Part shown: positions 1 through 64,000 of the stretch, piece after piece | Position numbering within the stretch: the stretch's first letter is position 1 | How the letters are laid out: every line of letters starts with the position of its first letter | Assembly (NCBI RefSeq): GCF_031326345.1 | Contig: NZ_CP133671.1 | Location: 186,001 to 250,000 of the forward strand | Direction: 5' to 3' | Length of the DNA: 64,000 nucleotides | Origin: Aureispira sp. CCB-E | GTDB lineage: Bacteria; Bacteroidota; Bacteroidia; Chitinophagales; Saprospiraceae | Position numbers and translations under genes: made by a program | The notes under the pieces: model-generated | The model's input: only the letters and a program-made list of their open reading frames with translations | Told to the model about the DNA's origin: nothing | The model's database searches: none

Positions 1-2130
1 AATGACGAAGATAACGCCAAGCGAATTGCTGATTCTTCTCAAATAGCTCTTCAAGAGGGTCAAGGTATTTGTATGATTCAAGATACCAATGGAAACGAGA
101 CTATTTTTAATAATAAATTTGAGTTGGATGGGATTCTTTTTGAAGAACCAACACCTCAATTATTTAATTTTAATAGTTCATTTGGAGCCTGTCCTTCTTG
201 CGAGGGATATGGTCAAGTTATGGGCATAGACGAAGACAAAGTTGTTCCTGACAAAACAAAATCTGTTTTCGAAGAAGCCATTGTTTGTTGGAGAGGTGAA
301 AAAGTCGGGCGTTGGCGTCAAAAATTCTTAAATGTCGCTCACCAACTTGATTTCCCTGTGCACACTCCTTATAGAGATTTAACGGAAGAACAACGTCAAT
401 TATTGTGGACAGGCAACGAACTTTTTGATGGTATCAATGCCTTTTTTGAAGAATTAGAATCCAAGACATATAAAATTCAAAACAGAGTTTTATTGGCTCG
501 TTATCGAGGCAAAACAAAATGCCCTACGTGCTCTGGGTCTCGTCTTCGAAAGGAGGCATTACATGTCTATATTGACGGAAAAACCATTGCCGATTTAATT
601 CATATTCCAATCGAAGATTTTTATGCCTTTTTTGAAAACATAAACCTTTCAGATACCGATTATGAAATTGCTCGTCGTTTAATTATAGAAATTACAACAC
701 GACTTCAATTTATGTTGGATGTTGGATTAAATTATTTGTCAATAGATCGGATCTCTTCGACATTATCTGGTGGAGAAATTCAACGCATCCATTTAACTCG
801 CTCCTTGGGCTCTAACTTAACTAGTTCTTTGTATATTCTGGATGAGCCAAGTATTGGGTTGCACCCTAGAGATACAACTCGTCTAGTCAAGGTGCTTAAA
901 GCACTAAGGGATTTAGGTAATACAGTAGTGGTTGTCGAACACGAAGAGGACATTATTGCCAATGCTGATTATTTGGTTGATATTGGTCCTCAAGCGGGGG
1001 TACATGGTGGCAAAGTTGTTTTTGCAGGTCCTTATGAGAATATCCATAGCGAGGCTGCCGATTGCTTAACCGCCAAATATATGAGTGGTCGGATGGAAAT
1101 TCCAGTTCCTCAACATCGTCGCACATCGACACAGTCTATTACTATAAAAGGAGCTAGACAACACAATTTAAAAGACATAGATGTTACCTTTCCTCTAAAT
1201 ACCTTTATTGCTGTTTCAGGAGTAAGTGGAAGTGGAAAGACAACTCTTATCAAGCAAATTTTATATCCTGCTATGATGCACCAACTAGGCGAAGGAACTG
1301 AAAAGCCTGGGGCACATAGTGCTATAGAGGGAGATACAAAAGCAATCCATCGAGTAGAAATGGTCAATCAACAGCCTATAGGCAAGTCTTCTAGGTCTAA
1401 TCCTGTTACTTATGTCAAAGCTTATGATGCCATTCGTAAACTATTTTCTAGCCAACAAGCTGCCAAAATAAAAGGTTTCAAGCCCAAACACTTTTCTTTT
1501 AATGTGGAAGGTGGTCGATGTGAAACTTGTAAAGGTGCAGGCGAGACAATTGTCAGCATGCAGTTTTTGGCAGATGTGCGATTGACTTGTGATGATTGCA
1601 ATGGTTTCCGCTTCCAAAGTGAGGTATTGAGTGTTCGTTATAAGGATAAAAATATTTATGATGTTCTTAATCTGACGGTAGAGGAAGCGCTGGTTTTCTT
1701 TGAAGACAATGAAGAAATTATCTCAAAAATACAACCACTTTACGATGTAGGTTTGGGGTACATTGGTTTGGGACAACCTTCGAGCACCTTGAGTGGTGGA
1801 GAAGCTCAACGGGTAAAATTAGCTTCTTTCTTGGCAAAGGAGAATAGTCGTGAAAAAATCTTGTTCATCTTTGATGAACCAACTACAGGTTTGCATTTCC
1901 ACGATATACAAAAACTACTCGATGCCTTTAATGCCTTGGTTGAAATTGGACACTCAATTATTGTAATTGAGCATAATTTAGATGTTATCAAATCAGCAGA
2001 TTATGTTATTGATCTAGGTCGAGATGGCGGTGTTAATGGTGGACAGCTTTTATTTCAAGGCACTCCAGAGGACTTGATAAAAGTTAAAGAATCATATACG
2101 GGGGAGTACTTGAAGGAGAAGTTAAGATAA
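1..2130 (+). CDS. uvrA: UvrA excinuclease ATPase subunit, 5'-truncated by the window edge
   Basis: This is the damage-recognition ATPase of nucleotide excision repair. The reading frame is open from base 1, so the internal ATG at 73 is not the true start. About 710 residues are present, against roughly 940 in the family, so the N-terminal ~230 with the first Walker A are missing. Visible parts are the first zinc module (CPSC, later CPTCSGSRL), the first ABC signature LSGGE with Walker B LDEPSIGLHPRD, the second Walker A GVSGSGKTT, the second zinc finger (CETC then CDDC 19 residues later), and the second signature LSGGEAQRV with Walker B FIFDEPTTGLH. All key residues in the visible part are intact. 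A perfect hairpin follows the stop codon. Confidence 0.96.
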   Translation, partial: NDEDNAKRIADSSQIALQEGQGICMIQDTNGNETIFNNKFELDGILFEEPTPQLFNFNSSFGACPSCEGYGQVMGIDEDKVVPDKTKSVFEEAIVCWRGEKVGRWRQKFLNVAHQLDFPVHTPYRDLTEEQRQLLWTGNELFDGINAFFEELESKTYKIQNRVLLARYRGKTKCPTCSGSRLRKEALHVYIDGKTIADLIHIPIEDFYAFFENINLSDTDYEIARRLIIEITTRLQFMLDVGLNYLSIDRISSTLSGGEIQRIHLTRSLGSNLTSSLYILDEPSIGLHPRDTTRLVKVLKALRDLGNTVVVVEHEEDIIANADYLVDIGPQAGVHGGKVVFAGPYENIHSEAADCLTAKYMSGRMEIPVPQHRRTSTQSITIKGARQHNLKDIDVTFPLNTFIAVSGVSGSGKTTLIKQILYPAMMHQLGEGTEKPGAHSAIEGDTKAIHRVEMVNQQPIGKSSRSNPVTYVKAYDAIRKLFSSQQAAKIKGFKPKHFSFNVEGGRCETCKGAGETIVSMQFLADVRLTCDDCNGFRFQSEVLSVRYKDKNIYDVLNLTVEEALVFFEDNEEIISKIQPLYDVGLGYIGLGQPSSTLSGGEAQRVKLASFLAKENSREKILFIFDEPTTGLHFHDIQKLLDAFNALVEIGHSIIVIEHNLDVIKSADYVIDLGRDGGVNGGQLLFQGTPEDLIKVKESYTGEYLKEKLR

Positions 2131-2142
2131 ACCCTACTGATA

Positions 2143-2186
2143 TAAGAATGACAAACTTCAATAAAGATAAAAGTTTGTCATTCTTA
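2143..2186 (+). terminator. Perfect 16-bp hairpin after uvrA
   Basis: The arms at 2143-2158 and 2171-2186 are exact inverted repeats with a 12-nt loop. The hairpin starts 13 bases after the uvrA stop. It lacks a clear T-tract, so it may act as a transcript end or an mRNA-stabilising stem. Confidence 0.6.
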
Positions 2187-2224
2187 ATCTGATAACAAGC
2201 TTATCTATTTAGATAGTCGTTCGT

Positions 2225-2265
2225 AGATAACCTATGGTGCTACTTCGTGGTTTCAACGAACTATT
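2225..2265. repeat. Short dispersed intergenic repeat
   Basis: Bases 2225-2253 match 5233-5261 at 27 of 29 positions; both contain GGTGCTACTTCGTGG. The right part, CAACGAACTATTG, is also the right end of the 138-bp elements at 18405 and 34260. It probably belongs to a REP-like or MITE-like family. Confidence 0.6.
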
Positions 2266-2422
2266 GTTTAGATGGATTGAAACTAAAAATTAGTATTCGT
2301 AAAATTTTCTAAAAAAGCCCCCATCTCTTCTCTTTGAAGCATTCTTGAATTATCTTCAACAATGCTTATTTTTTTGTATCTTTTCGACTTACTTAACAAC
2401 AGCAATCTAAAAACGCAACAAC

Positions 2423-3523
2423 ATGTCGTCTATTCTAAATAAATATGCTCAATTATTAGTCAATTACTGTGTCAGTCTCAAAGAGGGGGAACGTGTCTTT
2501 GTACAGTCTACTACCCTAGCAGAACCTCTGATTCGAGAAGTTTATCGAGAAATATTACGAGCGGGTGGTTTGCCACATATTCAAATGGATTTTAGAGATC
2601 AAAATAACATTCGACTGAATGAGAGTAGTCCTGCCCAGTTGGAATATGTCGATCCTATTTATGCAGCGGCTATGCAAGAGTTTGATGCCTATATCTATAT
2701 CCGTGCTCCTTTTTATAGTCGAGCCACACAGTCTACCAACTCAGAAAATGCAAAATTGGATGCTGCTGCAAAATTACCCTACCGACAACGCTACTCAGAA
2801 CGGACAGCAACCTTAGAATTAAAGCGTACTTTGTGTGAATACCCAACCATTGCCAACGCTCAAAACGCAGGGCTTTCTCTTGAAGAATATGAACACTTCA
2901 TATACAATGCTTGCCATCTTTTTGATGAGAATCCTCAAGCTTGTTGGGAAAACGTGAGTCGCCAACAACAGGCTGCTGTAGATTTGTTGAATAGTAGAAC
3001 TCAGATGCGTTATTTAGGAGAAGGTATTGACATTCGCTTCTCGACAGAAGGGCGCACTTGGATCAATTCCGATGGAAAAACGAATATGCCATCGGGCGAA
3101 GTATACACGGCTCCTGTTGACGATTCGGTCAATGGAACCATTCACTTTGCTTATCCATCGATGTTTATGGGAGAAGAAGTCGAAGGGATTACCCTTTGGG
3201 TAAAAGATGGTTGGGTTGAAAAATGGGAAGCTAAAAAAGGAAAAGCGTTGTTAGATAAAATTTTTGCCATTGACGAAGGGGCTAGACGTTTTGGAGAGGC
3301 TGCCATTGGAACAAATATGCGTATTCAAACTCCTGTTAAGAACATCCTTTTTGATGAAAAAATTGGAGGAACAGTACACATGGCTATTGGGCAAGCCTAT
3401 ATTCAAAATGGAGGCACCAACAAATCTGCGATTCATTGGGATATGATTGCAGACATGAAGAATGGTGGAAAAATTTACGCAGATGATGAATTGATTTATG
3501 AGAGCGGTCAATTTATATTCTAA
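2423..3523 (+). CDS. M29-family aminopeptidase
   Basis: This 366-residue protein resembles M29 (AmpS/AmpT, thermophilic aminopeptidase) metallopeptidases, which remove N-terminal residues using two metal ions. Family features are the N-terminal opening with NYCVSLKEGERVFVQ, and in the C-terminal half the metal-ligand segments GEVYTAP (Glu near residue 226), RRFGEAAIG, GTVHMAIG and IHWDMI. The length is typical. It has no signal peptide, so it is cytoplasmic. The ATG start at 2423 gives a complete N-terminus. It is followed 38 bases later by a membrane-protein gene with no obvious functional link. The family call is firm; the substrate is unknown. Confidence 0.9.
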   Translation: MSSILNKYAQLLVNYCVSLKEGERVFVQSTTLAEPLIREVYREILRAGGLPHIQMDFRDQNNIRLNESSPAQLEYVDPIYAAAMQEFDAYIYIRAPFYSRATQSTNSENAKLDAAAKLPYRQRYSERTATLELKRTLCEYPTIANAQNAGLSLEEYEHFIYNACHLFDENPQACWENVSRQQQAAVDLLNSRTQMRYLGEGIDIRFSTEGRTWINSDGKTNMPSGEVYTAPVDDSVNGTIHFAYPSMFMGEEVEGITLWVKDGWVEKWEAKKGKALLDKIFAIDEGARRFGEAAIGTNMRIQTPVKNILFDEKIGGTVHMAIGQAYIQNGGTNKSAIHWDMIADMKNGGKIYADDELIYESGQFIF

Positions 3524-3561
3524 TAAAAATATACTTGTAAAGTAAGTTACTTGTTTCAATT

Positions 3562-4977
3562 ATGTCGACTTCTACTCTTGATACCAAACCTTCCCAAAAA
3601 CTCTTTTGGTTGGGTGTTTTTAGTTATGCTACCTTAGCTCTATTAGCCATCGTCTTTTATAAAGAGCGTACTATTTTTTGTGACGTTGCTTTTCGCTTTT
3701 TTGCTATTATCAAGGCAGATGACTACGCCATACAAGCCAATCGTTTTGGTTCTTATTTTACGCAATCGTTCTTATACCTTAGTCAAGCAATAGGTTTACC
3801 GCTTAAGTACGTAATGATAAACTACTCTTTGGGTTTTGTCATCTACAAAGCGCTAGGATTTTTTATCTGCTTAAATGTTTTAAAGAAGCCTAAATTTGCA
3901 CAGACAATTCTATTAGTCGATTTGCTCATTGTTTCCGAAACCTTTTATTGGATTCAGTCAGAGCTGGTAGAAAGCTTAACTTTTTTGATATTCTACTTTG
4001 CTTTCTTGCAATATTCCGCAGAGCGAAAGGTACATGTTTTACGCTTACTGTTGTTGTTGGGTATGCTTATAACGGCTGTATTCTTTCATCCACTGTCGTT
4101 TATTAACATCACCTTTCTTTCCTTATTTTTATTTTTAAGCACAGACCATCGCAACTTTAAGAAATATATTCTGATTGCCTTTCCTATCATGCTAGGTATT
4201 TTGGCTGTCAAAACCTTGTATTTTAAAACAACTTATGACACCAATGCCAGTAGTGGTATTAATAATTTTGTTCGCTTCTTCCCTGATTATATATCCATTA
4301 AAAGCAATCGACATTTTGGGCACCACTTGCTAACGGACTACTATTTCTTGCCTATTCTATGGGTTATTGTCTTAGGGTATTATGCCCAAAAACGCTTTAA
4401 AATGAAGTTTTTCCTATTGTTTTTCTTTGTTTTAGGTTATTTGCTTCTAATTAATGTTTCTCAACCTGAAGGGCATATCATTTTCCACATGGAATCTTTT
4501 TATATGCCTTTAAGCTTATTCATATCCCTTGCCTTTGTGCAAGATATTCTACCATTATTAGCTTCAAAAAAAGCGATAACACTGCTCACTTTCATTGTTG
4601 TCTGTCGATTGATCCATATTGGCTTTCAACATGAAAAGTTTTCTAAACCATTGGAATGGAAACAAGCATTACTGAAAGAAACTGCTCATTTAGAAAATAA
4701 GAAGCTGGCTATCTATTATAAAGATGCCCCCGAAAATTTGATGTTAACTTGGGGAAGTTCTTATGAATTTTGGATGCTATCTACTATCGAAACGGGTGTG
4801 GCTAGGTCTATTATTATTTATGACAATCCTAATACTATGACACCTGGTAGAATGCATCTCAAAAATGTTTTCTTATCTCAGTGGGGAGGTTCTGCCTACA
4901 ACGATTTACCCAAAGCTTACTTTCCTTTTCAAGATAGTACACATGGCTATGTATTTTACAAACCACTTGCTAAATAA
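3562..4977 (+). CDS. Polytopic membrane protein of unknown function
   Basis: This 471-residue protein is dominated by hydrophobic helices: about ten likely transmembrane segments from residue 15 to about 350, then a soluble C-terminal ~110 residues with several aromatic patches (LMLTWGSSYEFWML). The topology recalls integral-membrane glycosyltransferases or their accessory proteins, but I see no catalytic signature and give no function. It may be co-transcribed with the aminopeptidase upstream (38-bp gap). The downstream 600 bases hold only repeats. Confidence 0.7.
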   Translation: MSTSTLDTKPSQKLFWLGVFSYATLALLAIVFYKERTIFCDVAFRFFAIIKADDYAIQANRFGSYFTQSFLYLSQAIGLPLKYVMINYSLGFVIYKALGFFICLNVLKKPKFAQTILLVDLLIVSETFYWIQSELVESLTFLIFYFAFLQYSAERKVHVLRLLLLLGMLITAVFFHPLSFINITFLSLFLFLSTDHRNFKKYILIAFPIMLGILAVKTLYFKTTYDTNASSGINNFVRFFPDYISIKSNRHFGHHLLTDYYFLPILWVIVLGYYAQKRFKMKFFLLFFFVLGYLLLINVSQPEGHIIFHMESFYMPLSLFISLAFVQDILPLLASKKAITLLTFIVVCRLIHIGFQHEKFSKPLEWKQALLKETAHLENKKLAIYYKDAPENLMLTWGSSYEFWMLSTIETGVARSIIIYDNPNTMTPGRMHLKNVFLSQWGGSAYNDLPKAYFPFQDSTHGYVFYKPLAK

Positions 4978-5105
4978 AAAAAGGAAATGTAGGTAAAGTT
5001 ATTCTCTCCTATTATTTATTTACAATTGATTTACTTGTTGGGTATTATGGAAATTTATTGCATGAGGACTTTGCCGTTGTTATGACATCTGGCTAAGTTT
5101 TCGTG

Positions 5106-5165
5106 ATTTTTTATAGTTGCGACCGAAGGGAAGCAATCCGAAGGACCTCTGGCATTATAAAAAAT
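5106..5165. repeat. Inverted-repeat hairpin, REP-like
   Basis: ATTTTTTATA at 5106-5115 and its exact complement at 5156-5165 enclose 40 bases containing two CCGAAGG copies. Confidence 0.5.
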
Positions 5166-5232
5166 AGAAAACCCGAAGGCTCAACGAAGCTAATTAGTCA
5201 GTAAATATCATGCAAATTGGAATATCAACCCT

Positions 5233-5305
5233 AGATTACCTTTGGTGCTACTTCGTGGTTTGGTTCTTTTATCAATGACCCCGAAGGCTCACGCAGTAAA
5301 AGAAC
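5233..5305. repeat. Dispersed 29-bp repeat plus 9-bp hairpin
   Basis: Bases 5233-5261 match 2225-2253 (27 of 29). They run directly into an inverted repeat, GTTCTTTTA at 5263-5271 and its complement at 5297-5305, enclosing another CCGAAGG. Confidence 0.5.
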
Positions 5306-5583
5306 AAAAAAACAGCATTTCCAGCTCTCATATTAAACTTTTTTACAAACTGATAATAACTGGATTTTAATACGTCAAAACATCCTGAAGCTATAATGGC
5401 TAAAATTACCCTTTCTTTTCTTGGTTGTTTATACTAAAACAATTGCTATTCTGATACATCTACCACTTAACATCAAGATAGACCTAACCACTAAATTATA
5501 GTTCTTATTTTAGAGCGAAGCAATCAATTACCTCACTCATTTTCACAACAACAAGAAGTAGGTTCGTGATTTTTGCCTATAAT

Positions 5584-6774
5584 TTACCCTTCTGCATTCA
5601 TTTTTCGTTGTTTCCCCAACAAGATAACGGTTGAGATCACCCCAATGATAAATAGAACAATTGCTATGTATTGTGCTTGTGATAGAGAAAACCCTGCCAC
5701 AGAATAATCTTCATTAACACGAATCATTTCAAGAAGAAAACGCTCTAGACCTGTTAGAATTAAGTAGACTGTAAATACAATTCCATGAAAAGTTACTTTA
5801 TGTCGAATTGTCCATAAAATGGCAAAAATAATTAGACAAATAATCAACTCATAGATAGGCGTTGGGAAAACAGGTTCCTGCAAGATGTGGCAATAGTCAC
5901 CAAAATTATCTGGATAATAACAATCTTCCAATGGAATGCCTTCATTAATGACGTTATTAGGATAACGATAGCCCCACAACCAATCAGGAATCCAATTGTA
6001 TGGTTTGGCGTATCTATTAGGATCTCCCCAGTCGCCATCTCCTGAAAAATGACAGCCCAAACGCCCCAAGCCTGTCCCCAAAATCATAGCAGGTGCACAA
6101 GCATCTAGCATTTGATTAAGTGCAATTTTTTTACTCCGAATATAATAAGAGACGACAAAGAACGCTAAAATAAAACCGCCATAAACACTCAAGCCACTAC
6201 CGCTAAAAAAATCGCGAACGACACTTTCCCAAGAACTATAATCCACCTCCGTCATATATAAGAGCTTTGCACCGACAATTCCACTGATAGCAGCAATAAT
6301 AATAATATCGCTTACACGTTGGTGTGGCATAATCGTTTCTTGGATCGTTTGAGGAGTTGGATATAATTCCAATTCTTTCTTTTTTTCTCTATACTTAGAC
6401 AAAGCAAACAACCCTGCCAAGAAAATTCCTCCTATCCAAGAACCATGTTGCATAGAGAGCAAGTAGTCTTTGGCATCTGGACCTATGAACAAATCTGGAT
6501 ACTGAATGGCATAAAACCCTTTAAATCCAAAAATAAACCCTAATAAAGCATTGACCAATACATCCACCAAAGACAATGGTTTTCCCACTTCTTTGGACTC
6601 CTCTACCCCTTCTAACATCCCCAATCGCTCTCTACGTCTCAAATCTAGACTAAGCGCAACGCCACATGCTAAAAAAGTTAACGCTAGAAAAAAGCCATAT
6701 GTTTGTACCAATGCTAGTGCAGGAATATCTAACCCCAATAAATCATAAAAAGCATATCTTAAATTAGGATACAT
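5584..6774 (-). CDS. lgt: Prolipoprotein diacylglyceryl transferase
   Basis: Lgt moves diacylglycerol from phosphatidylglycerol to the lipobox cysteine of prolipoproteins in the inner membrane. The 396-residue protein has about seven hydrophobic segments and the Lgt core: SVYGGFILAF, then the signature region GRLGCHFSGDGDWGDP, and PTPIYE near the C-terminus. It is about 100 residues longer than the Escherichia coli enzyme because of a soluble insert in the N-terminal half. The histidine and asparagine found at the YGG and GRxGxF positions in proteobacterial Lgt are replaced (Y and H here), which I believe is usual in the Bacteroidota form. The lipoproteins in this window (29610, 46739, 51503, 61546) are expected substrates. 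Confidence 0.87.
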   Translation of the reverse strand: MYPNLRYAFYDLLGLDIPALALVQTYGFFLALTFLACGVALSLDLRRRERLGMLEGVEESKEVGKPLSLVDVLVNALLGFIFGFKGFYAIQYPDLFIGPDAKDYLLSMQHGSWIGGIFLAGLFALSKYREKKKELELYPTPQTIQETIMPHQRVSDIIIIAAISGIVGAKLLYMTEVDYSSWESVVRDFFSGSGLSVYGGFILAFFVVSYYIRSKKIALNQMLDACAPAMILGTGLGRLGCHFSGDGDWGDPNRYAKPYNWIPDWLWGYRYPNNVINEGIPLEDCYYPDNFGDYCHILQEPVFPTPIYELIICLIIFAILWTIRHKVTFHGIVFTVYLILTGLERFLLEMIRVNEDYSVAGFSLSQAQYIAIVLFIIGVISTVILLGKQRKMNAEG

Positions 6775-7264
6775 AGTTTTTGTTTTAATTATCAGTCTAT
6801 ACAGACGCTAAGATTTTGGTTGCCGTCAAAATTAACAATAAAAAATGAAATCTAGTTTTGTTAATTGTTTTTCATCGTATAAAAATGATTGTCGCTTCTT
6901 TTATTGAATAAATAAGTACTTTGGTTGAAAAAGCATACCAATACCAAAAAAAGAACCTTTTTAATGTTTTTTTTGAACCTAAAGAACTCACTGGTTCATT
7001 CCTATAATTAAGAGATTGAAAAGAATAAGGTTTCAGAAGGGAATAGTTAATTATTTTAACATTATATTAAGAACATCAATAACAACTATCCGATACTATA
7101 ATTTGTTTTTTCCCTACTTTTCATAGATTCGACGTTTGCTATTTAGACTATGCCGCCTTATCCCTTTATCTTTATACATTATAATGCCCAAAAGTATCAC
7201 ACTAACAATCTACTGAATACATTCTTTCAGCCAACTGTTGCAATTAAGACCTAAAAAAGATCAA
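6775..7264. other. Divergent intergenic region between lgt and the CHAT gene
   Basis: These 490 AT-rich bases lie between divergent genes and must hold both promoters. I see no gene. TATAATTTG at about 7097-7105 is near the Bacteroidota -7 consensus but has one extra base, and I could not assign a convincing start site. Confidence 0.4.
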
Positions 7265-10072
7265 ATGAGACATATATTTTTACTTTTCCTGCTTCTTCAT
7301 AGTTTTTTCTTACTCTCAGCTCAAGATATGTTGGTATTTCCCGACAAATACTCCAAACAATTGAGCAATTTACCTATAGATGCCTGCGTACGCCAATCGT
7401 ATGATATGCTCCATGCAATTCAAGATAACGATATTGCTAATGTAGAAAAATTAAGTCTTTATGGACGGCAGTTATTGCATTTAGGAAGGCATGAATATGC
7501 AAAAGAAGTTTTTGAAAAGGCATTAGAAATCAACAACAATGCCTACGGAAAAGAAGATATTCGTTATGTCAAATCGCTGTTGGACTTAGCCAATGCTTAT
7601 ATGCTTTTGATTCGCTATAATGAAGCAGCAGGTATGTATGAAGAAGCTCTGAATACAGTAAAAAAGACATTAGGAACTAAATCCATAGAGTACTTAGAAA
7701 CCCTCAATCAAAGTGGTTTTGTGTATACTCGTATACGTGATTGGAACAAAGGAATATCAACCTACAACACAGGGCTAAGAGCCATCCAGCAACAAGGTAG
7801 AAATAACAGTATCTACCACGCTATTCTTCTCAACAATCTAGGCATCTGTATAAAAAACACCTACAACTACAACGAAGCTATAGAAAAATACGAAGCAGCT
7901 TTGGATATTGCCCAATCCTCTCCTCGTTTAAGTGTAAGTATTGTTGCCAATTTGGCAGAGGCTTATGCCTTGGTTGGGCGCAATGAGGATGCTCGAAATA
8001 TACTAACCCAATACTTGCCCATTGCTACTAAAACCCTGTCTTCCAAAGACCTAACTTTTGCACGGGTTTGGACGCAATATGGCGTTGCATATACTGCTCT
8101 AAAGGATTTTGACATGGCAAAGGAAATGTTCAAAAAGGCATTTATTACCAATAGCTTGACATTTGAAAACCTAACTGACATTCCAAATCAAGCTGAAGAG
8201 CTGATGTTCAAAAATGATTACCTAGCTACTTGTGGACAAGCTGGCATCATGATGTATACCATAGAATTATACAAAACCATATATGAATCGACCAACGATT
8301 TGCAAGCGCTTCAAGATGGATACAAAGTATTGCAAGCAATGACCAAGTATGGCGAAACAATGATGAGCAGCTATATTTCTGAAGCCAACAAGCTTATTTT
8401 GTTCCGTTTAGGTGCCTCCATCTTATTTGACAGAGGAACTTATTATGCCTATGAGTTATACAAACACACAAACAATCCTCAGTATATTGAAGATGCATTT
8501 TTCTATTCAGAACGAGGCAAGTCAACCTTATTGGTTAATGCATTGCGATCTAAAGAAAATAAAACATTGCTCCAACTTCCAGACAACCTCTTGCAACAGG
8601 AAAAAGCTTATAAAGCGGATTTAAAAAATCTACAAAAATTACAAATTGAAGCCGCGAATATTGCCGAAAGAAATGTTATTCAACAAGATATTAATGATCT
8701 AAATATCAAAATTGAACAGTTTAAAAAATCTATTCAAGAACAATATCCAGAATATTATGAACACCGCTACAACATTCACTTAAGTACGATAAAAGAAATA
8801 CAAGACTATTTAGCAAAGGAGGACAAGGTTTTGATTGAATACACTTTGGGTCTTGAAAATCCATTTGTTTTTGTTATTAGCAAAAATAGCTTGGATATGC
8901 TTCCTTTAAAATATACTCCCAAAGATTTGAATTTGCAGACACTTAATTTACGCAAAACACTAACTGATTATCGTTTTATCCTTTCGGACAATAAACAAGC
9001 CAATAGTTTGTATAGCAATGCTGCGCAATATTTTTATCATACTTTTGTTCAGCCTGTTTTGGCTGATGTAAAAAAAGGGCAACACTTGATCATTGTTCCA
9101 GATCAACAATTGGGGCATCTCCCTTTTGAAACTTTTTTGACTGAGCAACCTAAGGAAAATTTGGATTTTGCCCACTATCCTTATTTACTAAAAGATTATC
9201 CCATTAGTTATAGTTATTCCGCTACTATTTTATTGGGACAAAAGCATCAACAAAAACACCGTACCATTCCCAAACGGGGAATTTTAGCTTTTGCCGCAGA
9301 ATATCCTACCATTACATCCAACTCTTTTAGCCATCAACGAGGAGGAGATATTGGTATTGTCCGAGAAGGGCTACAGCCTCTTCCTGGTGCCATTAAAGAA
9401 GTAAATTTACTTCAAAAACACTTATGGGGTACTTTTCATAATGGTCTAACAGCTAGTGAGGAAAATTTCAAAAAAGAGGCTTCCAACTATGGCATTATTC
9501 ATTTGGCAATGCACGGCGTATTGGACAATAAAAATCCTATTTTGTCGAGTCTAGTTTTTTCTGAAGATAGCTCAACTGTAGAAGATAATTTCTTACGTGC
9601 TTATGAAATTGCACAACTAGATTTAAACGCTGATTTGGTTGTATTATCAGCCTGTGAAACGGGCTATGGAAAGTTTCAGCAAGGAGAAGGTGTCATGTCT
9701 TTAGCTCATTCTTTTTCGTATGCGGGAGCTTCTTCCATTTTGATGAGTTTGTGGCAAGTTAATGATTTTTCAACTAGCCAAATTATGAAGAACTACTATA
9801 TTAATTTAGCTTGTGGTGTTTCTAAAGAGAAAGCCTTGCGAAAAGCAAAATTAGATTACCTAGAAAATCAAGACAACCAATCTGCTTTGCACCCTGCATT
9901 TTGGGCTGCGTTTGTTCAAACGGGTGATGTAAAGCCTCTTGAATTAGTTTCTCGAACTGGAAAAACATTTAAGCAGTTGCATATTATGTTTGGTGTTGGA
10001 CTTGCCTTATTAGTTATTTTAATTGGATTTTTTATTGTACGTTATAAAAAGCGCAAAAAAATCTCGAACTAA
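7265..10072 (+). CDS. Exported TPR-CHAT (caspase-like) protein with C-terminal membrane anchor
   Basis: This protein of about 935 residues starts at the ATG at 7265, where a clear signal peptide begins (MRHIFLLFLLLHSFFLLSAQ). A TTG start 27 bases upstream would bury the signal, so I reject it. Residues ~50-330 form TPR repeats, followed by a helical linker and coiled coil (~400-510). The C-terminal CHAT domain holds the caspase-like dyad: His about 750 in HLAMHG and Cys about 797 in SACETG. A transmembrane helix and the basic tail RYKKRKK end the protein, suggesting a periplasmic domain anchored in the inner membrane. CHAT proteins are predicted or proven cysteine peptidases; the substrate here is unknown. 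The stop codon overlaps the convergent neighbour by 4 bases. Confidence 0.88.
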   Translation: MRHIFLLFLLLHSFFLLSAQDMLVFPDKYSKQLSNLPIDACVRQSYDMLHAIQDNDIANVEKLSLYGRQLLHLGRHEYAKEVFEKALEINNNAYGKEDIRYVKSLLDLANAYMLLIRYNEAAGMYEEALNTVKKTLGTKSIEYLETLNQSGFVYTRIRDWNKGISTYNTGLRAIQQQGRNNSIYHAILLNNLGICIKNTYNYNEAIEKYEAALDIAQSSPRLSVSIVANLAEAYALVGRNEDARNILTQYLPIATKTLSSKDLTFARVWTQYGVAYTALKDFDMAKEMFKKAFITNSLTFENLTDIPNQAEELMFKNDYLATCGQAGIMMYTIELYKTIYESTNDLQALQDGYKVLQAMTKYGETMMSSYISEANKLILFRLGASILFDRGTYYAYELYKHTNNPQYIEDAFFYSERGKSTLLVNALRSKENKTLLQLPDNLLQQEKAYKADLKNLQKLQIEAANIAERNVIQQDINDLNIKIEQFKKSIQEQYPEYYEHRYNIHLSTIKEIQDYLAKEDKVLIEYTLGLENPFVFVISKNSLDMLPLKYTPKDLNLQTLNLRKTLTDYRFILSDNKQANSLYSNAAQYFYHTFVQPVLADVKKGQHLIIVPDQQLGHLPFETFLTEQPKENLDFAHYPYLLKDYPISYSYSATILLGQKHQQKHRTIPKRGILAFAAEYPTITSNSFSHQRGGDIGIVREGLQPLPGAIKEVNLLQKHLWGTFHNGLTASEENFKKEASNYGIIHLAMHGVLDNKNPILSSLVFSEDSSTVEDNFLRAYEIAQLDLNADLVVLSACETGYGKFQQGEGVMSLAHSFSYAGASSILMSLWQVNDFSTSQIMKNYYINLACGVSKEKALRKAKLDYLENQDNQSALHPAFWAAFVQTGDVKPLELVSRTGKTFKQLHIMFGVGLALLVILIGFFIVRYKKRKKISN

Positions 10073-10875
10073 CTTGTACGCTTAGGAGCAGTAGGCCATT
10101 GTTCAATACCTTTTATGACTGCCCCATCCTCGTAAATAGGTAGCAATACTTTTCGACAAATATGTTGCTCATGTGGGTACCCAAAAGCATTGTTTAAATA
10201 CCAAATTCCGTTTTTTTGCACGCTTCTATTAAGGTGACTGTGTCCATAGACGTGTAAGTCTGTTCCTAGTTGTTGCAGTTGTTTTTCTATTTTACTAGAA
10301 CCAAAAACAGGTAATAATGCTTTAACTATTTTGGGAACATTGGGCGGTATTAAATCTTTGCTAGGAACAAAATGAGAAAAAGAGATAATTGCATTGCTTT
10401 TGAGGTTCAAATGCGGTTCGTTTAATCCTAAAAAGTAGTTTGTCAATTCTTCTTCTGTCTTTGTCCATTTGCAAGCTTTGTAATCCACCCAAGCTCTTTT
10501 AATAGTTACAGAAGGTTGCCCAAAAGAATAGTCATACCATGAGAATATTGGGACAATACTTAATTCTGAACTAACAAAGGGAGTCGTTTGAACACCTAAA
10601 TCTTCCGCCAACAATAATAATTGATGAAACTTCTCTAAGGAGTTCATTCGTTCCTTTTTACCCAACCAAACGTCATGATTCCCTGGCACAAAAAATACTT
10701 TCCAAAACTTCTTTACCAATGACTCTAAAAGAATTGCTGTTTTCTTGAGGTCAGGAATAATATCTCCAGCTACTATCAATATGTCTTCTTGATAATCAAT
10801 CTCCGATAATTCCATAAACCAGTTCCAGTTTTCTGAATAGTCTACATGCAAATCTGATGTTGCCCAAATTTTCAT
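10069..10875 (-). CDS. Calcineurin-like metallophosphoesterase
   Basis: This 268-residue cytoplasmic protein carries the ordered metal-binding motifs of the calcineurin-like fold: SDLHVD (residues 7-12), VAGDI (~41), PGNHDVW (~64), an SHF histidine (~167) and GHSH (~213). The C-terminal GHSHLNRS and WYLNNAFGYPHE segments match a bacterial subfamily of unknown substrate. Its 3' end overlaps the CHAT gene by 4 bases in convergent orientation, so the two are not an operon. Confidence 0.9.
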   Translation of the reverse strand: MKIWATSDLHVDYSENWNWFMELSEIDYQEDILIVAGDIIPDLKKTAILLESLVKKFWKVFFVPGNHDVWLGKKERMNSLEKFHQLLLLAEDLGVQTTPFVSSELSIVPIFSWYDYSFGQPSVTIKRAWVDYKACKWTKTEEELTNYFLGLNEPHLNLKSNAIISFSHFVPSKDLIPPNVPKIVKALLPVFGSSKIEKQLQQLGTDLHVYGHSHLNRSVQKNGIWYLNNAFGYPHEQHICRKVLLPIYEDGAVIKGIEQWPTAPKRTS

Positions 10876-10955
10876 ACGGTTTTAGTTTTCTGAAAAGAAA
10901 TGTTTTGATCTATATTAATAATCAACTGCGAAGCACTTATACAGTACCACATAGC

Positions 10956-11006
10956 TAACTAAAAGCGTAGCGCTCACGAAGTACCACGTAGTAGCAGCGA
11001 AGCTAA
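10956..11006. repeat. Short dispersed intergenic repeats
   Basis: Bases 10956-10977 match 47556-47577 (18 of 22, around ACTAAAAGC). Bases 10988-11006 match 62232-62250 (18 of 19, around GTAGTAGCAGCG). They sit upstream of the metallophosphoesterase gene. Confidence 0.55.
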
Positions 11007-11129
11007 ACTGATACGATTTTATCACGAAATAATGCATTCTGTGATGATGTTAAAATACAGATAAGAAAAGAGAAAACTAAATAATAAGGAATTGTTATTG
11101 CTTTGAATCTTATTGCAAGATCTATTCGT

Positions 11130-12209
11130 TTAGGTATTGTCGTCTTTTTTTAGGTTAGCAATAGCCTTAACGGACTTATTCTGTGCTTGATTATATCGAA
11201 AGGGTTGCTTACTATTTTCGAAATATCCTTTTATAATCCTCTTTATAGAATATTTGTAATAATAGTATAAGAATTTAAAAAAGTTGCCTTTGACAATTCT
11301 ATTGTTAGGATGAGATGAACCAATATAGTCTGTCGCCTCTTTCAATTTATAATGCGGAATGCTGGGATTGATGTGGTGGGCAAAATGATCCCTACCCAAA
11401 CCTATTAAAAAATAGTCAATCACAGGACCATAACTTAGATTAATGGAATTCACAACGCCTTTATCATAAGTCCAAATTTCATTGGGATACCATACCGTAT
11501 CTGCTCCCGTGTGGTTGAGGAAAGTGGTTATTAAAAAAAAGACCCAAGCTACTAAAATAGGTAAGATACCTACAAAAAAGAAATAGCTAAAAGGCATAAA
11601 ACTGGCTATAAGTGCCAATAGTAGAAGATAGGCAAGAATAAAAACAAATGCCTTGATGGAGTTGGGCGTTTTATCAGGCCAAAAATAATTGACGTAATTA
11701 GGCGTCTTGGTGAGGCTTGGAAACAATATTGCCATTAGGTAAGCAAAGAACGGAATCAATACAACCGATCGAATCAGTCGTTGTAACCAAAAGTCTTTTC
11801 GTTTCGCTTTTGGTCCAAATGCCTCGTCTTTTTCAATGTTGCCAATAAAATTGTGATGCATATTGTGACTCCTTCTAAAATTTTCATAATTCATTAACAT
11901 AAACGAAGTAGCTATGCTTCCTACCAATTGGTTGACTTTATGATTGTTACTAAATGACTGATGCCCACAATCGTGCCCGATTAACCATAAACTAAGATAA
12001 GACAAACCATGAAAAAAGGCGATCACTAAAGCTATGCTAACATAAACCCAATTGTCTATACTTGATTTTAACAACATATATTGTATTATAAAAAAGAGAA
12101 TAACAAACGCTAAAAATTTGAAAAAGTGAAACAAGGAGTGATACAAATTAGAACGATACTTATGATCTCTAAACTCCTTGGCATAATGCTTTAAAATAGT
12201 AGTACTCAT
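11130..12209 (-). CDS. Membrane fatty acid desaturase
   Basis: This 359-residue integral membrane di-iron enzyme introduces a double bond into acyl chains. The three histidine boxes are visible: HDCGH (~residue 80), HNMHH (~115) and HFAHH (~272, followed by INPSIPHY), between four or more transmembrane helices. Length and box spacing fit the FA_desaturase family; acyl-CoA, acyl-lipid or sphingolipid substrate cannot be told apart. It is the last gene of a minus-strand series, 13 bases after a membrane protein, and is probably co-transcribed with it and possibly with the gene starting at 13800. Confidence 0.9.
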   Translation of the reverse strand: MSTTILKHYAKEFRDHKYRSNLYHSLFHFFKFLAFVILFFIIQYMLLKSSIDNWVYVSIALVIAFFHGLSYLSLWLIGHDCGHQSFSNNHKVNQLVGSIATSFMLMNYENFRRSHNMHHNFIGNIEKDEAFGPKAKRKDFWLQRLIRSVVLIPFFAYLMAILFPSLTKTPNYVNYFWPDKTPNSIKAFVFILAYLLLLALIASFMPFSYFFFVGILPILVAWVFFLITTFLNHTGADTVWYPNEIWTYDKGVVNSINLSYGPVIDYFLIGLGRDHFAHHINPSIPHYKLKEATDYIGSSHPNNRIVKGNFFKFLYYYYKYSIKRIIKGYFENSKQPFRYNQAQNKSVKAIANLKKDDNT

Positions 12210-12222
12210 TATATATACAGCT

Positions 12223-12963
12223 TTAATTGTCGATAAAAAAACAAGATGCGATCAACAGGAATATTCCTATTGAGGACAGCACAGAAAGGGTAGAATTTGT
12301 CTTCTTAAGGTATTGGGTTGTCTCTAACTGAAAGTCTACTTTGAGCATGAAAATCAAAATGAATGATATCTGAGCAGTAAATAGTCTCATACTTAGAAAA
12401 TCTTCATGACAAAAGGACAATAACAAGGAAAATGATTGAAGCACGAGAAAACCAATAGAGTGGTATTTTTCTCCTGAAATCAAAAAAGGAAGCCCCCATA
12501 TCAAATACAATATTCCATAGTAATCATTCGTCGAAGCATCAAAAATCTGAGGATAATTGAGATAGTTAATGGCTGCTGTAGCACTTTGAATGGAAAGAAA
12601 AATCAAACACAACAAGTGTATGGCAGTATTGAATACTTTCACATAACGAGTGCCATTATAAGAAGCCTTCATAAATAAGATTCCTTGTGGCAATAATATC
12701 AAAATAAGAATCATATATGCAACCATTTGATTGTATCCCACGAAAAAAAGAACATATAGTAACGTTACATAAAAAGTTTCGACCATTGCTAGTTCATGAA
12801 GTCGTTTTTGTGCTTTTTCAAGCTGACTTTTTTGAATCGCTCCAAGCCCCAAAATTGAAAAAATAACTACAAGAATGTATAATTCAAAAAAATTAATACA
12901 AGTGAGATAAACCAACCATTGAGCAAACAAAATGATTGATATTTTCATCATTTTTATTTTCAT
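12223..12963 (-). CDS. Small polytopic membrane protein, unknown
   Basis: This 246-residue protein is almost entirely hydrophobic, with about seven or eight predicted helices and a short charged loop (KSQLEKAQKRLHE) after the second helix. I do not recognise a family. Its 13-base spacing to the desaturase strongly suggests one transcript, so a role in membrane-lipid modification is a guess from context. Confidence 0.65.
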   Translation of the reverse strand: MKIKMMKISIILFAQWLVYLTCINFFELYILVVIFSILGLGAIQKSQLEKAQKRLHELAMVETFYVTLLYVLFFVGYNQMVAYMILILILLPQGILFMKASYNGTRYVKVFNTAIHLLCLIFLSIQSATAAINYLNYPQIFDASTNDYYGILYLIWGLPFLISGEKYHSIGFLVLQSFSLLLSFCHEDFLSMRLFTAQISFILIFMLKVDFQLETTQYLKKTNSTLSVLSSIGIFLLIASCFFIDN

Positions 12964-13029
12964 TCTTTCCGAGACTATTAATGATTACGAATACGCTGCC
13001 ATAGAGTAAAGAATTACCACAGATAGAGT

Positions 13030-13800
13030 TTAAGATAATAGCAGTCCTGTATTCTGCCTAATAGTTTTATATACAGGAGGTAAGTTTAATTTTTTGTCAA
13101 AAGGCATGGGTCTACGAATACCACATACCGTAATATGGCGAGGCATTTTGTAAATACGATCATTTTCCATACTTATAATGCCATTGTCTATAAATAGCTG
13201 GTTGAACGTTTCATTACTTGCACGATAAATTTTATTCCAATCATCTGTAATGTCTTCTTTTTCTAAATCGGAGCTATCAAAACAAAAGTCAGAATTGTAG
13301 TGGATGGTCATACCTCTAATTTCATTAAAATAGTCCTCAACAAAACACCGAACTTCTTTATCTACTTTCGTTTCTAGTTCATAAAAGCACTTTGGAAATA
13401 AGTGTGTATAATGTTCAAAAGCCTTGGGAGAAATAAAGGATGCAATACCTGTTACATTTTTCAAAAAGTATACTTGACTGATATTTCTACGAGAATACCA
13501 CATACCAAGCTTCCAAATAATGTTACCGCGATAACCACTTCTCTTCATTACTTGTCCAAAATGAAGGATATATTGACTGCGCCCTAATGGTCCTTTTTTA
13601 TATTTCGTTAAATGATAAAAGCTTACACCTTGAATGATGTCTCCCTTTTTTATCATCACTATATCGTATCCATAATCTTTTTCTAATCGATCCGCAATGA
13701 AGCTTGGCGCAGCAGATTTATAATATCTATAAATTAGGTTTTCAAGTTGTGCCCGTTCTGACACACTAAGCTCATTAACTTTTTTCTGAATTATCTTCAT
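13030..13800 (-). CDS. GNAT-like or hypothetical cytoplasmic protein
   Basis: This 256-residue soluble protein has an N-terminal third with alternating strands and the segment KRSGYRGNIIWKLGMWYS, which loosely recalls the acetyl-CoA loop of GNAT acyltransferases. The rest is not diagnostic. It lies 66 bases upstream of the membrane-protein/desaturase pair on the same strand, so it may be the first gene of that operon. The acyltransferase idea is weak inference. Confidence 0.55.
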   Translation of the reverse strand: MKIIQKKVNELSVSERAQLENLIYRYYKSAAPSFIADRLEKDYGYDIVMIKKGDIIQGVSFYHLTKYKKGPLGRSQYILHFGQVMKRSGYRGNIIWKLGMWYSRRNISQVYFLKNVTGIASFISPKAFEHYTHLFPKCFYELETKVDKEVRCFVEDYFNEIRGMTIHYNSDFCFDSSDLEKEDITDDWNKIYRASNETFNQLFIDNGIISMENDRIYKMPRHITVCGIRRPMPFDKKLNLPPVYKTIRQNTGLLLS

Positions 13801-13952
13801 ACAAATTATTGTGTAAAATTTCTGTAAAACAGATTTAAAAAATGTTGTTGTGAACCTTAATAGATGTGGTGTGATTTTTTTTAATGCTCTGCTTCAAAGA
13901 AACGAGAAGATATTGATAATGAGGGCTAATTCTGTGTCACTGATACAAAATC

Positions 13953-13981
13953 TTGAGATATGACATATTTTTATACCTTTA
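13953..13981 (+). promoter_or_regulatory. Candidate Bacteroidota-type promoter for the hybrid regulator
   Basis: TTG near 13953 and TACCTTTA at 13974-13981 are spaced 18 bases apart and differ by one base from the TAnnTTTG -7 element. The pair lies about 40 bases before the ATG at 14023. Confidence 0.35.
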
Positions 13982-14022
13982 TGACACGTTTTTATATCCA
14001 CTGTCCCCTTCTCAACTAAACA

Positions 14023-17000
14023 ATGGACTTTAGAACACGTTTTAAAGTTATTAGAAGAGAAGAAATGCATTTTTTTGTTACTTTTATCTCATCTAGAAAC
14101 TTAATCTTTTTGATATTTTTGAAAAAATTCAACCTCTATATTCTATTTCAGTTCGTCGTGTTTTGTAGCCACGCACAGCCACTTTCTACGGTGCTGAAAC
14201 AGTATATTGTTCAACAGCAAGAACTTTCCACAGAAGATGGTTTATCTCACCCCTTCATTCATTCTTTTGCTCAAGACAATTATGGCTTTATGTGGTTGGC
14301 TACGCCTTATGGTTTAAATCGCTATAACGGGCAAGAATTTAAACAATATCACAAAAAGGATTTTGCCTTGCGCAGCAACAACGTTCGTTTGGTCATTAGT
14401 GCCCCAGACAGCATGTTGTGGTTAGCGTACACTAGAGAAATGGAAGTTTCTCATGCCATCGATGTTTTTGATCCAATATCAGGTGCTATCACACCACTAA
14501 ATCAATACTTTTCCAAGTCATTACCCTTTGATGCAACAGATATACACTTTCGCTCTTTTCGAAAAAATGCTGATGGTAATATATGGTTTAGCACCCCACA
14601 CGATCTTTATCAATACAATGGTTCCAAAATTGAACACTTACTATCTTTGCCTGATAGTTTCACCATACGTTCAGCCATTCCTTATGAAGAAAAAGCGGCA
14701 AGTGGTTGGCTCACTGCTATCAGCGAAACATCAAATCATTACTTATTCCATTTTAATGAAAGAAAAAAAATCATTGAACAATACCCTCTTGCCGAGCCAC
14801 AAGGTCCCAGAACGACAATCAACCTAATAAAAGCTCTCGATAGGCAAGGCATTATTTATAGTACGACCCAATTAAGTAAGGATTCGATTTCAAAAAATGT
14901 CCTTTTTTATAAAGCAAACCATCAATCGCCCCAAAGGTTTATTCCCACAGTTGATAAAGATTATCTACTTTATAAATATGCTCCCTACCACAACCAGATT
15001 TGGTGCTTTGGTACAGAGGGTAAAATAGATTTGTACTCCACACAAGCTGAACTAGTTGCTCAATGTACTACTACAGTGTTTCAGAGCCCTCCCTCCCATC
15101 TTTTTTTTGATATACAAGGAGGACTTTGGGTCAATACTAAACGAAAAAATTACTTGCTGCACGTTGTCCCCAATCCATTCAAACGCTATTCGGGAAATAC
15201 AACAAGCCACCAATTTGGTGTCAGTTGTAGAGGCATAGCAGAAGATACGACAGGTAGGTTGTATTTAAATTCGAGAACAGGTACCTATCAAACCAAAGAT
15301 AGAACACAGCAAATGCAACGCTTGCCCAATATCCCCAACTATCCTGTTGATATGAAAGGCAAAAATGGAGGCGCACGCTTAGCCACCTTAGTAGACGATG
15401 ATGAAAGCATCTGGTTGACAGGAGAATATAGAACACTTATACACTATCACCCAGAGACTTCGGCTTATGATTTCTTTTTGTATGACAGTCTAGATGAATT
15501 GAGATTGTCTCAACACAAAATTCCTCCTTTATACTGGTCTTTGTACAAAGATTATAAAGGTCAGATTTGGCTAGGTGGTATTGGTTTGTCTTATCTTGAT
15601 GCAACCAACAAAAAATTAAAACTATGGGATAATTACAATGGGTTCTATTGGCTTGCTACAAGTGAAATTTACCATTTTCATGAAAATCAGACAGGAATCT
15701 GGCTGGCTAGCTCATCGGGTTTGTATCATTTAGATAAAAACATGCACATCAAGGCACGCTATCACACCAAAGGAAAGCCTCCTTATTATCTTCCAGCAGA
15801 TGTTATTACCCATTTGCATGAAGACAAGGAAGGCAACTTTTGGCTAACCACCAAAGGCAACGGGCTGGTAAAGTGGCATCCCAATAGTAAAGTTTACAAA
15901 CATTTTACTACACGTCATGGTCTAACCCATGATGTACTTTATGCCGTGTATGAGGATGCACACAATCACCTTTGGTTGAGTTCTAATATGGGTATTATGT
16001 CTTTTGATAAAGCAACGCATATCATCACTCCTTATAGTACTAAAGATGGATTGCCACAAAAAGAATTTAATACCATATCCCATTATCAAGCCCACGATGG
16101 CACCATCTTTTTTGGAGGATTAAATGGGCTCATTTCCTTTCACCCAACAGAGATTCAACAAACAAAAAGAGTATACAAAGCAGCATTGCACATCATTTCA
16201 CATACTAAATATGACAATCAAAAAAATGAGACCATAGACCTAACCGCTGCTTGTTTTAAAGATCGAAAAATTGTTGTTCAGCCTCAAGATAGGAATGTCC
16301 AACTTGGTTTTCGATTGTTAGATTATCGCAACCAAGCCCCTACTTTTTTTTATCGCATTGTTGGTTTGGATCCATATTGGCGTGCTACCCAAAAAACTGA
16401 AATTAACTTAGATGGTCTACCTTATGGAAATTATGACCTGCACATCAAGACAGAAGCTAGTGACCAACTACTAAAAATAGCTCTTGAAGTAGTTGCTCCA
16501 TTCTATTTTAGACCTTGGTTTGTTGCCTGTTCTATTATTTTGATTCTGTGTATCATTGCATTGGTTATTTGGTTTAGAACCCAAGCACTAGAGAAGCGCA
16601 AGCGCATGTTGGAAGCTATTGTAGTAGAACGTACAGCTGAATTAAAAATTAAAACATTACAATTAGAAGCCCAAACCGAAGAACTAAAGGGGTTAAACCA
16701 ACTTAAATCTCGTTTTTTCACCAATATATCCCATGAACTTCGAACTCCCCTGACACTTATTTTAGCTCCATTGGCTGCTCTTATTAAAAATAAAAAGAAA
16801 AATGACCTTGAAAAGCAACAGCTAAAAATGATAGAACGCAATGGCATGCAGCTGTTGCAATTGGTAGAGGAGATATTGGACTTATCTAAATTGGAAGCCA
16901 ACAAACTAGAAGTCAATGAGCAACCTACAGCATTAAACTTTTTTGCCAGTCGTATTCTAACAACCTTTAAATCAAGAGCCCTATTCTTGGATCTGGACTA

Positions 17001-18249
17001 TACGATAGAGGTTTGGGTAGACCAAGAACAAATTGTATTACTTGACCAAGATAAGGTGGCGAAAATTTTAAATAATTTTATTTCCAATGCCTTTAAATTT
17101 ACCAGTCCAAAGGACAAAGTAAACGCAAGAGTAGTTCTCGATATGAATAAAATCATTTTCTCTGTGAAAGATACAGGTCAAGGAGTTGCCAAGGAAGATC
17201 TTCCCTTTTTATTTGATCGATTTTATCAAACTAATCAAGCTCAGAATAGAGCAGATGGCACTGGCATTGGATTGGCTTTTTGCAAGGAATTGGCAGAGCT
17301 GATGGGTGGAGTTGTAAAGGTAGAAAGTGAACTTGGACAAGGCTGTACCTTTAGTCTAATTCTAAAACATAGCTCCCTTCCTAGCACCTCTATGATAGAA
17401 AATCCCCCACCACTTTCCGAAGCTATTGAAGTGACTTCCTCTCCTTCTCCAACCAAAAATATGGCATATGCGCCTTTGATTCTAATAGCAGAAGATCATC
17501 CAGATATGCAATTGTTTATCCATCAGTTGTTGTCTCCTCATTTTAAACTCATTTTGTGCAAGCATGGGAAACAGGCACATGACTATCTAACGACCTCTGG
17601 TAATAAATTGCCTGATTTAATTATTTCAGATATTATGATGCCTCAAATGGATGGATTTACATTGTTGAAATATTGCAAAGAACAACCTCAGTTCAGCTCC
17701 ATTCCTATGATAATGCTTACTGCCCGCTCAAATATCAAGGATCGATTGAGCGCTCTCAGAATGGGAGTAGATGACTATCTAACCAAACCTTTTATAGCAG
17801 AAGAACTTTTAGCAAGGGTTCACAATCTGTTATCTAACGCCAATATCCGCCAACAAGCATTGATAACAACGCACAAAGATGAAGTTGTAACAACATCCCC
17901 TTCTCAACAAGAGGTCCCCTCCTTGTCTCCCATGAATCAAAAATGGCTGAAAGAAGTGGAACAAATTCTGTGGGAATCAGTAACTGATCCCGACTTTAGT
18001 GTGGAAACTTTGGCAGAGGCTGTTCACTTGGGGCGTAGCAGTCTTTATCGCAAACTAAAAAAGTTGACAGGTCTTACCCCTGCACACTATATACGAGAAG
18101 TTCGATTGAATATTGCTCGTGATCTTCTAGAACAGAATACTTATGAAACCATGGCTGAGGTAGCCTATGCCTCTGGTTTTTCTACTCCTTACCATTTCTC
18201 CAATATTTATGAAAAACGATTTGGAAAAAAGCCTACTGATTACTTTTAG
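14023..18249 (+). CDS. Hybrid two-component system (HTCS) sensor-regulator
   Basis: This 1408-residue one-chain signalling protein senses outside the cell and binds DNA inside it. From the N-terminus there is a signal or anchor segment ending at HAQ (~residue 55), a two-component Reg_prop propeller region (~70-740) with recurring units such as DNYGFMWLATPYGLNRY, a Y_Y_Y-like domain (~750-825), a transmembrane helix (~832-853), HisKA with phospho-acceptor His ~904 (ISHELRTPL), HATPase, a receiver with Asp ~1203 (ISDIMMPQMDGF), and a C-terminal AraC-type HTH (~1310-1408). An ATG at 14065 is an alternative start. HTCS genes usually sit beside polysaccharide-utilisation loci, but no SusC/D or glycoside hydrolase gene is nearby, so the ligand is unknown. 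Confidence 0.93.
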   Translation: MDFRTRFKVIRREEMHFFVTFISSRNLIFLIFLKKFNLYILFQFVVFCSHAQPLSTVLKQYIVQQQELSTEDGLSHPFIHSFAQDNYGFMWLATPYGLNRYNGQEFKQYHKKDFALRSNNVRLVISAPDSMLWLAYTREMEVSHAIDVFDPISGAITPLNQYFSKSLPFDATDIHFRSFRKNADGNIWFSTPHDLYQYNGSKIEHLLSLPDSFTIRSAIPYEEKAASGWLTAISETSNHYLFHFNERKKIIEQYPLAEPQGPRTTINLIKALDRQGIIYSTTQLSKDSISKNVLFYKANHQSPQRFIPTVDKDYLLYKYAPYHNQIWCFGTEGKIDLYSTQAELVAQCTTTVFQSPPSHLFFDIQGGLWVNTKRKNYLLHVVPNPFKRYSGNTTSHQFGVSCRGIAEDTTGRLYLNSRTGTYQTKDRTQQMQRLPNIPNYPVDMKGKNGGARLATLVDDDESIWLTGEYRTLIHYHPETSAYDFFLYDSLDELRLSQHKIPPLYWSLYKDYKGQIWLGGIGLSYLDATNKKLKLWDNYNGFYWLATSEIYHFHENQTGIWLASSSGLYHLDKNMHIKARYHTKGKPPYYLPADVITHLHEDKEGNFWLTTKGNGLVKWHPNSKVYKHFTTRHGLTHDVLYAVYEDAHNHLWLSSNMGIMSFDKATHIITPYSTKDGLPQKEFNTISHYQAHDGTIFFGGLNGLISFHPTEIQQTKRVYKAALHIISHTKYDNQKNETIDLTAACFKDRKIVVQPQDRNVQLGFRLLDYRNQAPTFFYRIVGLDPYWRATQKTEINLDGLPYGNYDLHIKTEASDQLLKIALEVVAPFYFRPWFVACSIILILCIIALVIWFRTQALEKRKRMLEAIVVERTAELKIKTLQLEAQTEELKGLNQLKSRFFTNISHELRTPLTLILAPLAALIKNKKKNDLEKQQLKMIERNGMQLLQLVEEILDLSKLEANKLEVNEQPTALNFFASRILTTFKSRALFLDLDYTIEVWVDQEQIVLLDQDKVAKILNNFISNAFKFTSPKDKVNARVVLDMNKIIFSVKDTGQGVAKEDLPFLFDRFYQTNQAQNRADGTGIGLAFCKELAELMGGVVKVESELGQGCTFSLILKHSSLPSTSMIENPPPLSEAIEVTSSPSPTKNMAYAPLILIAEDHPDMQLFIHQLLSPHFKLILCKHGKQAHDYLTTSGNKLPDLIISDIMMPQMDGFTLLKYCKEQPQFSSIPMIMLTARSNIKDRLSALRMGVDDYLTKPFIAEELLARVHNLLSNANIRQQALITTHKDEVVTTSPSQQEVPSLSPMNQKWLKEVEQILWESVTDPDFSVETLAEAVHLGRSSLYRKLKKLTGLTPAHYIREVRLNIARDLLEQNTYETMAEVAYASGFSTPYHFSNIYEKRFGKKPTDYF

Positions 18250-18404
18250 GCTCGTTAGGGACAAGAAATTTGTCGGATTCTTTTTTAAGTTATCATAGTT
18301 CATGCTTTTAATATACGAAAAATAATCCTGCCTTGCGTATGCGTACGCGCGGTCTGGCTTTATTCCTAATAATATCTAATATTTATTGGGTTATAAGATA
18401 TAGT
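18250..18404. other. Intergenic segment with an alternating purine-pyrimidine tract
   Basis: This forms part of a 419-base gap without a gene. Bases 18335-18351 (GCGTATGCGTACGCGCG) alternate strictly purine-pyrimidine and are GC-rich in an AT-rich setting, a sequence type prone to Z-DNA. The palindrome GCGTACGC lies inside it. Confidence 0.5.
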
Positions 18405-18542
18405 AGTTCGTTGATTTTTTACTTTTTTACCAAAAAGATAAAAAAGCACATTTATATTAGTTTGATAATCAAAATTTTAACACAAAACACAGTAAAGATA
18501 TAACTTGTTGATTATCAAGCTAATAAAGTTTTTCAACGAACT
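18405..18542. repeat. 138-bp MITE-like element, copy A
   Basis: This copy is the same length as 34260-34397 and about 96% identical to it (6 differences by eye). The ends form a perfect 10-bp terminal inverted repeat, AGTTCGTTGA / TCAACGAACT. An internal 17-base inverted repeat (ATTAGTTTGATAATCAA and complement) has one mismatch here. It has no coding capacity. It lies just upstream of the toxin-antitoxin genes. Confidence 0.85.
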
Positions 18543-18613
18543 ATTGAAGATAATTACTTTGACTTTTTCAATAAAAAACAAGGCTTAAATTTTAAGCTTT
18601 CAATAAAACAACC

Positions 18614-18621
18614 TACTTTTG
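18614..18621 (+). promoter_or_regulatory. Candidate -7 promoter element for the toxin-antitoxin operon
   Basis: TACTTTTG matches the TAnnTTTG consensus exactly and lies 48 bases before the GTG start at 18669. The -33 element is not clear. Confidence 0.45.
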
Positions 18622-18668
18622 TTTAATAAAAAATTAACACCTACTGTTAATAAAACCGTAACTATATT

Positions 18669-19001
18669 GTGAATATTACGTTTAAAGATAAGAAGCTTGA
18701 ATCTTATGCTAATGATGATAAAAAAGGTAAAAAGAAATTAGGAGCAGTACGATTCAAAAAATTTAAACAGCGTATTGATGCGCTCCGAATGGTCAAAAAC
18801 TTAGAGGACATAAGGCATTTTCCTGGCAATTATCACGAACTAAAAGAAGATAGAAAAGGTCAATGGGCGTGTTCATTAGATGGAGCATTTCGCCTTATTT
18901 TTGAACCTCACGAAAACCCTATTCCTGAAAATGAGAATGGTCAATACCTTTGGATAGAAATTAAAGGTGTAGAAGTTTTAGAAATTGTCGACTATCATTA
19001 A
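18669..19001 (+). CDS. higB: HigB/RelE-like toxin
   Basis: This 110-residue basic protein of the plasmid-maintenance-killer (HigB/RelE) family is expected to act as a ribosome-dependent mRNA interferase. Evidence is the ordered pattern of the fold: an N-terminal strand, a lysine-rich helix with RFKKFKQRIDAL, FPGNYHELKEDRKGQWACSL and FRLIFEP, and a final strand EVLEIVDYH. The start is a GTG; no ATG lies at a suitable position. The antitoxin gene follows after 36 bases. The toxin-first order is typical of hig systems. Confidence 0.85.
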   Translation: MNITFKDKKLESYANDDKKGKKKLGAVRFKKFKQRIDALRMVKNLEDIRHFPGNYHELKEDRKGQWACSLDGAFRLIFEPHENPIPENENGQYLWIEIKGVEVLEIVDYH

Positions 19002-19037
19002 TACATACCCAACTCTATATAATAAATTTTCGATACG

Positions 19038-20129
19038 ATGAAGAATACATATAATCCCCAAACGGTAACACCTCCCAAAGATTTTCTAATAGAAGCCCTT
19101 GAAGAGCGCAATATGGGTTCTAAAGAGTTTGCTATTAGAACAGAAAAACCCGAAAAAACAATTTCGGCTATTCTAAATGGAAAAAGTAGTATTACCCCCG
19201 AAATGGCAATTCAATTTGAAAAAGTATTGAATATGCCTGCCTATTTTTGGTTAGAAGCTCAACGTGTCTATGATGAATGCGAAGCAAGAAACGCTTATCA
19301 AAGAATCATTGAAGGAAGTATAGATTGGGCAAAAGAGTTTCCTTATAGTAACATGGCAAAATTAGGATGGGTAGCCCCAACAAGAAAAGCCTCTGAAAAA
19401 GCTGCCGAACTATTAACATTCTTTGGTGTAGCCTCTCCTAAAGCTTGGAAAGATTGTTATTTTGATAAGAAGATTAAAGTATCTCTTAGAGCCTCTTTAG
19501 AGGAAGTTAAACACGCTCATGCTTTAACTGCATGGTTACGCCATGGCTTACTACAAGCACAAAAGATAGATGCACCTACTTATTCAAAAAGTACGTTCAA
19601 AAAACAACTAAAAGAAATACAAGAGTTAATGTATTTACAGCCTAGTGACTTTTTCCAACAATTGCAACAACTTTGTCTTAAAGCAGGGGTTATTGTCGTT
19701 TATAGTCCTTCTTTGCCTTCTGTTCCTATTCATGGTGCTACTCGATGGAATGGTAATACGCCTATTATCCAATTGACAGGACGATACAAACAAAATGATA
19801 TTTTTTGGTTTACATTTTTCCATGAAGCAGGGCATATTTTGGAACATGGGAAAAAGTATATCTCTTTAGAAAATATTAGTTATAAAGGAGAAGATGAAAA
19901 GCTAGAGCAAGAAGCTGATGAAATAGCCATTTCTTATACATTTAACAAACAACAAGAAAAGGAATTTTTAGCCCTTGATTCTTTAGAAGATGAAACCATC
20001 GAAGCTTTTGCTGAAAAACACAGGATACACCCTGCTGTTATTGTAGGTCGCTTACAACACAAGAAGATTATATCTTTCAAAGACAAACGAAAATTCTTTG
20101 TAGCTATTAATTTAGGGCAAGAATCCTAA
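19038..20129 (+). CDS. higA: HigA-like antitoxin fused to an ImmA/IrrE metallopeptidase domain
   Basis: This 363-residue protein has two parts. Residues ~10-85 are a HigA-type XRE helix-turn-helix (MGSKEFAIRTEKPEKTISAI, then ITPEMAIQFEKVLNMPAYFW), expected to bind its own promoter and neutralise the toxin. Residues ~190-363 are an ImmA/IrrE-like zinc peptidase with the HExxH motif in FFHEAGHILEHGKK (~262-272). A long antitoxin of this type could be a protease-regulated repressor. It lies 36 bases after the toxin and is followed by a strong terminator, so the two genes form a complete operon. Confidence 0.87.
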   Translation: MKNTYNPQTVTPPKDFLIEALEERNMGSKEFAIRTEKPEKTISAILNGKSSITPEMAIQFEKVLNMPAYFWLEAQRVYDECEARNAYQRIIEGSIDWAKEFPYSNMAKLGWVAPTRKASEKAAELLTFFGVASPKAWKDCYFDKKIKVSLRASLEEVKHAHALTAWLRHGLLQAQKIDAPTYSKSTFKKQLKEIQELMYLQPSDFFQQLQQLCLKAGVIVVYSPSLPSVPIHGATRWNGNTPIIQLTGRYKQNDIFWFTFFHEAGHILEHGKKYISLENISYKGEDEKLEQEADEIAISYTFNKQQEKEFLALDSLEDETIEAFAEKHRIHPAVIVGRLQHKKIISFKDKRKFFVAINLGQES

Positions 20130-20153
20130 ACAGACAATAAACTATTAAATAAA

Positions 20154-20188
20154 AATCCCCCTCTATCTTTTTGGGGGATTCTTTTTTT
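20154..20188 (+). terminator. Intrinsic terminator of the toxin-antitoxin operon
   Basis: AATCCCCC at 20154-20161 pairs with GGGGGATT at 20173-20180 over an 11-nt loop and is followed by a run of seven T. Confidence 0.9.
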
Positions 20189-20266
20189 ATAACTAGAAAT
20201 AACAGAGAAAAAGAATCATAATTTCCTATTATAAGCTAAATTCCTTAGTTATTTAGGTTTCATAAA

Positions 20267-20844
20267 ATGCCAAAGTATCATACTTTCCCAACCTTATACA
20301 ACGAAGTTTTACAATTAAGTACAACCAAACTTAAAGAATGGGAATATCTCAAACCCAATAGCTATAAAAGTGGAATACTTACATGGAGCAGTAATGGAAA
20401 ACAGATAGGGAGAATTTCTATTCTTATAGATACTTCTGAAAAGCAACCCTACATAGAGCTAGATTATAAATTTAGAGATAAACCCCGAAACTATAAGATA
20501 AAGTTAGTTTCAATGCCCTCTAACTTAGGAAAAGGTGTTCTTTGGTCTTCCTTTGTCCTGTTACTAAAAAGCGTTGTAGAAAGCTTTATTCTATTGATGG
20601 ATATTTTTTACACAGAGAAGCTTTTGAAGGTTGTATGTATGAATCACAAACTTATAGCAAGTATTATAGAAGCCTTGATAAAATATTTAAGAGTGATATG
20701 CTATATGAACAAATTTATAGTAAACATTTCAAGAAGTTTTATAAAGGAAAACCAACTAAACGCTATGCTAAGATTTTAAAGGAACTTGAAAAAGCTGAGA
20801 GGATTGATTATAAAGCTTTCGAGGCTGAACTATATAAGGTATAG
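20267..20844 (+). pseudogene. Frameshifted hypothetical gene
   Basis: Two overlapping frames together make one protein of about 190 residues. The first frame (from ATG 20267) reads well to KLVSMPSNLGKGVLW. From about 20545 the sense continues in the frame one base back: FLCPVTKKRCRKLYSIDGYF, then a YESQTYSKYYR segment and a basic C-terminus ending at 20844. A missing base within TGGTCTTCC (20543-20551) would explain it. The CP and C residues near CPVTKKRC recall a family I know only as hypothetical proteins. It may be a true pseudogene, a sequencing error or programmed frameshifting. Confidence 0.75.
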
Positions 20845-20861
20845 ATAGATACTAAGAAAAT

Positions 20862-20975
20862 ATGAAATTTTATTCCCATAAAAAGGCACTTCCATTCAAA
20901 CAGCTAGTAAAAGAAGTTAACCTTCATTCCCTGATTCAGAGTAATAGTTTGATAAAAAGTATCGTTTGGCTATAA
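20862..20975 (+). CDS. Very short ORF, possibly a gene remnant
   Basis: A 37-codon ATG ORF begins 18 bases after the frameshifted gene and starts MKFYSHKKALPFKQ. The opening faintly resembles the N-terminus of HD-domain phosphohydrolases, but the reading frame stops at once. It may be a truncated remnant or chance. Confidence 0.2.
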   Translation: MKFYSHKKALPFKQLVKEVNLHSLIQSNSLIKSIVWL

Positions 20976-21003
20976 GTTATTACTTTGTGTTTGGGGTTTT
21001 GTT

Positions 21004-21867
21004 TTATGACACTAAATTAGCAAATTTAGTCCATAGTGTAGGTTGAAATGACTCTTTAAAAATTGTTATTTCAAATTGAGTTTCTTCTTGATTCATTTTA
21101 CCTAATGTTCGTCTATCGCTACTATTCAAACCAATATACTCAACAAGAAAGTCACACATAAATATTAAATATTTTGAACGAGATTTTATGGGCATAACTA
21201 TTCCTGTTGTGTAATCACTTTTGATATTAATATATGAAATAGCAAGAGGAATTTTTTTTAGCTCTTCCACATTTACTGTTTTACAGTCTAAAATAATCGT
21301 CCTTAGAGTTTCTTCAATTTCATTGTCTAATTTAAAACTGGAAACACAAGCAGATGTACGCCATAATTGTAATAAAAAGAAAAGTCTTATTCTTTTTATA
21401 TCATCCTCTTGATTAAAGAGCTCATATCCATCTATTATATTATCAGCAGAAGGATTTGGTGTAGCTGTATTAGGCATGAAACTTTCAGCACGAAACTTAT
21501 TCATGATAGAGGCAAAAGGGGATTCTATTTCATCTGCCATCATTTTTTCACACTGTCTACAGAATACATAATCAACAGCATGCTTATCTGTCTTTTTAGC
21601 TTCTTCAATTTCTTCATCTGTAGGGGAGCGGTTTAACGCTTCTTCTATGCTTTTCTGACTTGTTTTTTGCCCAAATTTATATTTTTTTGAATAAGTCTTA
21701 TCATCTAGGTCAAGAGTTATTTCATAAGAACTAGTTTTTGCTCTTATTTTACTCCCCTCTTCATTTAAGCATCTTCTGATAACAGAATCAGTGAGATAGT
21801 GAGTATTAGTATCATCGGCTGTATTAGTCAAACACAAAGCGCACTTTCTTTCAGAATCAAATTCCAT
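21004..21867 (-). CDS. Hypothetical protein with HNH-like CxxC...CxxC module
   Basis: This 287-residue soluble protein has CALC at residues ~9-12, a downstream THYLTDSVIRRCL segment, and CRQC at ~99-102. That is the pattern of a treble-clef/HNH-like zinc module (CxxC, a histidine region, CxxC), although a canonical HNH core is not evident. The charged middle (DEEIEEAKKTDKHAVDY) links the knuckles. The C-terminal ~170 residues are helical without recognisable motifs. It lies 67 bases downstream of the 141-residue gene on the same strand and is probably co-transcribed. Nuclease activity is speculation. Confidence 0.7.
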   Translation of the reverse strand: MEFDSERKCALCLTNTADDTNTHYLTDSVIRRCLNEEGSKIRAKTSSYEITLDLDDKTYSKKYKFGQKTSQKSIEEALNRSPTDEEIEEAKKTDKHAVDYVFCRQCEKMMADEIESPFASIMNKFRAESFMPNTATPNPSADNIIDGYELFNQEDDIKRIRLFFLLQLWRTSACVSSFKLDNEIEETLRTIILDCKTVNVEELKKIPLAISYINIKSDYTTGIVMPIKSRSKYLIFMCDFLVEYIGLNSSDRRTLGKMNQEETQFEITIFKESFQPTLWTKFANLVS

Positions 21868-21934
21868 AATGTTTATTTTAGGATGAGAGACAAATACTTT
21901 GAATCAAAGATGTCTTTTATTTTGAGATAGTGTA

Positions 21935-22360
21935 TTAAAATATAATTTTACTAAAAGGATCATCTCCTTTAATAATGAAGGCATGCTTTTCAGAATTATA
22001 CTCTAACTCTAATCCGTCAATATAAAAATCCCTTGATATAATTTCAGATGTATTATCTCTTGTTTTTGTTGCTTTTATTTTTAGCGTTCCTGTTTGGTTC
22101 ACTCTAGTAGATATTGTGATATTGGGCTCTGCGGCAACATTTGGATGACCTATGTCAAGATAAAATGAATTTATTTTTCCTTCTTGATCATTCCAGTGTT
22201 TTGTTGTTGTTGTTTGAAAATCAACCCGAGTCACTTGTATAGTGCAATCATTTCCATTGACTACTTTTTTTACTTTATTTGATGTTGTATAGTTGGAAAT
22301 GAATTCTTTTATTGCTTGGGATATAAGACGTAATGCTTCTTTAGATGATATATTGTTCAT
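21935..22360 (-). CDS. Hypothetical protein, first gene of a two-gene cassette
   Basis: This 141-residue protein has an N-terminal helix (EALRLISQAIKEFISNY) followed by a mainly beta region with threonine-rich strands (TIQVTRVDFQTTTTKHW, NITISTRVNQTGTLKIK). It has no signal peptide and no cysteine pairs. I do not recognise the family. It is followed after 67 bases by the CxxC protein, and the pair sits between a toxin-antitoxin operon and a broken ATPase-HEPN gene, so a host-defence context is possible. Confidence 0.65.
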   Translation of the reverse strand: MNNISSKEALRLISQAIKEFISNYTTSNKVKKVVNGNDCTIQVTRVDFQTTTTKHWNDQEGKINSFYLDIGHPNVAAEPNITISTRVNQTGTLKIKATKTRDNTSEIISRDFYIDGLELEYNSEKHAFIIKGDDPFSKIIF

Positions 22361-22703
22361 GCGCTTAGCTAATCTTTACTTATTTAATATATGTTCTTTT
22401 GTTGAAGTTACATAAAATTAAACTTTTAGTAGACTTTTAGGGTGATAATTTATCAATTATGATACTTTTGAAGCAGAGTTGTGCAAAGTCTAGGAATATA
22501 AACCTGATAAAACATGAAATCAAGTCCTCATAAAGAAAGGATTATCTCTACTAGATAACGACCTCACAAAACTTCACTTTCATGTTGACATTTGTTAACA
22601 TCTGTATTCATAGAAAAAAAGTAAAAATCTTACAAAACCTAATATTCTATACTCCCCCCTTGCACATGGTTTTAAGTCACAATAATAAATATTCATTTTT
22701 TAT
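22361..22703. other. Intergenic, no gene seen
   Basis: These 343 AT-rich bases lie between the HEPN fragment and the two-gene cassette. Only weak inverted sequences are visible (GTTGACATTTGTTAAC around 22580). It must contain the cassette promoter. Confidence 0.4.
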
Positions 22704-23306
22704 TTACTTTTTCTCCAAAATCCATTTATCAAGGAAGTCATTAACCTTCTCAATATAGTTAATTGCTTCTTGTTTAGTTTTTGTTGTTCCAGAATGTCCC
22801 GCAGAGTTTCTTACATTTCTCAAATAGTCAATTAAATCTATTTTTAAATTCATAGGAGAATTAAATTGGTTTTCTAACTCCACTACCAATTGTGAAAAAT
22901 GACTAGTGTTACAATGTTGTAATTCTGTTGAACCATACTTAAACTTTTCTAGAGAACCTTGCATAAGACCAAGCATCCATTTTTTTGAGGCGTCAATACT
23001 TAAGAATATCTCTTTTAATTCATTTTCTATGGTTCTTCCATACTGAATTATGACAGGCGAAAAATCACTCATTTCATCAATCGTATTCATTAAAAACTGT
23101 CCCGAAGACATATATTTAACACTAAGTGAAGATATTTTGGAAACATTAAATCTCGTATTTATAATTCTTTGATATACTTGAATATCCAATTTATTCGTAT
23201 AGGCGTCAATTTTTTGTTCTAACTCAGAAATTTTATTTTCAATCTCTTCGTTTTTCGTTTTTAACTCATAAAAATCATCTAAAAATCTATCTCTTTGAAT
23301 GTTAAG
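22704..23306 (-). pseudogene. 3' fragment of ATPase-HEPN gene: coiled coil and HEPN domain
   Basis: About 200 residues follow the insertion sequence. The first ~50 form a heptad-like coiled coil (KTKNEEIENKISELEQKI). The C-terminal ~110 are helical and carry RNVRNSAGH (~165-173), which contains the R-x4-H motif of HEPN ribonuclease domains. No proper start exists: the only one is a TTG inside the IS end. The frame joins exactly to the ATPase fragment through the shared codons CTT AAC ATT (Leu-Asn-Ile), which are the IS target duplication. It is therefore the severed C-terminus of the gene that begins at 26939. It might still be expressed from the IS. Confidence 0.82.
23298..23306. repeat. 9-bp target-site duplication, left copy
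   Basis: AATGTTAAG directly abuts the left IS end and is repeated exactly at 24996-25004. Removing one copy and the intervening DNA restores a continuous reading frame. Confidence 0.88.
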
Positions 23307-23359
23307 CAGCAATTCTAACGATGTAAGAAAATATATTAAATAATAATAATATCAAATAG

Positions 23360-24640
23360 CTATTCTAATTGAGGTCGAATATTGACCTTTCTAGCGATTA
23401 TTTGATAGATTAAGTTCATTGAAATAGTAGGAATAAAATCAAAGAGTACTCGAACTTTCTGCCTTAAATCACGCAATGTTTTTGCTTCTTTTAAGGCTTG
23501 TTCAAAACTTTCATCAACAGCCCTTGTAATCTGGTCAACAAAAAATGCTAATAGCATAATCAAAGCAAATACTGTTGACAAGTAGAATTTTCCATGACCA
23601 TAATTATGTTCCAAATTGTAGTCTTGATTCTTCAAGGTGTTAAATGTCTCATTTTCAATTTTCCAACGTGCTCTTCCAGCTGTGGCAATAGATGAAACAT
23701 TTGATTTAGTCAAAGTTAGGTTGGTAATCCACTTATTGGAATAAACCACTTTATCTTTTTCTAAATCATATTCTTCGTATTCTAAATAGTTTACGATAAT
23801 ATCTTGGTTTGCGCCATTTAGAATGAGGTTAGATGCCCACCTGTATCGACACAGAGTCTTTTCATTTTTCTGGTATTGACACTGATGCAAACTATCCTTT
23901 TTTCTAAGTTGCTTAACTTGTTCCAAAACATATCCTTCCTTGATTACTATGATGTAATCCATTTGGATATCTTGTGCTTGAAGTGCTTTAATAGTTGGAC
24001 CATCAGCATATAAAGCATCTAAAAGAATTAAGATCTTTTCTTTTGGCAGTATGCTGCGTAAATGTGGAAATAATCGTTTACATGCCTTTCGTTCACAATC
24101 ATTCTTTTTTGAACCATCCTGCCGCGTTATTGCTTCTCCAAAAACAGGAAAAACGGTCTTGAAATTAGGATGAACTACACTCGCTGCTAACAATTGGTGA
24201 TGATGTTCTATTGTACCATTTTTTCTTTTCTTTGTTAAACATTGAGAACAACCAATCTTATTGGAAGAAAATGTACCTGTGGCATCAACACTTACTAGCA
24301 AATGTTGGTCTAAGTATCTTCTACTTTCGAGTATTTTGAGCCTTTCCAAATGTTCAAAGATTGTTTTAAAAGTAGGTTGAAAAACAGATGGTTGGACAGC
24401 ATCTAAAATTTTTCGCATCCCATTATCTGTTGGAAGCTTACTAATTTTAAAGACTTGTTCTAAATTGTCCTTACGATGAATGGCATTATCTATAAAACTC
24501 AATAATGATGGATCTTTTAGACCAAACATAGCAAATGCTCCCATTAAACAATCATGTAGCAAATATTCTGTATGCCCTTTTCGATCGTCTGGAACTTGGT
24601 GAAACTCTTTGGATACTATTTCTACTAATTTGTCGTACAT
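23360..24640 (-). CDS. DDE transposase
   Basis: This 426-residue transposase of the IS4-like RNase H superfamily catalyses excision and insertion of its IS. The catalytic triad candidates are D in SVDATGTFSS (~120), D in LLDALYADG (~208) and E in RWKIENETFNTLKN (~329). CQYQ and the C-terminal hydrophobic TVFALIMLLAFF resemble the family tail. The gene looks intact, so the element may be active. A small inverted repeat (TTTACT/AGTAAA) lies just before the ATG. Confidence 0.9.
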   Translation of the reverse strand: MYDKLVEIVSKEFHQVPDDRKGHTEYLLHDCLMGAFAMFGLKDPSLLSFIDNAIHRKDNLEQVFKISKLPTDNGMRKILDAVQPSVFQPTFKTIFEHLERLKILESRRYLDQHLLVSVDATGTFSSNKIGCSQCLTKKRKNGTIEHHHQLLAASVVHPNFKTVFPVFGEAITRQDGSKKNDCERKACKRLFPHLRSILPKEKILILLDALYADGPTIKALQAQDIQMDYIIVIKEGYVLEQVKQLRKKDSLHQCQYQKNEKTLCRYRWASNLILNGANQDIIVNYLEYEEYDLEKDKVVYSNKWITNLTLTKSNVSSIATAGRARWKIENETFNTLKNQDYNLEHNYGHGKFYLSTVFALIMLLAFFVDQITRAVDESFEQALKEAKTLRDLRQKVRVLFDFIPTISMNLIYQIIARKVNIRPQLE

Positions 24641-24728
24641 CGTTTACTTTTTAGTAAATGTACGTTCCTTTTTCAATGAACTTAAATCTTATTTTATCAT
24701 ATAATTCTGTTTATCGTTAGAATTGCTG

Positions 24729-24995
24729 AATGTTAGCGAAACTAACGACATTTGAAATTATATTTATTTAATTCATAAATCAGTGCCTATCGATACTTGC
24801 GAAGTTTCAAAAGGAAACTATAAAATTTAACATCCCAAAATAATGTCTAAAAAATGCTCTAAAAGCCCTTGTTTTAGGGATTTTTCAGGTCTTTTTTTTG
24901 CGATTTTAGCACTCTATTTTGACTCGTATGTCCTATAAATGCAGACTTATGGTAAAATTAAATATAATTCCGTTTATCGTTAGAACCGCTGGCTG
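24729..24995. repeat. Extra IS-end segment between IS core and right target repeat
   Basis: Starting with AATGTTAGC, this segment has AGCGAAACTAACGAC at 24735-24749 and ATCGTTAGAACCGCTG at 24976-24991, which pair as degenerate inverted repeats (11 of 15) of the same type as the IS ends. It encodes nothing. It could be a non-autonomous derivative of the IS inserted in tandem. Confidence 0.55.
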
Positions 24996-25967
24996 AATGT
25001 TAAGTAAACTTAATTTTAAATTAGTCTGTTCATCAAAAAAACCTTTCCCAAAATACTTTTCATAATCAATACTGCCATCTTCTCCTATTTGAACATGACT
25101 GATGTATTTATCTTTCGTCCCTTCCATAACATCATTTGGATGATTAAAATAATACATCTTTACATCATTTGGAGAAACTATTTTTTTACCTATATATTCT
25201 TGAAATTTATAAATTAGATACTCACTATGAGTTTCTATAAGGAACTGAATATTAAACCTAGAGGCAGCATCAATAAATAACTCTGCCATTTTTGCCTGTA
25301 AAGATGGATGTAGATTGGCTTCAGGTTCTTCTATTAACAAAGTTGAAGGGCTAAAGTATATTGTTTCTCTTTCATAATATCCTTCTTGATGATTAAAATT
25401 ATACTCATATATTCTTTCATGCTTTTGAGCAATAGTAGCTATTTTCATTATGATTGGAAGTAATTGGGATACTCCATATCCCAAATCTACTAGAGGGGTT
25501 TTTGTTCCATCAAAATTAACTAGGAAAATTTTAGTCAAACCAATTGTTTCATCTCTAAAAACTGAAAGTTCTTTTCCTATTTTGAAGCCTTTTTGTTGAT
25601 TTTTTCCACTTTCATTAACCTCTCCTTTCCCAATCCAAAAGTTTATAAAATTTTGAATTGGTAGGTGATTCTCTAAATATATAGAAGAAAAATCTCTTAC
25701 GATTTGAATATCTTCACTATTCTGTTCGTCAATAAACCATTCTCTATTTCTACCTCTTGTAGTTGGTAGAAAATAAACCTTTTTTAAACTATCTATTTTT
25801 TTCTGAACAGCACCTAAAAAATCCCTCTCTATTGCTTTTAATAGATTTGTAAAAAGTGTACTGTTAGGTGTAGTTTGAAACATTGAGGATTTAAACGCAT
25901 CACGAAAATTCTGTTCTTCGTTAGTTTCTTCTTTTTTTTGTTCAGCTCTTATAATATCTTGTTCCAT
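24996..25967 (-). pseudogene. Middle fragment of ATPase-HEPN gene: ATPase C-terminal half
   Basis: This fragment carries the second half of an OLD/DUF3696-like ATPase: signature-like DLGYGVSQLLP, Walker B LLIEEPEANLHP (~215-228 of the fragment), an H-loop in FLIETHSEYLI, and the family end FGKGFFDEQTNLKLSLLNIQ. The ORF runs through the target duplication into the IS and stops at 24933, adding about 20 foreign residues. Walker A is absent because it lies in the upstream ORF. The intervening 17 codons are in the same frame and interrupted by a single TAA, so an ATG at 25967 is probably not the natural start. Confidence 0.83.
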
Positions 25968-26018
25968 TCCATTAAACAGATTAGAAAAGCTATGTTTGAA
26001 ACATTCTAAAAGTTTGTA

Positions 26019-26939
26019 TTAGCTATTCTCCTTTCCTTTAATAAGTTCAGTAGTAATTTTTTGTTCTATTTCTAATAGTTTTGACCTTTCTTCTTCTGAT
26101 AATTCTGAATAATCAGAAAATAAACTTTTTCCTTTGGTGAGCTTTTTAGTAAGTTTTTCGTAGCCATCTTTTTTCTTTTTGGGAAAAGGAAAGTCAAAAA
26201 AGATGCCCCCATACTTTTCAATTCTACTAAACAAGTCAATAGCAAAATAGTCTGCGGTGTTTTCATTAGGTTCAATTCCTTCCTCTATCTCTACAAAAGG
26301 TGTTTCGATGATGAGTTGAAGAATTTTTTTTAAATCAAGGCTTGTTTCCATTTCCCATTCAGGAGCATCATCATAATACTCTCTATAACCTATTATATTA
26401 GACCAATGTAAATATGCTCCATTCCTTACAATCGCAATATTTTTAATCTCATGTGAAACTACTACTTCTTTTTTATCTCCTTTCTTAGGTAGAAAACGGT
26501 TTAATCCATATCTCACTTCTAAAGTTGCACTTATTTCTCGGCGATCTCCAAATTGCATTGGAAATGCAAAGACTAAGTCTTCATCCTCTTCAAAAATAGG
26601 TCGTTCACAGGAAGTAGGGTCATTCTTTTTGTGAAATTCCGAAAGTCTCGAGTACATATGTTGTCTTTGGGGCATTTTTGAGTTTTTAAAAGCCATCATT
26701 GTAACTCGATTAAAGATGCGTTCAAGATTTCCAAGCTCATGTTTCATTGTCTTAAAATCTAAGGTTTCTGAAACAATTCCATCTTTATAATTATGGATCA
26801 AGAACTGTATTGCTTTGAATACAGAGCTTTTTCCTGTATTATTTGTACCTGTGATTAATGTAATTGGTGCAAATTCAAGATTTTCTTTCTTTTTAAAAGT
26901 CCTAAAATTTTGTAGTCCTATTCCTTCTAAATTTGGCAT
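26019..26939 (-). pseudogene. 5' fragment of ATPase-HEPN gene: Walker A half
   Basis: This is the N-terminal 306 residues of an ATPase that opens like OLD/AAA_15 proteins (LQNFRTFKK) with Walker A GTNNTGKS at residues 31-38. It ends in a charged coiled region (EIEQKITTELIKGKENS) at TAA 26019-26021. Translation past that TAA continues in frame (YKLLECFKHSFSNLF) into the next ORF, so one nonsense codon splits the gene. Alternatively the two halves could be expressed as separate subunits. The full gene would be about 845 residues. Confidence 0.8.
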
Positions 26940-27207
26940 TATGTAGTTTGTTATTTTTAATGCTAATGAGCAGTTGAAAATTCAATATAGTCAATGTACC
27001 TGTTTAAAAAAATTATACCGAGAAGCTATTTTAGCTATTTTAAAATTCTTATTTAACTTTAAAATATATACTGATTTTCAATCCTTTTGATCTATACCTT
27101 ATTCATATCATTCCTATCTATTCTAACTCACAGAAAATACTATTAGCAATTACCATCACTTATGAAAGAGGAAAATGCACCAAAGTTCAAACTATGTTCA
27201 AACCAGA

Positions 27208-27242
27208 CAAAAAAAAGAGTTTGAACAAAACGCTCAAACCCT
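27208..27242 (-). terminator. Intrinsic terminator of tRNA-Pro
   Basis: On the minus strand a 9-bp stem (27234-27242 with 27216-27224, one G-T pair) is followed by eight T. It lies 14 bases after the tRNA 3' end. Confidence 0.85.
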
Positions 27243-27256
27243 TTATATATTGTTAG

Positions 27257-27329
27257 TCGGGATGACTGGACTTGAACCAGCGACCTCACGCCCCCCAGAC
27301 GCGTACTCTACCAACTGAGCTACATCCCG
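27257..27329 (-). tRNA. tRNA-Pro (anticodon GGG)
   Basis: The minus strand folds into a 73-nt cloverleaf: acceptor CGGGATG with CATCCCG, the D-arm GCTCAGTTGGTAGAG, an anticodon stem CGCGT/GCGTG around loop CTGGGGG, and the T-loop TTCAAGT. The discriminator is A, and the CCA is not encoded. The anticodon GGG gives proline. Confidence 0.95.
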
Positions 27330-27550
27330 CCAATCTTCTACAGCGAAGAAGGGCTGCTAAGGTACAGTCTTTTTTTATTTTTTCCAAAAAATAAGATTTC
27401 ATTGATATACATTTTTTGTACTTGCCAGTAAATCCCAAAGAAGCACATACATAGCTCGCGATTCTATAGTTAGAAGACACTAAAAGATCTACCTACATTA
27501 TAACATGAATTATGGAATTCAATTGACTAGGTTAAACATACTGGGCACAC

Positions 27551-27585
27551 AACAAAAAATGACTTCCTAAAGCAGGAAGTCATTT
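27551..27585 (-). terminator. Intrinsic terminator of the sigma/anti-sigma operon
   Basis: There is a perfect 12-bp stem (27574-27585 with 27557-27568) and a 5-nt loop. On the minus strand it is followed by a run of T. Confidence 0.85.
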
Positions 27586-27614
27586 GTATAAAATTTGAGT
27601 TATTGGTATCTCGT

Positions 27615-28406
27615 TTAAAGTTGCCCTAACACTTGAACAGCATCCTCTTGGTGGATGTGCCCTTTTTGAAGTGTAATTTCTTGAAGCAATTTTTTAGCAG
27701 CCTCTGTATGATCCAACTTAATTTTTCCCAATGCCCACATCCATTCTGCTTCTTGTTTGTAAGAGGAATCTCTGCCGTTTAAAATTTGCTCCAAGGTATT
27801 GATAGCACTTGTAGTCTTGTTTGTTGCCAATTGAGCTACCCCTAACACCAACATAGATTGATAGTCTTTGGATGCTTTTTCTGGGTAGGTATTCATATAA
27901 TCTTTCAATAAATCAATTGACTTTCTATATTCTTGCTTTTGATAAGCTGTAAATGCGCTTTTTTTAATTTGCTCTGCTGTCGAAATAGTTTGACCACTAG
28001 CACGAGTAGATTCGATGTGAACAGCAATTGATTGAGAAGCTGCAAAATGTTGGTCAAAAACACTTGGCAACATCAAATTGTAGGTAATCGTACAGCAAAC
28101 TAGTAAAGCAACGGCTGCTGCAACAGCATACAGTTTTCTCATAGGTCGAACCACTGCGCCAGTACTACTACTCATAGGAACTACATTATCTTCTTTCTGA
28201 TATTTTGCTTCCATCTTTTTCAAATTCAATTGAAATTGTTCGATGTGCAATGCTTCTAGTCCATTATAAATTTGCTTATAGTCGTTAACTTCTTGCTTAA
28301 AACTAGGGTCCTCACTCATGAGTTGTTTTAAATAGGCTTTATCAGCTCCCTTGAGGGTGCCTCGATGATAGGCTTCAATCAGTCTACTTTTGTCTACTTT
28401 TGCCAT
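27615..28406 (-). CDS. Membrane anti-sigma-like protein with TPR-like periplasmic domain
   Basis: This 263-residue protein has a soluble N-terminal ~90 residues (KVDKSRLIEAYHRGTLKGAD, resembling an anti-sigma N-domain), one transmembrane helix at ~93-110 (YAVAAAVALLVCCTITYN), and a C-terminal helical domain with tandem TPR-like repeats (AFTAYQKQEYRKSIDLLKDY and AINTLEQILNG). It follows the ECF sigma gene by 68 bases on the same strand, so it is most likely its membrane-bound regulator. The sigma-binding role is inferred from context. Confidence 0.75.
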   Translation of the reverse strand: MAKVDKSRLIEAYHRGTLKGADKAYLKQLMSEDPSFKQEVNDYKQIYNGLEALHIEQFQLNLKKMEAKYQKEDNVVPMSSSTGAVVRPMRKLYAVAAAVALLVCCTITYNLMLPSVFDQHFAASQSIAVHIESTRASGQTISTAEQIKKSAFTAYQKQEYRKSIDLLKDYMNTYPEKASKDYQSMLVLGVAQLATNKTTSAINTLEQILNGRDSSYKQEAEWMWALGKIKLDHTEAAKKLLQEITLQKGHIHQEDAVQVLGQL

Positions 28407-28474
28407 GACTGTATTTGGTTTATTATATTTGGTGAGGTAATTGTCTTCTTAGTCGCTTAAATTAGTTTTGATAA

Positions 28475-29059
28475 TTATAGAAAGTTTGAATCTTTTTTTT
28501 CTGCTACCATTTCTCTAAGTTTCTTTAAACATAAAGATTTTCTTTTTCGGACAACTCGTTCATCACTATATCCCATTTCGTGTACGACTGCTTCGGCAGA
28601 ATATCCTTGAATAAACATTAACTCTAGTAGTCTCTTGCAAGGATTTCCTATTTCATTGAGCAGATGTCGTACCAATTCTTTCTGATGCTCGTTTTGATAA
28701 TTATCAAACACATTAGTATCTAAATGATTATCGATTGCATTTGTATTACTAACGTCGTCTAAATTAACTAGCCTATTGTGTTTATCTCGAAATTTTTCTC
28801 GAAATAAATTTTTTCCAATAGAAAAAAGATACGTTTTTATGGTACTAGTTAAACTTGTCAATTTTTCATTCCTGACATTTAGATACAAAATCGTATATGC
28901 TTTTTGATAGATTTCTACTGCATCTTCTGACTCACATTGATAGGATTGAGATGCCCATACCAAAAAGGGTTGACGATTATCATCATAGAGTTTTTCTAGA
29001 ACTTTTGGATCGCCTCTTTTTATAGCTTCTAAAATCTGATTATCTTTCTTTTCAAGCAT
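28475..29059 (-). CDS. ECF-type RNA polymerase sigma factor
   Basis: This 194-residue protein has the two ECF sigma regions. Region 2 (~20-95) includes YDDNRQPFLVWASQSYQ, the helix DAVEIYQKAYTILYLNV and the -10 recognition helix IKTYLFSIGKNLFREKF. Region 4 (~130-185) includes LLELMFIQGYSAEAVVHEMG with the HTH followed by RKRKSLCLKKLRE. It directs transcription of an unknown regulon, probably an envelope response given the downstream membrane partner. The first Met gives a normal length. Confidence 0.88.
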   Translation of the reverse strand: MLEKKDNQILEAIKRGDPKVLEKLYDDNRQPFLVWASQSYQCESEDAVEIYQKAYTILYLNVRNEKLTSLTSTIKTYLFSIGKNLFREKFRDKHNRLVNLDDVSNTNAIDNHLDTNVFDNYQNEHQKELVRHLLNEIGNPCKRLLELMFIQGYSAEAVVHEMGYSDERVVRKRKSLCLKKLREMVAEKKDSNFL

Positions 29060-29609
29060 TTATGAATAGAATTAGTAAAGTGTTACCGTTACCAGTATAT
29101 TAAAGAAAAAAAAATTAATAAAAAATCTGTCTGTATTTAATTTCTTTATAATCTTCATTAAATAAAATTGCATTTCATAACTTACAGAGCTCATTAGGTG
29201 TTATTTAGAGGGAATATTTTATATAATTGGCAAATCTATCCACCTAAAATATTATTTTATTTAAAATAAAAAATAATTCATTTCAATAAAAAACAAAAAC
29301 GCAGTGCCAAACTCTAAGTCTTTTATATACGCTTTGTATGTTATAATATCCTCTCTAAAATTTAAAGAGGTCTACACAAACTATTCTTCTTTATAATTGT
29401 AATAAATATAGCCTTTTTTATTAAAAAAGACTAATCTTGCATCTATCTGTTTTTATGGGGTTTTCGAGGGTACTAGTCGAAAAAAAACTATATTTTAGGA
29501 GCTTTTAATTAATTTTAAAGCTCTAAAAGAAGTTACATTAAAAGTAAACGCACTTTTTAATTACTCCTAAAGTTACACTTTTCCTAATCATTATTAAAAT
29601 AAAAAACTT
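29060..29609. other. Divergent regulatory region, no gene seen
   Basis: These 550 very AT-rich bases lie between the sigma gene and the M16 gene. GTTACCGTTACC at 29082-29093 (GGTAAC twice on the minus strand) lies 23-34 bases before the sigma ATG and may be its own promoter element. An imperfect stem of about 14 bp, roughly 29492-29526, sits before the M16 gene. Confidence 0.4.
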
Positions 29610-32582
29610 ATGAATAACGCATCTAAGTTTTTAGCATTGTTTCTTTTTATCTTGCTAGGTTATGCAGAAATGGGCTGTAAAAGTTCGTCGGATACAACAT
29701 CTAGCAACAAGAACAAAGAAAAAGAAACTGTTGCTAAATCAGATACGAATGCTCCTTCACCTGTTAGTGGTTTAGGCAGCTTAGGTTCTACGGCAACAAC
29801 AGATGCAGCCAAAGAGGGTGCCAGTGGAATGGATGCCAAGCTACCTTTCTCTCCTGAAGTACGTACAGGCAAACTTGACAATGGTATGCAGTATTATATT
29901 AGAAAAAATGCAACACCAGAAAACCGTATCGAACTTCGCTTAGCTGTTGATGCTGGTTCTATGCAAGAAGACGACGACCAACAAGGTTTGGCGCATTTTG
30001 TAGAACATATGGCATTTAATGGTACGACTAATTTTGAAAAAAATGACTTGATCAACTTCTTAGAAAAAACAGGAGTTCGTTTTGGAGCAGATTTGAATGC
30101 TTATACTAGTTTTGACGAAACTGTTTATATGCTGCAATTGCCTACAGACAAAGAAGGTTTGGTAGACAAGGGATTGTTGGTTATGAGCGATTGGGCAACA
30201 GGCATTACATTTGCAACAGAAGAGATTGACAAAGAACGTGGTGTCATTCAGTCTGAGTGGAGAACGGGATTAGGTGCTAGTGAAAGAATGCGCCAAGTTT
30301 GGTGGCCTAAGGTGTTCTACAATACTCGCTATGCAGATCGCTTGCCAATTGGATTGATGGATATTATCCAAAATGCTCCGCACGATCGTTTCCGTCGATT
30401 CTACAGAGACTGGTATCGTCCCAACCTACAAGCTATCATTGTTGTTGGTGATTTGGATGTAGATGAAATGGAGAAAAAAATTAAGGAAAAATTCAGTGGC
30501 TTGAAAAATCCTGAAAATCCTAGAGAGAAAAAATTGTACGAAGTTCCTAATCATAAAGAAACATTTGTGGCAATTGCAACAGATAAAGAAGCTACAGGAA
30601 TCAGTTTGCAATTGTATACTAAACACGATGCTCAAAAAATTAATACCTTAGATGACTACAGAACTTCTTTGATGCACCAACTGTATAACTCAATGATGAG
30701 TAGCCGCTTTGATGAGATTGCTCAACAAAACGATGCTCCATTTATTAGTGCAGGGGCAGGATATGGTAATTTTGTTCGCTCTAAAGATGCTTACTATGCT
30801 TCTGCTCAACCTAAAGAAGATGGTATCTTGGGTAGTTTGAACATTTTGCTACGTGAAAATCAACGTGTTTTGCAACATGGTTTTACTGACTCAGAATTAG
30901 AGCGTCAAAAATTGGCTTTGGAAAAATTGGCAGAACGTCAATATAAAGAGCGTGACAAGAGTCGCTCTGCTAACTTGGCAATGGAATGTGTTTATCATTT
31001 CTTAAACGATGCTCCTTTGTTTGGTGCTGAAAAAGAGATGAAATTGGTCAAAGAATTTTTGCCAACTATTAAGCTTGAAGAAATCAACCAGTTGGCAAAA
31101 GATTGGATCAAAGAAGAAAATAGAGCGATTGTTCTTACCGCACCAGACAAAGAAAGTGTGGTTTTGCCTACAGAGGAGGAAATTAGAAAAGTACTTGAAA
31201 CCGCTAAGGATTTGAAGCCAGAGCCTTATAAAGACAAGTTCTTAGATATGCCTTTGATGGCTAAAACACCTACTGCTGGTAAAGTTGTAGATACAAAAAA
31301 GATCACTAAAGATGATTTAGAAATTACTGAATACACTTTGTCTAATGGTGTTCGTGTGATCTTGAAACCAACAGATTTTAAAAATGACCAAATTCTGCTA
31401 ACGGCATACAGCCCTGGAGGACATTCTTTGTATGACGATAAAGATTTTGTTACAGCACAAAATGCTGCCAACATTGTTGATGAAGCAGGTCTTGGAGAAT
31501 TTGATCTAATTGCTTTAGAGAAAAAACTAACTGGTGCTACTGTACAAATTGGTCCTTACATTGGTGAGTTGTACGAAGGGTTCTCTGGTTCTTCTTCTGT
31601 TGAAGATTTTGAAACCATGTTGAAACTTGTTCACCTATATGGAACAAATCCTAGAAAAGATAAGGAGTCGTTTACTCGTGTTATGGATCAGACCAAAGAA
31701 CAATTGCGTAACTTGAGTGCTAATCCTATGTTGTATTTCCAAACAGAAATTCAAAAAATTAAGACTGGTAATCATCCAAGACGCAAGGTTGTTCCTGCTG
31801 AAGAAGACATTGACAAAATTGACTTTGAGCGTGTTTATGAGATTTACAACGATCGTTTTTCTGATTTTAGTGACTTTACTTTTGTTTTGGTAGGTAACTT
31901 TGAGCCTGAAACAATTAAGCCTCAATTAGAGTTGTACTTAGGATCTTTGCCAAGCACCAATAGAAAAGAAAAAGGTAAAGATGTTGGGGTTAAATATCCA
32001 ACCAATACAAGCACTAGTAATCTCAAAAAAGGATTGGCTCCACAAGCGAATGTTTATATGGGATTTGTACAAGAAGAAGATTGGTCTCAAGAAAAAGCGT
32101 ACCATGTATCTTCTATGGCAAAAGTATTGAGCATTATGGTTCGTGAAAACCTTAGAGAAGACAAAGGGGGTGTTTATAGTCCTTATGTAGGGGGTGGCAT
32201 GAACCAAGAACCTAAAGGAGTTTCAGATGTTACGGTATTTTTCCAATGTGCTCCTGAGGATGTGGAAACATTGGTTGAAGCTGTAAAAGAGGAAATCAAA
32301 TCTTTGCAAGAGAATGGTCCTTCTGATGAGAATTTCAACAAAATTAGAGAAACACAACGCCGTTCTCGTGAAAGTGATTTAGAGAAAAACCGTTTTTGGT
32401 TAAATACATTGACGAACTATTATAGAACGGATAGAGATTTAGCTCAAATCAAAGGCTATGATCAATTAGTTGAGAATTTGACTAAAGAAGATATTCAAAA
32501 AGCAGCCAAACAATTTTTAGACTTAGAAAAATCTATTATTGTGACGGTTAAACCTGAAAAGGAAGAGGTTAAAGGACCTTAG
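29610..32582 (+). CDS. M16-family zinc metallopeptidase lipoprotein
   Basis: This 990-residue exported peptidase has a lipoprotein signal ending at a lipobox (YAEMGC, Cys ~23) followed by a Ser/Asn/Lys-rich linker. The first M16 domain begins at ~88 and has the inverted zinc motif HFVEH (~129-133) with a downstream glutamate. Further M16 domains fill the chain; the second half (from ~570) is the inactive-type partner with ITEYTLSNGVRVILKP. Two halves in one chain match the pitrilysin/PqqL layout. It probably degrades peptides in the periplasm or at the outer membrane. A strong terminator follows. Confidence 0.93.
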   Translation: MNNASKFLALFLFILLGYAEMGCKSSSDTTSSNKNKEKETVAKSDTNAPSPVSGLGSLGSTATTDAAKEGASGMDAKLPFSPEVRTGKLDNGMQYYIRKNATPENRIELRLAVDAGSMQEDDDQQGLAHFVEHMAFNGTTNFEKNDLINFLEKTGVRFGADLNAYTSFDETVYMLQLPTDKEGLVDKGLLVMSDWATGITFATEEIDKERGVIQSEWRTGLGASERMRQVWWPKVFYNTRYADRLPIGLMDIIQNAPHDRFRRFYRDWYRPNLQAIIVVGDLDVDEMEKKIKEKFSGLKNPENPREKKLYEVPNHKETFVAIATDKEATGISLQLYTKHDAQKINTLDDYRTSLMHQLYNSMMSSRFDEIAQQNDAPFISAGAGYGNFVRSKDAYYASAQPKEDGILGSLNILLRENQRVLQHGFTDSELERQKLALEKLAERQYKERDKSRSANLAMECVYHFLNDAPLFGAEKEMKLVKEFLPTIKLEEINQLAKDWIKEENRAIVLTAPDKESVVLPTEEEIRKVLETAKDLKPEPYKDKFLDMPLMAKTPTAGKVVDTKKITKDDLEITEYTLSNGVRVILKPTDFKNDQILLTAYSPGGHSLYDDKDFVTAQNAANIVDEAGLGEFDLIALEKKLTGATVQIGPYIGELYEGFSGSSSVEDFETMLKLVHLYGTNPRKDKESFTRVMDQTKEQLRNLSANPMLYFQTEIQKIKTGNHPRRKVVPAEEDIDKIDFERVYEIYNDRFSDFSDFTFVLVGNFEPETIKPQLELYLGSLPSTNRKEKGKDVGVKYPTNTSTSNLKKGLAPQANVYMGFVQEEDWSQEKAYHVSSMAKVLSIMVRENLREDKGGVYSPYVGGGMNQEPKGVSDVTVFFQCAPEDVETLVEAVKEEIKSLQENGPSDENFNKIRETQRRSRESDLEKNRFWLNTLTNYYRTDRDLAQIKGYDQLVENLTKEDIQKAAKQFLDLEKSIIVTVKPEKEEVKGP

Positions 32583-32603
32583 TCTTATTGCTTCTTAACA
32601 TTA

Positions 32604-32645
32604 AAAAAAGCTTGTTTGTCGATTGACAAACAAGCTTTTTTTATA
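32604..32645 (+). terminator. Strong intrinsic terminator
   Basis: A perfect 17-bp stem (32604-32620 with 32625-32641) has a 4-nt loop and T-rich 3' end. It can work for both strands. Confidence 0.92.
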
Positions 32646-32688
32646 AATAAAATTCTACTAAGAATCATCTCATGGCTAAACAAAGTGG

Positions 32689-33207
32689 TTAATCTGTAGT
32701 ACTGTAGATAATTTGTCCGCTGTGTACCTCCCATCCTTTATCTAGGTTAAAACGCTTGTATTTTGTAATCAAAATAATGCCGACCACAGCACCAACTACA
32801 GCAGCAGCAATAACAGTTCCTCCTAAAGTAACATTACCTAGCAAGGTTGCGCCTACTATGAGTCCTGTGAAACTGGCTCCTAAGGTTATGCCTCCCACCA
32901 AAACTTCTTGTGAACTCACACGACCTCCAATCATAGCACAATCATTAAATTGGATTTCTTTTCCATCAATAACCATTGCTCCTTCCTTGATATCTTCCAA
33001 GGTTCCTTTTTGAACTTTTTGAGCATCCCCACGCAATTTGTATTTCACGCGTCCTCCTTGGCTTACTAGCTTTTTTTTATCCTTCATTGTATGTTCAAAA
33101 ACCAATACCTTTAGAGTTCTGGTATCATCTATTAATTTTTGTCCTTTCAAATTGGTATTTAATAATAAAAAGCAGGCAATTAGGATTGTGATAGAATTGA
33201 TTTTCAT
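32689..33207 (-). CDS. Small exported protein with glycine-zipper segment
   Basis: This 172-residue protein has a signal peptide (MKINSITILIACFLLLNTNLKG), a beta-rich middle (~30-100), and a long Gly/Ala/Val-rich hydrophobic stretch (~108-150: VGGITLGASFTGLIVGATLL and following) that looks like a glycine zipper or a membrane pair. It ends with a polar tail. No family is recognised. It is divergent from the next gene with a 67-base shared upstream region. Confidence 0.7.
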   Translation of the reverse strand: MKINSITILIACFLLLNTNLKGQKLIDDTRTLKVLVFEHTMKDKKKLVSQGGRVKYKLRGDAQKVQKGTLEDIKEGAMVIDGKEIQFNDCAMIGGRVSSQEVLVGGITLGASFTGLIVGATLLGNVTLGGTVIAAAVVGAVVGIILITKYKRFNLDKGWEVHSGQIIYSTTD

Positions 33208-33274
33208 AGTAAATACTATTTTTTTTTAGTATATTAGACAGGCAATTCTCTGTTGCTATCTAAAACAAAATTTT

Positions 33275-34213
33275 ATGTCTTTATTTTCTAAATATAAACT
33301 CAATTATTTAATTCCTATTGCCTTTGTGGGAATTCTTTTGCTTTCTGCATTTCCCAATAGTAGCAAAATAAAGAAAACCAAGCCTCTAGCAATTGTGAAT
33401 TCCAAATTTGATAAATACTGGTACCAAGGTAAAGCTGAAATTACAAGCTACCAATTGAAACAAGCGCGTTATGGTGAAATTAGAGAAGGATCGGCTGTAT
33501 TTGTCTTTGTAACAGAGCCATTTTCAAAATCCAAACAAGTTAAACTTAACAATACGACTAGAAATAAAGAGGATGTTGTCCAAGTCTTAAAAATGAATTT
33601 TACGAAGAAATTTACGACGGGCATTTACGACTACTCTATCCTTCAATCTATTTTTACTCCCATTGATTTAAAAAATTACAAAAATAGCATAAAAGTCACC
33701 ACAAGTCTGCAAGAATGGTGTGGGCATACGTATACACAACTCAACTTACAATCTTACAAATACAAGGTCTTGCTCAAATCTTACTTTGAAACCGAAGGTG
33801 ATCAAGAGTATCAAGTAGAACAAGCGATGTTGGAAGATGAAATTTGGAACCTTATTAGAATTTCCCCTAATGCCCTCCCTATTGGTGACATACAATTGAT
33901 TCCCAACACCGCTACGACACGATTGCGACATACTCGACTCGATGTCGAAAATGCATTTGCGACACTAAACGATCATGAATCTAATAAGGGACTGATGACG
34001 TATAAAGTAGAGTTTGTAGAGTCACAGCGCACCTTAACAATTGATTATCACAAGAAATTTCCTCATGAAATTGAAGGATGGACAGAAACCTATATTGATA
34101 ATGGTAAAGAATTAACTACCAAAGCAACGCGTATCAAAACAATTTTATCAGATTACTGGAATAAATATCAAGTCAAAGACGAATCTATGCGTCAAGAATT
34201 GGGCTTGGAATAA
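33275..34213 (+). CDS. Exported hypothetical protein
   Basis: This 312-residue protein has an N-terminal hydrophobic segment at ~10-27 (YLIPIAFVGILLLSAF) that serves as signal or anchor. The body is beta-rich, with KYWYQGKAEITSYQLKQARYG and QEWCGHTYTQLNL segments that I associate with a conserved Bacteroidota family of unknown function (sometimes mislabelled as Maf). There is no lipobox. It ends 46 bases before a 138-bp repeat. Confidence 0.7.
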   Translation: MSLFSKYKLNYLIPIAFVGILLLSAFPNSSKIKKTKPLAIVNSKFDKYWYQGKAEITSYQLKQARYGEIREGSAVFVFVTEPFSKSKQVKLNNTTRNKEDVVQVLKMNFTKKFTTGIYDYSILQSIFTPIDLKNYKNSIKVTTSLQEWCGHTYTQLNLQSYKYKVLLKSYFETEGDQEYQVEQAMLEDEIWNLIRISPNALPIGDIQLIPNTATTRLRHTRLDVENAFATLNDHESNKGLMTYKVEFVESQRTLTIDYHKKFPHEIEGWTETYIDNGKELTTKATRIKTILSDYWNKYQVKDESMRQELGLE

Positions 34214-34259
34214 GTTTAACCCTTTTTAAATTCATCAATAGGATATTAATAAAATTAGC

Positions 34260-34397
34260 AGTTCGTTGATTTTTTACTTTTTTACCAAAAAGATAAAAAA
34301 GCACATTTATATTAGTTTGATAATCAAAATTTTAACGCAAAACACAACAAAGGTATAACTTATTGATTATCAAACTAATAAAGTTTTTCAACGAACT
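34260..34397. repeat. 138-bp MITE-like element, copy B
   Basis: This second copy of the 18405 element has the same 10-bp terminal inverted repeat and a perfect internal 17-bp inverted repeat (ATTAGTTTGATAATCAA and complement). It ends 33 bases before the GHMP kinase ATG, so it may influence that gene's transcription. Confidence 0.85.
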
Positions 34398-34430
34398 ATT
34401 GTAAAATCACAACCATAAAAATATTTACTT

Positions 34431-35384
34431 ATGAGCTTTTCTATGCGTACCAACGGAAAACTACTCTTGACAGGAGAGTACTTTGTTACGGAAGGAGCTG
34501 TTTCTCTAGCATTACCAACCCAACTTGGACAAACATTAGAGGTACAACAATCCAATTCAAAAGGCGATTCTAAATTGATTTGGAAAAGCTATTCTAAAGA
34601 CAATACGATTTGGTTTCAAGCAACCTTTCAACTACCTAATTTTAAAATCATCGCGTCAGAAGGTGGAGAAGATCATCTTGAAGTAGCCGAAAATTTGCAA
34701 AATATATTAAAAGAAGCCCAAAACCTAAACCCAAGTTTCCTAAAAGAAGTAAAAGGAACTTGGGAGGCGCAATCTGTTTTAGAATTTTCAAGAGATTGGG
34801 GACTTGGTTCTAGCTCTACATTAATCACAATGATTGCCGAATGGGCTCAAATAGATCCTTTTTTATTGTTAGAAAACACCTTTGGAGGTTCTGGATACGA
34901 CATCGTTGCTGCTAAATCAGAGGGACCTTTGTTGTTTCAAAAATTTAATGGCAATAATCGTTGGGACAAATCTAATTTCAACCCTGAGTTCAAGGATCAA
35001 CTCTATTTTGTGTACTTAGGAAAAAAGCAAAGTTCTAGAGAAGCTTTAGTTTATTATACTGTTACTCCACCCGAAGAACGAGAAAGACCTTTGCCTCGTA
35101 TTACGCAAATCACACATGATATTGCCCAATACACACATAATCTAGAGGACTTTGAAGCATTAATTGAAGAACACGAAAACTTGGTACAAAGCATCATTCA
35201 ACAGCCTAGAGCAAAAGAGTTGTATTTTGAAGATTACTGGGGAGAAATCAAATCGCTAGGTGGCTGGGGAGGTGATTTTGTTTTGGCAACTAGCAACCAG
35301 TCAGAAGAACAAACCAAAGCTTATTTTCAAGAAAAAGGCTTTGATACGGTATTAAAATACAAAGAGTTGATTAAGGAGTATTAA
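34431..35384 (+). CDS. GHMP kinase, mevalonate or phosphomevalonate kinase type
   Basis: This 317-residue GHMP-fold kinase has the N-terminal motif GKLLLTGEYFVTEGAVSLA (~9-27), the ATP-binding GLGSSST (~125) and a GGSGYDIVAA segment (~159) typical of mevalonate-pathway kinases. The C-terminal motif LGGWGGDFV (~278) is the GHMP third motif. Exact substrate (mevalonate or phosphomevalonate) is uncertain. Diphosphomevalonate decarboxylase is encoded 3 kb away, supporting a mevalonate route to isoprenoids. Confidence 0.82.
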   Translation: MSFSMRTNGKLLLTGEYFVTEGAVSLALPTQLGQTLEVQQSNSKGDSKLIWKSYSKDNTIWFQATFQLPNFKIIASEGGEDHLEVAENLQNILKEAQNLNPSFLKEVKGTWEAQSVLEFSRDWGLGSSSTLITMIAEWAQIDPFLLLENTFGGSGYDIVAAKSEGPLLFQKFNGNNRWDKSNFNPEFKDQLYFVYLGKKQSSREALVYYTVTPPEERERPLPRITQITHDIAQYTHNLEDFEALIEEHENLVQSIIQQPRAKELYFEDYWGEIKSLGGWGGDFVLATSNQSEEQTKAYFQEKGFDTVLKYKELIKEY

Positions 35385-35409
35385 ATATATTACTATGTAG
35401 TGACTATAT

Positions 35410-35454
35410 AAAAGGTTTGAAAAGGCATATCACGCAATCATTTTCAAACCTTTT
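35410..35454. terminator. Bidirectional terminator
   Basis: A perfect 14-bp stem (35410-35423 with 35441-35454) lies between the convergent GHMP kinase and thioredoxin-like genes, with T-runs on both strands. Confidence 0.85.
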
Positions 35455-35491
35455 TTCATTAAGTGTCATTTTTTAGTAGTTAAATTGCTGT

Positions 35492-36355
35492 TCAATCTAA
35501 CACAGACAAAATACCTTTCTGTAAATCCTTTTTAGCACTTTCTTTGTAGCCAACTTGACTAAATACTAAAGTTCCTTCTTTGTCAAAAACAAGAAAAACA
35601 GGATATTGATTTAATAAAGCATCATCTTGTAAATTGATGTCTATTAAGATACTACTCTTATCTTCGATCTTGTCAAATGCAAAAACCTTGTCATAATTAA
35701 CCGTTTTCTTAACAGGAATATACACATAATATTGCTTTGCTTTAGCAGCTATATTTTTATAAAAATCATTCATTCCTGCCATCGCTTTAAAACAAGGAAT
35801 ACATTTTTCATTCCAAGTCTCAATAATAATATATTCATCTTTTCCACTCAAGTGAATTGAATCTAAATCTGAATTTAAAAATTGATAATGTGACAAGTCA
35901 GGAATTTTTCTATTTATTGATTTTGCCTGAATTTCGAAATCATAGTTATTCCTAGCATTCACTCTCATTCCTTTGTCCCATACATTATAAATAGAAAAAC
36001 TATATAAATATATAAAAGCGACAACAAAAAACTGTACCTCTTTCTTTGGAAATTTATCTTTGGAAAAGAGAGCTATACAAAAAATAAAAAAAGCCATATT
36101 TATTGGACTTATTAAGCTGTATAAACTAATCTTCTGCGTATATAATGATAGTAATACATAGATAGTCGGTCCTATAAATTTAATTATTTTTAGCTTAATG
36201 TGCTCCTCTTCTACAAAACAACGAATGATAAAAGAAGAGTAAAAGGTATATCCTAATCCTATAAAAATGCCTAATAACCCAGGTTTATTTAAATCTAAAA
36301 ACAATAATCCCCAAAAAATCATAAGGGAAAATGTGTACACCAAATAGTATAACAT
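35492..36355 (-). CDS. Membrane thioredoxin-like protein
   Basis: This 287-residue protein has four or five transmembrane helices in residues 1-125. A periplasm-facing thioredoxin fold follows, with CIPC at ~184-187 (IIIETWNEKCIPCFKAMAG) and the cis-proline segment QYPVFLVFD (~253). The layout resembles TlpA/DoxX-type membrane thiol-disulfide proteins, which handle disulfides or protein reduction. The specific partner is unknown. It stands alone on its strand. Confidence 0.8.
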   Translation of the reverse strand: MLYYLVYTFSLMIFWGLLFLDLNKPGLLGIFIGLGYTFYSSFIIRCFVEEEHIKLKIIKFIGPTIYVLLSLYTQKISLYSLISPINMAFFIFCIALFSKDKFPKKEVQFFVVAFIYLYSFSIYNVWDKGMRVNARNNYDFEIQAKSINRKIPDLSHYQFLNSDLDSIHLSGKDEYIIIETWNEKCIPCFKAMAGMNDFYKNIAAKAKQYYVYIPVKKTVNYDKVFAFDKIEDKSSILIDINLQDDALLNQYPVFLVFDKEGTLVFSQVGYKESAKKDLQKGILSVLD

Positions 36356-36787
36356 AGTTATATATATTTAAAAAGGAAACTATCTTTTTTGATAGCTTCC
36401 TTGAAGGGTAGATTTATCTTTTTCAAAGAATTCTACACAAGGAAATGTTTACAAAAATCCACATCTACTTATTATTGACTCTTACAACTATTTGGAGTTA
36501 AATCGTCACCAAACACCCAATTACAGTTATCAAATGATGTAGCTATACTTCTCCAAAGTTTGCGTTTCAAAATTAAATATAATTTTGTTTATCGTTAGAA
36601 CTGCTAAAATCTTTCACCTTAGATTGAGTTGTGTAATTGAATCCATACAAATCTAAACTTAGATGTGAAAAAACAAGAAAAGAACAAGTTAAATAAGTGT
36701 TATTGCCGCCTATCTAAACAATTCTTCGTAAAATTCAATAGTTCCTCAAATACCTCGTTGTAATATATCTATTTTTAATCTACCACA
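36356..36787. other. Intergenic region with an IS-end remnant
   Basis: No gene is seen in 432 bases. They hold a small hairpin around 36373-36402 (AAGGAAACTATC with GATAGCTTCCTT, one mismatch) and the solo IS end at 36569-36605. Confidence 0.5.
36569..36605. repeat. Solo right-end fragment of the IS at 23307
   Basis: These 37 bases match 24954-24990 at 34 of 37 positions, including TTATCGTTAGAAC. No matching left end or transposase is nearby, so this is a leftover or deletion scar of the same element. Confidence 0.7.
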
Positions 36788-37561
36788 CTACTCAACCATT
36801 TCCTCTGCCTCCAAATAACGACCATCTTCTAATAGCAAATACCTTTGCTCCATTTTCTTGGACCATTCGACCAGATCTTGGGTTCCAAAATTGGTTGGCA
36901 CATAATAAGGTGCTCGTTCAAACAAGCCATAGTGCATTGGTATCAAGCACTTTGCATGAAGCAACTTAGCCGCAACAAATGCCTGTTGAATACTCAGCGA
37001 GGCTACTACTGGACTGTATTCTAGACCAATCATAGTAAAATTAACAGTTACCCCATTGGCAGGCAAAAAAGCATAATCAATATCTTTGTTTTCTTTTCCT
37101 AACCTCCAAAACTGATTGTGCCACATAGTATCGCCACCATGAAACACCTTCGTTCCCTCTCCTTCTACAATCCAAGAAGATTGAATGTCTCCAATTCCAT
37201 CCATTGCAAAAACAGGTTTGAAACTAATTCCGTCTTCAGCATAAGTCTCTTCTAACTCTAAGAAAATAGCGTCAAAATTTGCCCTTAGGTTATCAACTAG
37301 TGGCTTTAGAGCTGCGTAGATTAATAATTTCCCATCTGGCTTTAAGCATTTCGCAATCAGTTTTTCATCAAAATGATCAAAGTGTAAGTGCGTAAAAATA
37401 ATATAGTCTGCCTTAGTATCATCAGAAAAAGACACCAAATCTACTTTGGGTTGCCCCAATACGGGTTTATACGCCGAAAAATCTTCTACGGCGTCAATTA
37501 AGATTGTTTTCCCCGAAATAAGGAGTTTTACTCCTGCCCAGTTTAATTTTTGAATTTTCAT
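36788..37561 (-). CDS. Metallo-beta-lactamase-fold hydrolase
   Basis: This 257-residue protein has the MBL-fold metal motif HLHFDHFD (~58-65), then HGGD (~142) and a C-terminal PMHYG (~210). The family resembles UlaG-like or L-ascorbate-6-phosphate-lactonase-like hydrolases of unknown substrate. There is no signal peptide, so it is cytoplasmic. The Crp/Fnr regulator gene precedes it by 62 bases on the same strand, suggesting a two-gene transcript. Confidence 0.88.
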   Translation of the reverse strand: MKIQKLNWAGVKLLISGKTILIDAVEDFSAYKPVLGQPKVDLVSFSDDTKADYIIFTHLHFDHFDEKLIAKCLKPDGKLLIYAALKPLVDNLRANFDAIFLELEETYAEDGISFKPVFAMDGIGDIQSSWIVEGEGTKVFHGGDTMWHNQFWRLGKENKDIDYAFLPANGVTVNFTMIGLEYSPVVASLSIQQAFVAAKLLHAKCLIPMHYGLFERAPYYVPTNFGTQDLVEWSKKMEQRYLLLEDGRYLEAEEMVE

Positions 37562-37623
37562 ATTACAGTATTTTTGTTTCTACAAAAAAACATCAAACGC
37601 AGGAACAAGGCAATGAACTTCGG

Positions 37624-38178
37624 TTAACTAATCCGTTTTCGGATTCGACTTAAGGCTTGGGGCGTTATACCAATATAAGAAGCCAAATATTTTAAAGGAA
37701 TCAATTGCAAAAACTCTGGTCTATGTTGGAGGAGATATAGATACAAATCTTGGGGGGTTGATTTTAACCGTTGAATTTCTTTGGCTGTCTTATCCCGCAA
37801 TTGTTTTTCTAAAAAAAGCCGCTGATAAGTATTGCACTGAGGCGAGGCAACAATAAGTTTTTGAACTTCCTTCATCTCTGCCACCCACAACACACCATTG
37901 TCTATTGCCTCATAGTAAATCTGTTTTGAAAAACTATTCTTCTCAGTTACAAATATATCTCCTGCCAAATAAAAATCTAGGGACAATTCTTGGTCGAACT
38001 CTATTCCAACATTTAGATAATACTTTCGAATGGTTCCTTCTTCTAAAAAACAAAGTATGTTATTAGGGATTTTTCCTTTTGGCTCTACATTCATCTTTTG
38101 GAGTTTTTGCCAAATTTGATCCTCTTCCTTTAGTGGATAACGATTAAATATTTCTTTGTTTATTTTTGTAACAAGCAT
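37624..38178 (-). CDS. Crp/Fnr-family transcriptional regulator
   Basis: This 184-residue protein has an N-terminal cyclic-nucleotide-binding-like beta roll (~25-110) and a C-terminal winged-HTH tail (PLKYLASYIGITPQALSRIR). Short Crp-like proteins of this type are common in Bacteroidota, and their effector is usually unknown. The downstream MBL hydrolase is a likely target or partner. Confidence 0.85.
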   Translation of the reverse strand: MLVTKINKEIFNRYPLKEEDQIWQKLQKMNVEPKGKIPNNILCFLEEGTIRKYYLNVGIEFDQELSLDFYLAGDIFVTEKNSFSKQIYYEAIDNGVLWVAEMKEVQKLIVASPQCNTYQRLFLEKQLRDKTAKEIQRLKSTPQDLYLYLLQHRPEFLQLIPLKYLASYIGITPQALSRIRKRIS

Positions 38179-38390
38179 TCTCTATTAGGTTTTGTGTCGT
38201 ATGCAAATTGCCCTCTAAAATTCAAATTAAAACGACCAATATAAAAATGGAGTTCATAGCAACTGCGCAACAAGTAAAAACAAGGCATCTAACAATTAGA
38301 CTTTCGGATGATTTGTTTTTTAAAAAAAAGAAGGTATTTTCATAACAAATTACCCAAACAGATTTAAAAAACATAAAAAATACAATTTTC

Positions 38391-39425
38391 ATGAAAATAA
38401 CTTGGCGTAGTCCCTCCAATTTAGCTCTTATCAAATATTGGGGAAAATATGGTCGTCAATTGCCCAAAAATGCTTCCATTAGTTTTACCCTTCAAAATGC
38501 CTATTCAGAAACTTCGTTAAGCTATACTCCCAAAGAGGACAATGGAAAAATAGAACTTGATTTTTTATTTGAAGGCAAAGAGAACGAAGCATTCAAAAAC
38601 AAGATTGTTCGTTTTCTAGAAAGTATTACGGAATACTTTCCGTTTCTTACAGCTTACAAATTGCATTTAGAGTCACACAACTCCTTTCCTCACTCGGCTG
38701 GAATTGCCTCTTCTGCATCTAGTATGAGTGCGTTGGCGCTTTGCCTTTGCAGTATGGAAAGAGAAGTCAGTATCACCATGCCAAATGAAGAATTATTCTT
38801 TCGCAAAGCCTCAGATATTGCTCGTTTGGGTTCAGGATCTGCGAGCCGTTCTGTTTATCCTTACTTGGCATTGTGGGGCGTTACTGATTTAGCAGAAAAT
38901 TCTTCCAATGAATATGCCATTCCTTTTGCCAAACAGGTTCACGAAGTTTTTCACAGTTTTCATGATGATATTTTGATGGTTAGCAAAAAAGAGAAAAGTG
39001 TTTCTAGTACAGCAGGGCATGCGCTGATGGAGGGCAATCCATTTGCAGAAATTCGTTACCAGCAAGCGCACCGCAACTTAGAAAAACTTTTGGTAGCCCT
39101 AAAAGAGGGCGATTTGGCAACTTTTGGAACCATCACAGAGCAAGAAGCCCTACAATTACACGCTTTAATGATGACTTCTGAGCCTTCGTATATTTTAATG
39201 GAAGGCAATTCTATAGAGCTAATCAAACGTGTTCAAGCTTGGCGCAAAACAACAGGAAATCACCTTTATTTTAGTTTAGATGCAGGACCTAACCTCCATT
39301 TGTTATATCCTGACTCGATCAAAAATGCTGTTCAAGAATTTATAGAATCCGATTTATTAGATTTCTGTGAAGGACGGCAGTACTTGAAAGACCAAGTTGG
39401 CAAAGGACCTATTAAGCTGTCATAA
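38391..39425 (+). CDS. mvaD: Diphosphomevalonate decarboxylase
   Basis: This 344-residue GHMP-fold enzyme converts mevalonate diphosphate to isopentenyl diphosphate, consuming ATP. The hallmark opening SPSNLALIKYWGKYG (~6-20) is present, as are SAGIASSASSMSA (~103-115, phosphate loop), the ASDIARLGSGSASRS segment (~144-158) and the catalytic-region SLDAGPNLH (~299-307). Start and length are typical. With the GHMP kinase at 34431 it supports isoprenoid synthesis through mevalonate rather than the MEP route. It is followed by a hairpin. Confidence 0.93.
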   Translation: MKITWRSPSNLALIKYWGKYGRQLPKNASISFTLQNAYSETSLSYTPKEDNGKIELDFLFEGKENEAFKNKIVRFLESITEYFPFLTAYKLHLESHNSFPHSAGIASSASSMSALALCLCSMEREVSITMPNEELFFRKASDIARLGSGSASRSVYPYLALWGVTDLAENSSNEYAIPFAKQVHEVFHSFHDDILMVSKKEKSVSSTAGHALMEGNPFAEIRYQQAHRNLEKLLVALKEGDLATFGTITEQEALQLHALMMTSEPSYILMEGNSIELIKRVQAWRKTTGNHLYFSLDAGPNLHLLYPDSIKNAVQEFIESDLLDFCEGRQYLKDQVGKGPIKLS

Positions 39426-39442
39426 TTCATAATTACTTATAG

Positions 39443-39476
39443 GTATACTGTCTGTAAAACTTAACGGACAGTATAC
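39443..39476. terminator. Terminator-like hairpin after mvaD
   Basis: A 13-bp stem (39443-39455 with 39464-39476) has one G-T pair and an 8-nt loop. It lies between convergent genes and abuts the stop codon of the minus-strand gene. Confidence 0.7.
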
Positions 39477-40888
39477 TACATTTTTTCGCCTAGTTGCTCC
39501 AATAACCACCGCTTTTCAGGTAGTGGATTGGTCGCTGTTATTTCTTCTTTCAAGGCAGCTTTTTGTTCTTTTGTATAAGCATATACTACCTTTTGTGTGA
39601 ATCGAATGGTATTTAAAAAACTTTGTTTGTGGGTAGAACTCAACTCAGATTTTCGGCGAACAAATTGTGCAAAACTATGCAAAAAAGACTCTAACAAATC
39701 AAAGCTTTCTTCAACAGCATAGATTTTAAGCAACAATAATTTTGCTCCTATCGTCATAAACAAGTCGTCATATTCCATTGAAATCAAAAGCTGTATGGCT
39801 TTATCATAATTTTTGGTAGCAAAGTAATAATTAGCTGTATTATAATGCACATAACTTTCCCGATGTTCTGGATGCAACAGATATTCTCCTTTAGGTATTA
39901 AATCTTTGACAGCATCGAACTTTTCTAGATGCAACCCAATAGTTACCGTGTTTTTGTAAGCAATGTGACTCAAATAATCATTTTCTAAAAGAACCCCTGT
40001 TTCTATCCCATTCATATACAACTCAAATGCTTCTTCTATATAGTAACGCTCTCCTTTATTCAACCTCTTAATACAATAATTGATAGCCATTTCGTACAAC
40101 TCCCTAAATTCATCCTTAGGCAAAAGATTTGGATATTCTGTAATATAACTTTTTAACCGAGTATAATTATCATCGTCCTCTGGTTTGGTCAATGCCATAT
40201 AACAAGCATGATACAACTGTATGCTATGAATAGAAGCATAGTTCCCTGCTTCTATAGCTACCAAGATGGCTTCTATAAACGGGATGTCATACTTTGTCTT
40301 AAATAAGTTTTGGTGTGTAATACTAATACAAGCATAACGCAGTGTACTCAAGACAAATACCACAGAAGAACTATTCATTACTTCTTGCAAATGAAGACTC
40401 GTACTAGTTGGCTGATCAGTATCCGTTTCCAAACGAAACAACTCCAACTCCAATTGATATTTTGTCCAATAATATTCTTCATTTCGAATTGTTTCTTCTG
40501 CCAAGTTATTCAATAAAGCTTGTTCTTGTTTTTCGGCGTCCTTTCTCAAATCTCTTTTTCGAAAACTCCTCAACAAAAGAATTTCTCCATTTTTTTCGTC
40601 CGAAACATACTCAATATATCTGATAAAATTTTCTAATACATCTGTCGCAAAAGACATGACATGACGCAAACGGGCCATGTTCATTTTTTTATTCGGGTAC
40701 AAATGTTGGAAAACACGTTCTCGGTCTGTTGTTATAGGTGTGATTCCCTTTCTTGAAAAAAGATACTCAAACAATAACTGAACATCTTTGTGTTTGTTGT
40801 GGATAGGGGATTTTATCCATTTCTTAAGCTGCCGAATCTCTCCATCATCCAATGTCTGATACAGCCTTATCAATTTGCTTTTATACAT
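39476..40888 (-). CDS. Helical-repeat hypothetical protein
   Basis: This protein of about 470 residues starts at MYKSKLIRLYQTL (ATG at 40888). An upstream ATG at 40924 would add a hydrophobic 12-residue leader and is less likely. The sequence is all helical with weak TPR-like periodicity from ~90 to 440 (EAFELYMNGIETG, DKAIQLLISMEYDD). There is no signal and no catalytic motif. Its function is unknown; it is a family I associate with Saprospiria genomes. Confidence 0.65.
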   Translation of the reverse strand: MYKSKLIRLYQTLDDGEIRQLKKWIKSPIHNKHKDVQLLFEYLFSRKGITPITTDRERVFQHLYPNKKMNMARLRHVMSFATDVLENFIRYIEYVSDEKNGEILLLRSFRKRDLRKDAEKQEQALLNNLAEETIRNEEYYWTKYQLELELFRLETDTDQPTSTSLHLQEVMNSSSVVFVLSTLRYACISITHQNLFKTKYDIPFIEAILVAIEAGNYASIHSIQLYHACYMALTKPEDDDNYTRLKSYITEYPNLLPKDEFRELYEMAINYCIKRLNKGERYYIEEAFELYMNGIETGVLLENDYLSHIAYKNTVTIGLHLEKFDAVKDLIPKGEYLLHPEHRESYVHYNTANYYFATKNYDKAIQLLISMEYDDLFMTIGAKLLLLKIYAVEESFDLLESFLHSFAQFVRRKSELSSTHKQSFLNTIRFTQKVVYAYTKEQKAALKEEITATNPLPEKRWLLEQLGEKM

Positions 40889-41634
40889 GATAATAATTAT
40901 TAGAAAAGGCTTTTTAGCCATCAATTATTCATTGTGGGGCGAAGTAATTTAGAGTTTTTTTCTGATAAATAAGAATTCATTTATCTCAAGTTATTTAGCT
41001 TTTTAAGAAAATAGAAATCTCTGTATAGGAAGATCATTTGTAATTTTTTTTCTTTTTTAACATAGCACTGACACTAAAAAGAAAAAAAAACAGTAGATGG
41101 CATTATTCATGTGGCTAATTAATTGACACTATTTATCTAATTTTGAGTAATCATTTTTACATAATTATGATAATAAACTCAAACGGAAGTTTTACTTACC
41201 ATCTATTATAAACACTTATGTAAGGATATTTATTGATTTGCAATAAGTTCATTTATTTTTAAATCAACATATCTTAAAACAAATTTAACACAGGATATTA
41301 CTTCGTAATAAAAAAGCACAATAAACTGAAAAACAGCAATTTATAAATTTGTAAAATAAAAAACTAACTCCCTAAATATCAACTTGTTAGCTTCATAGTA
41401 TTTTTATAATAACAATAATAAAAACAAAATGAATACTATGAAATATCTGATAAAATAAACTTAAAAAATGTATAAAATAGCTATTACAAAAGAGTAAATG
41501 GCATTTTTAAAGCTATCAAGTACATTATTTTTTCTGACAAATGGTCTTTTTTGTATTACACTATATATATATAATGTTATAGATTTGTAAAACACACAAG
41601 GACTAATAGCAATAATAAATTAAAGCACGCAATT
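40889..41634. other. Long AT-rich upstream region
   Basis: No gene is seen in 746 bases. Promoter-like TAnnTTTG boxes occur at 41344-41351 (TAAATTTG) and 41580-41587 (TAGATTTG); the second lies 48 bases before the ATG at 41635. Confidence 0.4.
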
Positions 41635-42786
41635 ATGAGACTCACTATACTTACATTTGTTTTCATTGTTTTATACCACGTATCTGTTGCCCAGATATCG
41701 CTTGCTAATAGTAATTTGCAAAACAGTAATAACTGTCCATTAATGGAGGTGAGTATTAACTCCAATAACAATAATGGCATTGTTGAGGTCTCTTATTGCA
41801 ACCACGGTAATACTACTGCGGTAGGTGCTTATGTAGAAATCGAGGTTACCAATGAGTTATTAATTACACAAGCTACCATCCCTGTTTACTCTGTAGTTGG
41901 TAAGAAATACACCTTTCACCTCGGTAATGTTAATAGTTCGGAATGCGCTGCATTCTATATTGAAATACCTAATTCTGAAAAGAAAATACATTGTACTAAT
42001 GTACATATATACCCCGACAACCCTTGTCAAGGAATGATTAACCAATTCATTATCAACAATGCAGGCAACAACAGTGATAATGGTGTCGGGAATGGAAATA
42101 ACAATGATGATACTAATGATACTAATATCAACACAGCAGTTACAACCACAGCAGCCAATATGCAATATAGTGCTCCTGGACCACCTGTTTTAGGTCAAGG
42201 TAGTAGTTCTGTTTTTGAAGATCATGTATTCTTAGATAATATTCCAACTTGGGATAGTTTATTATCTGTTTTGACTACTAGTGGTGTTCAACCAAACTTA
42301 GTTATTTCCAATAATGGCGCAGGAACAGCCAGCACCATTAATGATTTGAATGATATTACTACCTTGTTTTCTGCGGAACTATGTTCTAATAATAATCAAG
42401 GAGGAGGTCCAATTATTTTAGATATTCATAGTCAAACAACATCATTGGCTATAGGCGATAAAACAGTTTATGGTACAACACCCAATACAACTGTTTCTGC
42501 TGTAACAACAGAAGTTAAAGATTATACAAAAGAAGATAAAGAAGTAGTCGTACATTTATTTCCTAATCCATTTAGTACAACGGCTACAATTACTATAGAT
42601 GGCGCTGATTACCAGCAAACAACACTAGAAATTCTAGATCTTGCAGGTAAAACCATCCAATCGTTACAAGTGAACAAACAACAAAGCATTACGCTTCATA
42701 GAGAAAATCTTAGTCAAGGAGTCTATCTCTATCGCTTAATTGGAGATGACATTGCTATTCATACAGGTAAATTCGTTGTTCGTTAA
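41635..42786 (+). CDS. Secreted protein with type IX sorting domain
   Basis: This 383-residue protein has a signal peptide (MRLTILTFVFIVLYHVSVAQ), an Asn-rich low-complexity region (~140-180, GNGNNNDDTNDTN), and a C-terminal type IX sorting domain of ~80 residues beginning VVHLFPNPFSTTATITI and ending YLYRLIGDDIAIHTGKFVVR. The first ~110 residues resemble a CARDB/DUF11-like beta domain. It is exported across the outer membrane and anchored or released; its role is unknown. Confidence 0.83.
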   Translation: MRLTILTFVFIVLYHVSVAQISLANSNLQNSNNCPLMEVSINSNNNNGIVEVSYCNHGNTTAVGAYVEIEVTNELLITQATIPVYSVVGKKYTFHLGNVNSSECAAFYIEIPNSEKKIHCTNVHIYPDNPCQGMINQFIINNAGNNSDNGVGNGNNNDDTNDTNINTAVTTTAANMQYSAPGPPVLGQGSSSVFEDHVFLDNIPTWDSLLSVLTTSGVQPNLVISNNGAGTASTINDLNDITTLFSAELCSNNNQGGGPIILDIHSQTTSLAIGDKTVYGTTPNTTVSAVTTEVKDYTKEDKEVVVHLFPNPFSTTATITIDGADYQQTTLEILDLAGKTIQSLQVNKQQSITLHRENLSQGVYLYRLIGDDIAIHTGKFVVR

Positions 42787-43363
42787 TTCAGTGATCTGAA
42801 AAATCACGTTAAGTTTACTTACAACTAACTTCACCATTACAGTTGAGAGAATTTAGTCCATTCTCTCTATTAACAAGTTGAATTTCTAAGGTTGGATTAT
42901 AGATTTTCCAAATCTTAGAACAGGCAGAGTTATGCCTAATTTTATCAGAAAAAGTTCATTACACAAATTGCTTGCAAACCTATTTGAATGATAATAGTGG
43001 CCGTAAGGTCACTGTTATCTAATAATAGATTTGTTCTTTAATATTGCTTATTTTTTAAACTAAAAGTTAATTTTTATTGCTTAGAAATAGTAGGAAGGGT
43101 GGTCAAGAAATAATGAATTCAAATGCAGCTTCGTGGGGACGATTAGCATAGGAACAAACCTGACCATCTTCCGAACTTTCTATCATATAATGTCTAGTCA
43201 ACATTGTATGGCAATCCCTTTTTTTTCTTAAGCCTCTTAATAAACAGTACAGAGTCGTCTTAAGTCTTTATGTTATCATTTATTGACTTAAAAATATTAG
43301 TCATTTACGTTTCAGGTCTCTGAATCACAGTACAAATCTTACTAATTAAAAATTTAAACTATC
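42787..43363. other. Intergenic region with two hairpins
   Basis: No gene is seen. An 8-bp perfect stem (42845-42852 with 42860-42867) and a 13-bp stem with two G-T pairs (42990-43002 with 43007-43019, loop GTAA) follow the secreted protein gene and may end its transcript. Confidence 0.5.
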
Positions 43364-45511
43364 ATGATTAAATTTAACCTATTCTTTGTTTGCGCATTGG
43401 CACTTGCAAACCTATGCTCTATAGGAGCCAATGCTCAAACTAAAATTTGGGGTGCAGGAGCTTCAGCTGGTTCTGCAGATGGAGAATTCCAAAATGCATT
43501 CACACAATCAACTACCTCTGGTTCTTACTCCGCTACTTCTTGGACAGCACTTTCTGTCAATGAAGGTGGTGGAAGTGTTACCCCAGGTAATGCCTATTGG
43601 ACAAGAAGTACTTTAGGTTATTCTCAAGGATACTATGCTGCTCCTGTTGGTTCAACACCTCCTCCTATGCCATCACCTTCTCAAGCGAATGGTGTTGCTA
43701 TTTTTGATTCTGGCTTTATGGATAACAATGGAACTAGTGCTCAAGGTGTAGGTACATCTCCTTCTGCCCACAGAGGTGAACTAATTTCTCCTCGTATTGA
43801 TTTAACAGGATATGCGAATACACCTTTAGTCGTTCAATTCTTTTCTGAATATAGAGATTATGATGTCGCAGAATTAAGCGTTTCTATGTCTGTAGATGAT
43901 GGTCTAACATGGAGTACTCCATTTGATTATAGAGCTTTGCAAGCTGCTAATACATCAAGCATGGTTCGTGTTATGATGCCTGACGTTACCAATGGTGTAG
44001 CTAACTTAAGTCAATGTCGTATACGTTTTGTTTTTGATAAAGAATATTACTATGCAATGATTGATGATGTAACAATCGAAACAGCTCCTGCTTATGACAT
44101 CGCTATTGGAACCCCAGATCCTAATGGAACTAATTTGAGGAGTTCTATCGATTTTGTTAAAATTGGAGGAAATAGATATCAAGCATTGTCTAACATAGAC
44201 CCAACCAATACAAACGAATGGTTCTGGGGAGCAGAAGTAGTTAACTACGGTGCTCAAAATATTTTGCCAGCTAATAATGCTAAGATGCATGTTGTTATTG
44301 ATTTTTACGATGAAATTAATAATGCTTTGACTCCTAATGTATATGTTGATAGCATGGCTATTGATACGGTAATAGGTGGCGATGTTAATGGTCGTCTATT
44401 TGTTGAAGAATTGGACAATATCAACTTTATTACAGCTAATGGAAAAGGTAGCTACCGTGCAAGATATTGGGTAACCCATAACGGTACCGATGCTGTTGCT
44501 ACAAACGATACCGTTTCACACATATTTACGATTACAGGAACAACAACTAGCTATATTTCTAAAGCTAGAATAGCAACTGCTGATGGACGCGTCTTCTCTT
44601 CTCGTAGTGTTTTCCCTGGAGTTAGTAGCCCTATTAGTGCCTTTGAATATGGTTCTGTATACTATTTCCCTAAAGGACAAGCAAGTGGGTTATCAATTGA
44701 CTCTATAGAATTCCGTTATCAAGTACCTAATGGCTATACTGGTCCAGCATCACAATCTATGGCTGTTAAAATCTATAGATTAGTTGATGGATCTGGATCT
44801 TCTGCTTCAAATGGTCTTTTGGATAGCGATGAATTGACAGAAGTTGGTTTGGCTGTTGCACCTTTAACTGGTCTTGGTACCACAACTGCTGCGGGAAGCT
44901 ATAAAGTAGCTACTGTATCTAGCTTTGTAGATGCAAGTGGTGCTGCAATGGGTGGCTTGGATAATCACGGTTTATATTATATTTCTTTGTTACAAGATCC
45001 TGCTAATTTAGGTGGAGCCATGTCAACCTTCACATCAACAACAGGACTTTGGATCGGTGCAGACGAGTATAACTATAGCTTAAATGCAGCCATGTCTATG
45101 AACGATACTATCATTAACCCATCTCCTTCTTCTAGAACAGATGCTGGTGGTTCGACTAACTGGAACTGGTTAGGTTTTGGGGCAAACATTGTTCCTTCTA
45201 TTGGTATTCACATGGCACCATTCCCATTATCAACTAGTAATCCAGTGATCCAAACAGGTGAGGAAGTTGGTCTTACTGTATTCCCTAATCCTGTATCAAC
45301 AAACTTAAACTTTAAAGTAGAGTTTGAAGAAGCACGCGATGTACGTTATATCTTAACAGATGTTTCTGGTCGTGTATTGTTAATGTTCAATAGTGATAAT
45401 GTGACAACAGAAACACAAACTATCAATGTAGAGCGTTTCCCTACTGGTGTTTATTTCTTGACTGCTGAAACAGATAAAGGAGCTAAGACACAACGTATCA
45501 TTAAAAAATAA
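43364..45511 (+). CDS. Large type IX-secreted protein, paralogue of 49135
   Basis: This 715-residue protein has a signal peptide ending ANAQ, then TKIWGAGASAGSADGEFQ. Residues ~25-240 form a beta-rich jelly-roll-like domain (AYWTRSTLGYSQG, LISPRIDLTGY, YYAMIDDVTIE), then a large middle region, and a C-terminal type IX sorting domain (LTVFPNPVSTNLNFKVEF to the lysine end). The N-terminal ~240 residues and several later segments align with the protein at 49135, so the two are paralogues. Adhesion or matrix function is a guess. Confidence 0.85.
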   Translation: MIKFNLFFVCALALANLCSIGANAQTKIWGAGASAGSADGEFQNAFTQSTTSGSYSATSWTALSVNEGGGSVTPGNAYWTRSTLGYSQGYYAAPVGSTPPPMPSPSQANGVAIFDSGFMDNNGTSAQGVGTSPSAHRGELISPRIDLTGYANTPLVVQFFSEYRDYDVAELSVSMSVDDGLTWSTPFDYRALQAANTSSMVRVMMPDVTNGVANLSQCRIRFVFDKEYYYAMIDDVTIETAPAYDIAIGTPDPNGTNLRSSIDFVKIGGNRYQALSNIDPTNTNEWFWGAEVVNYGAQNILPANNAKMHVVIDFYDEINNALTPNVYVDSMAIDTVIGGDVNGRLFVEELDNINFITANGKGSYRARYWVTHNGTDAVATNDTVSHIFTITGTTTSYISKARIATADGRVFSSRSVFPGVSSPISAFEYGSVYYFPKGQASGLSIDSIEFRYQVPNGYTGPASQSMAVKIYRLVDGSGSSASNGLLDSDELTEVGLAVAPLTGLGTTTAAGSYKVATVSSFVDASGAAMGGLDNHGLYYISLLQDPANLGGAMSTFTSTTGLWIGADEYNYSLNAAMSMNDTIINPSPSSRTDAGGSTNWNWLGFGANIVPSIGIHMAPFPLSTSNPVIQTGEEVGLTVFPNPVSTNLNFKVEFEEARDVRYILTDVSGRVLLMFNSDNVTTETQTINVERFPTGVYFLTAETDKGAKTQRIIKK

Positions 45512-45597
45512 ATTTAAAATAACAGTTTCAGTTTGTTAAATTGTCCGTATCCGATTAACAATCAGTATAATTTACAGACGCGGTAACTATTAAATTG

Positions 45598-45632
45598 GTC
45601 CCTAATTCTTTGATAGATTAGGGACTTTTTTT
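45598..45632 (+). terminator. Intrinsic terminator
   Basis: A 9-bp stem GTCCCTAAT (45598-45606) pairs with ATTAGGGAC (45617-45625) and is followed by seven T. It ends the secreted-protein gene. Confidence 0.9.
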
Positions 45633-45698
45633 ATGCTTTTTTCCGTAAACTGTGAGCAACTATTCTAGTTCTTTGGCAATCCTTTTCTATTATGAGTT

Positions 45699-46634
45699 TT
45701 ATTCCTTTAATAACCCTTCTAGAGCCATAGCAGCTTGCTTCAAAGCAAGTACTTCTTTTTTGCTAAGTTCTAATAAGTTGACAATTGTCACTGTTGACCG
45801 TGCTATGCTACAAGGCAAACTAATAAAAATATCTTCTTGGATTTCCAATAGCTCTTTATAAAAAGAATTTATATTGATAGACAAAGGCATAAATTTTGGC
45901 TTTTTATTTTCTCCTACAAAACCTTCAACAATCTGACAAACGCACTCTGATACACCATATTTAGTAGCTGACTCTGTTGCTCTAATTTTAGTAGCTGCCA
46001 TTTTCAAATCACTCAAGAGTTGCTCCTTTTCCTCTTCAGAAAGCAAACTATCAATACTACTATCTGTATTTTTATTCGCTAATTGGCTCTGTGAGTAAAT
46101 AGGAGTCATATGCGCTCCATGTTCCCCCAATACCAAGGCCTGAACACCATCTATATCTATCTTCAAATGTTTGGACAATAGATACTGCAATCGAAATGTA
46201 TCTAATGAGGTTCCCGTCCCAACAACCAATATCTCGTTATGCAATACTTGACGAATCCAACAACTAATTAATTCTACAGGATTTGTCACTACAATTATTA
46301 TCGCAGATTTTAATAGTTTTTTTCCTTTAAATACTTGATCTACAATTTTTTTATTGTGCTGAGCAACACTATTTCGATCCATTCCAGGAGCATTGCCATA
46401 ACCTGCACTATAGATAATTATGTTCGACTGACACAACAATGCATCACTATTAATAATAATTGTATTGTTCCGAGCAGTGGCTGCATGTTCGAGATCAAGC
46501 AACTTCCCTTTGATTTCCCGAATATTTATATCCATCAAATTGAACAAGGTGCCTGTAAATTTGGACAAAAGTAATGATGTTGTTACTCCTCCTACTTCGC
46601 CAATACCTATAATAGAGATGACTTGCTTACCCAT
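45699..46634 (-). CDS. Lactate/malate dehydrogenase family protein
   Basis: This 311-residue oxidoreductase has the NAD-binding GIGEVGG (~10-16), the VTNPVE segment (~115), GTGTSLDTFRLQ (~138) with the family arginine, and the catalytic-histidine motif LGEHGAHM (~168-175). The substrate-specificity loop reads GNAPGMDR, which lacks the basic residue pattern of typical malate dehydrogenases, so LDH-like or divergent substrate use is possible. Assignment to L-lactate or malate is uncertain. Confidence 0.82.
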   Translation of the reverse strand: MGKQVISIIGIGEVGGVTTSLLLSKFTGTLFNLMDINIREIKGKLLDLEHAATARNNTIIINSDALLCQSNIIIYSAGYGNAPGMDRNSVAQHNKKIVDQVFKGKKLLKSAIIIVVTNPVELISCWIRQVLHNEILVVGTGTSLDTFRLQYLLSKHLKIDIDGVQALVLGEHGAHMTPIYSQSQLANKNTDSSIDSLLSEEEKEQLLSDLKMAATKIRATESATKYGVSECVCQIVEGFVGENKKPKFMPLSININSFYKELLEIQEDIFISLPCSIARSTVTIVNLLELSKKEVLALKQAAMALEGLLKE

Positions 46635-46738
46635 TATTTTATTTGCTTTATGAGATAACGAAAAGCAAAGGAGGGTATTTTACATACTTTTGCTCCCTCC
46701 CTTTACCTTTCAAAAAGATAAGCTAAAAGCCCTTCTTT

Positions 46739-47491
46739 TTATTTTTTCCAATTTCTAAGTCTATCAATATACAAATACTCTTCGACAAATTCTCTATGCG
46801 CAGTACTAGTCATTTTTTCTACTAAATTCAAAGCAGAAATGTAACTGGTTAAATTTCCATTTGAGGAACTAAATTTTCCATCCTCAACAAAGGTTACCAA
46901 ACTGTCATCCTGAACTTTTAAATTGGGATACTGTTTCTGTAGTTCCCGACCACCTCCAATGTAAGTAACAATTTTATGACCATCTGCAATTCCTGACGCA
47001 CCGATTAGTTGAGCTCCTGCGCAATTACTTACTATATATTGAGTTTCTTCGTTTTTCTTTTTTATAAAATCAATCATTTTCACATTACGAACCTGTGTAT
47101 GCATGTCGTAACCACTTGGAATAAATAAGGCTGTCAATTTAGGACAATTATCAAATGTATAATCAGGAACCAAATGAATGCCTTCCTCTGTCGTAATGGC
47201 AGCCTTGGCCTCAGCTATCGTTATGACATTAAAAAGTTGTTCGAAATCTCTACTTGGCTTGCCAAAAACATCTGACGTTGCAATAACTTCTCCCTGCAAA
47301 ACGCCATCGAACATAAGAAGTCCTATTGTTGGTAGTTCAGGTTTAAACGGTTTTAAATGTTTTGCTAATCCATCCTTTTGATTTTGTTGCTGGGGAGTTG
47401 GACTTGTGCCTTGAATGGTTTCTGGTTCTGAGCTGTTGGTATTGCAGCCAACTATAATAGTGGCCAATACAATAATCATTAATTTTCTCAT
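46739..47491 (-). CDS. DJ-1/PfpI-family lipoprotein
   Basis: This 250-residue protein has a lipobox (IIVGC, Cys ~16) and a Gln/Pro-rich linker. The DJ-1/PfpI (class I glutamine-amidotransferase-like) fold starts at ~54 (PTIGLLMFDGV), with the nucleophile elbow NCAGA around Cys ~155. It is therefore an exported, membrane-anchored member of a family of glyoxalase, chaperone or transcription-cofactor-like proteins; most are cytosolic. The substrate is unknown. Confidence 0.83.
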   Translation of the reverse strand: MRKLMIIVLATIIVGCNTNSSEPETIQGTSPTPQQQNQKDGLAKHLKPFKPELPTIGLLMFDGVLQGEVIATSDVFGKPSRDFEQLFNVITIAEAKAAITTEEGIHLVPDYTFDNCPKLTALFIPSGYDMHTQVRNVKMIDFIKKKNEETQYIVSNCAGAQLIGASGIADGHKIVTYIGGGRELQKQYPNLKVQDDSLVTFVEDGKFSSSNGNLTSYISALNLVEKMTSTAHREFVEEYLYIDRLRNWKK

Positions 47492-47524
47492 TTTTATATT
47501 TTTATATTTTTTAATTATTCAATC

Positions 47525-47577
47525 GTTCGTTAAAGCTACTCAGTAGTAACATCGCTGACTAAAAGCAAAGCGTTCAC
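47525..47577. repeat. Short dispersed intergenic repeat
   Basis: Bases 47556-47577 match 10956-10977 (18 of 22). It begins CGTTCGTTAAAGC, similar to the GTTCGTTGA element ends. Confidence 0.5.
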
Positions 47578-47615
47578 TAGGTTAGCATTCAAAATCAGCC
47601 CATTGGCACCTACAA

Positions 47616-48194
47616 TTATTTCAAATGACTCCCCATTTGCTCAATTTTTTCAATCCATTTATTCCTCCATTCTCTTGTGGAATCTTTCAAAGGACCAATA
47701 GACGTTATTCTAACAGGTTTGATGCCCGTAAAATGTAAAATGGATCTTTTTATAGAGTGATGACTTGGCTTCCCAAACAGGAGTCCATAACTCCACCTAG
47801 GCTGGTCTAATGTGCAAATCACTCTGGCACTTCTTCCTCCTAGCATTTTGTCCCACCAAAGAGAATTTTCTCTTTTTTTATATGAAAATGGCGCTAAGAA
47901 TGTTCGATCAAAAAAACCTTTCATAATAGCAGGAAAACCTCCCCACCATACAGGAAAAACAATAACAATGTGTTCACTCCATCGTATTTTTTCTTGAGCA
48001 TCTACCAAATCTGGCTCCAATTCCATTCTCTTTCGATAACCAAATTCAAGATTAGGGTTAAAATCTAATTCTCGAATAATAATTTCTTTTACTTCTGCAT
48101 TAGATGCATTGGCTCCTTTTTTATAAGCATTACTAAGACCAAAATTGAAACTTTCTTTATCAGGGTGTCCGTTAATAATGAGTATTTTTTTCAT
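47616..48194 (-). CDS. Flavodoxin-fold NAD(P)H oxidoreductase
   Basis: This 192-residue protein starts at ATG 48194; an upstream ATG at 48245 adds a leader not seen in relatives. It opens KKILIINGHPDKESFNFG and has the flavodoxin-like FMN segment VFPVWWGGFPAIMKGFFDRT (~79-98). It belongs to the NADPH dehydrogenase (quinone)/MdaB-like family, which reduces quinones with two electrons. It lies downstream of the Crp/Fnr gene at 48273 on the same strand, which may regulate it. Confidence 0.85.
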   Translation of the reverse strand: MKKILIINGHPDKESFNFGLSNAYKKGANASNAEVKEIIIRELDFNPNLEFGYRKRMELEPDLVDAQEKIRWSEHIVIVFPVWWGGFPAIMKGFFDRTFLAPFSYKKRENSLWWDKMLGGRSARVICTLDQPRWSYGLLFGKPSHHSIKRSILHFTGIKPVRITSIGPLKDSTREWRNKWIEKIEQMGSHLK

Positions 48195-48272
48195 CCTATT
48201 GATGTTTTTATTCGCTATTGTTATTTTCTCTGCAAAACTCAACATAATAGGAGATAATTCATTTGATATAAA

Positions 48273-48854
48273 TCAAATTCGATTTTTAGGATTCCTTATT
48301 CTGCTCAAAGTTTCTAGTGTTATTCCCAAATAGGAAGCAATATGCATCAGAGGGACTCGATTGGTTATATCAGGGCGAATACCAATCAACTGCTCGTACC
48401 TCTCTTGAGCTTTATTGAATAATATAGAAGATAGTCTTTCTCGCAACCCGAGCATTGTTTGGGTAACTACTTTGCTAATCAGTCGTTCAAAATCATGGTA
48501 TTTATTACAAAGATTATCTATCGCATCTCTCGAAATTTCCATAACTATCGAATCTTCAACAAACTCAATATAATGAGGACTTGGTTCTTTGCTAAAAAAG
48601 CTGACAATGGAACACATAAATTCATTTTCAAAGGCAAACCAATCTGAAACATCTTTTCCATCTTTTAAATAATAGGCTCTTGCACAACCCTCTATAATCA
48701 AAAACGCTTTGCCTGAAAATTGTCCTTCTCGAACAACTACTGTTCCTTTATTAATCGTCATTAAATTCGAATTAGCGATAAATTCACGTTGACATTCGGC
48801 AGACAGTGGCGCGTAAATTTCACCAATTTTATTTACTATTTTTTCAAGTTGCAT
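48273..48854 (-). CDS. Crp/Fnr-family transcriptional regulator
   Basis: This 193-residue protein has an N-terminal cNMP-binding-like roll (~20-125, REGQFSGKAFLIIEGCARAY) and a C-terminal HTH ending PLMHIASYLGITLETLSRIR. It has no obvious metal or heme cysteines. It precedes the quinone reductase by 78 bases in the same direction and probably controls it. It resembles the protein at 37624. Confidence 0.86.
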   Translation of the reverse strand: MQLEKIVNKIGEIYAPLSAECQREFIANSNLMTINKGTVVVREGQFSGKAFLIIEGCARAYYLKDGKDVSDWFAFENEFMCSIVSFFSKEPSPHYIEFVEDSIVMEISRDAIDNLCNKYHDFERLISKVVTQTMLGLRERLSSILFNKAQERYEQLIGIRPDITNRVPLMHIASYLGITLETLSRIRNPKNRI

Positions 48855-49134
48855 TTTTAAAATTATAAATCATATAAATCCGAAATTGAGAAAGCTAAAG
48901 ATAAACAATCTCTATTCAAAAGCTAGAATTTCATCAATCTCTGATGAGGTTTATTCCTTTTTCAAGCCCGCAATACAATTAAAACATTTAACCAATGTTT
49001 AAATAATTCAAAATCTTATAATTAACATTTTTTTTTAGTATTTTTAATATCCCCACAACGCACTATTTACTAATCCATAAAGTAAAATTTTGCAGCTGCA
49101 ACAACTCTAACCTATTTTACTAATATCATTCACT

Positions 49135-51270
49135 ATGAAAACTAGCATACTTTGTAACCTCTTATTATTGCTATCTATGTACTCGTTGCGTGCTCAAACC
49201 AAAATTTGGGGTGCAGGAACCAATAATGGTGCTGCCGAAGGAGAATTTCAAACGCCTTTTATTACTACAGGAACCAATAACAACTACGCTCCAAATGCCT
49301 GGACAGCCCTATCCATCTATGATACAGATTCTATATCTCCTGGAAATGCCTATTGGACTAGAAATACTTTAGGGTATTCGCAAGGAGCTTATGCCGCTCA
49401 TCCTTGGCAAACACCTGCTCCTCTCCCCTCACCATCTCAAACTAATGGGGTCGCCATTTTTGATTCTGATCTTTTGGATAATAATGCTGTAACAGGTGCT
49501 TTAGGAACGGGAACTTCTCCCAGTAGACACAAAGGTGCCTTAATTTCTCCTAGAATTGACTTGAGTGCTTATCAAGACAGTAGTTTAATGGTTCAATTTT
49601 TTTCTAGCTATAGAAGTTATGACATAGATGAATTAAGTATCGCTATGTCTACCGATGATGGTACAACATGGACTCCTTCTATTAACTACCTAACGTTACA
49701 AGCTCCTTTTAATCCTGGGTGGATAAGAACGTATTTTCCTAGTTTGACTAATGGTAGTAATAATCTCACCAATTGTCGCCTAAAATTTACATTTGAAGGA
49801 GAGTACTATTTCGCTATGATTGATGATGTTTCTATTGAGGTAGCGGCAGATTATGACTTTGCGATTGCTCGTCCCAACCCTAGTAGTCCACAATTAGAAG
49901 AACAAGGCGATTACATAAAGATTGGCAATAATCAGTACTTTGCCCCCATTAACTTGTCCGTTGACGATATTCAGCAGTGGTACTTTGGTTTGAGAGTTGT
50001 GAATCATGGTTCAAAGGATCTGCTGCCCAGCGACTCTGCTATGATTTGCCTAAGAATTGATTTTTATAACAATCATACCAATGTGGCTAATGTTTATAAC
50101 GACACCATCCTCGTAACAGATACATTACTTGCTCACGCTCAAAATTCTATTTTTGGAACCAAAAATCTAAAAAACATTAACTTCTTCATGTTATACGGTC
50201 AAGGTACATATCGTATTACCTATACTCTACAACACCGCCAAGTCGATGCTTACAACGATAATGATAGTGCGAGGTATTATTTGAACAATGCAGCGCACCT
50301 TTACCAACATACCTATATTAATTATCTATCTAAAGCACGACTCTCTAATTCAACAGCAAAAGTACTTACAACCTCCGCTATTTTTCCAGCACGAAAAGAT
50401 CTAACAAGTTACGAATATGGTTCCATGTATTATTTTCCAAGAGGCAATACCAACCAAATTAGAATTGATTCTATTGACTTTGGGTATTTCGTGCCTTGGG
50501 ACTACACGGGAGATAGTATTATGAACCTCACCGCAGAGATTTATCAATTTAGAGATACGGTTTACAACAATGGTATACTTGATCATCTCAACGAATTGCA
50601 ACATGTTGGAACAGGCATGATTCGCTTAACAGGGATAGGAACAATCGTTCCACCAGGTTCCTATGGTTTTGGGCGAGTTATTTCTTTCGTCAATCCCATT
50701 TCAGGTATTACAATGAACAACTTAACAAACAATGGATATTATTTAGTGACTATAAAACAAGAACCAGTCAGCAGTACCACCTTAGATTCCACACAACATC
50801 TCTGGTTTGGAGTAGATGCATACAGCAACTTTGCTCAAAATATGGCTTTAACCAATGTTAGCAATGTAATACCTCACTCATTTGTTACAATAGCTATAGA
50901 CTCTAACCAAAATAAAGTTATCAATACACAAGAACATGGGAGCCATACAGTCCCATCAATAGGTCTTCATTTGGGAGGCAGGTCTGGATATTGTAGTACA
51001 ATAGAAACCACAGCTTATCCGTCCACACTTTTGAATATTTCCCCTAATCCCGCACAAGAATTCATTAATGTTCGTGCTAATTTTAAGAACCAAACATCAA
51101 TTCAATACCTTTTAACCGATTTTTCTGGTCGCATTCTTCAAACAAAGACACAAAACACAGCAAGTGCCCCACAAGAGTTTAATATTAAGGAACTTCCTGC
51201 TGGCATATATTGGATTTATGCCAAGAATAAAAGCGAAAAAACAACTGCAAGCTTTATAAAAGCTAAGTAA
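49135..51270 (+). CDS. Large type IX-secreted protein, paralogue of 43364
   Basis: This 711-residue protein has a signal peptide (ending RAQ) followed by TKIWGAGTNNGAAEGEFQ. It parallels 43364 throughout: GNAYWTRNTLGYSQG, LISPRIDLS, YYFAMIDDVSIEV, YGSMYYFPRG, and a C-terminal sorting domain (LLNISPNPAQEFINVRANF to a lysine-rich end). The two genes are 3.6 kb apart with other genes between. Function is unknown; surface adhesin is a guess. Confidence 0.85.
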   Translation: MKTSILCNLLLLLSMYSLRAQTKIWGAGTNNGAAEGEFQTPFITTGTNNNYAPNAWTALSIYDTDSISPGNAYWTRNTLGYSQGAYAAHPWQTPAPLPSPSQTNGVAIFDSDLLDNNAVTGALGTGTSPSRHKGALISPRIDLSAYQDSSLMVQFFSSYRSYDIDELSIAMSTDDGTTWTPSINYLTLQAPFNPGWIRTYFPSLTNGSNNLTNCRLKFTFEGEYYFAMIDDVSIEVAADYDFAIARPNPSSPQLEEQGDYIKIGNNQYFAPINLSVDDIQQWYFGLRVVNHGSKDLLPSDSAMICLRIDFYNNHTNVANVYNDTILVTDTLLAHAQNSIFGTKNLKNINFFMLYGQGTYRITYTLQHRQVDAYNDNDSARYYLNNAAHLYQHTYINYLSKARLSNSTAKVLTTSAIFPARKDLTSYEYGSMYYFPRGNTNQIRIDSIDFGYFVPWDYTGDSIMNLTAEIYQFRDTVYNNGILDHLNELQHVGTGMIRLTGIGTIVPPGSYGFGRVISFVNPISGITMNNLTNNGYYLVTIKQEPVSSTTLDSTQHLWFGVDAYSNFAQNMALTNVSNVIPHSFVTIAIDSNQNKVINTQEHGSHTVPSIGLHLGGRSGYCSTIETTAYPSTLLNISPNPAQEFINVRANFKNQTSIQYLLTDFSGRILQTKTQNTASAPQEFNIKELPAGIYWIYAKNKSEKTTASFIKAK

Positions 51271-51502
51271 CATTCTACATTTACTTGTTTTTTTTCTTGT
51301 TTTTTTGTTTTTTGCAATAAACATTCAATCCCTCATTCTTATAAGGGTAACAATATGTTTTCCAAATGCATACATAAATACCTCAAATGTTTTTTATAGA
51401 TTTATAATAATTTATAAAATCAGAAGTACTTTATGCTTTTAGTAAAATATTGAGTGTTATACTACAAAAAATAAGTCTTTAGTTTATCTTAAACCAACTT
51501 TT

Positions 51503-51937
51503 ATGAAAAATAATATTTTAACTTTATTCAGTCTTGCTTTCTTGCTAATGGTCGTAGCTTGTTCAACTCCATCTCCAGAATCAGCAGGAGCTGCGGCTGA
51601 TGTTCATTCTAATACAAGAAGTGCTCCATCAGCTAATCAAGAAGAAGACTTCAATATTTTATTGGCTCGTAAATGGCAAAATGAAAGTGGAGAAATTTAC
51701 ATCAACCTAAAAATTGATGGTTCTTTCGAAGGGCAATTTGACAGCGAAAACATTGTCGTTGGTCAATGGTCAGTTTCTGACGACCAAAAAACATTGACTC
51801 TACAAGGCACCAAAGCATCAGACGGCAAAGGTGATAACTTGAATGTTTCTTATACTATTCTAGATATGTCTTTAAACAACATGAAGGTGTTGGATCAAGA
51901 TGGAAAGGAATTAACATTTGTTTCACCTGACAAATAG
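51503..51937 (+). CDS. Small lipoprotein, lipocalin-like
   Basis: This 144-residue protein has a lipobox (MVVAC, Cys ~20), an acidic/serine linker, and a small beta barrel-like body: ILLARKWQNESGEIYINLKI, FEGQF, GQWSVSDDQKTLTLQG. The second half aligns with the product of 52395, so the pair are paralogues. Lipocalin-type binding is inferred from the DGSFEGQ...W pattern. Confidence 0.75.
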   Translation: MKNNILTLFSLAFLLMVVACSTPSPESAGAAADVHSNTRSAPSANQEEDFNILLARKWQNESGEIYINLKIDGSFEGQFDSENIVVGQWSVSDDQKTLTLQGTKASDGKGDNLNVSYTILDMSLNNMKVLDQDGKELTFVSPDK

Positions 51938-52394
51938 CACCAACTTTTTTATAAAACCTTTAGTTGTGTTGCTATTTAGCAAGTAAAAAATCAGTAGGGA
52001 ATGTTCACTCTACTGATTTTAATTTTTCCCCTTTTACGTACCAAACGATATTGTCAAGACATCACAGGCTATTATTCCTAGTTGATTTTATAGTTTCTTA
52101 TTATATCCATGAAGTACTGATTCCTCCCAAACATTCTACCTACGAAGCTGTTACATAATAAGATCGTATGGAACGTCCCCTATATTTAAGCCGCTTTTAG
52201 CTTAAATATGCTAGTAATACAAAAAATTAGTTCGCTATTATTGTTAATAATGATTTAATATTTTATTTTTCATAGAATAAACTTTCTAGAATAATTTTGC
52301 GCACAACACTAGAGAAGTTTTACCTCTTTAAAAAAACGTCCCTTTACTATCTTCTAATTATTATCAAATAGCATGATTTAACCTATCACACACT
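51938..52394. other. Intergenic region with an inverted repeat
   Basis: There is no credible gene. A perfect 10-bp inverted repeat, ATATTTAAGC (52182-52191) and its complement (52200-52209), has an 8-nt loop. A 64-codon ORF at 51964 has no coding character. Confidence 0.5.
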
Positions 52395-52781
52395 ATGAGT
52401 AAACACGTATTTTTTTCCATCCTAACCTTTTTAATGCTTGCCACAGTCCCTACCTTACAAGCAGGTTTTAATACATCTTATCAACCTCCCTTTATTTTAA
52501 ACCAAGAAGACACTTATTTACTTTTAGCACATAAGTGGGTTAGTGGTACTATTTTTCTTGATTTAAATATTAATGGTTCATTTGAAGGTACTGTCAACAA
52601 CCAAACTGATTTGTACGGCAATTGGGAAATTTCCAACAACCAAAAGACCTTAACTCTAACCAACAGCCCTGAAGATGAAGATGAGTTTAAACTAGAGTAC
52701 ACCTTGTCTAATATATCGTTTGATTCCATCACTCTAATTGATAAAAAAGGAAAAACCATTGTCTTAGAAATTGCAGATTAA
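52395..52781 (+). CDS. Small exported protein, paralogue of 51503
   Basis: This 128-residue protein has a Sec signal (MSKHVFFSILTFLMLATVPTLQA) in place of the lipobox. The body matches the lipoprotein at 51503: LLLAHKWVSGTIFLDLNING, FEGTV, GNWEISNNQKTLTLTN. It is a duplicated gene with a changed export mode. A terminator follows. Confidence 0.75.
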   Translation: MSKHVFFSILTFLMLATVPTLQAGFNTSYQPPFILNQEDTYLLLAHKWVSGTIFLDLNINGSFEGTVNNQTDLYGNWEISNNQKTLTLTNSPEDEDEFKLEYTLSNISFDSITLIDKKGKTIVLEIAD

Positions 52782-52842
52782 TGCATCAGCTCTCAAATTG
52801 GTCTAAGTAGTTAGTTGGCTTAAAATATCTTATACAAAAAAG

Positions 52843-52877
52843 AAAACGCAGCAATCCATTTTAGACTGCTGCGTTTT
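52843..52877. terminator. Bidirectional terminator
   Basis: An 11-bp stem (52843-52853 with 52867-52877) is flanked by A-run and T-run, between convergent genes. Confidence 0.88.
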
Positions 52878-52903
52878 TTCATTTTGCGATACCTAAGTAC
52901 GCT

Positions 52904-54901
52904 CTAGCGCTTGGTAACAGTTTCTGCTGTTCTTGTTTTGTTAGAACGCATTTCTTGTTTTGCAGCCGCTTCCTTTTTGTCATGTTTCTCCCTTGAAACA
53001 CTGTTAAGTTCTCCTGCCGTTACAGCTCTTTGTTGTTTCACAATAGCTCCACGTTCCAAGTAATTTTTTTCTCTTCCCGCATTGTACAGAATACCATATT
53101 CTTTTGTCTTTCCATAAGCTTCTGGTGTATAGTATTTGCCAATCTCGTGCGGACGTTTCATTCTAACATTAGTTGTATAATTATCAATTTTTGATTGGTA
53201 ATATTGAATAGTAGGATCATTTCTTTGTGCATGTACTGTCCAAGAAACTTTAGTGTTAGGAGCACCTGCAACAACAAATTGATTGTTCGCAATTTCAGAA
53301 AGCACATAAGGCTGTGTCGCCGTTCCGATTGCTGTTAACTGATAACTTGGATTAATATTAATCGCATCAAAATAATCTGGTAGCTCTACAATAGCTTGTC
53401 CATTGGCACCCAACTCAATCACCCCTCTATACATATTTAAGACCTCATCAGATTCTATACAAAAATGACGTAGGGTTTTGTTTTCTGGATCTAATGGGTG
53501 GTCAATCATAAATGCCTTCGTTCCCACAGCAGCAAAATCGGTATTCGAAAATAAACCCAAATTATTTCCTCCATTGGTAGAACCAACAACTCCCAAATCA
53601 CCACCAAAACCAAAAACACCAATACCTTCTCCCCCTCCTGCATCCGCAGATTGAGAATAAATAGCAGCAGCCTGATTTGCTGCAACAACAGGTGTAATAT
53701 AGACTTCTACACCACTTCCGTCTGCGGTTCCATTATTGTTGACCAATATAGTAGGGTCAGCACTATTATTGGAGGCACTAATAGCAGTTTTGACTAAACC
53801 TGGAGTTGGAGAGGTCCCTGTTGCCATATGGCTAACAGAAAGTACGGCATATTCAGAAGTTGTATTCGCTGGTCCTGCTGCCACTGTCGGGTTTCCCATA
53901 AATACATCCACAGCATTTCCATTGTTTCCATAATGTTGTACCTCTACAGCATTTCCACCACCACCAGCACCGCCACCAGTACCATTGTAGTTAACAATCA
54001 ACCCCAAGCTATTTCTAGTTGCTGCGGTATTACTCATCGTTATATATTGCCCTGTACCATCTCCACTATGAAAAACCCCCAACCCCATATCGGTATTGGC
54101 AGCATTGCTCAACACAATTTGCTCTCCTCTACCTAAACCATCGTGAAATAGGGAGTATATCATACTAGTATTAGCAGTGTTTAGAATTCCAATTTCGCCT
54201 CCTACACCTGTTCCTGAATGATATAAAGCAGATCCTGTTGCAGCATTGGCAGCATTGGTCAAGCTCATAAAAGAAGCTCGCCCAGTTCCCGCATGATATA
54301 AAGCGGTGCCTGTAGACGCATTGGTTGCCTCTGATAAGTCCACATACACACCTCGTCCAGTTCCTGCATGTCTCAAATCATATCCAGTAGATGCATTCGC
54401 AGCATTACTCATATCCACATACATGCCCACACCTGTTCCTTGATGAAATAACGTATATCCTGCTGCTACATTCGCTGCATCCATATATAAATCAACTCCT
54501 CTAGAAAAGTTTCCTGTACCATTTTGTACTACCTGTAAAGCAGGTTGTGTAGCACCAGCATTTGCTTGAAGTACGTCTAACCCTACTCCCAAACCCTGGT
54601 TATTAGATATAATCGAGCTTGCTGTTGAAGCTGTGTGTGCCATAACATTATTGATACCTGCGCCAGATGTAGCATTCGCTATAAATAAAACAGAGCTGGT
54701 ATTAGCAGTATTGGTTGGGACTAATTCGACTGAATTACCTGCTGCACCTGCATGATCTACCAAAATAGCATCAACACCCGCTGTTTGATTAACATGCAGT
54801 TTCGCTGTTGGGGCAGCGATGCCCACACCAACATTTTGTGCATTGACTTTAGCAAACCCTAAGATAGCGAATGCTAAGATAATTGTAGTTTTTCTATTCA
54901 T
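52904..54901 (-). CDS. Exported repeat protein with tail-fibre-like architecture
   Basis: This 665-residue protein has a signal peptide (ending VNAQ) followed by NVGVGIAAPTAKLHV, the opening common to Bacteroidota tail-fibre-like surface proteins. Residues ~149-298 are six tandem 25-residue repeats of the form xxLxHxGTGxGxxxxLSNAANASTG. A Gly/Ala-rich region follows, and from ~490 a conserved globular C-terminal domain (MYRGVIELGANGQAIVELP) with a charged tail. There is no sorting domain and no visible S74 peptidase motif. A surface fibre is inference. Confidence 0.8.
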   Translation of the reverse strand: MNRKTTIILAFAILGFAKVNAQNVGVGIAAPTAKLHVNQTAGVDAILVDHAGAAGNSVELVPTNTANTSSVLFIANATSGAGINNVMAHTASTASSIISNNQGLGVGLDVLQANAGATQPALQVVQNGTGNFSRGVDLYMDAANVAAGYTLFHQGTGVGMYVDMSNAANASTGYDLRHAGTGRGVYVDLSEATNASTGTALYHAGTGRASFMSLTNAANAATGSALYHSGTGVGGEIGILNTANTSMIYSLFHDGLGRGEQIVLSNAANTDMGLGVFHSGDGTGQYITMSNTAATRNSLGLIVNYNGTGGGAGGGGNAVEVQHYGNNGNAVDVFMGNPTVAAGPANTTSEYAVLSVSHMATGTSPTPGLVKTAISASNNSADPTILVNNNGTADGSGVEVYITPVVAANQAAAIYSQSADAGGGEGIGVFGFGGDLGVVGSTNGGNNLGLFSNTDFAAVGTKAFMIDHPLDPENKTLRHFCIESDEVLNMYRGVIELGANGQAIVELPDYFDAININPSYQLTAIGTATQPYVLSEIANNQFVVAGAPNTKVSWTVHAQRNDPTIQYYQSKIDNYTTNVRMKRPHEIGKYYTPEAYGKTKEYGILYNAGREKNYLERGAIVKQQRAVTAGELNSVSREKHDKKEAAAKQEMRSNKTRTAETVTKR

Positions 54902-55241
54902 AATAATAATAAAGTTTGAATGGTAATAATTTATCTTTGTTTAGGGGGAATATTAAATTTAATACTTAAAACTCAATAATTCAATAGCTTATTTGTATTT
55001 TTTATTTCTTTTTGCTTTTTTATTATAATAAAAATCAATTAATCCATTTATATTTCTACTAATTTAACATTTTTCATTTTTTTATTTCGCAACCAAATAA
55101 CACATAAACAACTGATAAACAACAATTTAAATATAAATTCACAATCATATAAACTCTTGATCATCAATCAAATACACCAAATATCATGCTATACTATTTT
55201 CTACAAAAAAAAGCATTGAAAATAAATTGACTCTATTAAAC
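54902..55241. other. AT-rich upstream region
   Basis: I see no gene. It contains promoter-like TATCTTTG (54932-54939, plus strand). It separates the divergent repeat-protein gene and comF. Confidence 0.4.
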
Positions 55242-55952
55242 ATGCAAACGCCTTTCCAAATACTCTCTAAGCCACTTCTAAGTCTTGTTAATTTATTTTA
55301 CCCAAGACTCTGCTTTGCTTGTCAAAAAAACCTCATTTCTGAGCAAACTTCAATCTGCATTCATTGCAATTACAAATTAACACCTACTAACTACCACTGT
55401 ACTTCCCCTAACCCTGTACTAGAACGTTTTTGGGGAAGAGTAGAATTAGTCCATGCAACAACAGCCTACTCTTTTTCTAAAGGAGGAATATTGCAACATT
55501 TGATTCATCAACTTAAATATGAAAACAAGCCTCAAATTGGCATAGAGCTGGGCAAAATGTATGGGAGTATCCTAAAAGATAGCCCTCTTTATAGTACGGT
55601 TGATTATATTATTCCTGTTCCTCTACATCCCAAAAAGAAACGACTACGAGGTTATAATCAAGCTGCAATGATTGCCAAAGGATTAGCCATCTCAATGGGT
55701 ACAAAATGGTCTTCAGAGTATTTAATTCGAACCAATAACACCGAAACGCAAACCAAAAAGTCAAGATTAGATCGTTTCGCTAATGTGGAACATGCCTTTG
55801 AGATAGGCAACGGTAACGAAATAGAAGGCAAACATTTATTATTAGTGGACGATGTAATTACAACAGGCGCAACACTAGAAGCTTGCACACAGACATTGCT
55901 ACAAGTCAACAATACAAAAGTTAGTGTTGCAGCTATTGCTTTAGCCAATTAA
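55242..55952 (+). CDS. comF: ComF-family phosphoribosyltransferase-like protein
   Basis: This protein of about 236 residues starts at ATG 55242, preferred to a TTG 15 bases upstream. An N-terminal zinc ribbon has CFAC and CIHC (~21-24 and ~40-43). The PRT fold shows PVPLHPKKKRLRGYNQA (~127-143) and the PRPP loop LLLVDDVITTGATL (~202-215). ComF proteins help natural DNA uptake, probably through ssDNA or helicase handling. The 3' end overlaps the convergent CYTH gene by 12 bases. Confidence 0.9.
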   Translation: MQTPFQILSKPLLSLVNLFYPRLCFACQKNLISEQTSICIHCNYKLTPTNYHCTSPNPVLERFWGRVELVHATTAYSFSKGGILQHLIHQLKYENKPQIGIELGKMYGSILKDSPLYSTVDYIIPVPLHPKKKRLRGYNQAAMIAKGLAISMGTKWSSEYLIRTNNTETQTKKSRLDRFANVEHAFEIGNGNEIEGKHLLLVDDVITTGATLEACTQTLLQVNNTKVSVAAIALAN

Positions 55953-56462
55953 GTCCAACAACATATCGCTATAAGAAACAGCCAATAAGTCATCTTTCTT
56001 AATGTTTAGAATATTCATATAGGCATGACATTGCTCTTGCAGCTTAGTTTGTCCTATACTACCATCTTCGTCGATAGCCTCTATTTCTACAAAGGTTCCA
56101 AGACCTTCTACTCTATCCAAATGAAATTTGACAGTATCAATAAAAAAGATTTGACGCTTTTTGTCCACAACTACCTTAATTCCTAAAGCAGCTTCTAGAG
56201 TAGCTTTTAATGCAGCACTTTCATTGGGTTTGTAATAAGTAATAGAAGATACTTTAGGAGCCGCTTGATTTCCCCTATTGTAATGAATTAAAGCATTTTC
56301 AATAGTGCCTTCTCGTAGTTTTAAACGACCTTTGGGTACTTCAAAATAAGTATCTATTTGATGATCCTCTCCTTTATAGTCTGCGTCATACTCTTCAAGT
56401 ATCTTTCTCAATGCTGCAATATTGGCGCACCTTGCTTTTATTTCTACGTTTGTCCAACTCAT
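55941..56462 (-). CDS. CYTH-domain protein (class IV adenylate cyclase/thiamine triphosphatase type)
   Basis: This 173-residue protein opens with the CYTH signature EIKAR (~7-11, ExExK type). It has further basic and acidic tunnel residues (KLREG ~48, YYKP, DRVEGLGTFVEIE ~130). It acts on triphosphate substrates; cyclase, thiamine-triphosphatase or polyphosphatase function cannot be separated. Its end overlaps comF by 12 bases in convergent orientation. Confidence 0.88.
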   Translation of the reverse strand: MSWTNVEIKARCANIAALRKILEEYDADYKGEDHQIDTYFEVPKGRLKLREGTIENALIHYNRGNQAAPKVSSITYYKPNESAALKATLEAALGIKVVVDKKRQIFFIDTVKFHLDRVEGLGTFVEIEAIDEDGSIGQTKLQEQCHAYMNILNIKKDDLLAVSYSDMLLDLIG

Positions 56463-56597
56463 AGTCTATTTATTCTTTATACTCCTTTTATTTACTAAAA
56501 AGTAATTATTTAGAAAATTTTAAAACCCACTCCAAACTAGTGATTGGCAGTTATATGTTTGTCTATTTCTCCATCCAATCGATAATGTTTTATTCCA

Positions 56598-56942
56598 TCA
56601 GCTATTCCATCCATCTCCTTCCTCTTCGTAACGTTCATTATACTCAATCCTAGTCCTTGCTTTTTGTTTTTCTCGTTCAAAAATCAATGCTGCTAGTACT
56701 TTGTGGGGAGGTTCAGAGGCTGCTGGATGGAGTGCTCGATGGACTTTTTGTTCGTTAATATCCAAACGATACAATACATAAAACAGCTGCTCCATATTAT
56801 TATCTAAAAGCTCTAATACAAATTGTTCCAAGAACTGTAACAATTCTTGTTCTGTAACATCTTCGGGGATGTGTTCTACTTCAAAATCTTTTTGTACAAA
56901 AGCCGACGTTTGTTGTAGAATGAGTGCCTGTTTTTCTATCAT
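56598..56942 (-). CDS. Small hypothetical protein downstream of sensor kinase
   Basis: This 114-residue acidic, helical protein (ELLQFLEQFVLELLDNNMEQ) has a charged C-terminal tail (EREKQKARTRIEYNERYEEE). It starts 3 bases after the kinase stop, so translation is probably coupled. No family is recognised. It is not a response regulator (no receiver or HTH). Confidence 0.68.
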   Translation of the reverse strand: MIEKQALILQQTSAFVQKDFEVEHIPEDVTEQELLQFLEQFVLELLDNNMEQLFYVLYRLDINEQKVHRALHPAASEPPHKVLAALIFEREKQKARTRIEYNERYEEEGDGWNS

Positions 56943-56945
56943 ATT

Positions 56946-58475
56946 TTATCCCTCTTGATTAAATGGCATTGAAACAATAAACGTAGACCCTTTGCCTAGT
57001 TCTGATTTTAAGTCAATCGTTCCACCATGAGCCGTTACAATGGCCTGCACATAACTGAGTCCCAATCCAAAGCCTTTTATATCATGTAAATTCCCTGTAG
57101 GAACTCGGTAAAACTTATCAAATATATACTTTCTTGCTTCCTTACTAATTCCCAAGCCATTATCTTGAATTTCAAATTGAAAGCCATTGCCAGCATTTCT
57201 TGTTCGTATGGTAATAATTGGCTTTTCAGGGGAATATTTGTTGGCATTGTCCAACAAATTGTGAATGATATTGGTAAAATGAGTTTCGTCTGCTTGAATA
57301 ACCGAATTGTTCGCATTCAGTTCTAGAATAACTTGTCCTCCTTTTTGTTCTACCTGCAAAGCAATTTTTTCAGCAGCATTTAAGATCACATCTTCGGCAT
57401 AAACTTCCACCAAATTAAGTTTAAACTCTCGCTTATCAATCCTCGCCATTTGTAGAACTTTCCCTACTTGGCTGTTCATCCGTTTATTCTCTTCCTCTAT
57501 AATATTAACAAAACGCATGGCTTTTTCTGCTCGTCCCTTGTCGATCCACTTTTTGATGGTGTCTGTTGCAATAGAAATGGTGGCAATAGGTGTTTTAAAT
57601 TCATGCGTCATATTATTTAAGAAATCGTTTTTCATTTCTGACAATTTCTTCTGTTCTACAATGACTTTAATGGTATAATAAAAGCAAAAAATGACAATAC
57701 CTGTAAAAATAAATGTACTAATCAAATGCAACCACAGTCCACTCCACAAGAAGCTTCCTTTGGCAGGAAAATCCACATAAAGTCGAGCAATTTGTTCGTT
57801 AGAATTAGGAAAGAGGCTAATTTTATACCTAAAATTGGAGCGATCTCGATAACGCTCGCCACATTCTTTGGCTACAGGATTGAGCAAAACAAAGTCCTCT
57901 TCTTTATTTGAATAAACCCCATAAGCGCAAGGTGTTGTAATACCTTTTTCGATAAGTTCCTCTTGTATCAAAGTATCTAAGGACTTCATACTAATTCTTT
58001 GTTGTACAGGAATATCTTGAACAATTCCATGGTGTACAAAGAAACGTTCGAAGTGAATCATATACGCCTCTTTATTTCCTTTCTTCCAACTCCTAGTAGT
58101 CTCTGTTGTTTTGAAGTTATCCACCAAATGTTCGACTTCTTGCTTGGGCAGTGTATCTACAGAAGAGTATTGTTGTGTAGAATCAGACTCATAATAATCC
58201 GAAATTTCATTCACTTCCAAAACCGTTGCAATCTCTCTGGAGTTATTCGTAATAACTGTTGTCAAGCGAGGCAAATCATACAAAGCAGCAGTTTTTTCAA
58301 TTTCCGTTTGCTCCATTTTAGAGACAATATGGTCTAATGCATTGTTGATATTGCCATCAAAAAGCTCGCTATTCAACTGAAAAGCAGAAATAATAGAATA
58401 CACTTGCATTCCAAAAATGCCAATCAAAGCACTAGTAACCATTAATACGATTTGCCAAATTGCCTTTTGTGTCAT
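56946..58475 (-). CDS. Sensor histidine kinase
   Basis: This 509-residue membrane kinase has a transmembrane helix at ~8-28, a periplasmic sensor region (~30-240), a second helix (~245-267), HisKA with phospho-acceptor His in MTHEFKTPIAT (~289), and an HATPase with N-box DNANKYSPEK (~411-420), DNGLGI (~441) and GFGLGLSYV (~468). The usual cognate response regulator is not adjacent. The small gene at 56598 follows after 3 bases. Confidence 0.92.
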   Translation of the reverse strand: MTQKAIWQIVLMVTSALIGIFGMQVYSIISAFQLNSELFDGNINNALDHIVSKMEQTEIEKTAALYDLPRLTTVITNNSREIATVLEVNEISDYYESDSTQQYSSVDTLPKQEVEHLVDNFKTTETTRSWKKGNKEAYMIHFERFFVHHGIVQDIPVQQRISMKSLDTLIQEELIEKGITTPCAYGVYSNKEEDFVLLNPVAKECGERYRDRSNFRYKISLFPNSNEQIARLYVDFPAKGSFLWSGLWLHLISTFIFTGIVIFCFYYTIKVIVEQKKLSEMKNDFLNNMTHEFKTPIATISIATDTIKKWIDKGRAEKAMRFVNIIEEENKRMNSQVGKVLQMARIDKREFKLNLVEVYAEDVILNAAEKIALQVEQKGGQVILELNANNSVIQADETHFTNIIHNLLDNANKYSPEKPIITIRTRNAGNGFQFEIQDNGLGISKEARKYIFDKFYRVPTGNLHDIKGFGLGLSYVQAIVTAHGGTIDLKSELGKGSTFIVSMPFNQEG

Positions 58476-58548
58476 GTTTTGTTTGTTGTTAATGCTAATA
58501 CGATTTTTAGCAGGCTATAGTAGTTTTTTTGTACAAAAAAATATGCCC

Positions 58549-59478
58549 TTACTTTGCTTTTAGAGTTCTATTTTCTAAAGTTTGCTTGTACATTAGAATA
58601 GCCTTTGCAAGTTGGTCCGCTGCTACTGGATGTTTCCTAAACCACATCTCGGGTTCAATGAGTTCTATCTCAGACAAGACAATTCGGTCATCATTATCCC
58701 ACACCAAATCTACACGAGCATAAATTGGTTTTTCGGGACAAGCTGCAACTACTTTTTCGGCAAAAGCAATTTCTTCAACATTTGCCTTATAATCTTCTAC
58801 AGAGCCACCAAAGTCATCCTGAACTCTAAAATCGCCTGCTTTGGCACGTTTTCGAACAGCATGAGTTACCTTTCCATCTATTACCATAAGAGCAATTTCA
58901 CCCTTCGTAACAATCTGTTTTAAGAAAGGCTGCAAAAGCATCGCCTCTTGCTCAATTAATTCTCTAAAGATTTCCTCATAGGATGCTATTGTTTCTTTTT
59001 TGATTCGATATGTATGTCGTCCTCCTGCTGAAACAACAGGTTTTAAAACCATTTCTTCCCACCCCAATTCTTCTTGCCACTCTTGCAATGTTGTTTTAGT
59101 TTTTGGCGTAATAATTTTAGTAGGAGGTATCAACACCCCTCGGTCCATCAAATCTTCTAAATAGTGCTTATTAATATTCCACTCAATTTGGGTCGCAGAA
59201 TTAATTAACTTACTCTGCTTTTTGACGCGTTCTAACCACCTCGAAAATTCCAAATATCGACCAGAATAGTCCCAACAAGTTCTCAGCAATACAAATGTAG
59301 TGGCAGACCAATCAAAATCAGGGTTGTCCCAATTCGTTCTGACCACCTTCAAGCCTTGTCTTTCCAATGCTTCTTGCACCAAACGATCTTCAGTCAATAC
59401 TTGTTCAACATACCAATTAATCTCAGTAGGATTAAGGTAATCAACTGCGGTTATTATTGTAATGTCGTATTGCTTCAT
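58549..59478 (-). CDS. ATP-grasp enzyme, glutathione-synthetase-like
   Basis: This 309-residue ATP-grasp fold protein has substrate-side beta strands at the N-terminus, MVLKPVVSAGGRHTYRI (~143-159, ATP-binding strand and loop), the small ATP loop LLQPFLKQIVTKGEIAL (~187), and metal-ligand segment YARVDLVWD...LSEIELIEP (~252-277). Relatives ligate a carboxylate to an amine or thiol. The substrate is unknown. It stands between the kinase and the TPR gene on one strand with moderate gaps. Confidence 0.85.
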   Translation of the reverse strand: MKQYDITIITAVDYLNPTEINWYVEQVLTEDRLVQEALERQGLKVVRTNWDNPDFDWSATTFVLLRTCWDYSGRYLEFSRWLERVKKQSKLINSATQIEWNINKHYLEDLMDRGVLIPPTKIITPKTKTTLQEWQEELGWEEMVLKPVVSAGGRHTYRIKKETIASYEEIFRELIEQEAMLLQPFLKQIVTKGEIALMVIDGKVTHAVRKRAKAGDFRVQDDFGGSVEDYKANVEEIAFAEKVVAACPEKPIYARVDLVWDNDDRIVLSEIELIEPEMWFRKHPVAADQLAKAILMYKQTLENRTLKAK

Positions 59479-59574
59479 AGTATTTTTCTACATTATAACA
59501 AAGAGGCTACCCCTTTTGATGCGAAGTAACCTCTACTGTATATATCATAATATTTTTTGATAAGGTTAGATTAC

Positions 59575-61383
59575 TTACACGCCATCGCCTCTTAACTTAC
59601 GGAATCGTTTTCTAGCTTCAACAATAAACAAAGAACCTGTATGCTCGAATAAGATTTTTTCATACAATTCCATTGCCTTTTTGGAATCCCCCAATCGTTG
59701 CTCATAAATTTCTGCCATTCTAAAGATAGCATTATCCACTAATATTCCATCTTCATATTCTTTTGGGATACGCTCCAAATAATTAATTGCTGTTTCATAA
59801 TCTCGATATTTAAAAGCTATTTCTGCTTTTGCAAACAAAACATCGTCTCCCAATCCATGATCACTATATTGTGTCATAATGCTATCCATAACAGCAATAG
59901 AAGCATCAAATTTATTTTGAAAACGCAACAACTCTGACTTTGCAAACATTTCCATAGGACGCGTTGTGGTATCCAAGGCTGAATGTTCCAATATAAATAC
60001 CGACAAACCAATCGCATCGTTAGAAATCAACTCAGAAGTTGACCCTTTTAAAATATCCAATTGGTCTTGCGCCCATTCAAAATCTCCTTTATAATACGAT
60101 AATTTTGCATTTTTATAGCGAGCCAATTCACCCAATGGCGCATCTTTCATCTCTTTATCTACTTGAGAGTATAGCAAAGTAGACTCCCAAACTTCTCCTT
60201 GCATTAGATAATAATCTCCCAAATCAAGCTTGGCTTCCGATTGAGCTACTCTAGACAATTGAGGCATTTTTACTACCTCTTCTAATACCATAATAGCCTT
60301 GTCTAAGTCATTCAAATAAAACGCTTGCAACTCTGCCATTTCTTGCATGATTGTAGCCGTAGTATAACTACGCCCAAATTCGTCTATATAAGCCTGATAT
60401 TCGCCTTCTAACAGCACTAATTCTTCTCTAGTATACTTAAATCCTTCTACCAAACGATCTCTTTTGGCTATCAACACAAACCTCTTAGAGTCAATATAAT
60501 AAGGACTGTCGATTCCTTTTTCGTTGATAATATAGTTATACGCCTCAATTCCTGCATCATATGCTTTCTCACGAATAGCTACTTGTGCCAAACGATAAAT
60601 TCTATTTCCATTCTCTCCTTGACGCTTATCCAACGCTTTAGCTTGACGTAAGGCATTTTCAAAGTCTCCTTGCTGCTCAAAAACCCAAATCAACATAACA
60701 GAGTAAATAGTCACTTCGGGGGCTTTATTTATTCTAGCATACAATTGCTTCTTCAACTCTGTAAAACCATCATTTTGAGACAATTCTCGTTGAAAAAAAG
60801 CTTGAATATTGGTCATTCGATTGGGCAAATACTCCAAACAATCCAAGTAACTTTCGATCATTTTAGGAATATCTCCTTTCAAGCGATAAACCGACCCCAT
60901 TTCATAGGCAAACATATTTTTGATTTTCATCAACTTCGATCCTTTTTCATAGGTCTCTATCGCATATTGGTAGCCTTTGTTTTTGATAAATGAGTTGGCT
61001 AGTTTTACGATTTGAACTTGGTTGGGGGCTAATAATTTAATTGCTTTTTGATATTGCTCATTCGCTTTATCTCTATTTCCTTGACGTTCGTACAAAACAC
61101 CATAACTCACATAACGTTCGACTTTTTCGGGAGAAGCTTTAATTGATTTTTTCATCATTTTCTCAGCTTCTTTGTAATCTTCCAACTCTAACAAGGTGAC
61201 AAAGTAACGCTCAAAAAAGTAATCGTTGGCTCGATTCTTTTCGTGTAATTCTTTGTATAACGCAGCAGCCTTTTCAAACTCTCCATCAGAAAAATACTTT
61301 CGTGCCAATGAAGCCGTTTGAGCTGAAACTTGACTTGTTATCAATAATGTTATAGAAAAAAGAAATAATCTTATCATGTTCAT
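59575..61383 (-). CDS. Exported TPR-repeat protein
   Basis: This 602-residue protein has a signal peptide (MIRLFLFSITLLITSQVSAQ, ATG at 61377 also possible) and then TPR repeats along the whole length (AALYKELHEKNR, EKMMKKSIKASPEKVERYVS, KAMELYEKILFEHTG). It should form a long superhelical scaffold in the periplasm. The end resembles outer-membrane assembly or protein-complex scaffolds, but no partner is known. The TPR lipoprotein at 61546 is 163 bases upstream on the same strand. Confidence 0.8.
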   Translation of the reverse strand: MNMIRLFLFSITLLITSQVSAQTASLARKYFSDGEFEKAAALYKELHEKNRANDYFFERYFVTLLELEDYKEAEKMMKKSIKASPEKVERYVSYGVLYERQGNRDKANEQYQKAIKLLAPNQVQIVKLANSFIKNKGYQYAIETYEKGSKLMKIKNMFAYEMGSVYRLKGDIPKMIESYLDCLEYLPNRMTNIQAFFQRELSQNDGFTELKKQLYARINKAPEVTIYSVMLIWVFEQQGDFENALRQAKALDKRQGENGNRIYRLAQVAIREKAYDAGIEAYNYIINEKGIDSPYYIDSKRFVLIAKRDRLVEGFKYTREELVLLEGEYQAYIDEFGRSYTTATIMQEMAELQAFYLNDLDKAIMVLEEVVKMPQLSRVAQSEAKLDLGDYYLMQGEVWESTLLYSQVDKEMKDAPLGELARYKNAKLSYYKGDFEWAQDQLDILKGSTSELISNDAIGLSVFILEHSALDTTTRPMEMFAKSELLRFQNKFDASIAVMDSIMTQYSDHGLGDDVLFAKAEIAFKYRDYETAINYLERIPKEYEDGILVDNAIFRMAEIYEQRLGDSKKAMELYEKILFEHTGSLFIVEARKRFRKLRGDGV

Positions 61384-61545
61384 TTTTTTGTATTAATCCT
61401 CCTGTTTTCAGCAACAAGAAAGTTTGATGAGGTGTTGGGCTATGTATAAATAGTTGTGATAAAAGCAAGTGTGCTCAATATAACAAGATACGTTTTTAAG
61501 CTCAAATAGTTGAAGGCACTTTCTTTCAATAACTAAATTTTAACT

Positions 61546-62169
61546 TTAGTTTGAACAGCGTTTGTTCCAAATTTTTTCGTTGTGAATCGGCAAACTATCT
61601 TGTTGGTATCGCACCAAAGCCTTCTGATAAACAGCACAAGCTTCTACTTCAAGTCCCTTTTGAAATAGAATCTCTGCTCGCATCGATTCATGATTGACAG
61701 GGGTTCGATTTTGGTTGATTGCAACAAAACGATCTAGATCATTCAATGCAGCATCGTATTCACCAGTATTTAGGTAACACAACATTCGATTATAATAAGG
61801 GCGTCCTTCTTCATAATCGGCTTGTAATGCAATCACTTTGTTGTAATAAGGAAGTGCCTTTTGAATCGCCTCTACCAAGCTATCCTTCATATATTTTTGA
61901 TAATGTAATTTGGCTAAGTTATAATTCGTAGCTATGTCATCTGGATCTTTGGCCAAAAAGCTTTCCATTTTTTCTATTATTTGGTTGGATGATTCTTGCG
62001 CTGGCATTGGCTGTTGAGACTTCGGATGGTTTTTTATCATTTCTTGCAACTGCTCTTCTGTAAATTCAGGGAATCCATCTGCTCCAATTTTAGGCTCGTC
62101 CTTATTATTTGAAGTGCAAGCTGTTAAAAATAACATAAGAAGGAGTAGATAGCCGCTTAATCGTAACAT
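61546..62169 (-). CDS. TPR-repeat lipoprotein
   Basis: This 207-residue protein has a lipobox (FLTAC, Cys ~18) and an acidic linker. Three or four TPR-like units run from ~65 to 190 (NYNLAKLHYQKYM, ALPYYNKVIALQADYEE, LNDLDRFVAINQNR). It is the first of two same-strand TPR genes and is likely anchored to the outer or inner membrane. Confidence 0.78.
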   Translation of the reverse strand: MLRLSGYLLLLMLFLTACTSNNKDEPKIGADGFPEFTEEQLQEMIKNHPKSQQPMPAQESSNQIIEKMESFLAKDPDDIATNYNLAKLHYQKYMKDSLVEAIQKALPYYNKVIALQADYEEGRPYYNRMLCYLNTGEYDAALNDLDRFVAINQNRTPVNHESMRAEILFQKGLEVEACAVYQKALVRYQQDSLPIHNEKIWNKRCSN

Positions 62170-62212
62170 CTTTTTGTAAATTTTAGTATTTTTGTAAAGG
62201 TTGCTTTTAACA

Positions 62213-62250
62213 ATTCGTTCGTTGAAGCCATGTAGTAGCAGCGCAGCTAA
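62213..62250. repeat. Short dispersed intergenic repeat
   Basis: Starts TTCGTTCGTTGAAG (similar to the 138-bp element ends). Bases 62232-62250 match 10988-11006 (18 of 19), and 62233-62249 match 63605-63621 exactly in inverted orientation. Confidence 0.55.
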
Positions 62251-62431
62251 CTACTATTCTAACAGTACTCTATCGAATGGTTACCTTTTGAGGTAAAAAA
62301 GCCATTTAAACTTGAGTAACAATTATTCATTGTACAATCTTTATGAATATGGTTAGCAAAAATACTGCTAGAATATTTTTATGACAATATTCCATAACAA
62401 AGATAAGTCAAAGTACCAAATTTCTTGGTTT

Positions 62432-63541
62432 ATGTTCTATAAAAAACAAATCGTCTTCTGTTCTCTATGGACTATTTTGCTCCTTTGTGGTCTTCAACTC
62501 AATGCACAAATAACAGATAGCACTGCGACCATTTATCCTGCTATTAACGAAAACTTATTTGTTAATACCAAATGGAAATATACGTATACTACTCATGCAG
62601 AAAGCAACACAATCATCCATAAGGCAGATGACACCTACGATTACTTTGTTTTTTTTCGATACGACTACGGCTATCAAACCTACTTAAACGGAACACTTTC
62701 AGGGGGGCTTTGGCGTTTGAACAAAGAGCAAAATGAGATTATGTACAATTTCCGAAAGGTAGAATGGTGGCGTATTGCTTCTTTTAACGAAGAAGCTTTA
62801 ATCTTAGAGTTTACCATGAATAGAAAGTCTTCTTACCGTTATCATTTTGTACGAGTAACAGATGCTGATGCTCCTTTTGAGCGCTCTCCCAATGATTTGC
62901 CTGACATCAATGTTAACTTTGAAGAAGATGCGATTGTGGCAGAAACAGAAAGTTATACCCAGTTTTTGGAAAAAAGAGGCATCAAATACAACCCCAAAGT
63001 CTGGCAACGGCGCAAAGAACGCCGCCAACGTCGAGAGGCAAGACGTATTGCTCGCTTGCAAAAAACGGTCAAAGGTCGTGCAAAATTAGCAAAAGAAGAA
63101 CCTAAGGAAATGATGCAGATTGAATTGGTTGGTGGTGGTTTTTATGGTGGCGTAGATCCTGTTTATCGCAATATGATTTTGATAAAAACCGATGGTCGTG
63201 TGATTAAGGAATACCAAAGTCAATTACAAGGTTTGCAGGTTAGCAAACATAATATTTCCAGAGAAACTTTAGAGGAATTAATTACTTTTATAGAAGAAAA
63301 GCAGTTTTTTGAATTTGACCAAATCTATACTTGTAATACGCCTGCTTGTATCAAAAGATTGGAAAACAAACCTCGTCCTATTGCCCTTCGAATTGCTATT
63401 ACCAAAGGAGTTCGCCGAAAAATTATTACCATTCCGATTTGGGATGGTAGAGGCAAGCATAACTCGTTAATTGATTATCCTAAAGAATTAGATGCGATTG
63501 TTCAAGCTATTGAAAACATTGCTACGCAACAACCTCAGTAA
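62432..63541 (+). CDS. Exported hypothetical protein
   Basis: This protein of about 369 residues starts at ATG 62432, where a signal peptide begins (FYKKQIVFCSLWTILLLCG, ending LNAQ). An ATG 51 bases upstream would add a polar leader. The N-terminal ~110 residues are beta-rich with lipocalin-like aromatic strands. A very basic stretch follows (~190-220, RRKERRQRREARRIARLQ), then a ~140-residue C-terminal domain (IELVGGGFYGGVDPVYRNMI). Function is unknown. Confidence 0.72.
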   Translation: MFYKKQIVFCSLWTILLLCGLQLNAQITDSTATIYPAINENLFVNTKWKYTYTTHAESNTIIHKADDTYDYFVFFRYDYGYQTYLNGTLSGGLWRLNKEQNEIMYNFRKVEWWRIASFNEEALILEFTMNRKSSYRYHFVRVTDADAPFERSPNDLPDINVNFEEDAIVAETESYTQFLEKRGIKYNPKVWQRRKERRQRREARRIARLQKTVKGRAKLAKEEPKEMMQIELVGGGFYGGVDPVYRNMILIKTDGRVIKEYQSQLQGLQVSKHNISRETLEELITFIEEKQFFEFDQIYTCNTPACIKRLENKPRPIALRIAITKGVRRKIITIPIWDGRGKHNSLIDYPKELDAIVQAIENIATQQPQ

Positions 63542-63604
63542 CCTTTGTATTCTGTATTGCTCCAATTCATATTTTTAATTTTAACTTATTTTTCTAGCAA
63601 TAGC

Positions 63605-63621
63605 TAGCTGCGCTGCTACTA
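63605..63621. repeat. Inverted copy of the 62233 repeat
   Basis: TAGCTGCGCTGCTACTA is the exact reverse complement of 62233-62249, so the exported-protein gene is framed by inverted copies. Confidence 0.55.
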
Positions 63622-63702
63622 TTTCTAGACGTTGCACCTCCAATTGAACAACAATCATTCTCCCTCTTCATTATAACCGCAGCATTTTTCAATAATATCT
63701 AC

Positions 63703-63710
63703 TATATTTG
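63703..63710 (+). promoter_or_regulatory. Candidate -7 promoter element
   Basis: TATATTTG matches TAnnTTTG exactly and lies 25 bases before the ATG at 63736. A T-rich stretch upstream (63685-63689) could stand for the -33 region. Confidence 0.45.
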
Positions 63711-63735
63711 CAACTTACTTATTAAACTATATTTC

Positions 63736-64000
63736 AATGATACGTAAGTGGCATTTAAAAGCTATTATCCAAAAAACCATTTCTTTTATGCCCAATGGGC
63801 ATAAAATTAACCATTGGTTTCAAAAAAATATTACCAAAGGTGTTTATTTGGGCGATGAATATTTTTATGACCGTCTAGAACATGTAAAACATCATCTTAG
63901 TGCCTTTAATAAGCATTGTGGTACGATTGAAGATAAAAGAACATTGGAATTGGGCACGGGCTGGTATCCTGTTATTCCCTTTAGTTTTTTTCTGTCGGGA
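63736..64000 (+). CDS. Probable class I SAM methyltransferase, 3'-truncated by window edge
   Basis: The first 88 codons are present and the frame is open to the window end. The N-terminus is basic and aromatic (MIRKWHLKAIIQ). LELGTGWYPVIP (~73-84) resembles motif I of SAM-dependent methyltransferases. The substrate cannot be told from this part. Confidence 0.65.

What the first reader, a model, noticed from the sequence alone, without database searches (positions are those of the whole stretch)
22704..26939. A broken ATPase-coiled coil-HEPN gene can be reconstructed across an IS
Seen directly: the 24933-25967 ORF and the 22704-23312 ORF share codons CTT AAC ATT at the AATGTTAAG repeat. Deleting 23298-24995 makes one frame, reading through LKLSLLNIQRDRFLDDF. 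The upstream Walker A ORF is in the same frame. The rebuilt protein (about 845 residues) has Walker A, signature, Walker B and H-loop of an OLD/DUF3696-like ATPase, then a coiled coil and an R-x4-H HEPN domain. ATPase-gated HEPN RNases are known logic in abortive infection. I do not recall a described system with exactly this fusion.
Basis: partly seen in the sequence, partly recalled or inferred. Interest (0 to 1): 0.82.

Follow-up and report, generated by a model that had tools for sequence, protein, structure and literature searches.

The report
Broken hybrid ATPase–RNase defence gene
A bacterial gene that joins an energy-using sensor to a probable RNA-cutting domain, a layout known from defence against viruses, is broken here by a stop and two nested mobile elements, while whole relatives in other bacteria show that this copy mixes parts of two sister families.

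Summary
Three collinear pieces on the minus strand (26939-26022, 25967-25005, 23297-22707) share one frame. The gap is two nested inserts: a 1422-bp IS4-like element with a 9-bp target duplication, and a 258-bp MITE at its edge with its own 9-bp duplication. A TAA stop at 26019-26021 also breaks the frame. Whole single-chain homologues exist in other Bacteroidota: AAA_15/AAA_21/DUF3696-type ATPase, coiled coil, C-terminal HEPN with invariant R-N-x3-H. They form two types, L (about 960 aa) and S (about 770 aa). The window gene is a chimera: its ATPase pieces belong to L (57-79% identity), its HEPN piece to S (49-68%); trees agree with full support. None of 22 other chains is such a hybrid. A confident AlphaFold model of the HEPN piece aligns best with RnlA and other HEPN chains, though Foldseek's E-values are not significant. 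Some homologues sit beside CBASS, Gabija or Hachiman genes. The likely function is ATPase-gated RNA cleavage in abortive infection, the logic of PrrC/RloC. ABC-ATPase-HEPN fusions have been in print since 2013; this is a further subfamily, and this copy is dead.

The parts
26022..26939 (-). N-terminal ATPase piece (306 aa); Walker A GTNNTGKS at 26826-26849
   Evidence: AAA_15 2e-10, AAA_23 4e-10; 57-72% to nine L-type homologues
26019..26021 (-). in-frame TAA stop; whole homologues read on at this place
25968..26018 (-). 17 codons between the stop and the next ATG, resembling the homologues' continuous reading (by eye)
25005..25967 (-). C-terminal ATPase piece: signature region LVDLGYGVSQL 25461-25493, Walker B STLLIEEPE 25320-25346, H-loop IETHSEY 25218-25238, DUF3696 25014-25175 (motif names recalled)
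   Evidence: AAA_15 8e-19, DUF3696 8e-8; NsnB 2.6e-29
24996..25004 (.). left copy of the IS 9-bp target duplication (AATGTTAAG on +)
24992..24995 (-). first four bases (CAGC) of the IS, cut off from its body by the MITE
24734..24991 (-). 258-bp MITE; target duplication ACATTCAGC at 24992-25000 and 24725-24733
   Evidence: 5 further near-full copies, each with a 9-bp duplication
23307..24728 (-). IS4-like insertion sequence, 1422 bp; one of 10 copies in this genome
23360..24640 (-). its DDE transposase (426 aa)
   Evidence: DDE_Tnp_1 1.6e-7; IS4_1 3e-7, under its cut-off
23298..23306 (.). right copy of the IS 9-bp target duplication
22707..23297 (-). coiled coil (about 23184-23297, judged by eye) and HEPN piece (197 aa); R-N-S-A-G-H at 22794-22811; S type

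Best explanation
This is the remains of a single-gene defence system: an OLD/AriA-like ABC ATPase that senses infection and restrains a C-terminal HEPN ribonuclease joined to it through a coiled coil. On a phage cue the ATPase changes state (hydrolysis or partner binding), the paired HEPN domains become active and cut host or phage RNA, and the cell stops growing or dies. Shown by sequence or prediction: the domain order, whole homologues, the invariant motif, the predicted fold, and the breaks. Inferred: dimerisation, RNA as substrate, the trigger, and abortive infection. The copy here arose as a hybrid (ATPase of L type, coiled coil and HEPN of S type), probably by recombination between neighbouring or incoming paralogues near the conserved FFDEQxNLKLSLLNIQRD stretch. 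It was then lost through a stop codon, an IS and a MITE; the IS preceded the MITE, while the place of the stop in that order is unknown.
Confidence: 0.75

Rival explanations
1. The hybrid was never one gene: an L-type and an S-type gene each took an IS, or an IS caused a deletion, and the two pieces are only neighbours through the IS.
For: G095 carries L and S in tandem on one strand, so a deletion between such genes would give this order; the IS lies within a few codons of the swap point.
Against: The outer flanks carry an exact 9-bp duplication as in 7 of 9 other copies, and the frame is kept. A deletion through the IS would not leave a matching duplication unless two copies had landed at the same codon of both genes; by eye the other target sites share no clear motif with this one. 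The flanking codons are conserved between L and S, so homology could help such a match.
Confidence: 0.1
2. The HEPN-like tail is not an RNase but a non-catalytic RNA-binding or dimerisation module, and the ATPase acts in DNA transactions (OLD/RecF-like).
For: Database support for HEPN is under the cut-offs; some HEPN domains are non-catalytic (PMC3710099, passages).
Against: The R-N-x3-H motif is invariant over L and S types whose tails are only 26-45% alike, as expected of an active site; the best-aligned fold is an RNase, RnlA.
Confidence: 0.15
3. The two ATPase ORFs are a working split protein or use stop readthrough, and the gene still works without its HEPN tail.
For: Both ORFs are long and open, and an ATG follows the 17 codons after the stop.
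Against: The homologues examined are one chain; the split lies between Walker A and Walker B; the IS and MITE cut off the HEPN tail.
Confidence: 0.04
4. The stop codon is a sequencing error, and only the mobile elements broke the gene.
For: One base decides a stop; no reads could be examined.
Against: The genome is held as 2 contigs at 99.93% completeness, and a gene already inactive collects stops.
Confidence: 0.1

Closest known systems
PrrC / RloC anticodon nucleases (ABC-ATPase with C-terminal HEPN)
   Same: N-terminal ABC-type ATPase, C-terminal HEPN with R-x4-6-H, one chain, defence context (PMC3710099, passages).
   Different: ATPase is AAA_15/AAA_21 (DUF3696 in the window, P0001, L037), not AAA_13; short coiled coil without a CxxC hook; no hsd gene among the four window neighbours given to Pfam.
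APECO1_4465 and ERFG_01251 ABC-HEPN families
   Same: Further fusions of ABC-ATPase with C-terminal HEPN named in 2013 (PMC3710099, passages).
   Different: Not compared by sequence here; ERFG_01251 has an added HEPN/TOPRIM-NTD1 domain that I did not look for.
Menshen NsnB
   Same: Best PADLOC match of the ATPase (P0001 1.1e-40; window C piece 2.6e-29).
   Different: Menshen has a DUF262 partner (PMC10952713, passages); none among the four window neighbours given to Pfam. The HEPN tail is extra. The Menshen domain survey PMC12065111 could not be read.
PARIS AriA/AriB, Gabija GajA, OLD nucleases
   Same: Related ATPase (AriA and GajA profiles match; OLD structure 6p74 at 3e-9); ATPase gating a nuclease.
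   Different: Those use a Toprim nuclease; no Toprim family listed for the window pieces or P0001/P0002.
RnlA (RNase LS)
   Different: RnlA has other N-terminal domains and an RnlB antitoxin; no ATPase (partly recalled).

Membership tests
HEPN superfamily | conserved R-x4-6-H with a polar residue after R | tested here: met
   R, N, H invariant in 14 of 14 rows; motif in the 9 further loci parsed, of 10 tried
HEPN superfamily | HEPN helical fold | tested here: met
HEPN superfamily | curated HEPN profile above its cut-off | tested here: not met
   RiboL-PSP 17.7 bits against 28.4; DUF4145 16.4 against 23.1; Swt1 17.7 against 27.5
OLD/AAA_15-type ABC ATPase | Walker A, Walker B, H-loop with AAA_15 above cut-off | tested here: met
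   window pieces 41.2 and 69 bits against 32.1; P0001 83.8, P0002 79.6
PrrC/RloC | AAA_13 (PF13166) ATPase (link to these families recalled) | tested here: not met
   listed only for P0002, 16 bits against 36; not listed for the window pieces or five further chains
PrrC/RloC | zinc-hook CxxC in the coiled coil (RloC; recalled) | tested here: not met
   no cysteine in the first 38 residues of the window HEPN piece
PrrC/RloC | tRNA anticodon cleavage | not testable with these tools
   needs biochemistry
Menshen | DUF262 partner gene | tested here: not met
   no DUF262 among the four window neighbours given to Pfam, all on one side of the gene (18669-19001, 19038-20129, 21004-21867, 21935-22360)
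PARIS / Gabija / OLD | Toprim nuclease domain or partner | tested here: not met
   no Toprim family listed for window pieces and four neighbours or P0001/P0002
APECO1_4465 / ERFG_01251 ABC-HEPN | sequence kinship to the prototypes | not tested
   prototypes not fetched

The most novel reading that the evidence does not exclude
A Bacteroidota family of single-gene ABC-ATPase-HEPN defence proteins, separate from PrrC/RloC, is built on a sensor/effector joint at which whole effector tails are exchanged: two lineages (L, S) keep their own tails, the window gene shows a swap between them, a related tail appears on a methyltransferase-specificity protein, and ATPase relatives without the tail sit beside a separate gene of about 340 codons instead.
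Probability: 0.6. Interest if true: 0.62.

Novelty: new variant of a known kind. Interest (0 to 1): 0.5.

Why it matters
It adds a distinct, testable subfamily to the ATPase-gated HEPN RNases, with whole copies in cultured species, some beside CBASS, Gabija or Hachiman genes. It also gives a natural domain swap that marks where sensor ends and effector begins. The window copy records a decayed defence gene with two ordered mobile insertions.

Tried and rejected
HEPN piece against plasmid records: no match. P0001 against phage records: none; against plasmids: 4 records, each covering 21% of the query or less. PDB by sequence: no hit for the HEPN piece or its profile; the ATPase C piece has one marginal hit and the full-length profile hits OLD and PtuA. 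PHROGs: for the HEPN piece only sub-0.01 matches to families of no known use here; the ATPase matches families of unknown function. A second viral-contig scan with the S-type HEPN alignment found only the L088 contig again. tRNA-Pro 3' end as an island att site: no second copy in the window with up to 3 mismatches. Rejected: a single composite element of 1689 bp, because IS and MITE each occur alone elsewhere with their own duplications. Not examined for architecture: genome loci L057-L087 and viral loci L089-L105 (the script stopped at L057). In one search, 9 of 10 loci parsed (L129 did not); L126 and L127 are 100% identical to L042 over the parsed part. Genome searches score only a capped number of candidates per genome, so their counts are lower bounds. 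Print: searches for HEPN with DUF3696 (0 papers), HEPN with ATPase terms and Menshen terms listed no paper that I recognised from its listing as this fusion; PMC7544218 and PMC12065111, the likeliest places, are not held. Seen as passages only: PMC3710099, PMC13092281, PMC12409363, PMC12839542, PMC10952713, PMC12704722.
Full report
Observation. The interval 23298-24995 is a multiple of three and the two upstream ORFs share one frame. I kept the pieces apart throughout.

The insert. The transposase (23360-24640) is DDE_Tnp_1/IS4-like and has 10 copies in this 7.39-Mb genome. Comparing the copies gives an IS body of 1422 bp, 23307-24728 here; 7 of the 9 other copies have a perfect 9-bp target duplication and 2 do not. 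The rest of the gap is a separate 258-bp MITE, 24734-24991. Five further near-full copies exist in the genome, and 5 of 5 have 258 bp and a perfect 9-bp duplication. Here the MITE duplicated ACATTCAGC, which spans the end of the gene flank and the first four bases of the IS, so the IS came first. That the duplication is exact argues that the flanks were contiguous before the IS landed.

The stop. The first piece ends at TAA 26019-26021. The next 17 codons read YKLLECFKHSFSNLFNG, which by eye resembles homologue P0001 after residue 304 (KILNCFHDNFSRTYYG), so the stop lies inside a formerly continuous frame. This is a second lesion, and its age relative to the IS is unknown.

Whole homologues. 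The HEPN piece matched 4 of 395 genomes of the phylum. One is this genome. G095 has two whole genes, one matching nearly the full piece at 49%. G174 has a weak match with stops, and G082 a weak match to a 566-aa protein without an ATPase family. An alignment of the two G095 proteins with the window ATPase C piece gave 54 related loci in the collection of 84,980 species genomes. Of the 23 loci whose frames I printed (L034-L056), 10 carry the fused tail and 13 do not. In one search the H-loop pattern failed for L038, L055 and L056: the L038 tail is, and the frames of L055 and L056 end within about 20 codons of the ATPase match. L057-L087 were not examined. One of 18 viral-contig loci (L088) was examined and is a whole fusion. 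In one family, 10 of 306 genomes held 12 copies, all in open frames of 776-975 codons without stops. The family is patchy elsewhere: P0001 matched 3 of 395 genomes of the class at E 1e-30 (this genome, G095, and G449), the tail profile 3 of 395 of G095's order (G095, G1120, and the methyltransferase protein of G130), and the window ATPase C piece 2 of 61 of the window's family (this genome and a stand-alone ATPase in G731). Among the ATPase relatives without the tail, 10 of 10 with sequence downstream (L045-L054) have a separate gene of 316-367 codons within 8 bases of the ATPase end or overlapping it. Three of the seven such partner genes scanned (L047, L049, L121) weakly match BrxL. I scanned two of these ATPases (L045, L052); both match NsnB best.

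Two types and a chimera. The whole proteins fall into L (about 960 aa) and S (about 770 aa), names of mine. Window ATPase N piece: 57-72% to nine L chains over 303-306 residues; to four S chains only 75-81 residues at 35-40%. Window ATPase C piece: 69-79% to L, 35-44% to S. Window HEPN piece: 49-68% to the four S chains over nearly its whole length; 26-45% to L, mostly partial. Trees agree: the ATPase C piece lies in the L clade (100/99) and the HEPN piece in the S clade (100/100) (that tree flagged long branches among the outgroup ATPases, not among L or S). None of 22 other chains is mixed: 13, one (L119), eight more. L129 was not parsed, and two of the 22 equal L042 over the parsed part. 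The swap point lies near the conserved FFDEQxNLKLSLLNIQRD stretch. G095 holds an L gene upstream of an S gene on the same strand, an arrangement from which a deletion would give this order; the two share 44 of 72 bases at the joint and no exact stretch over 13 bases, so homologous recombination there is possible but not shown.

Context. CBASS genes (effector, cyclase, E1-E2, JAB) lie next to the G095 pair. CBASS cyclase and E1-E2 with capP lie next to L036, Hachiman HamB and a methyltransferase next to L037, and Gabija GajA/GajB next to L042. L035 has an LA2681-type HEPN and an HNH gene. I chose which neighbours to scan, and there was no control set of loci. Of 8 fusion loci in which some neighbour was given to PADLOC, 4 gave strong hits (L026, L036, L037, L042), L119 only a weak caspase hit, and L035, L040 and L043 none. 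In the window, an HTH/M78 gene (19038-20129) matches PADLOC PD-Lambda-2_B at 6e-38 and follows a HigB-like gene. A related tail is found at the C-terminus of an N6-methylase/specificity protein in G130 (E 8e-12 in a search of 3370 ORFs; families).

Mechanism. Most likely, an ATPase sensor restrains a tethered HEPN RNase and releases it on infection. For PrrC and RloC, PMC3710099 reports regulation of the HEPN nuclease by the N-terminal ABC ATPase (passages); for PARIS, PMC12409363 describes AriA holding the nuclease inactive until a phage trigger binds (passages). Substrate, trigger and outcome are inferred here.

Known or new. ABC-ATPase fusions to C-terminal HEPN are a described class (PrrC, RloC, APECO1_4465, ERFG_01251; PMC3710099, passages). 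This family differs in its ATPase (AAA_15/AAA_21, DUF3696 in some, not AAA_13). Searches of the held library listed no paper that I recognised as describing it, but two key papers are not held. I therefore rate it a new variant of a known kind, with the natural effector swap as its most interesting feature.

Noticed in passing
window 24734-24991; own genome, six near-full copies: A 258-bp MITE family with 9-bp target duplications whose ends resemble those of the resident IS4-like element, which may mobilise it.
   Followed up: yes
L003 (own genome, second contig): A copy of the same IS is itself interrupted: its outer ends span 2719 bp, still flanked by a 9-bp duplication.
   Followed up: partly
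window 18669-20844: HigB-like toxin gene, then an HTH/M78 gene close to PADLOC PD-Lambda-2_B, then two overlapping ORFs in different frames (20267-20779, 20542-20844) that may be one frameshifted gene.
   Followed up: partly
L120 4891-7182: N6-methylase plus type I specificity domain with a related coiled coil-HEPN tail at its C-terminus: the tail used on a restriction-like protein.
   Followed up: partly
L026 11705-12073 and L119 10279-10647: A similar 122-codon gene (by eye) directly upstream of the S-type gene in two genomes; no family match above cut-off; possible partner.
   Followed up: partly
L119 3571-5427: Caspase-domain protein of 618 codons with an RNKVAH motif, three genes from an S-type gene; not matched by the HEPN profiles.
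   Followed up: partly
L045-L054: ATPase relatives without the HEPN tail are each followed at once by a gene of 316-367 codons; three of seven such partners scanned (L047, L049, L121) weakly match BrxL: a possible two-gene sister system.
   Followed up: partly
window 27256-27329: tRNA-Pro just upstream of the broken gene; no second copy of its 3' end in the window.
   Followed up: partly
window 21004-22360: Two genes without family matches above cut-off (287 and 141 codons) between the broken gene and the toxin-antitoxin-like pair; the first has a Cys-x2-Cys near its start.
   Followed up: no
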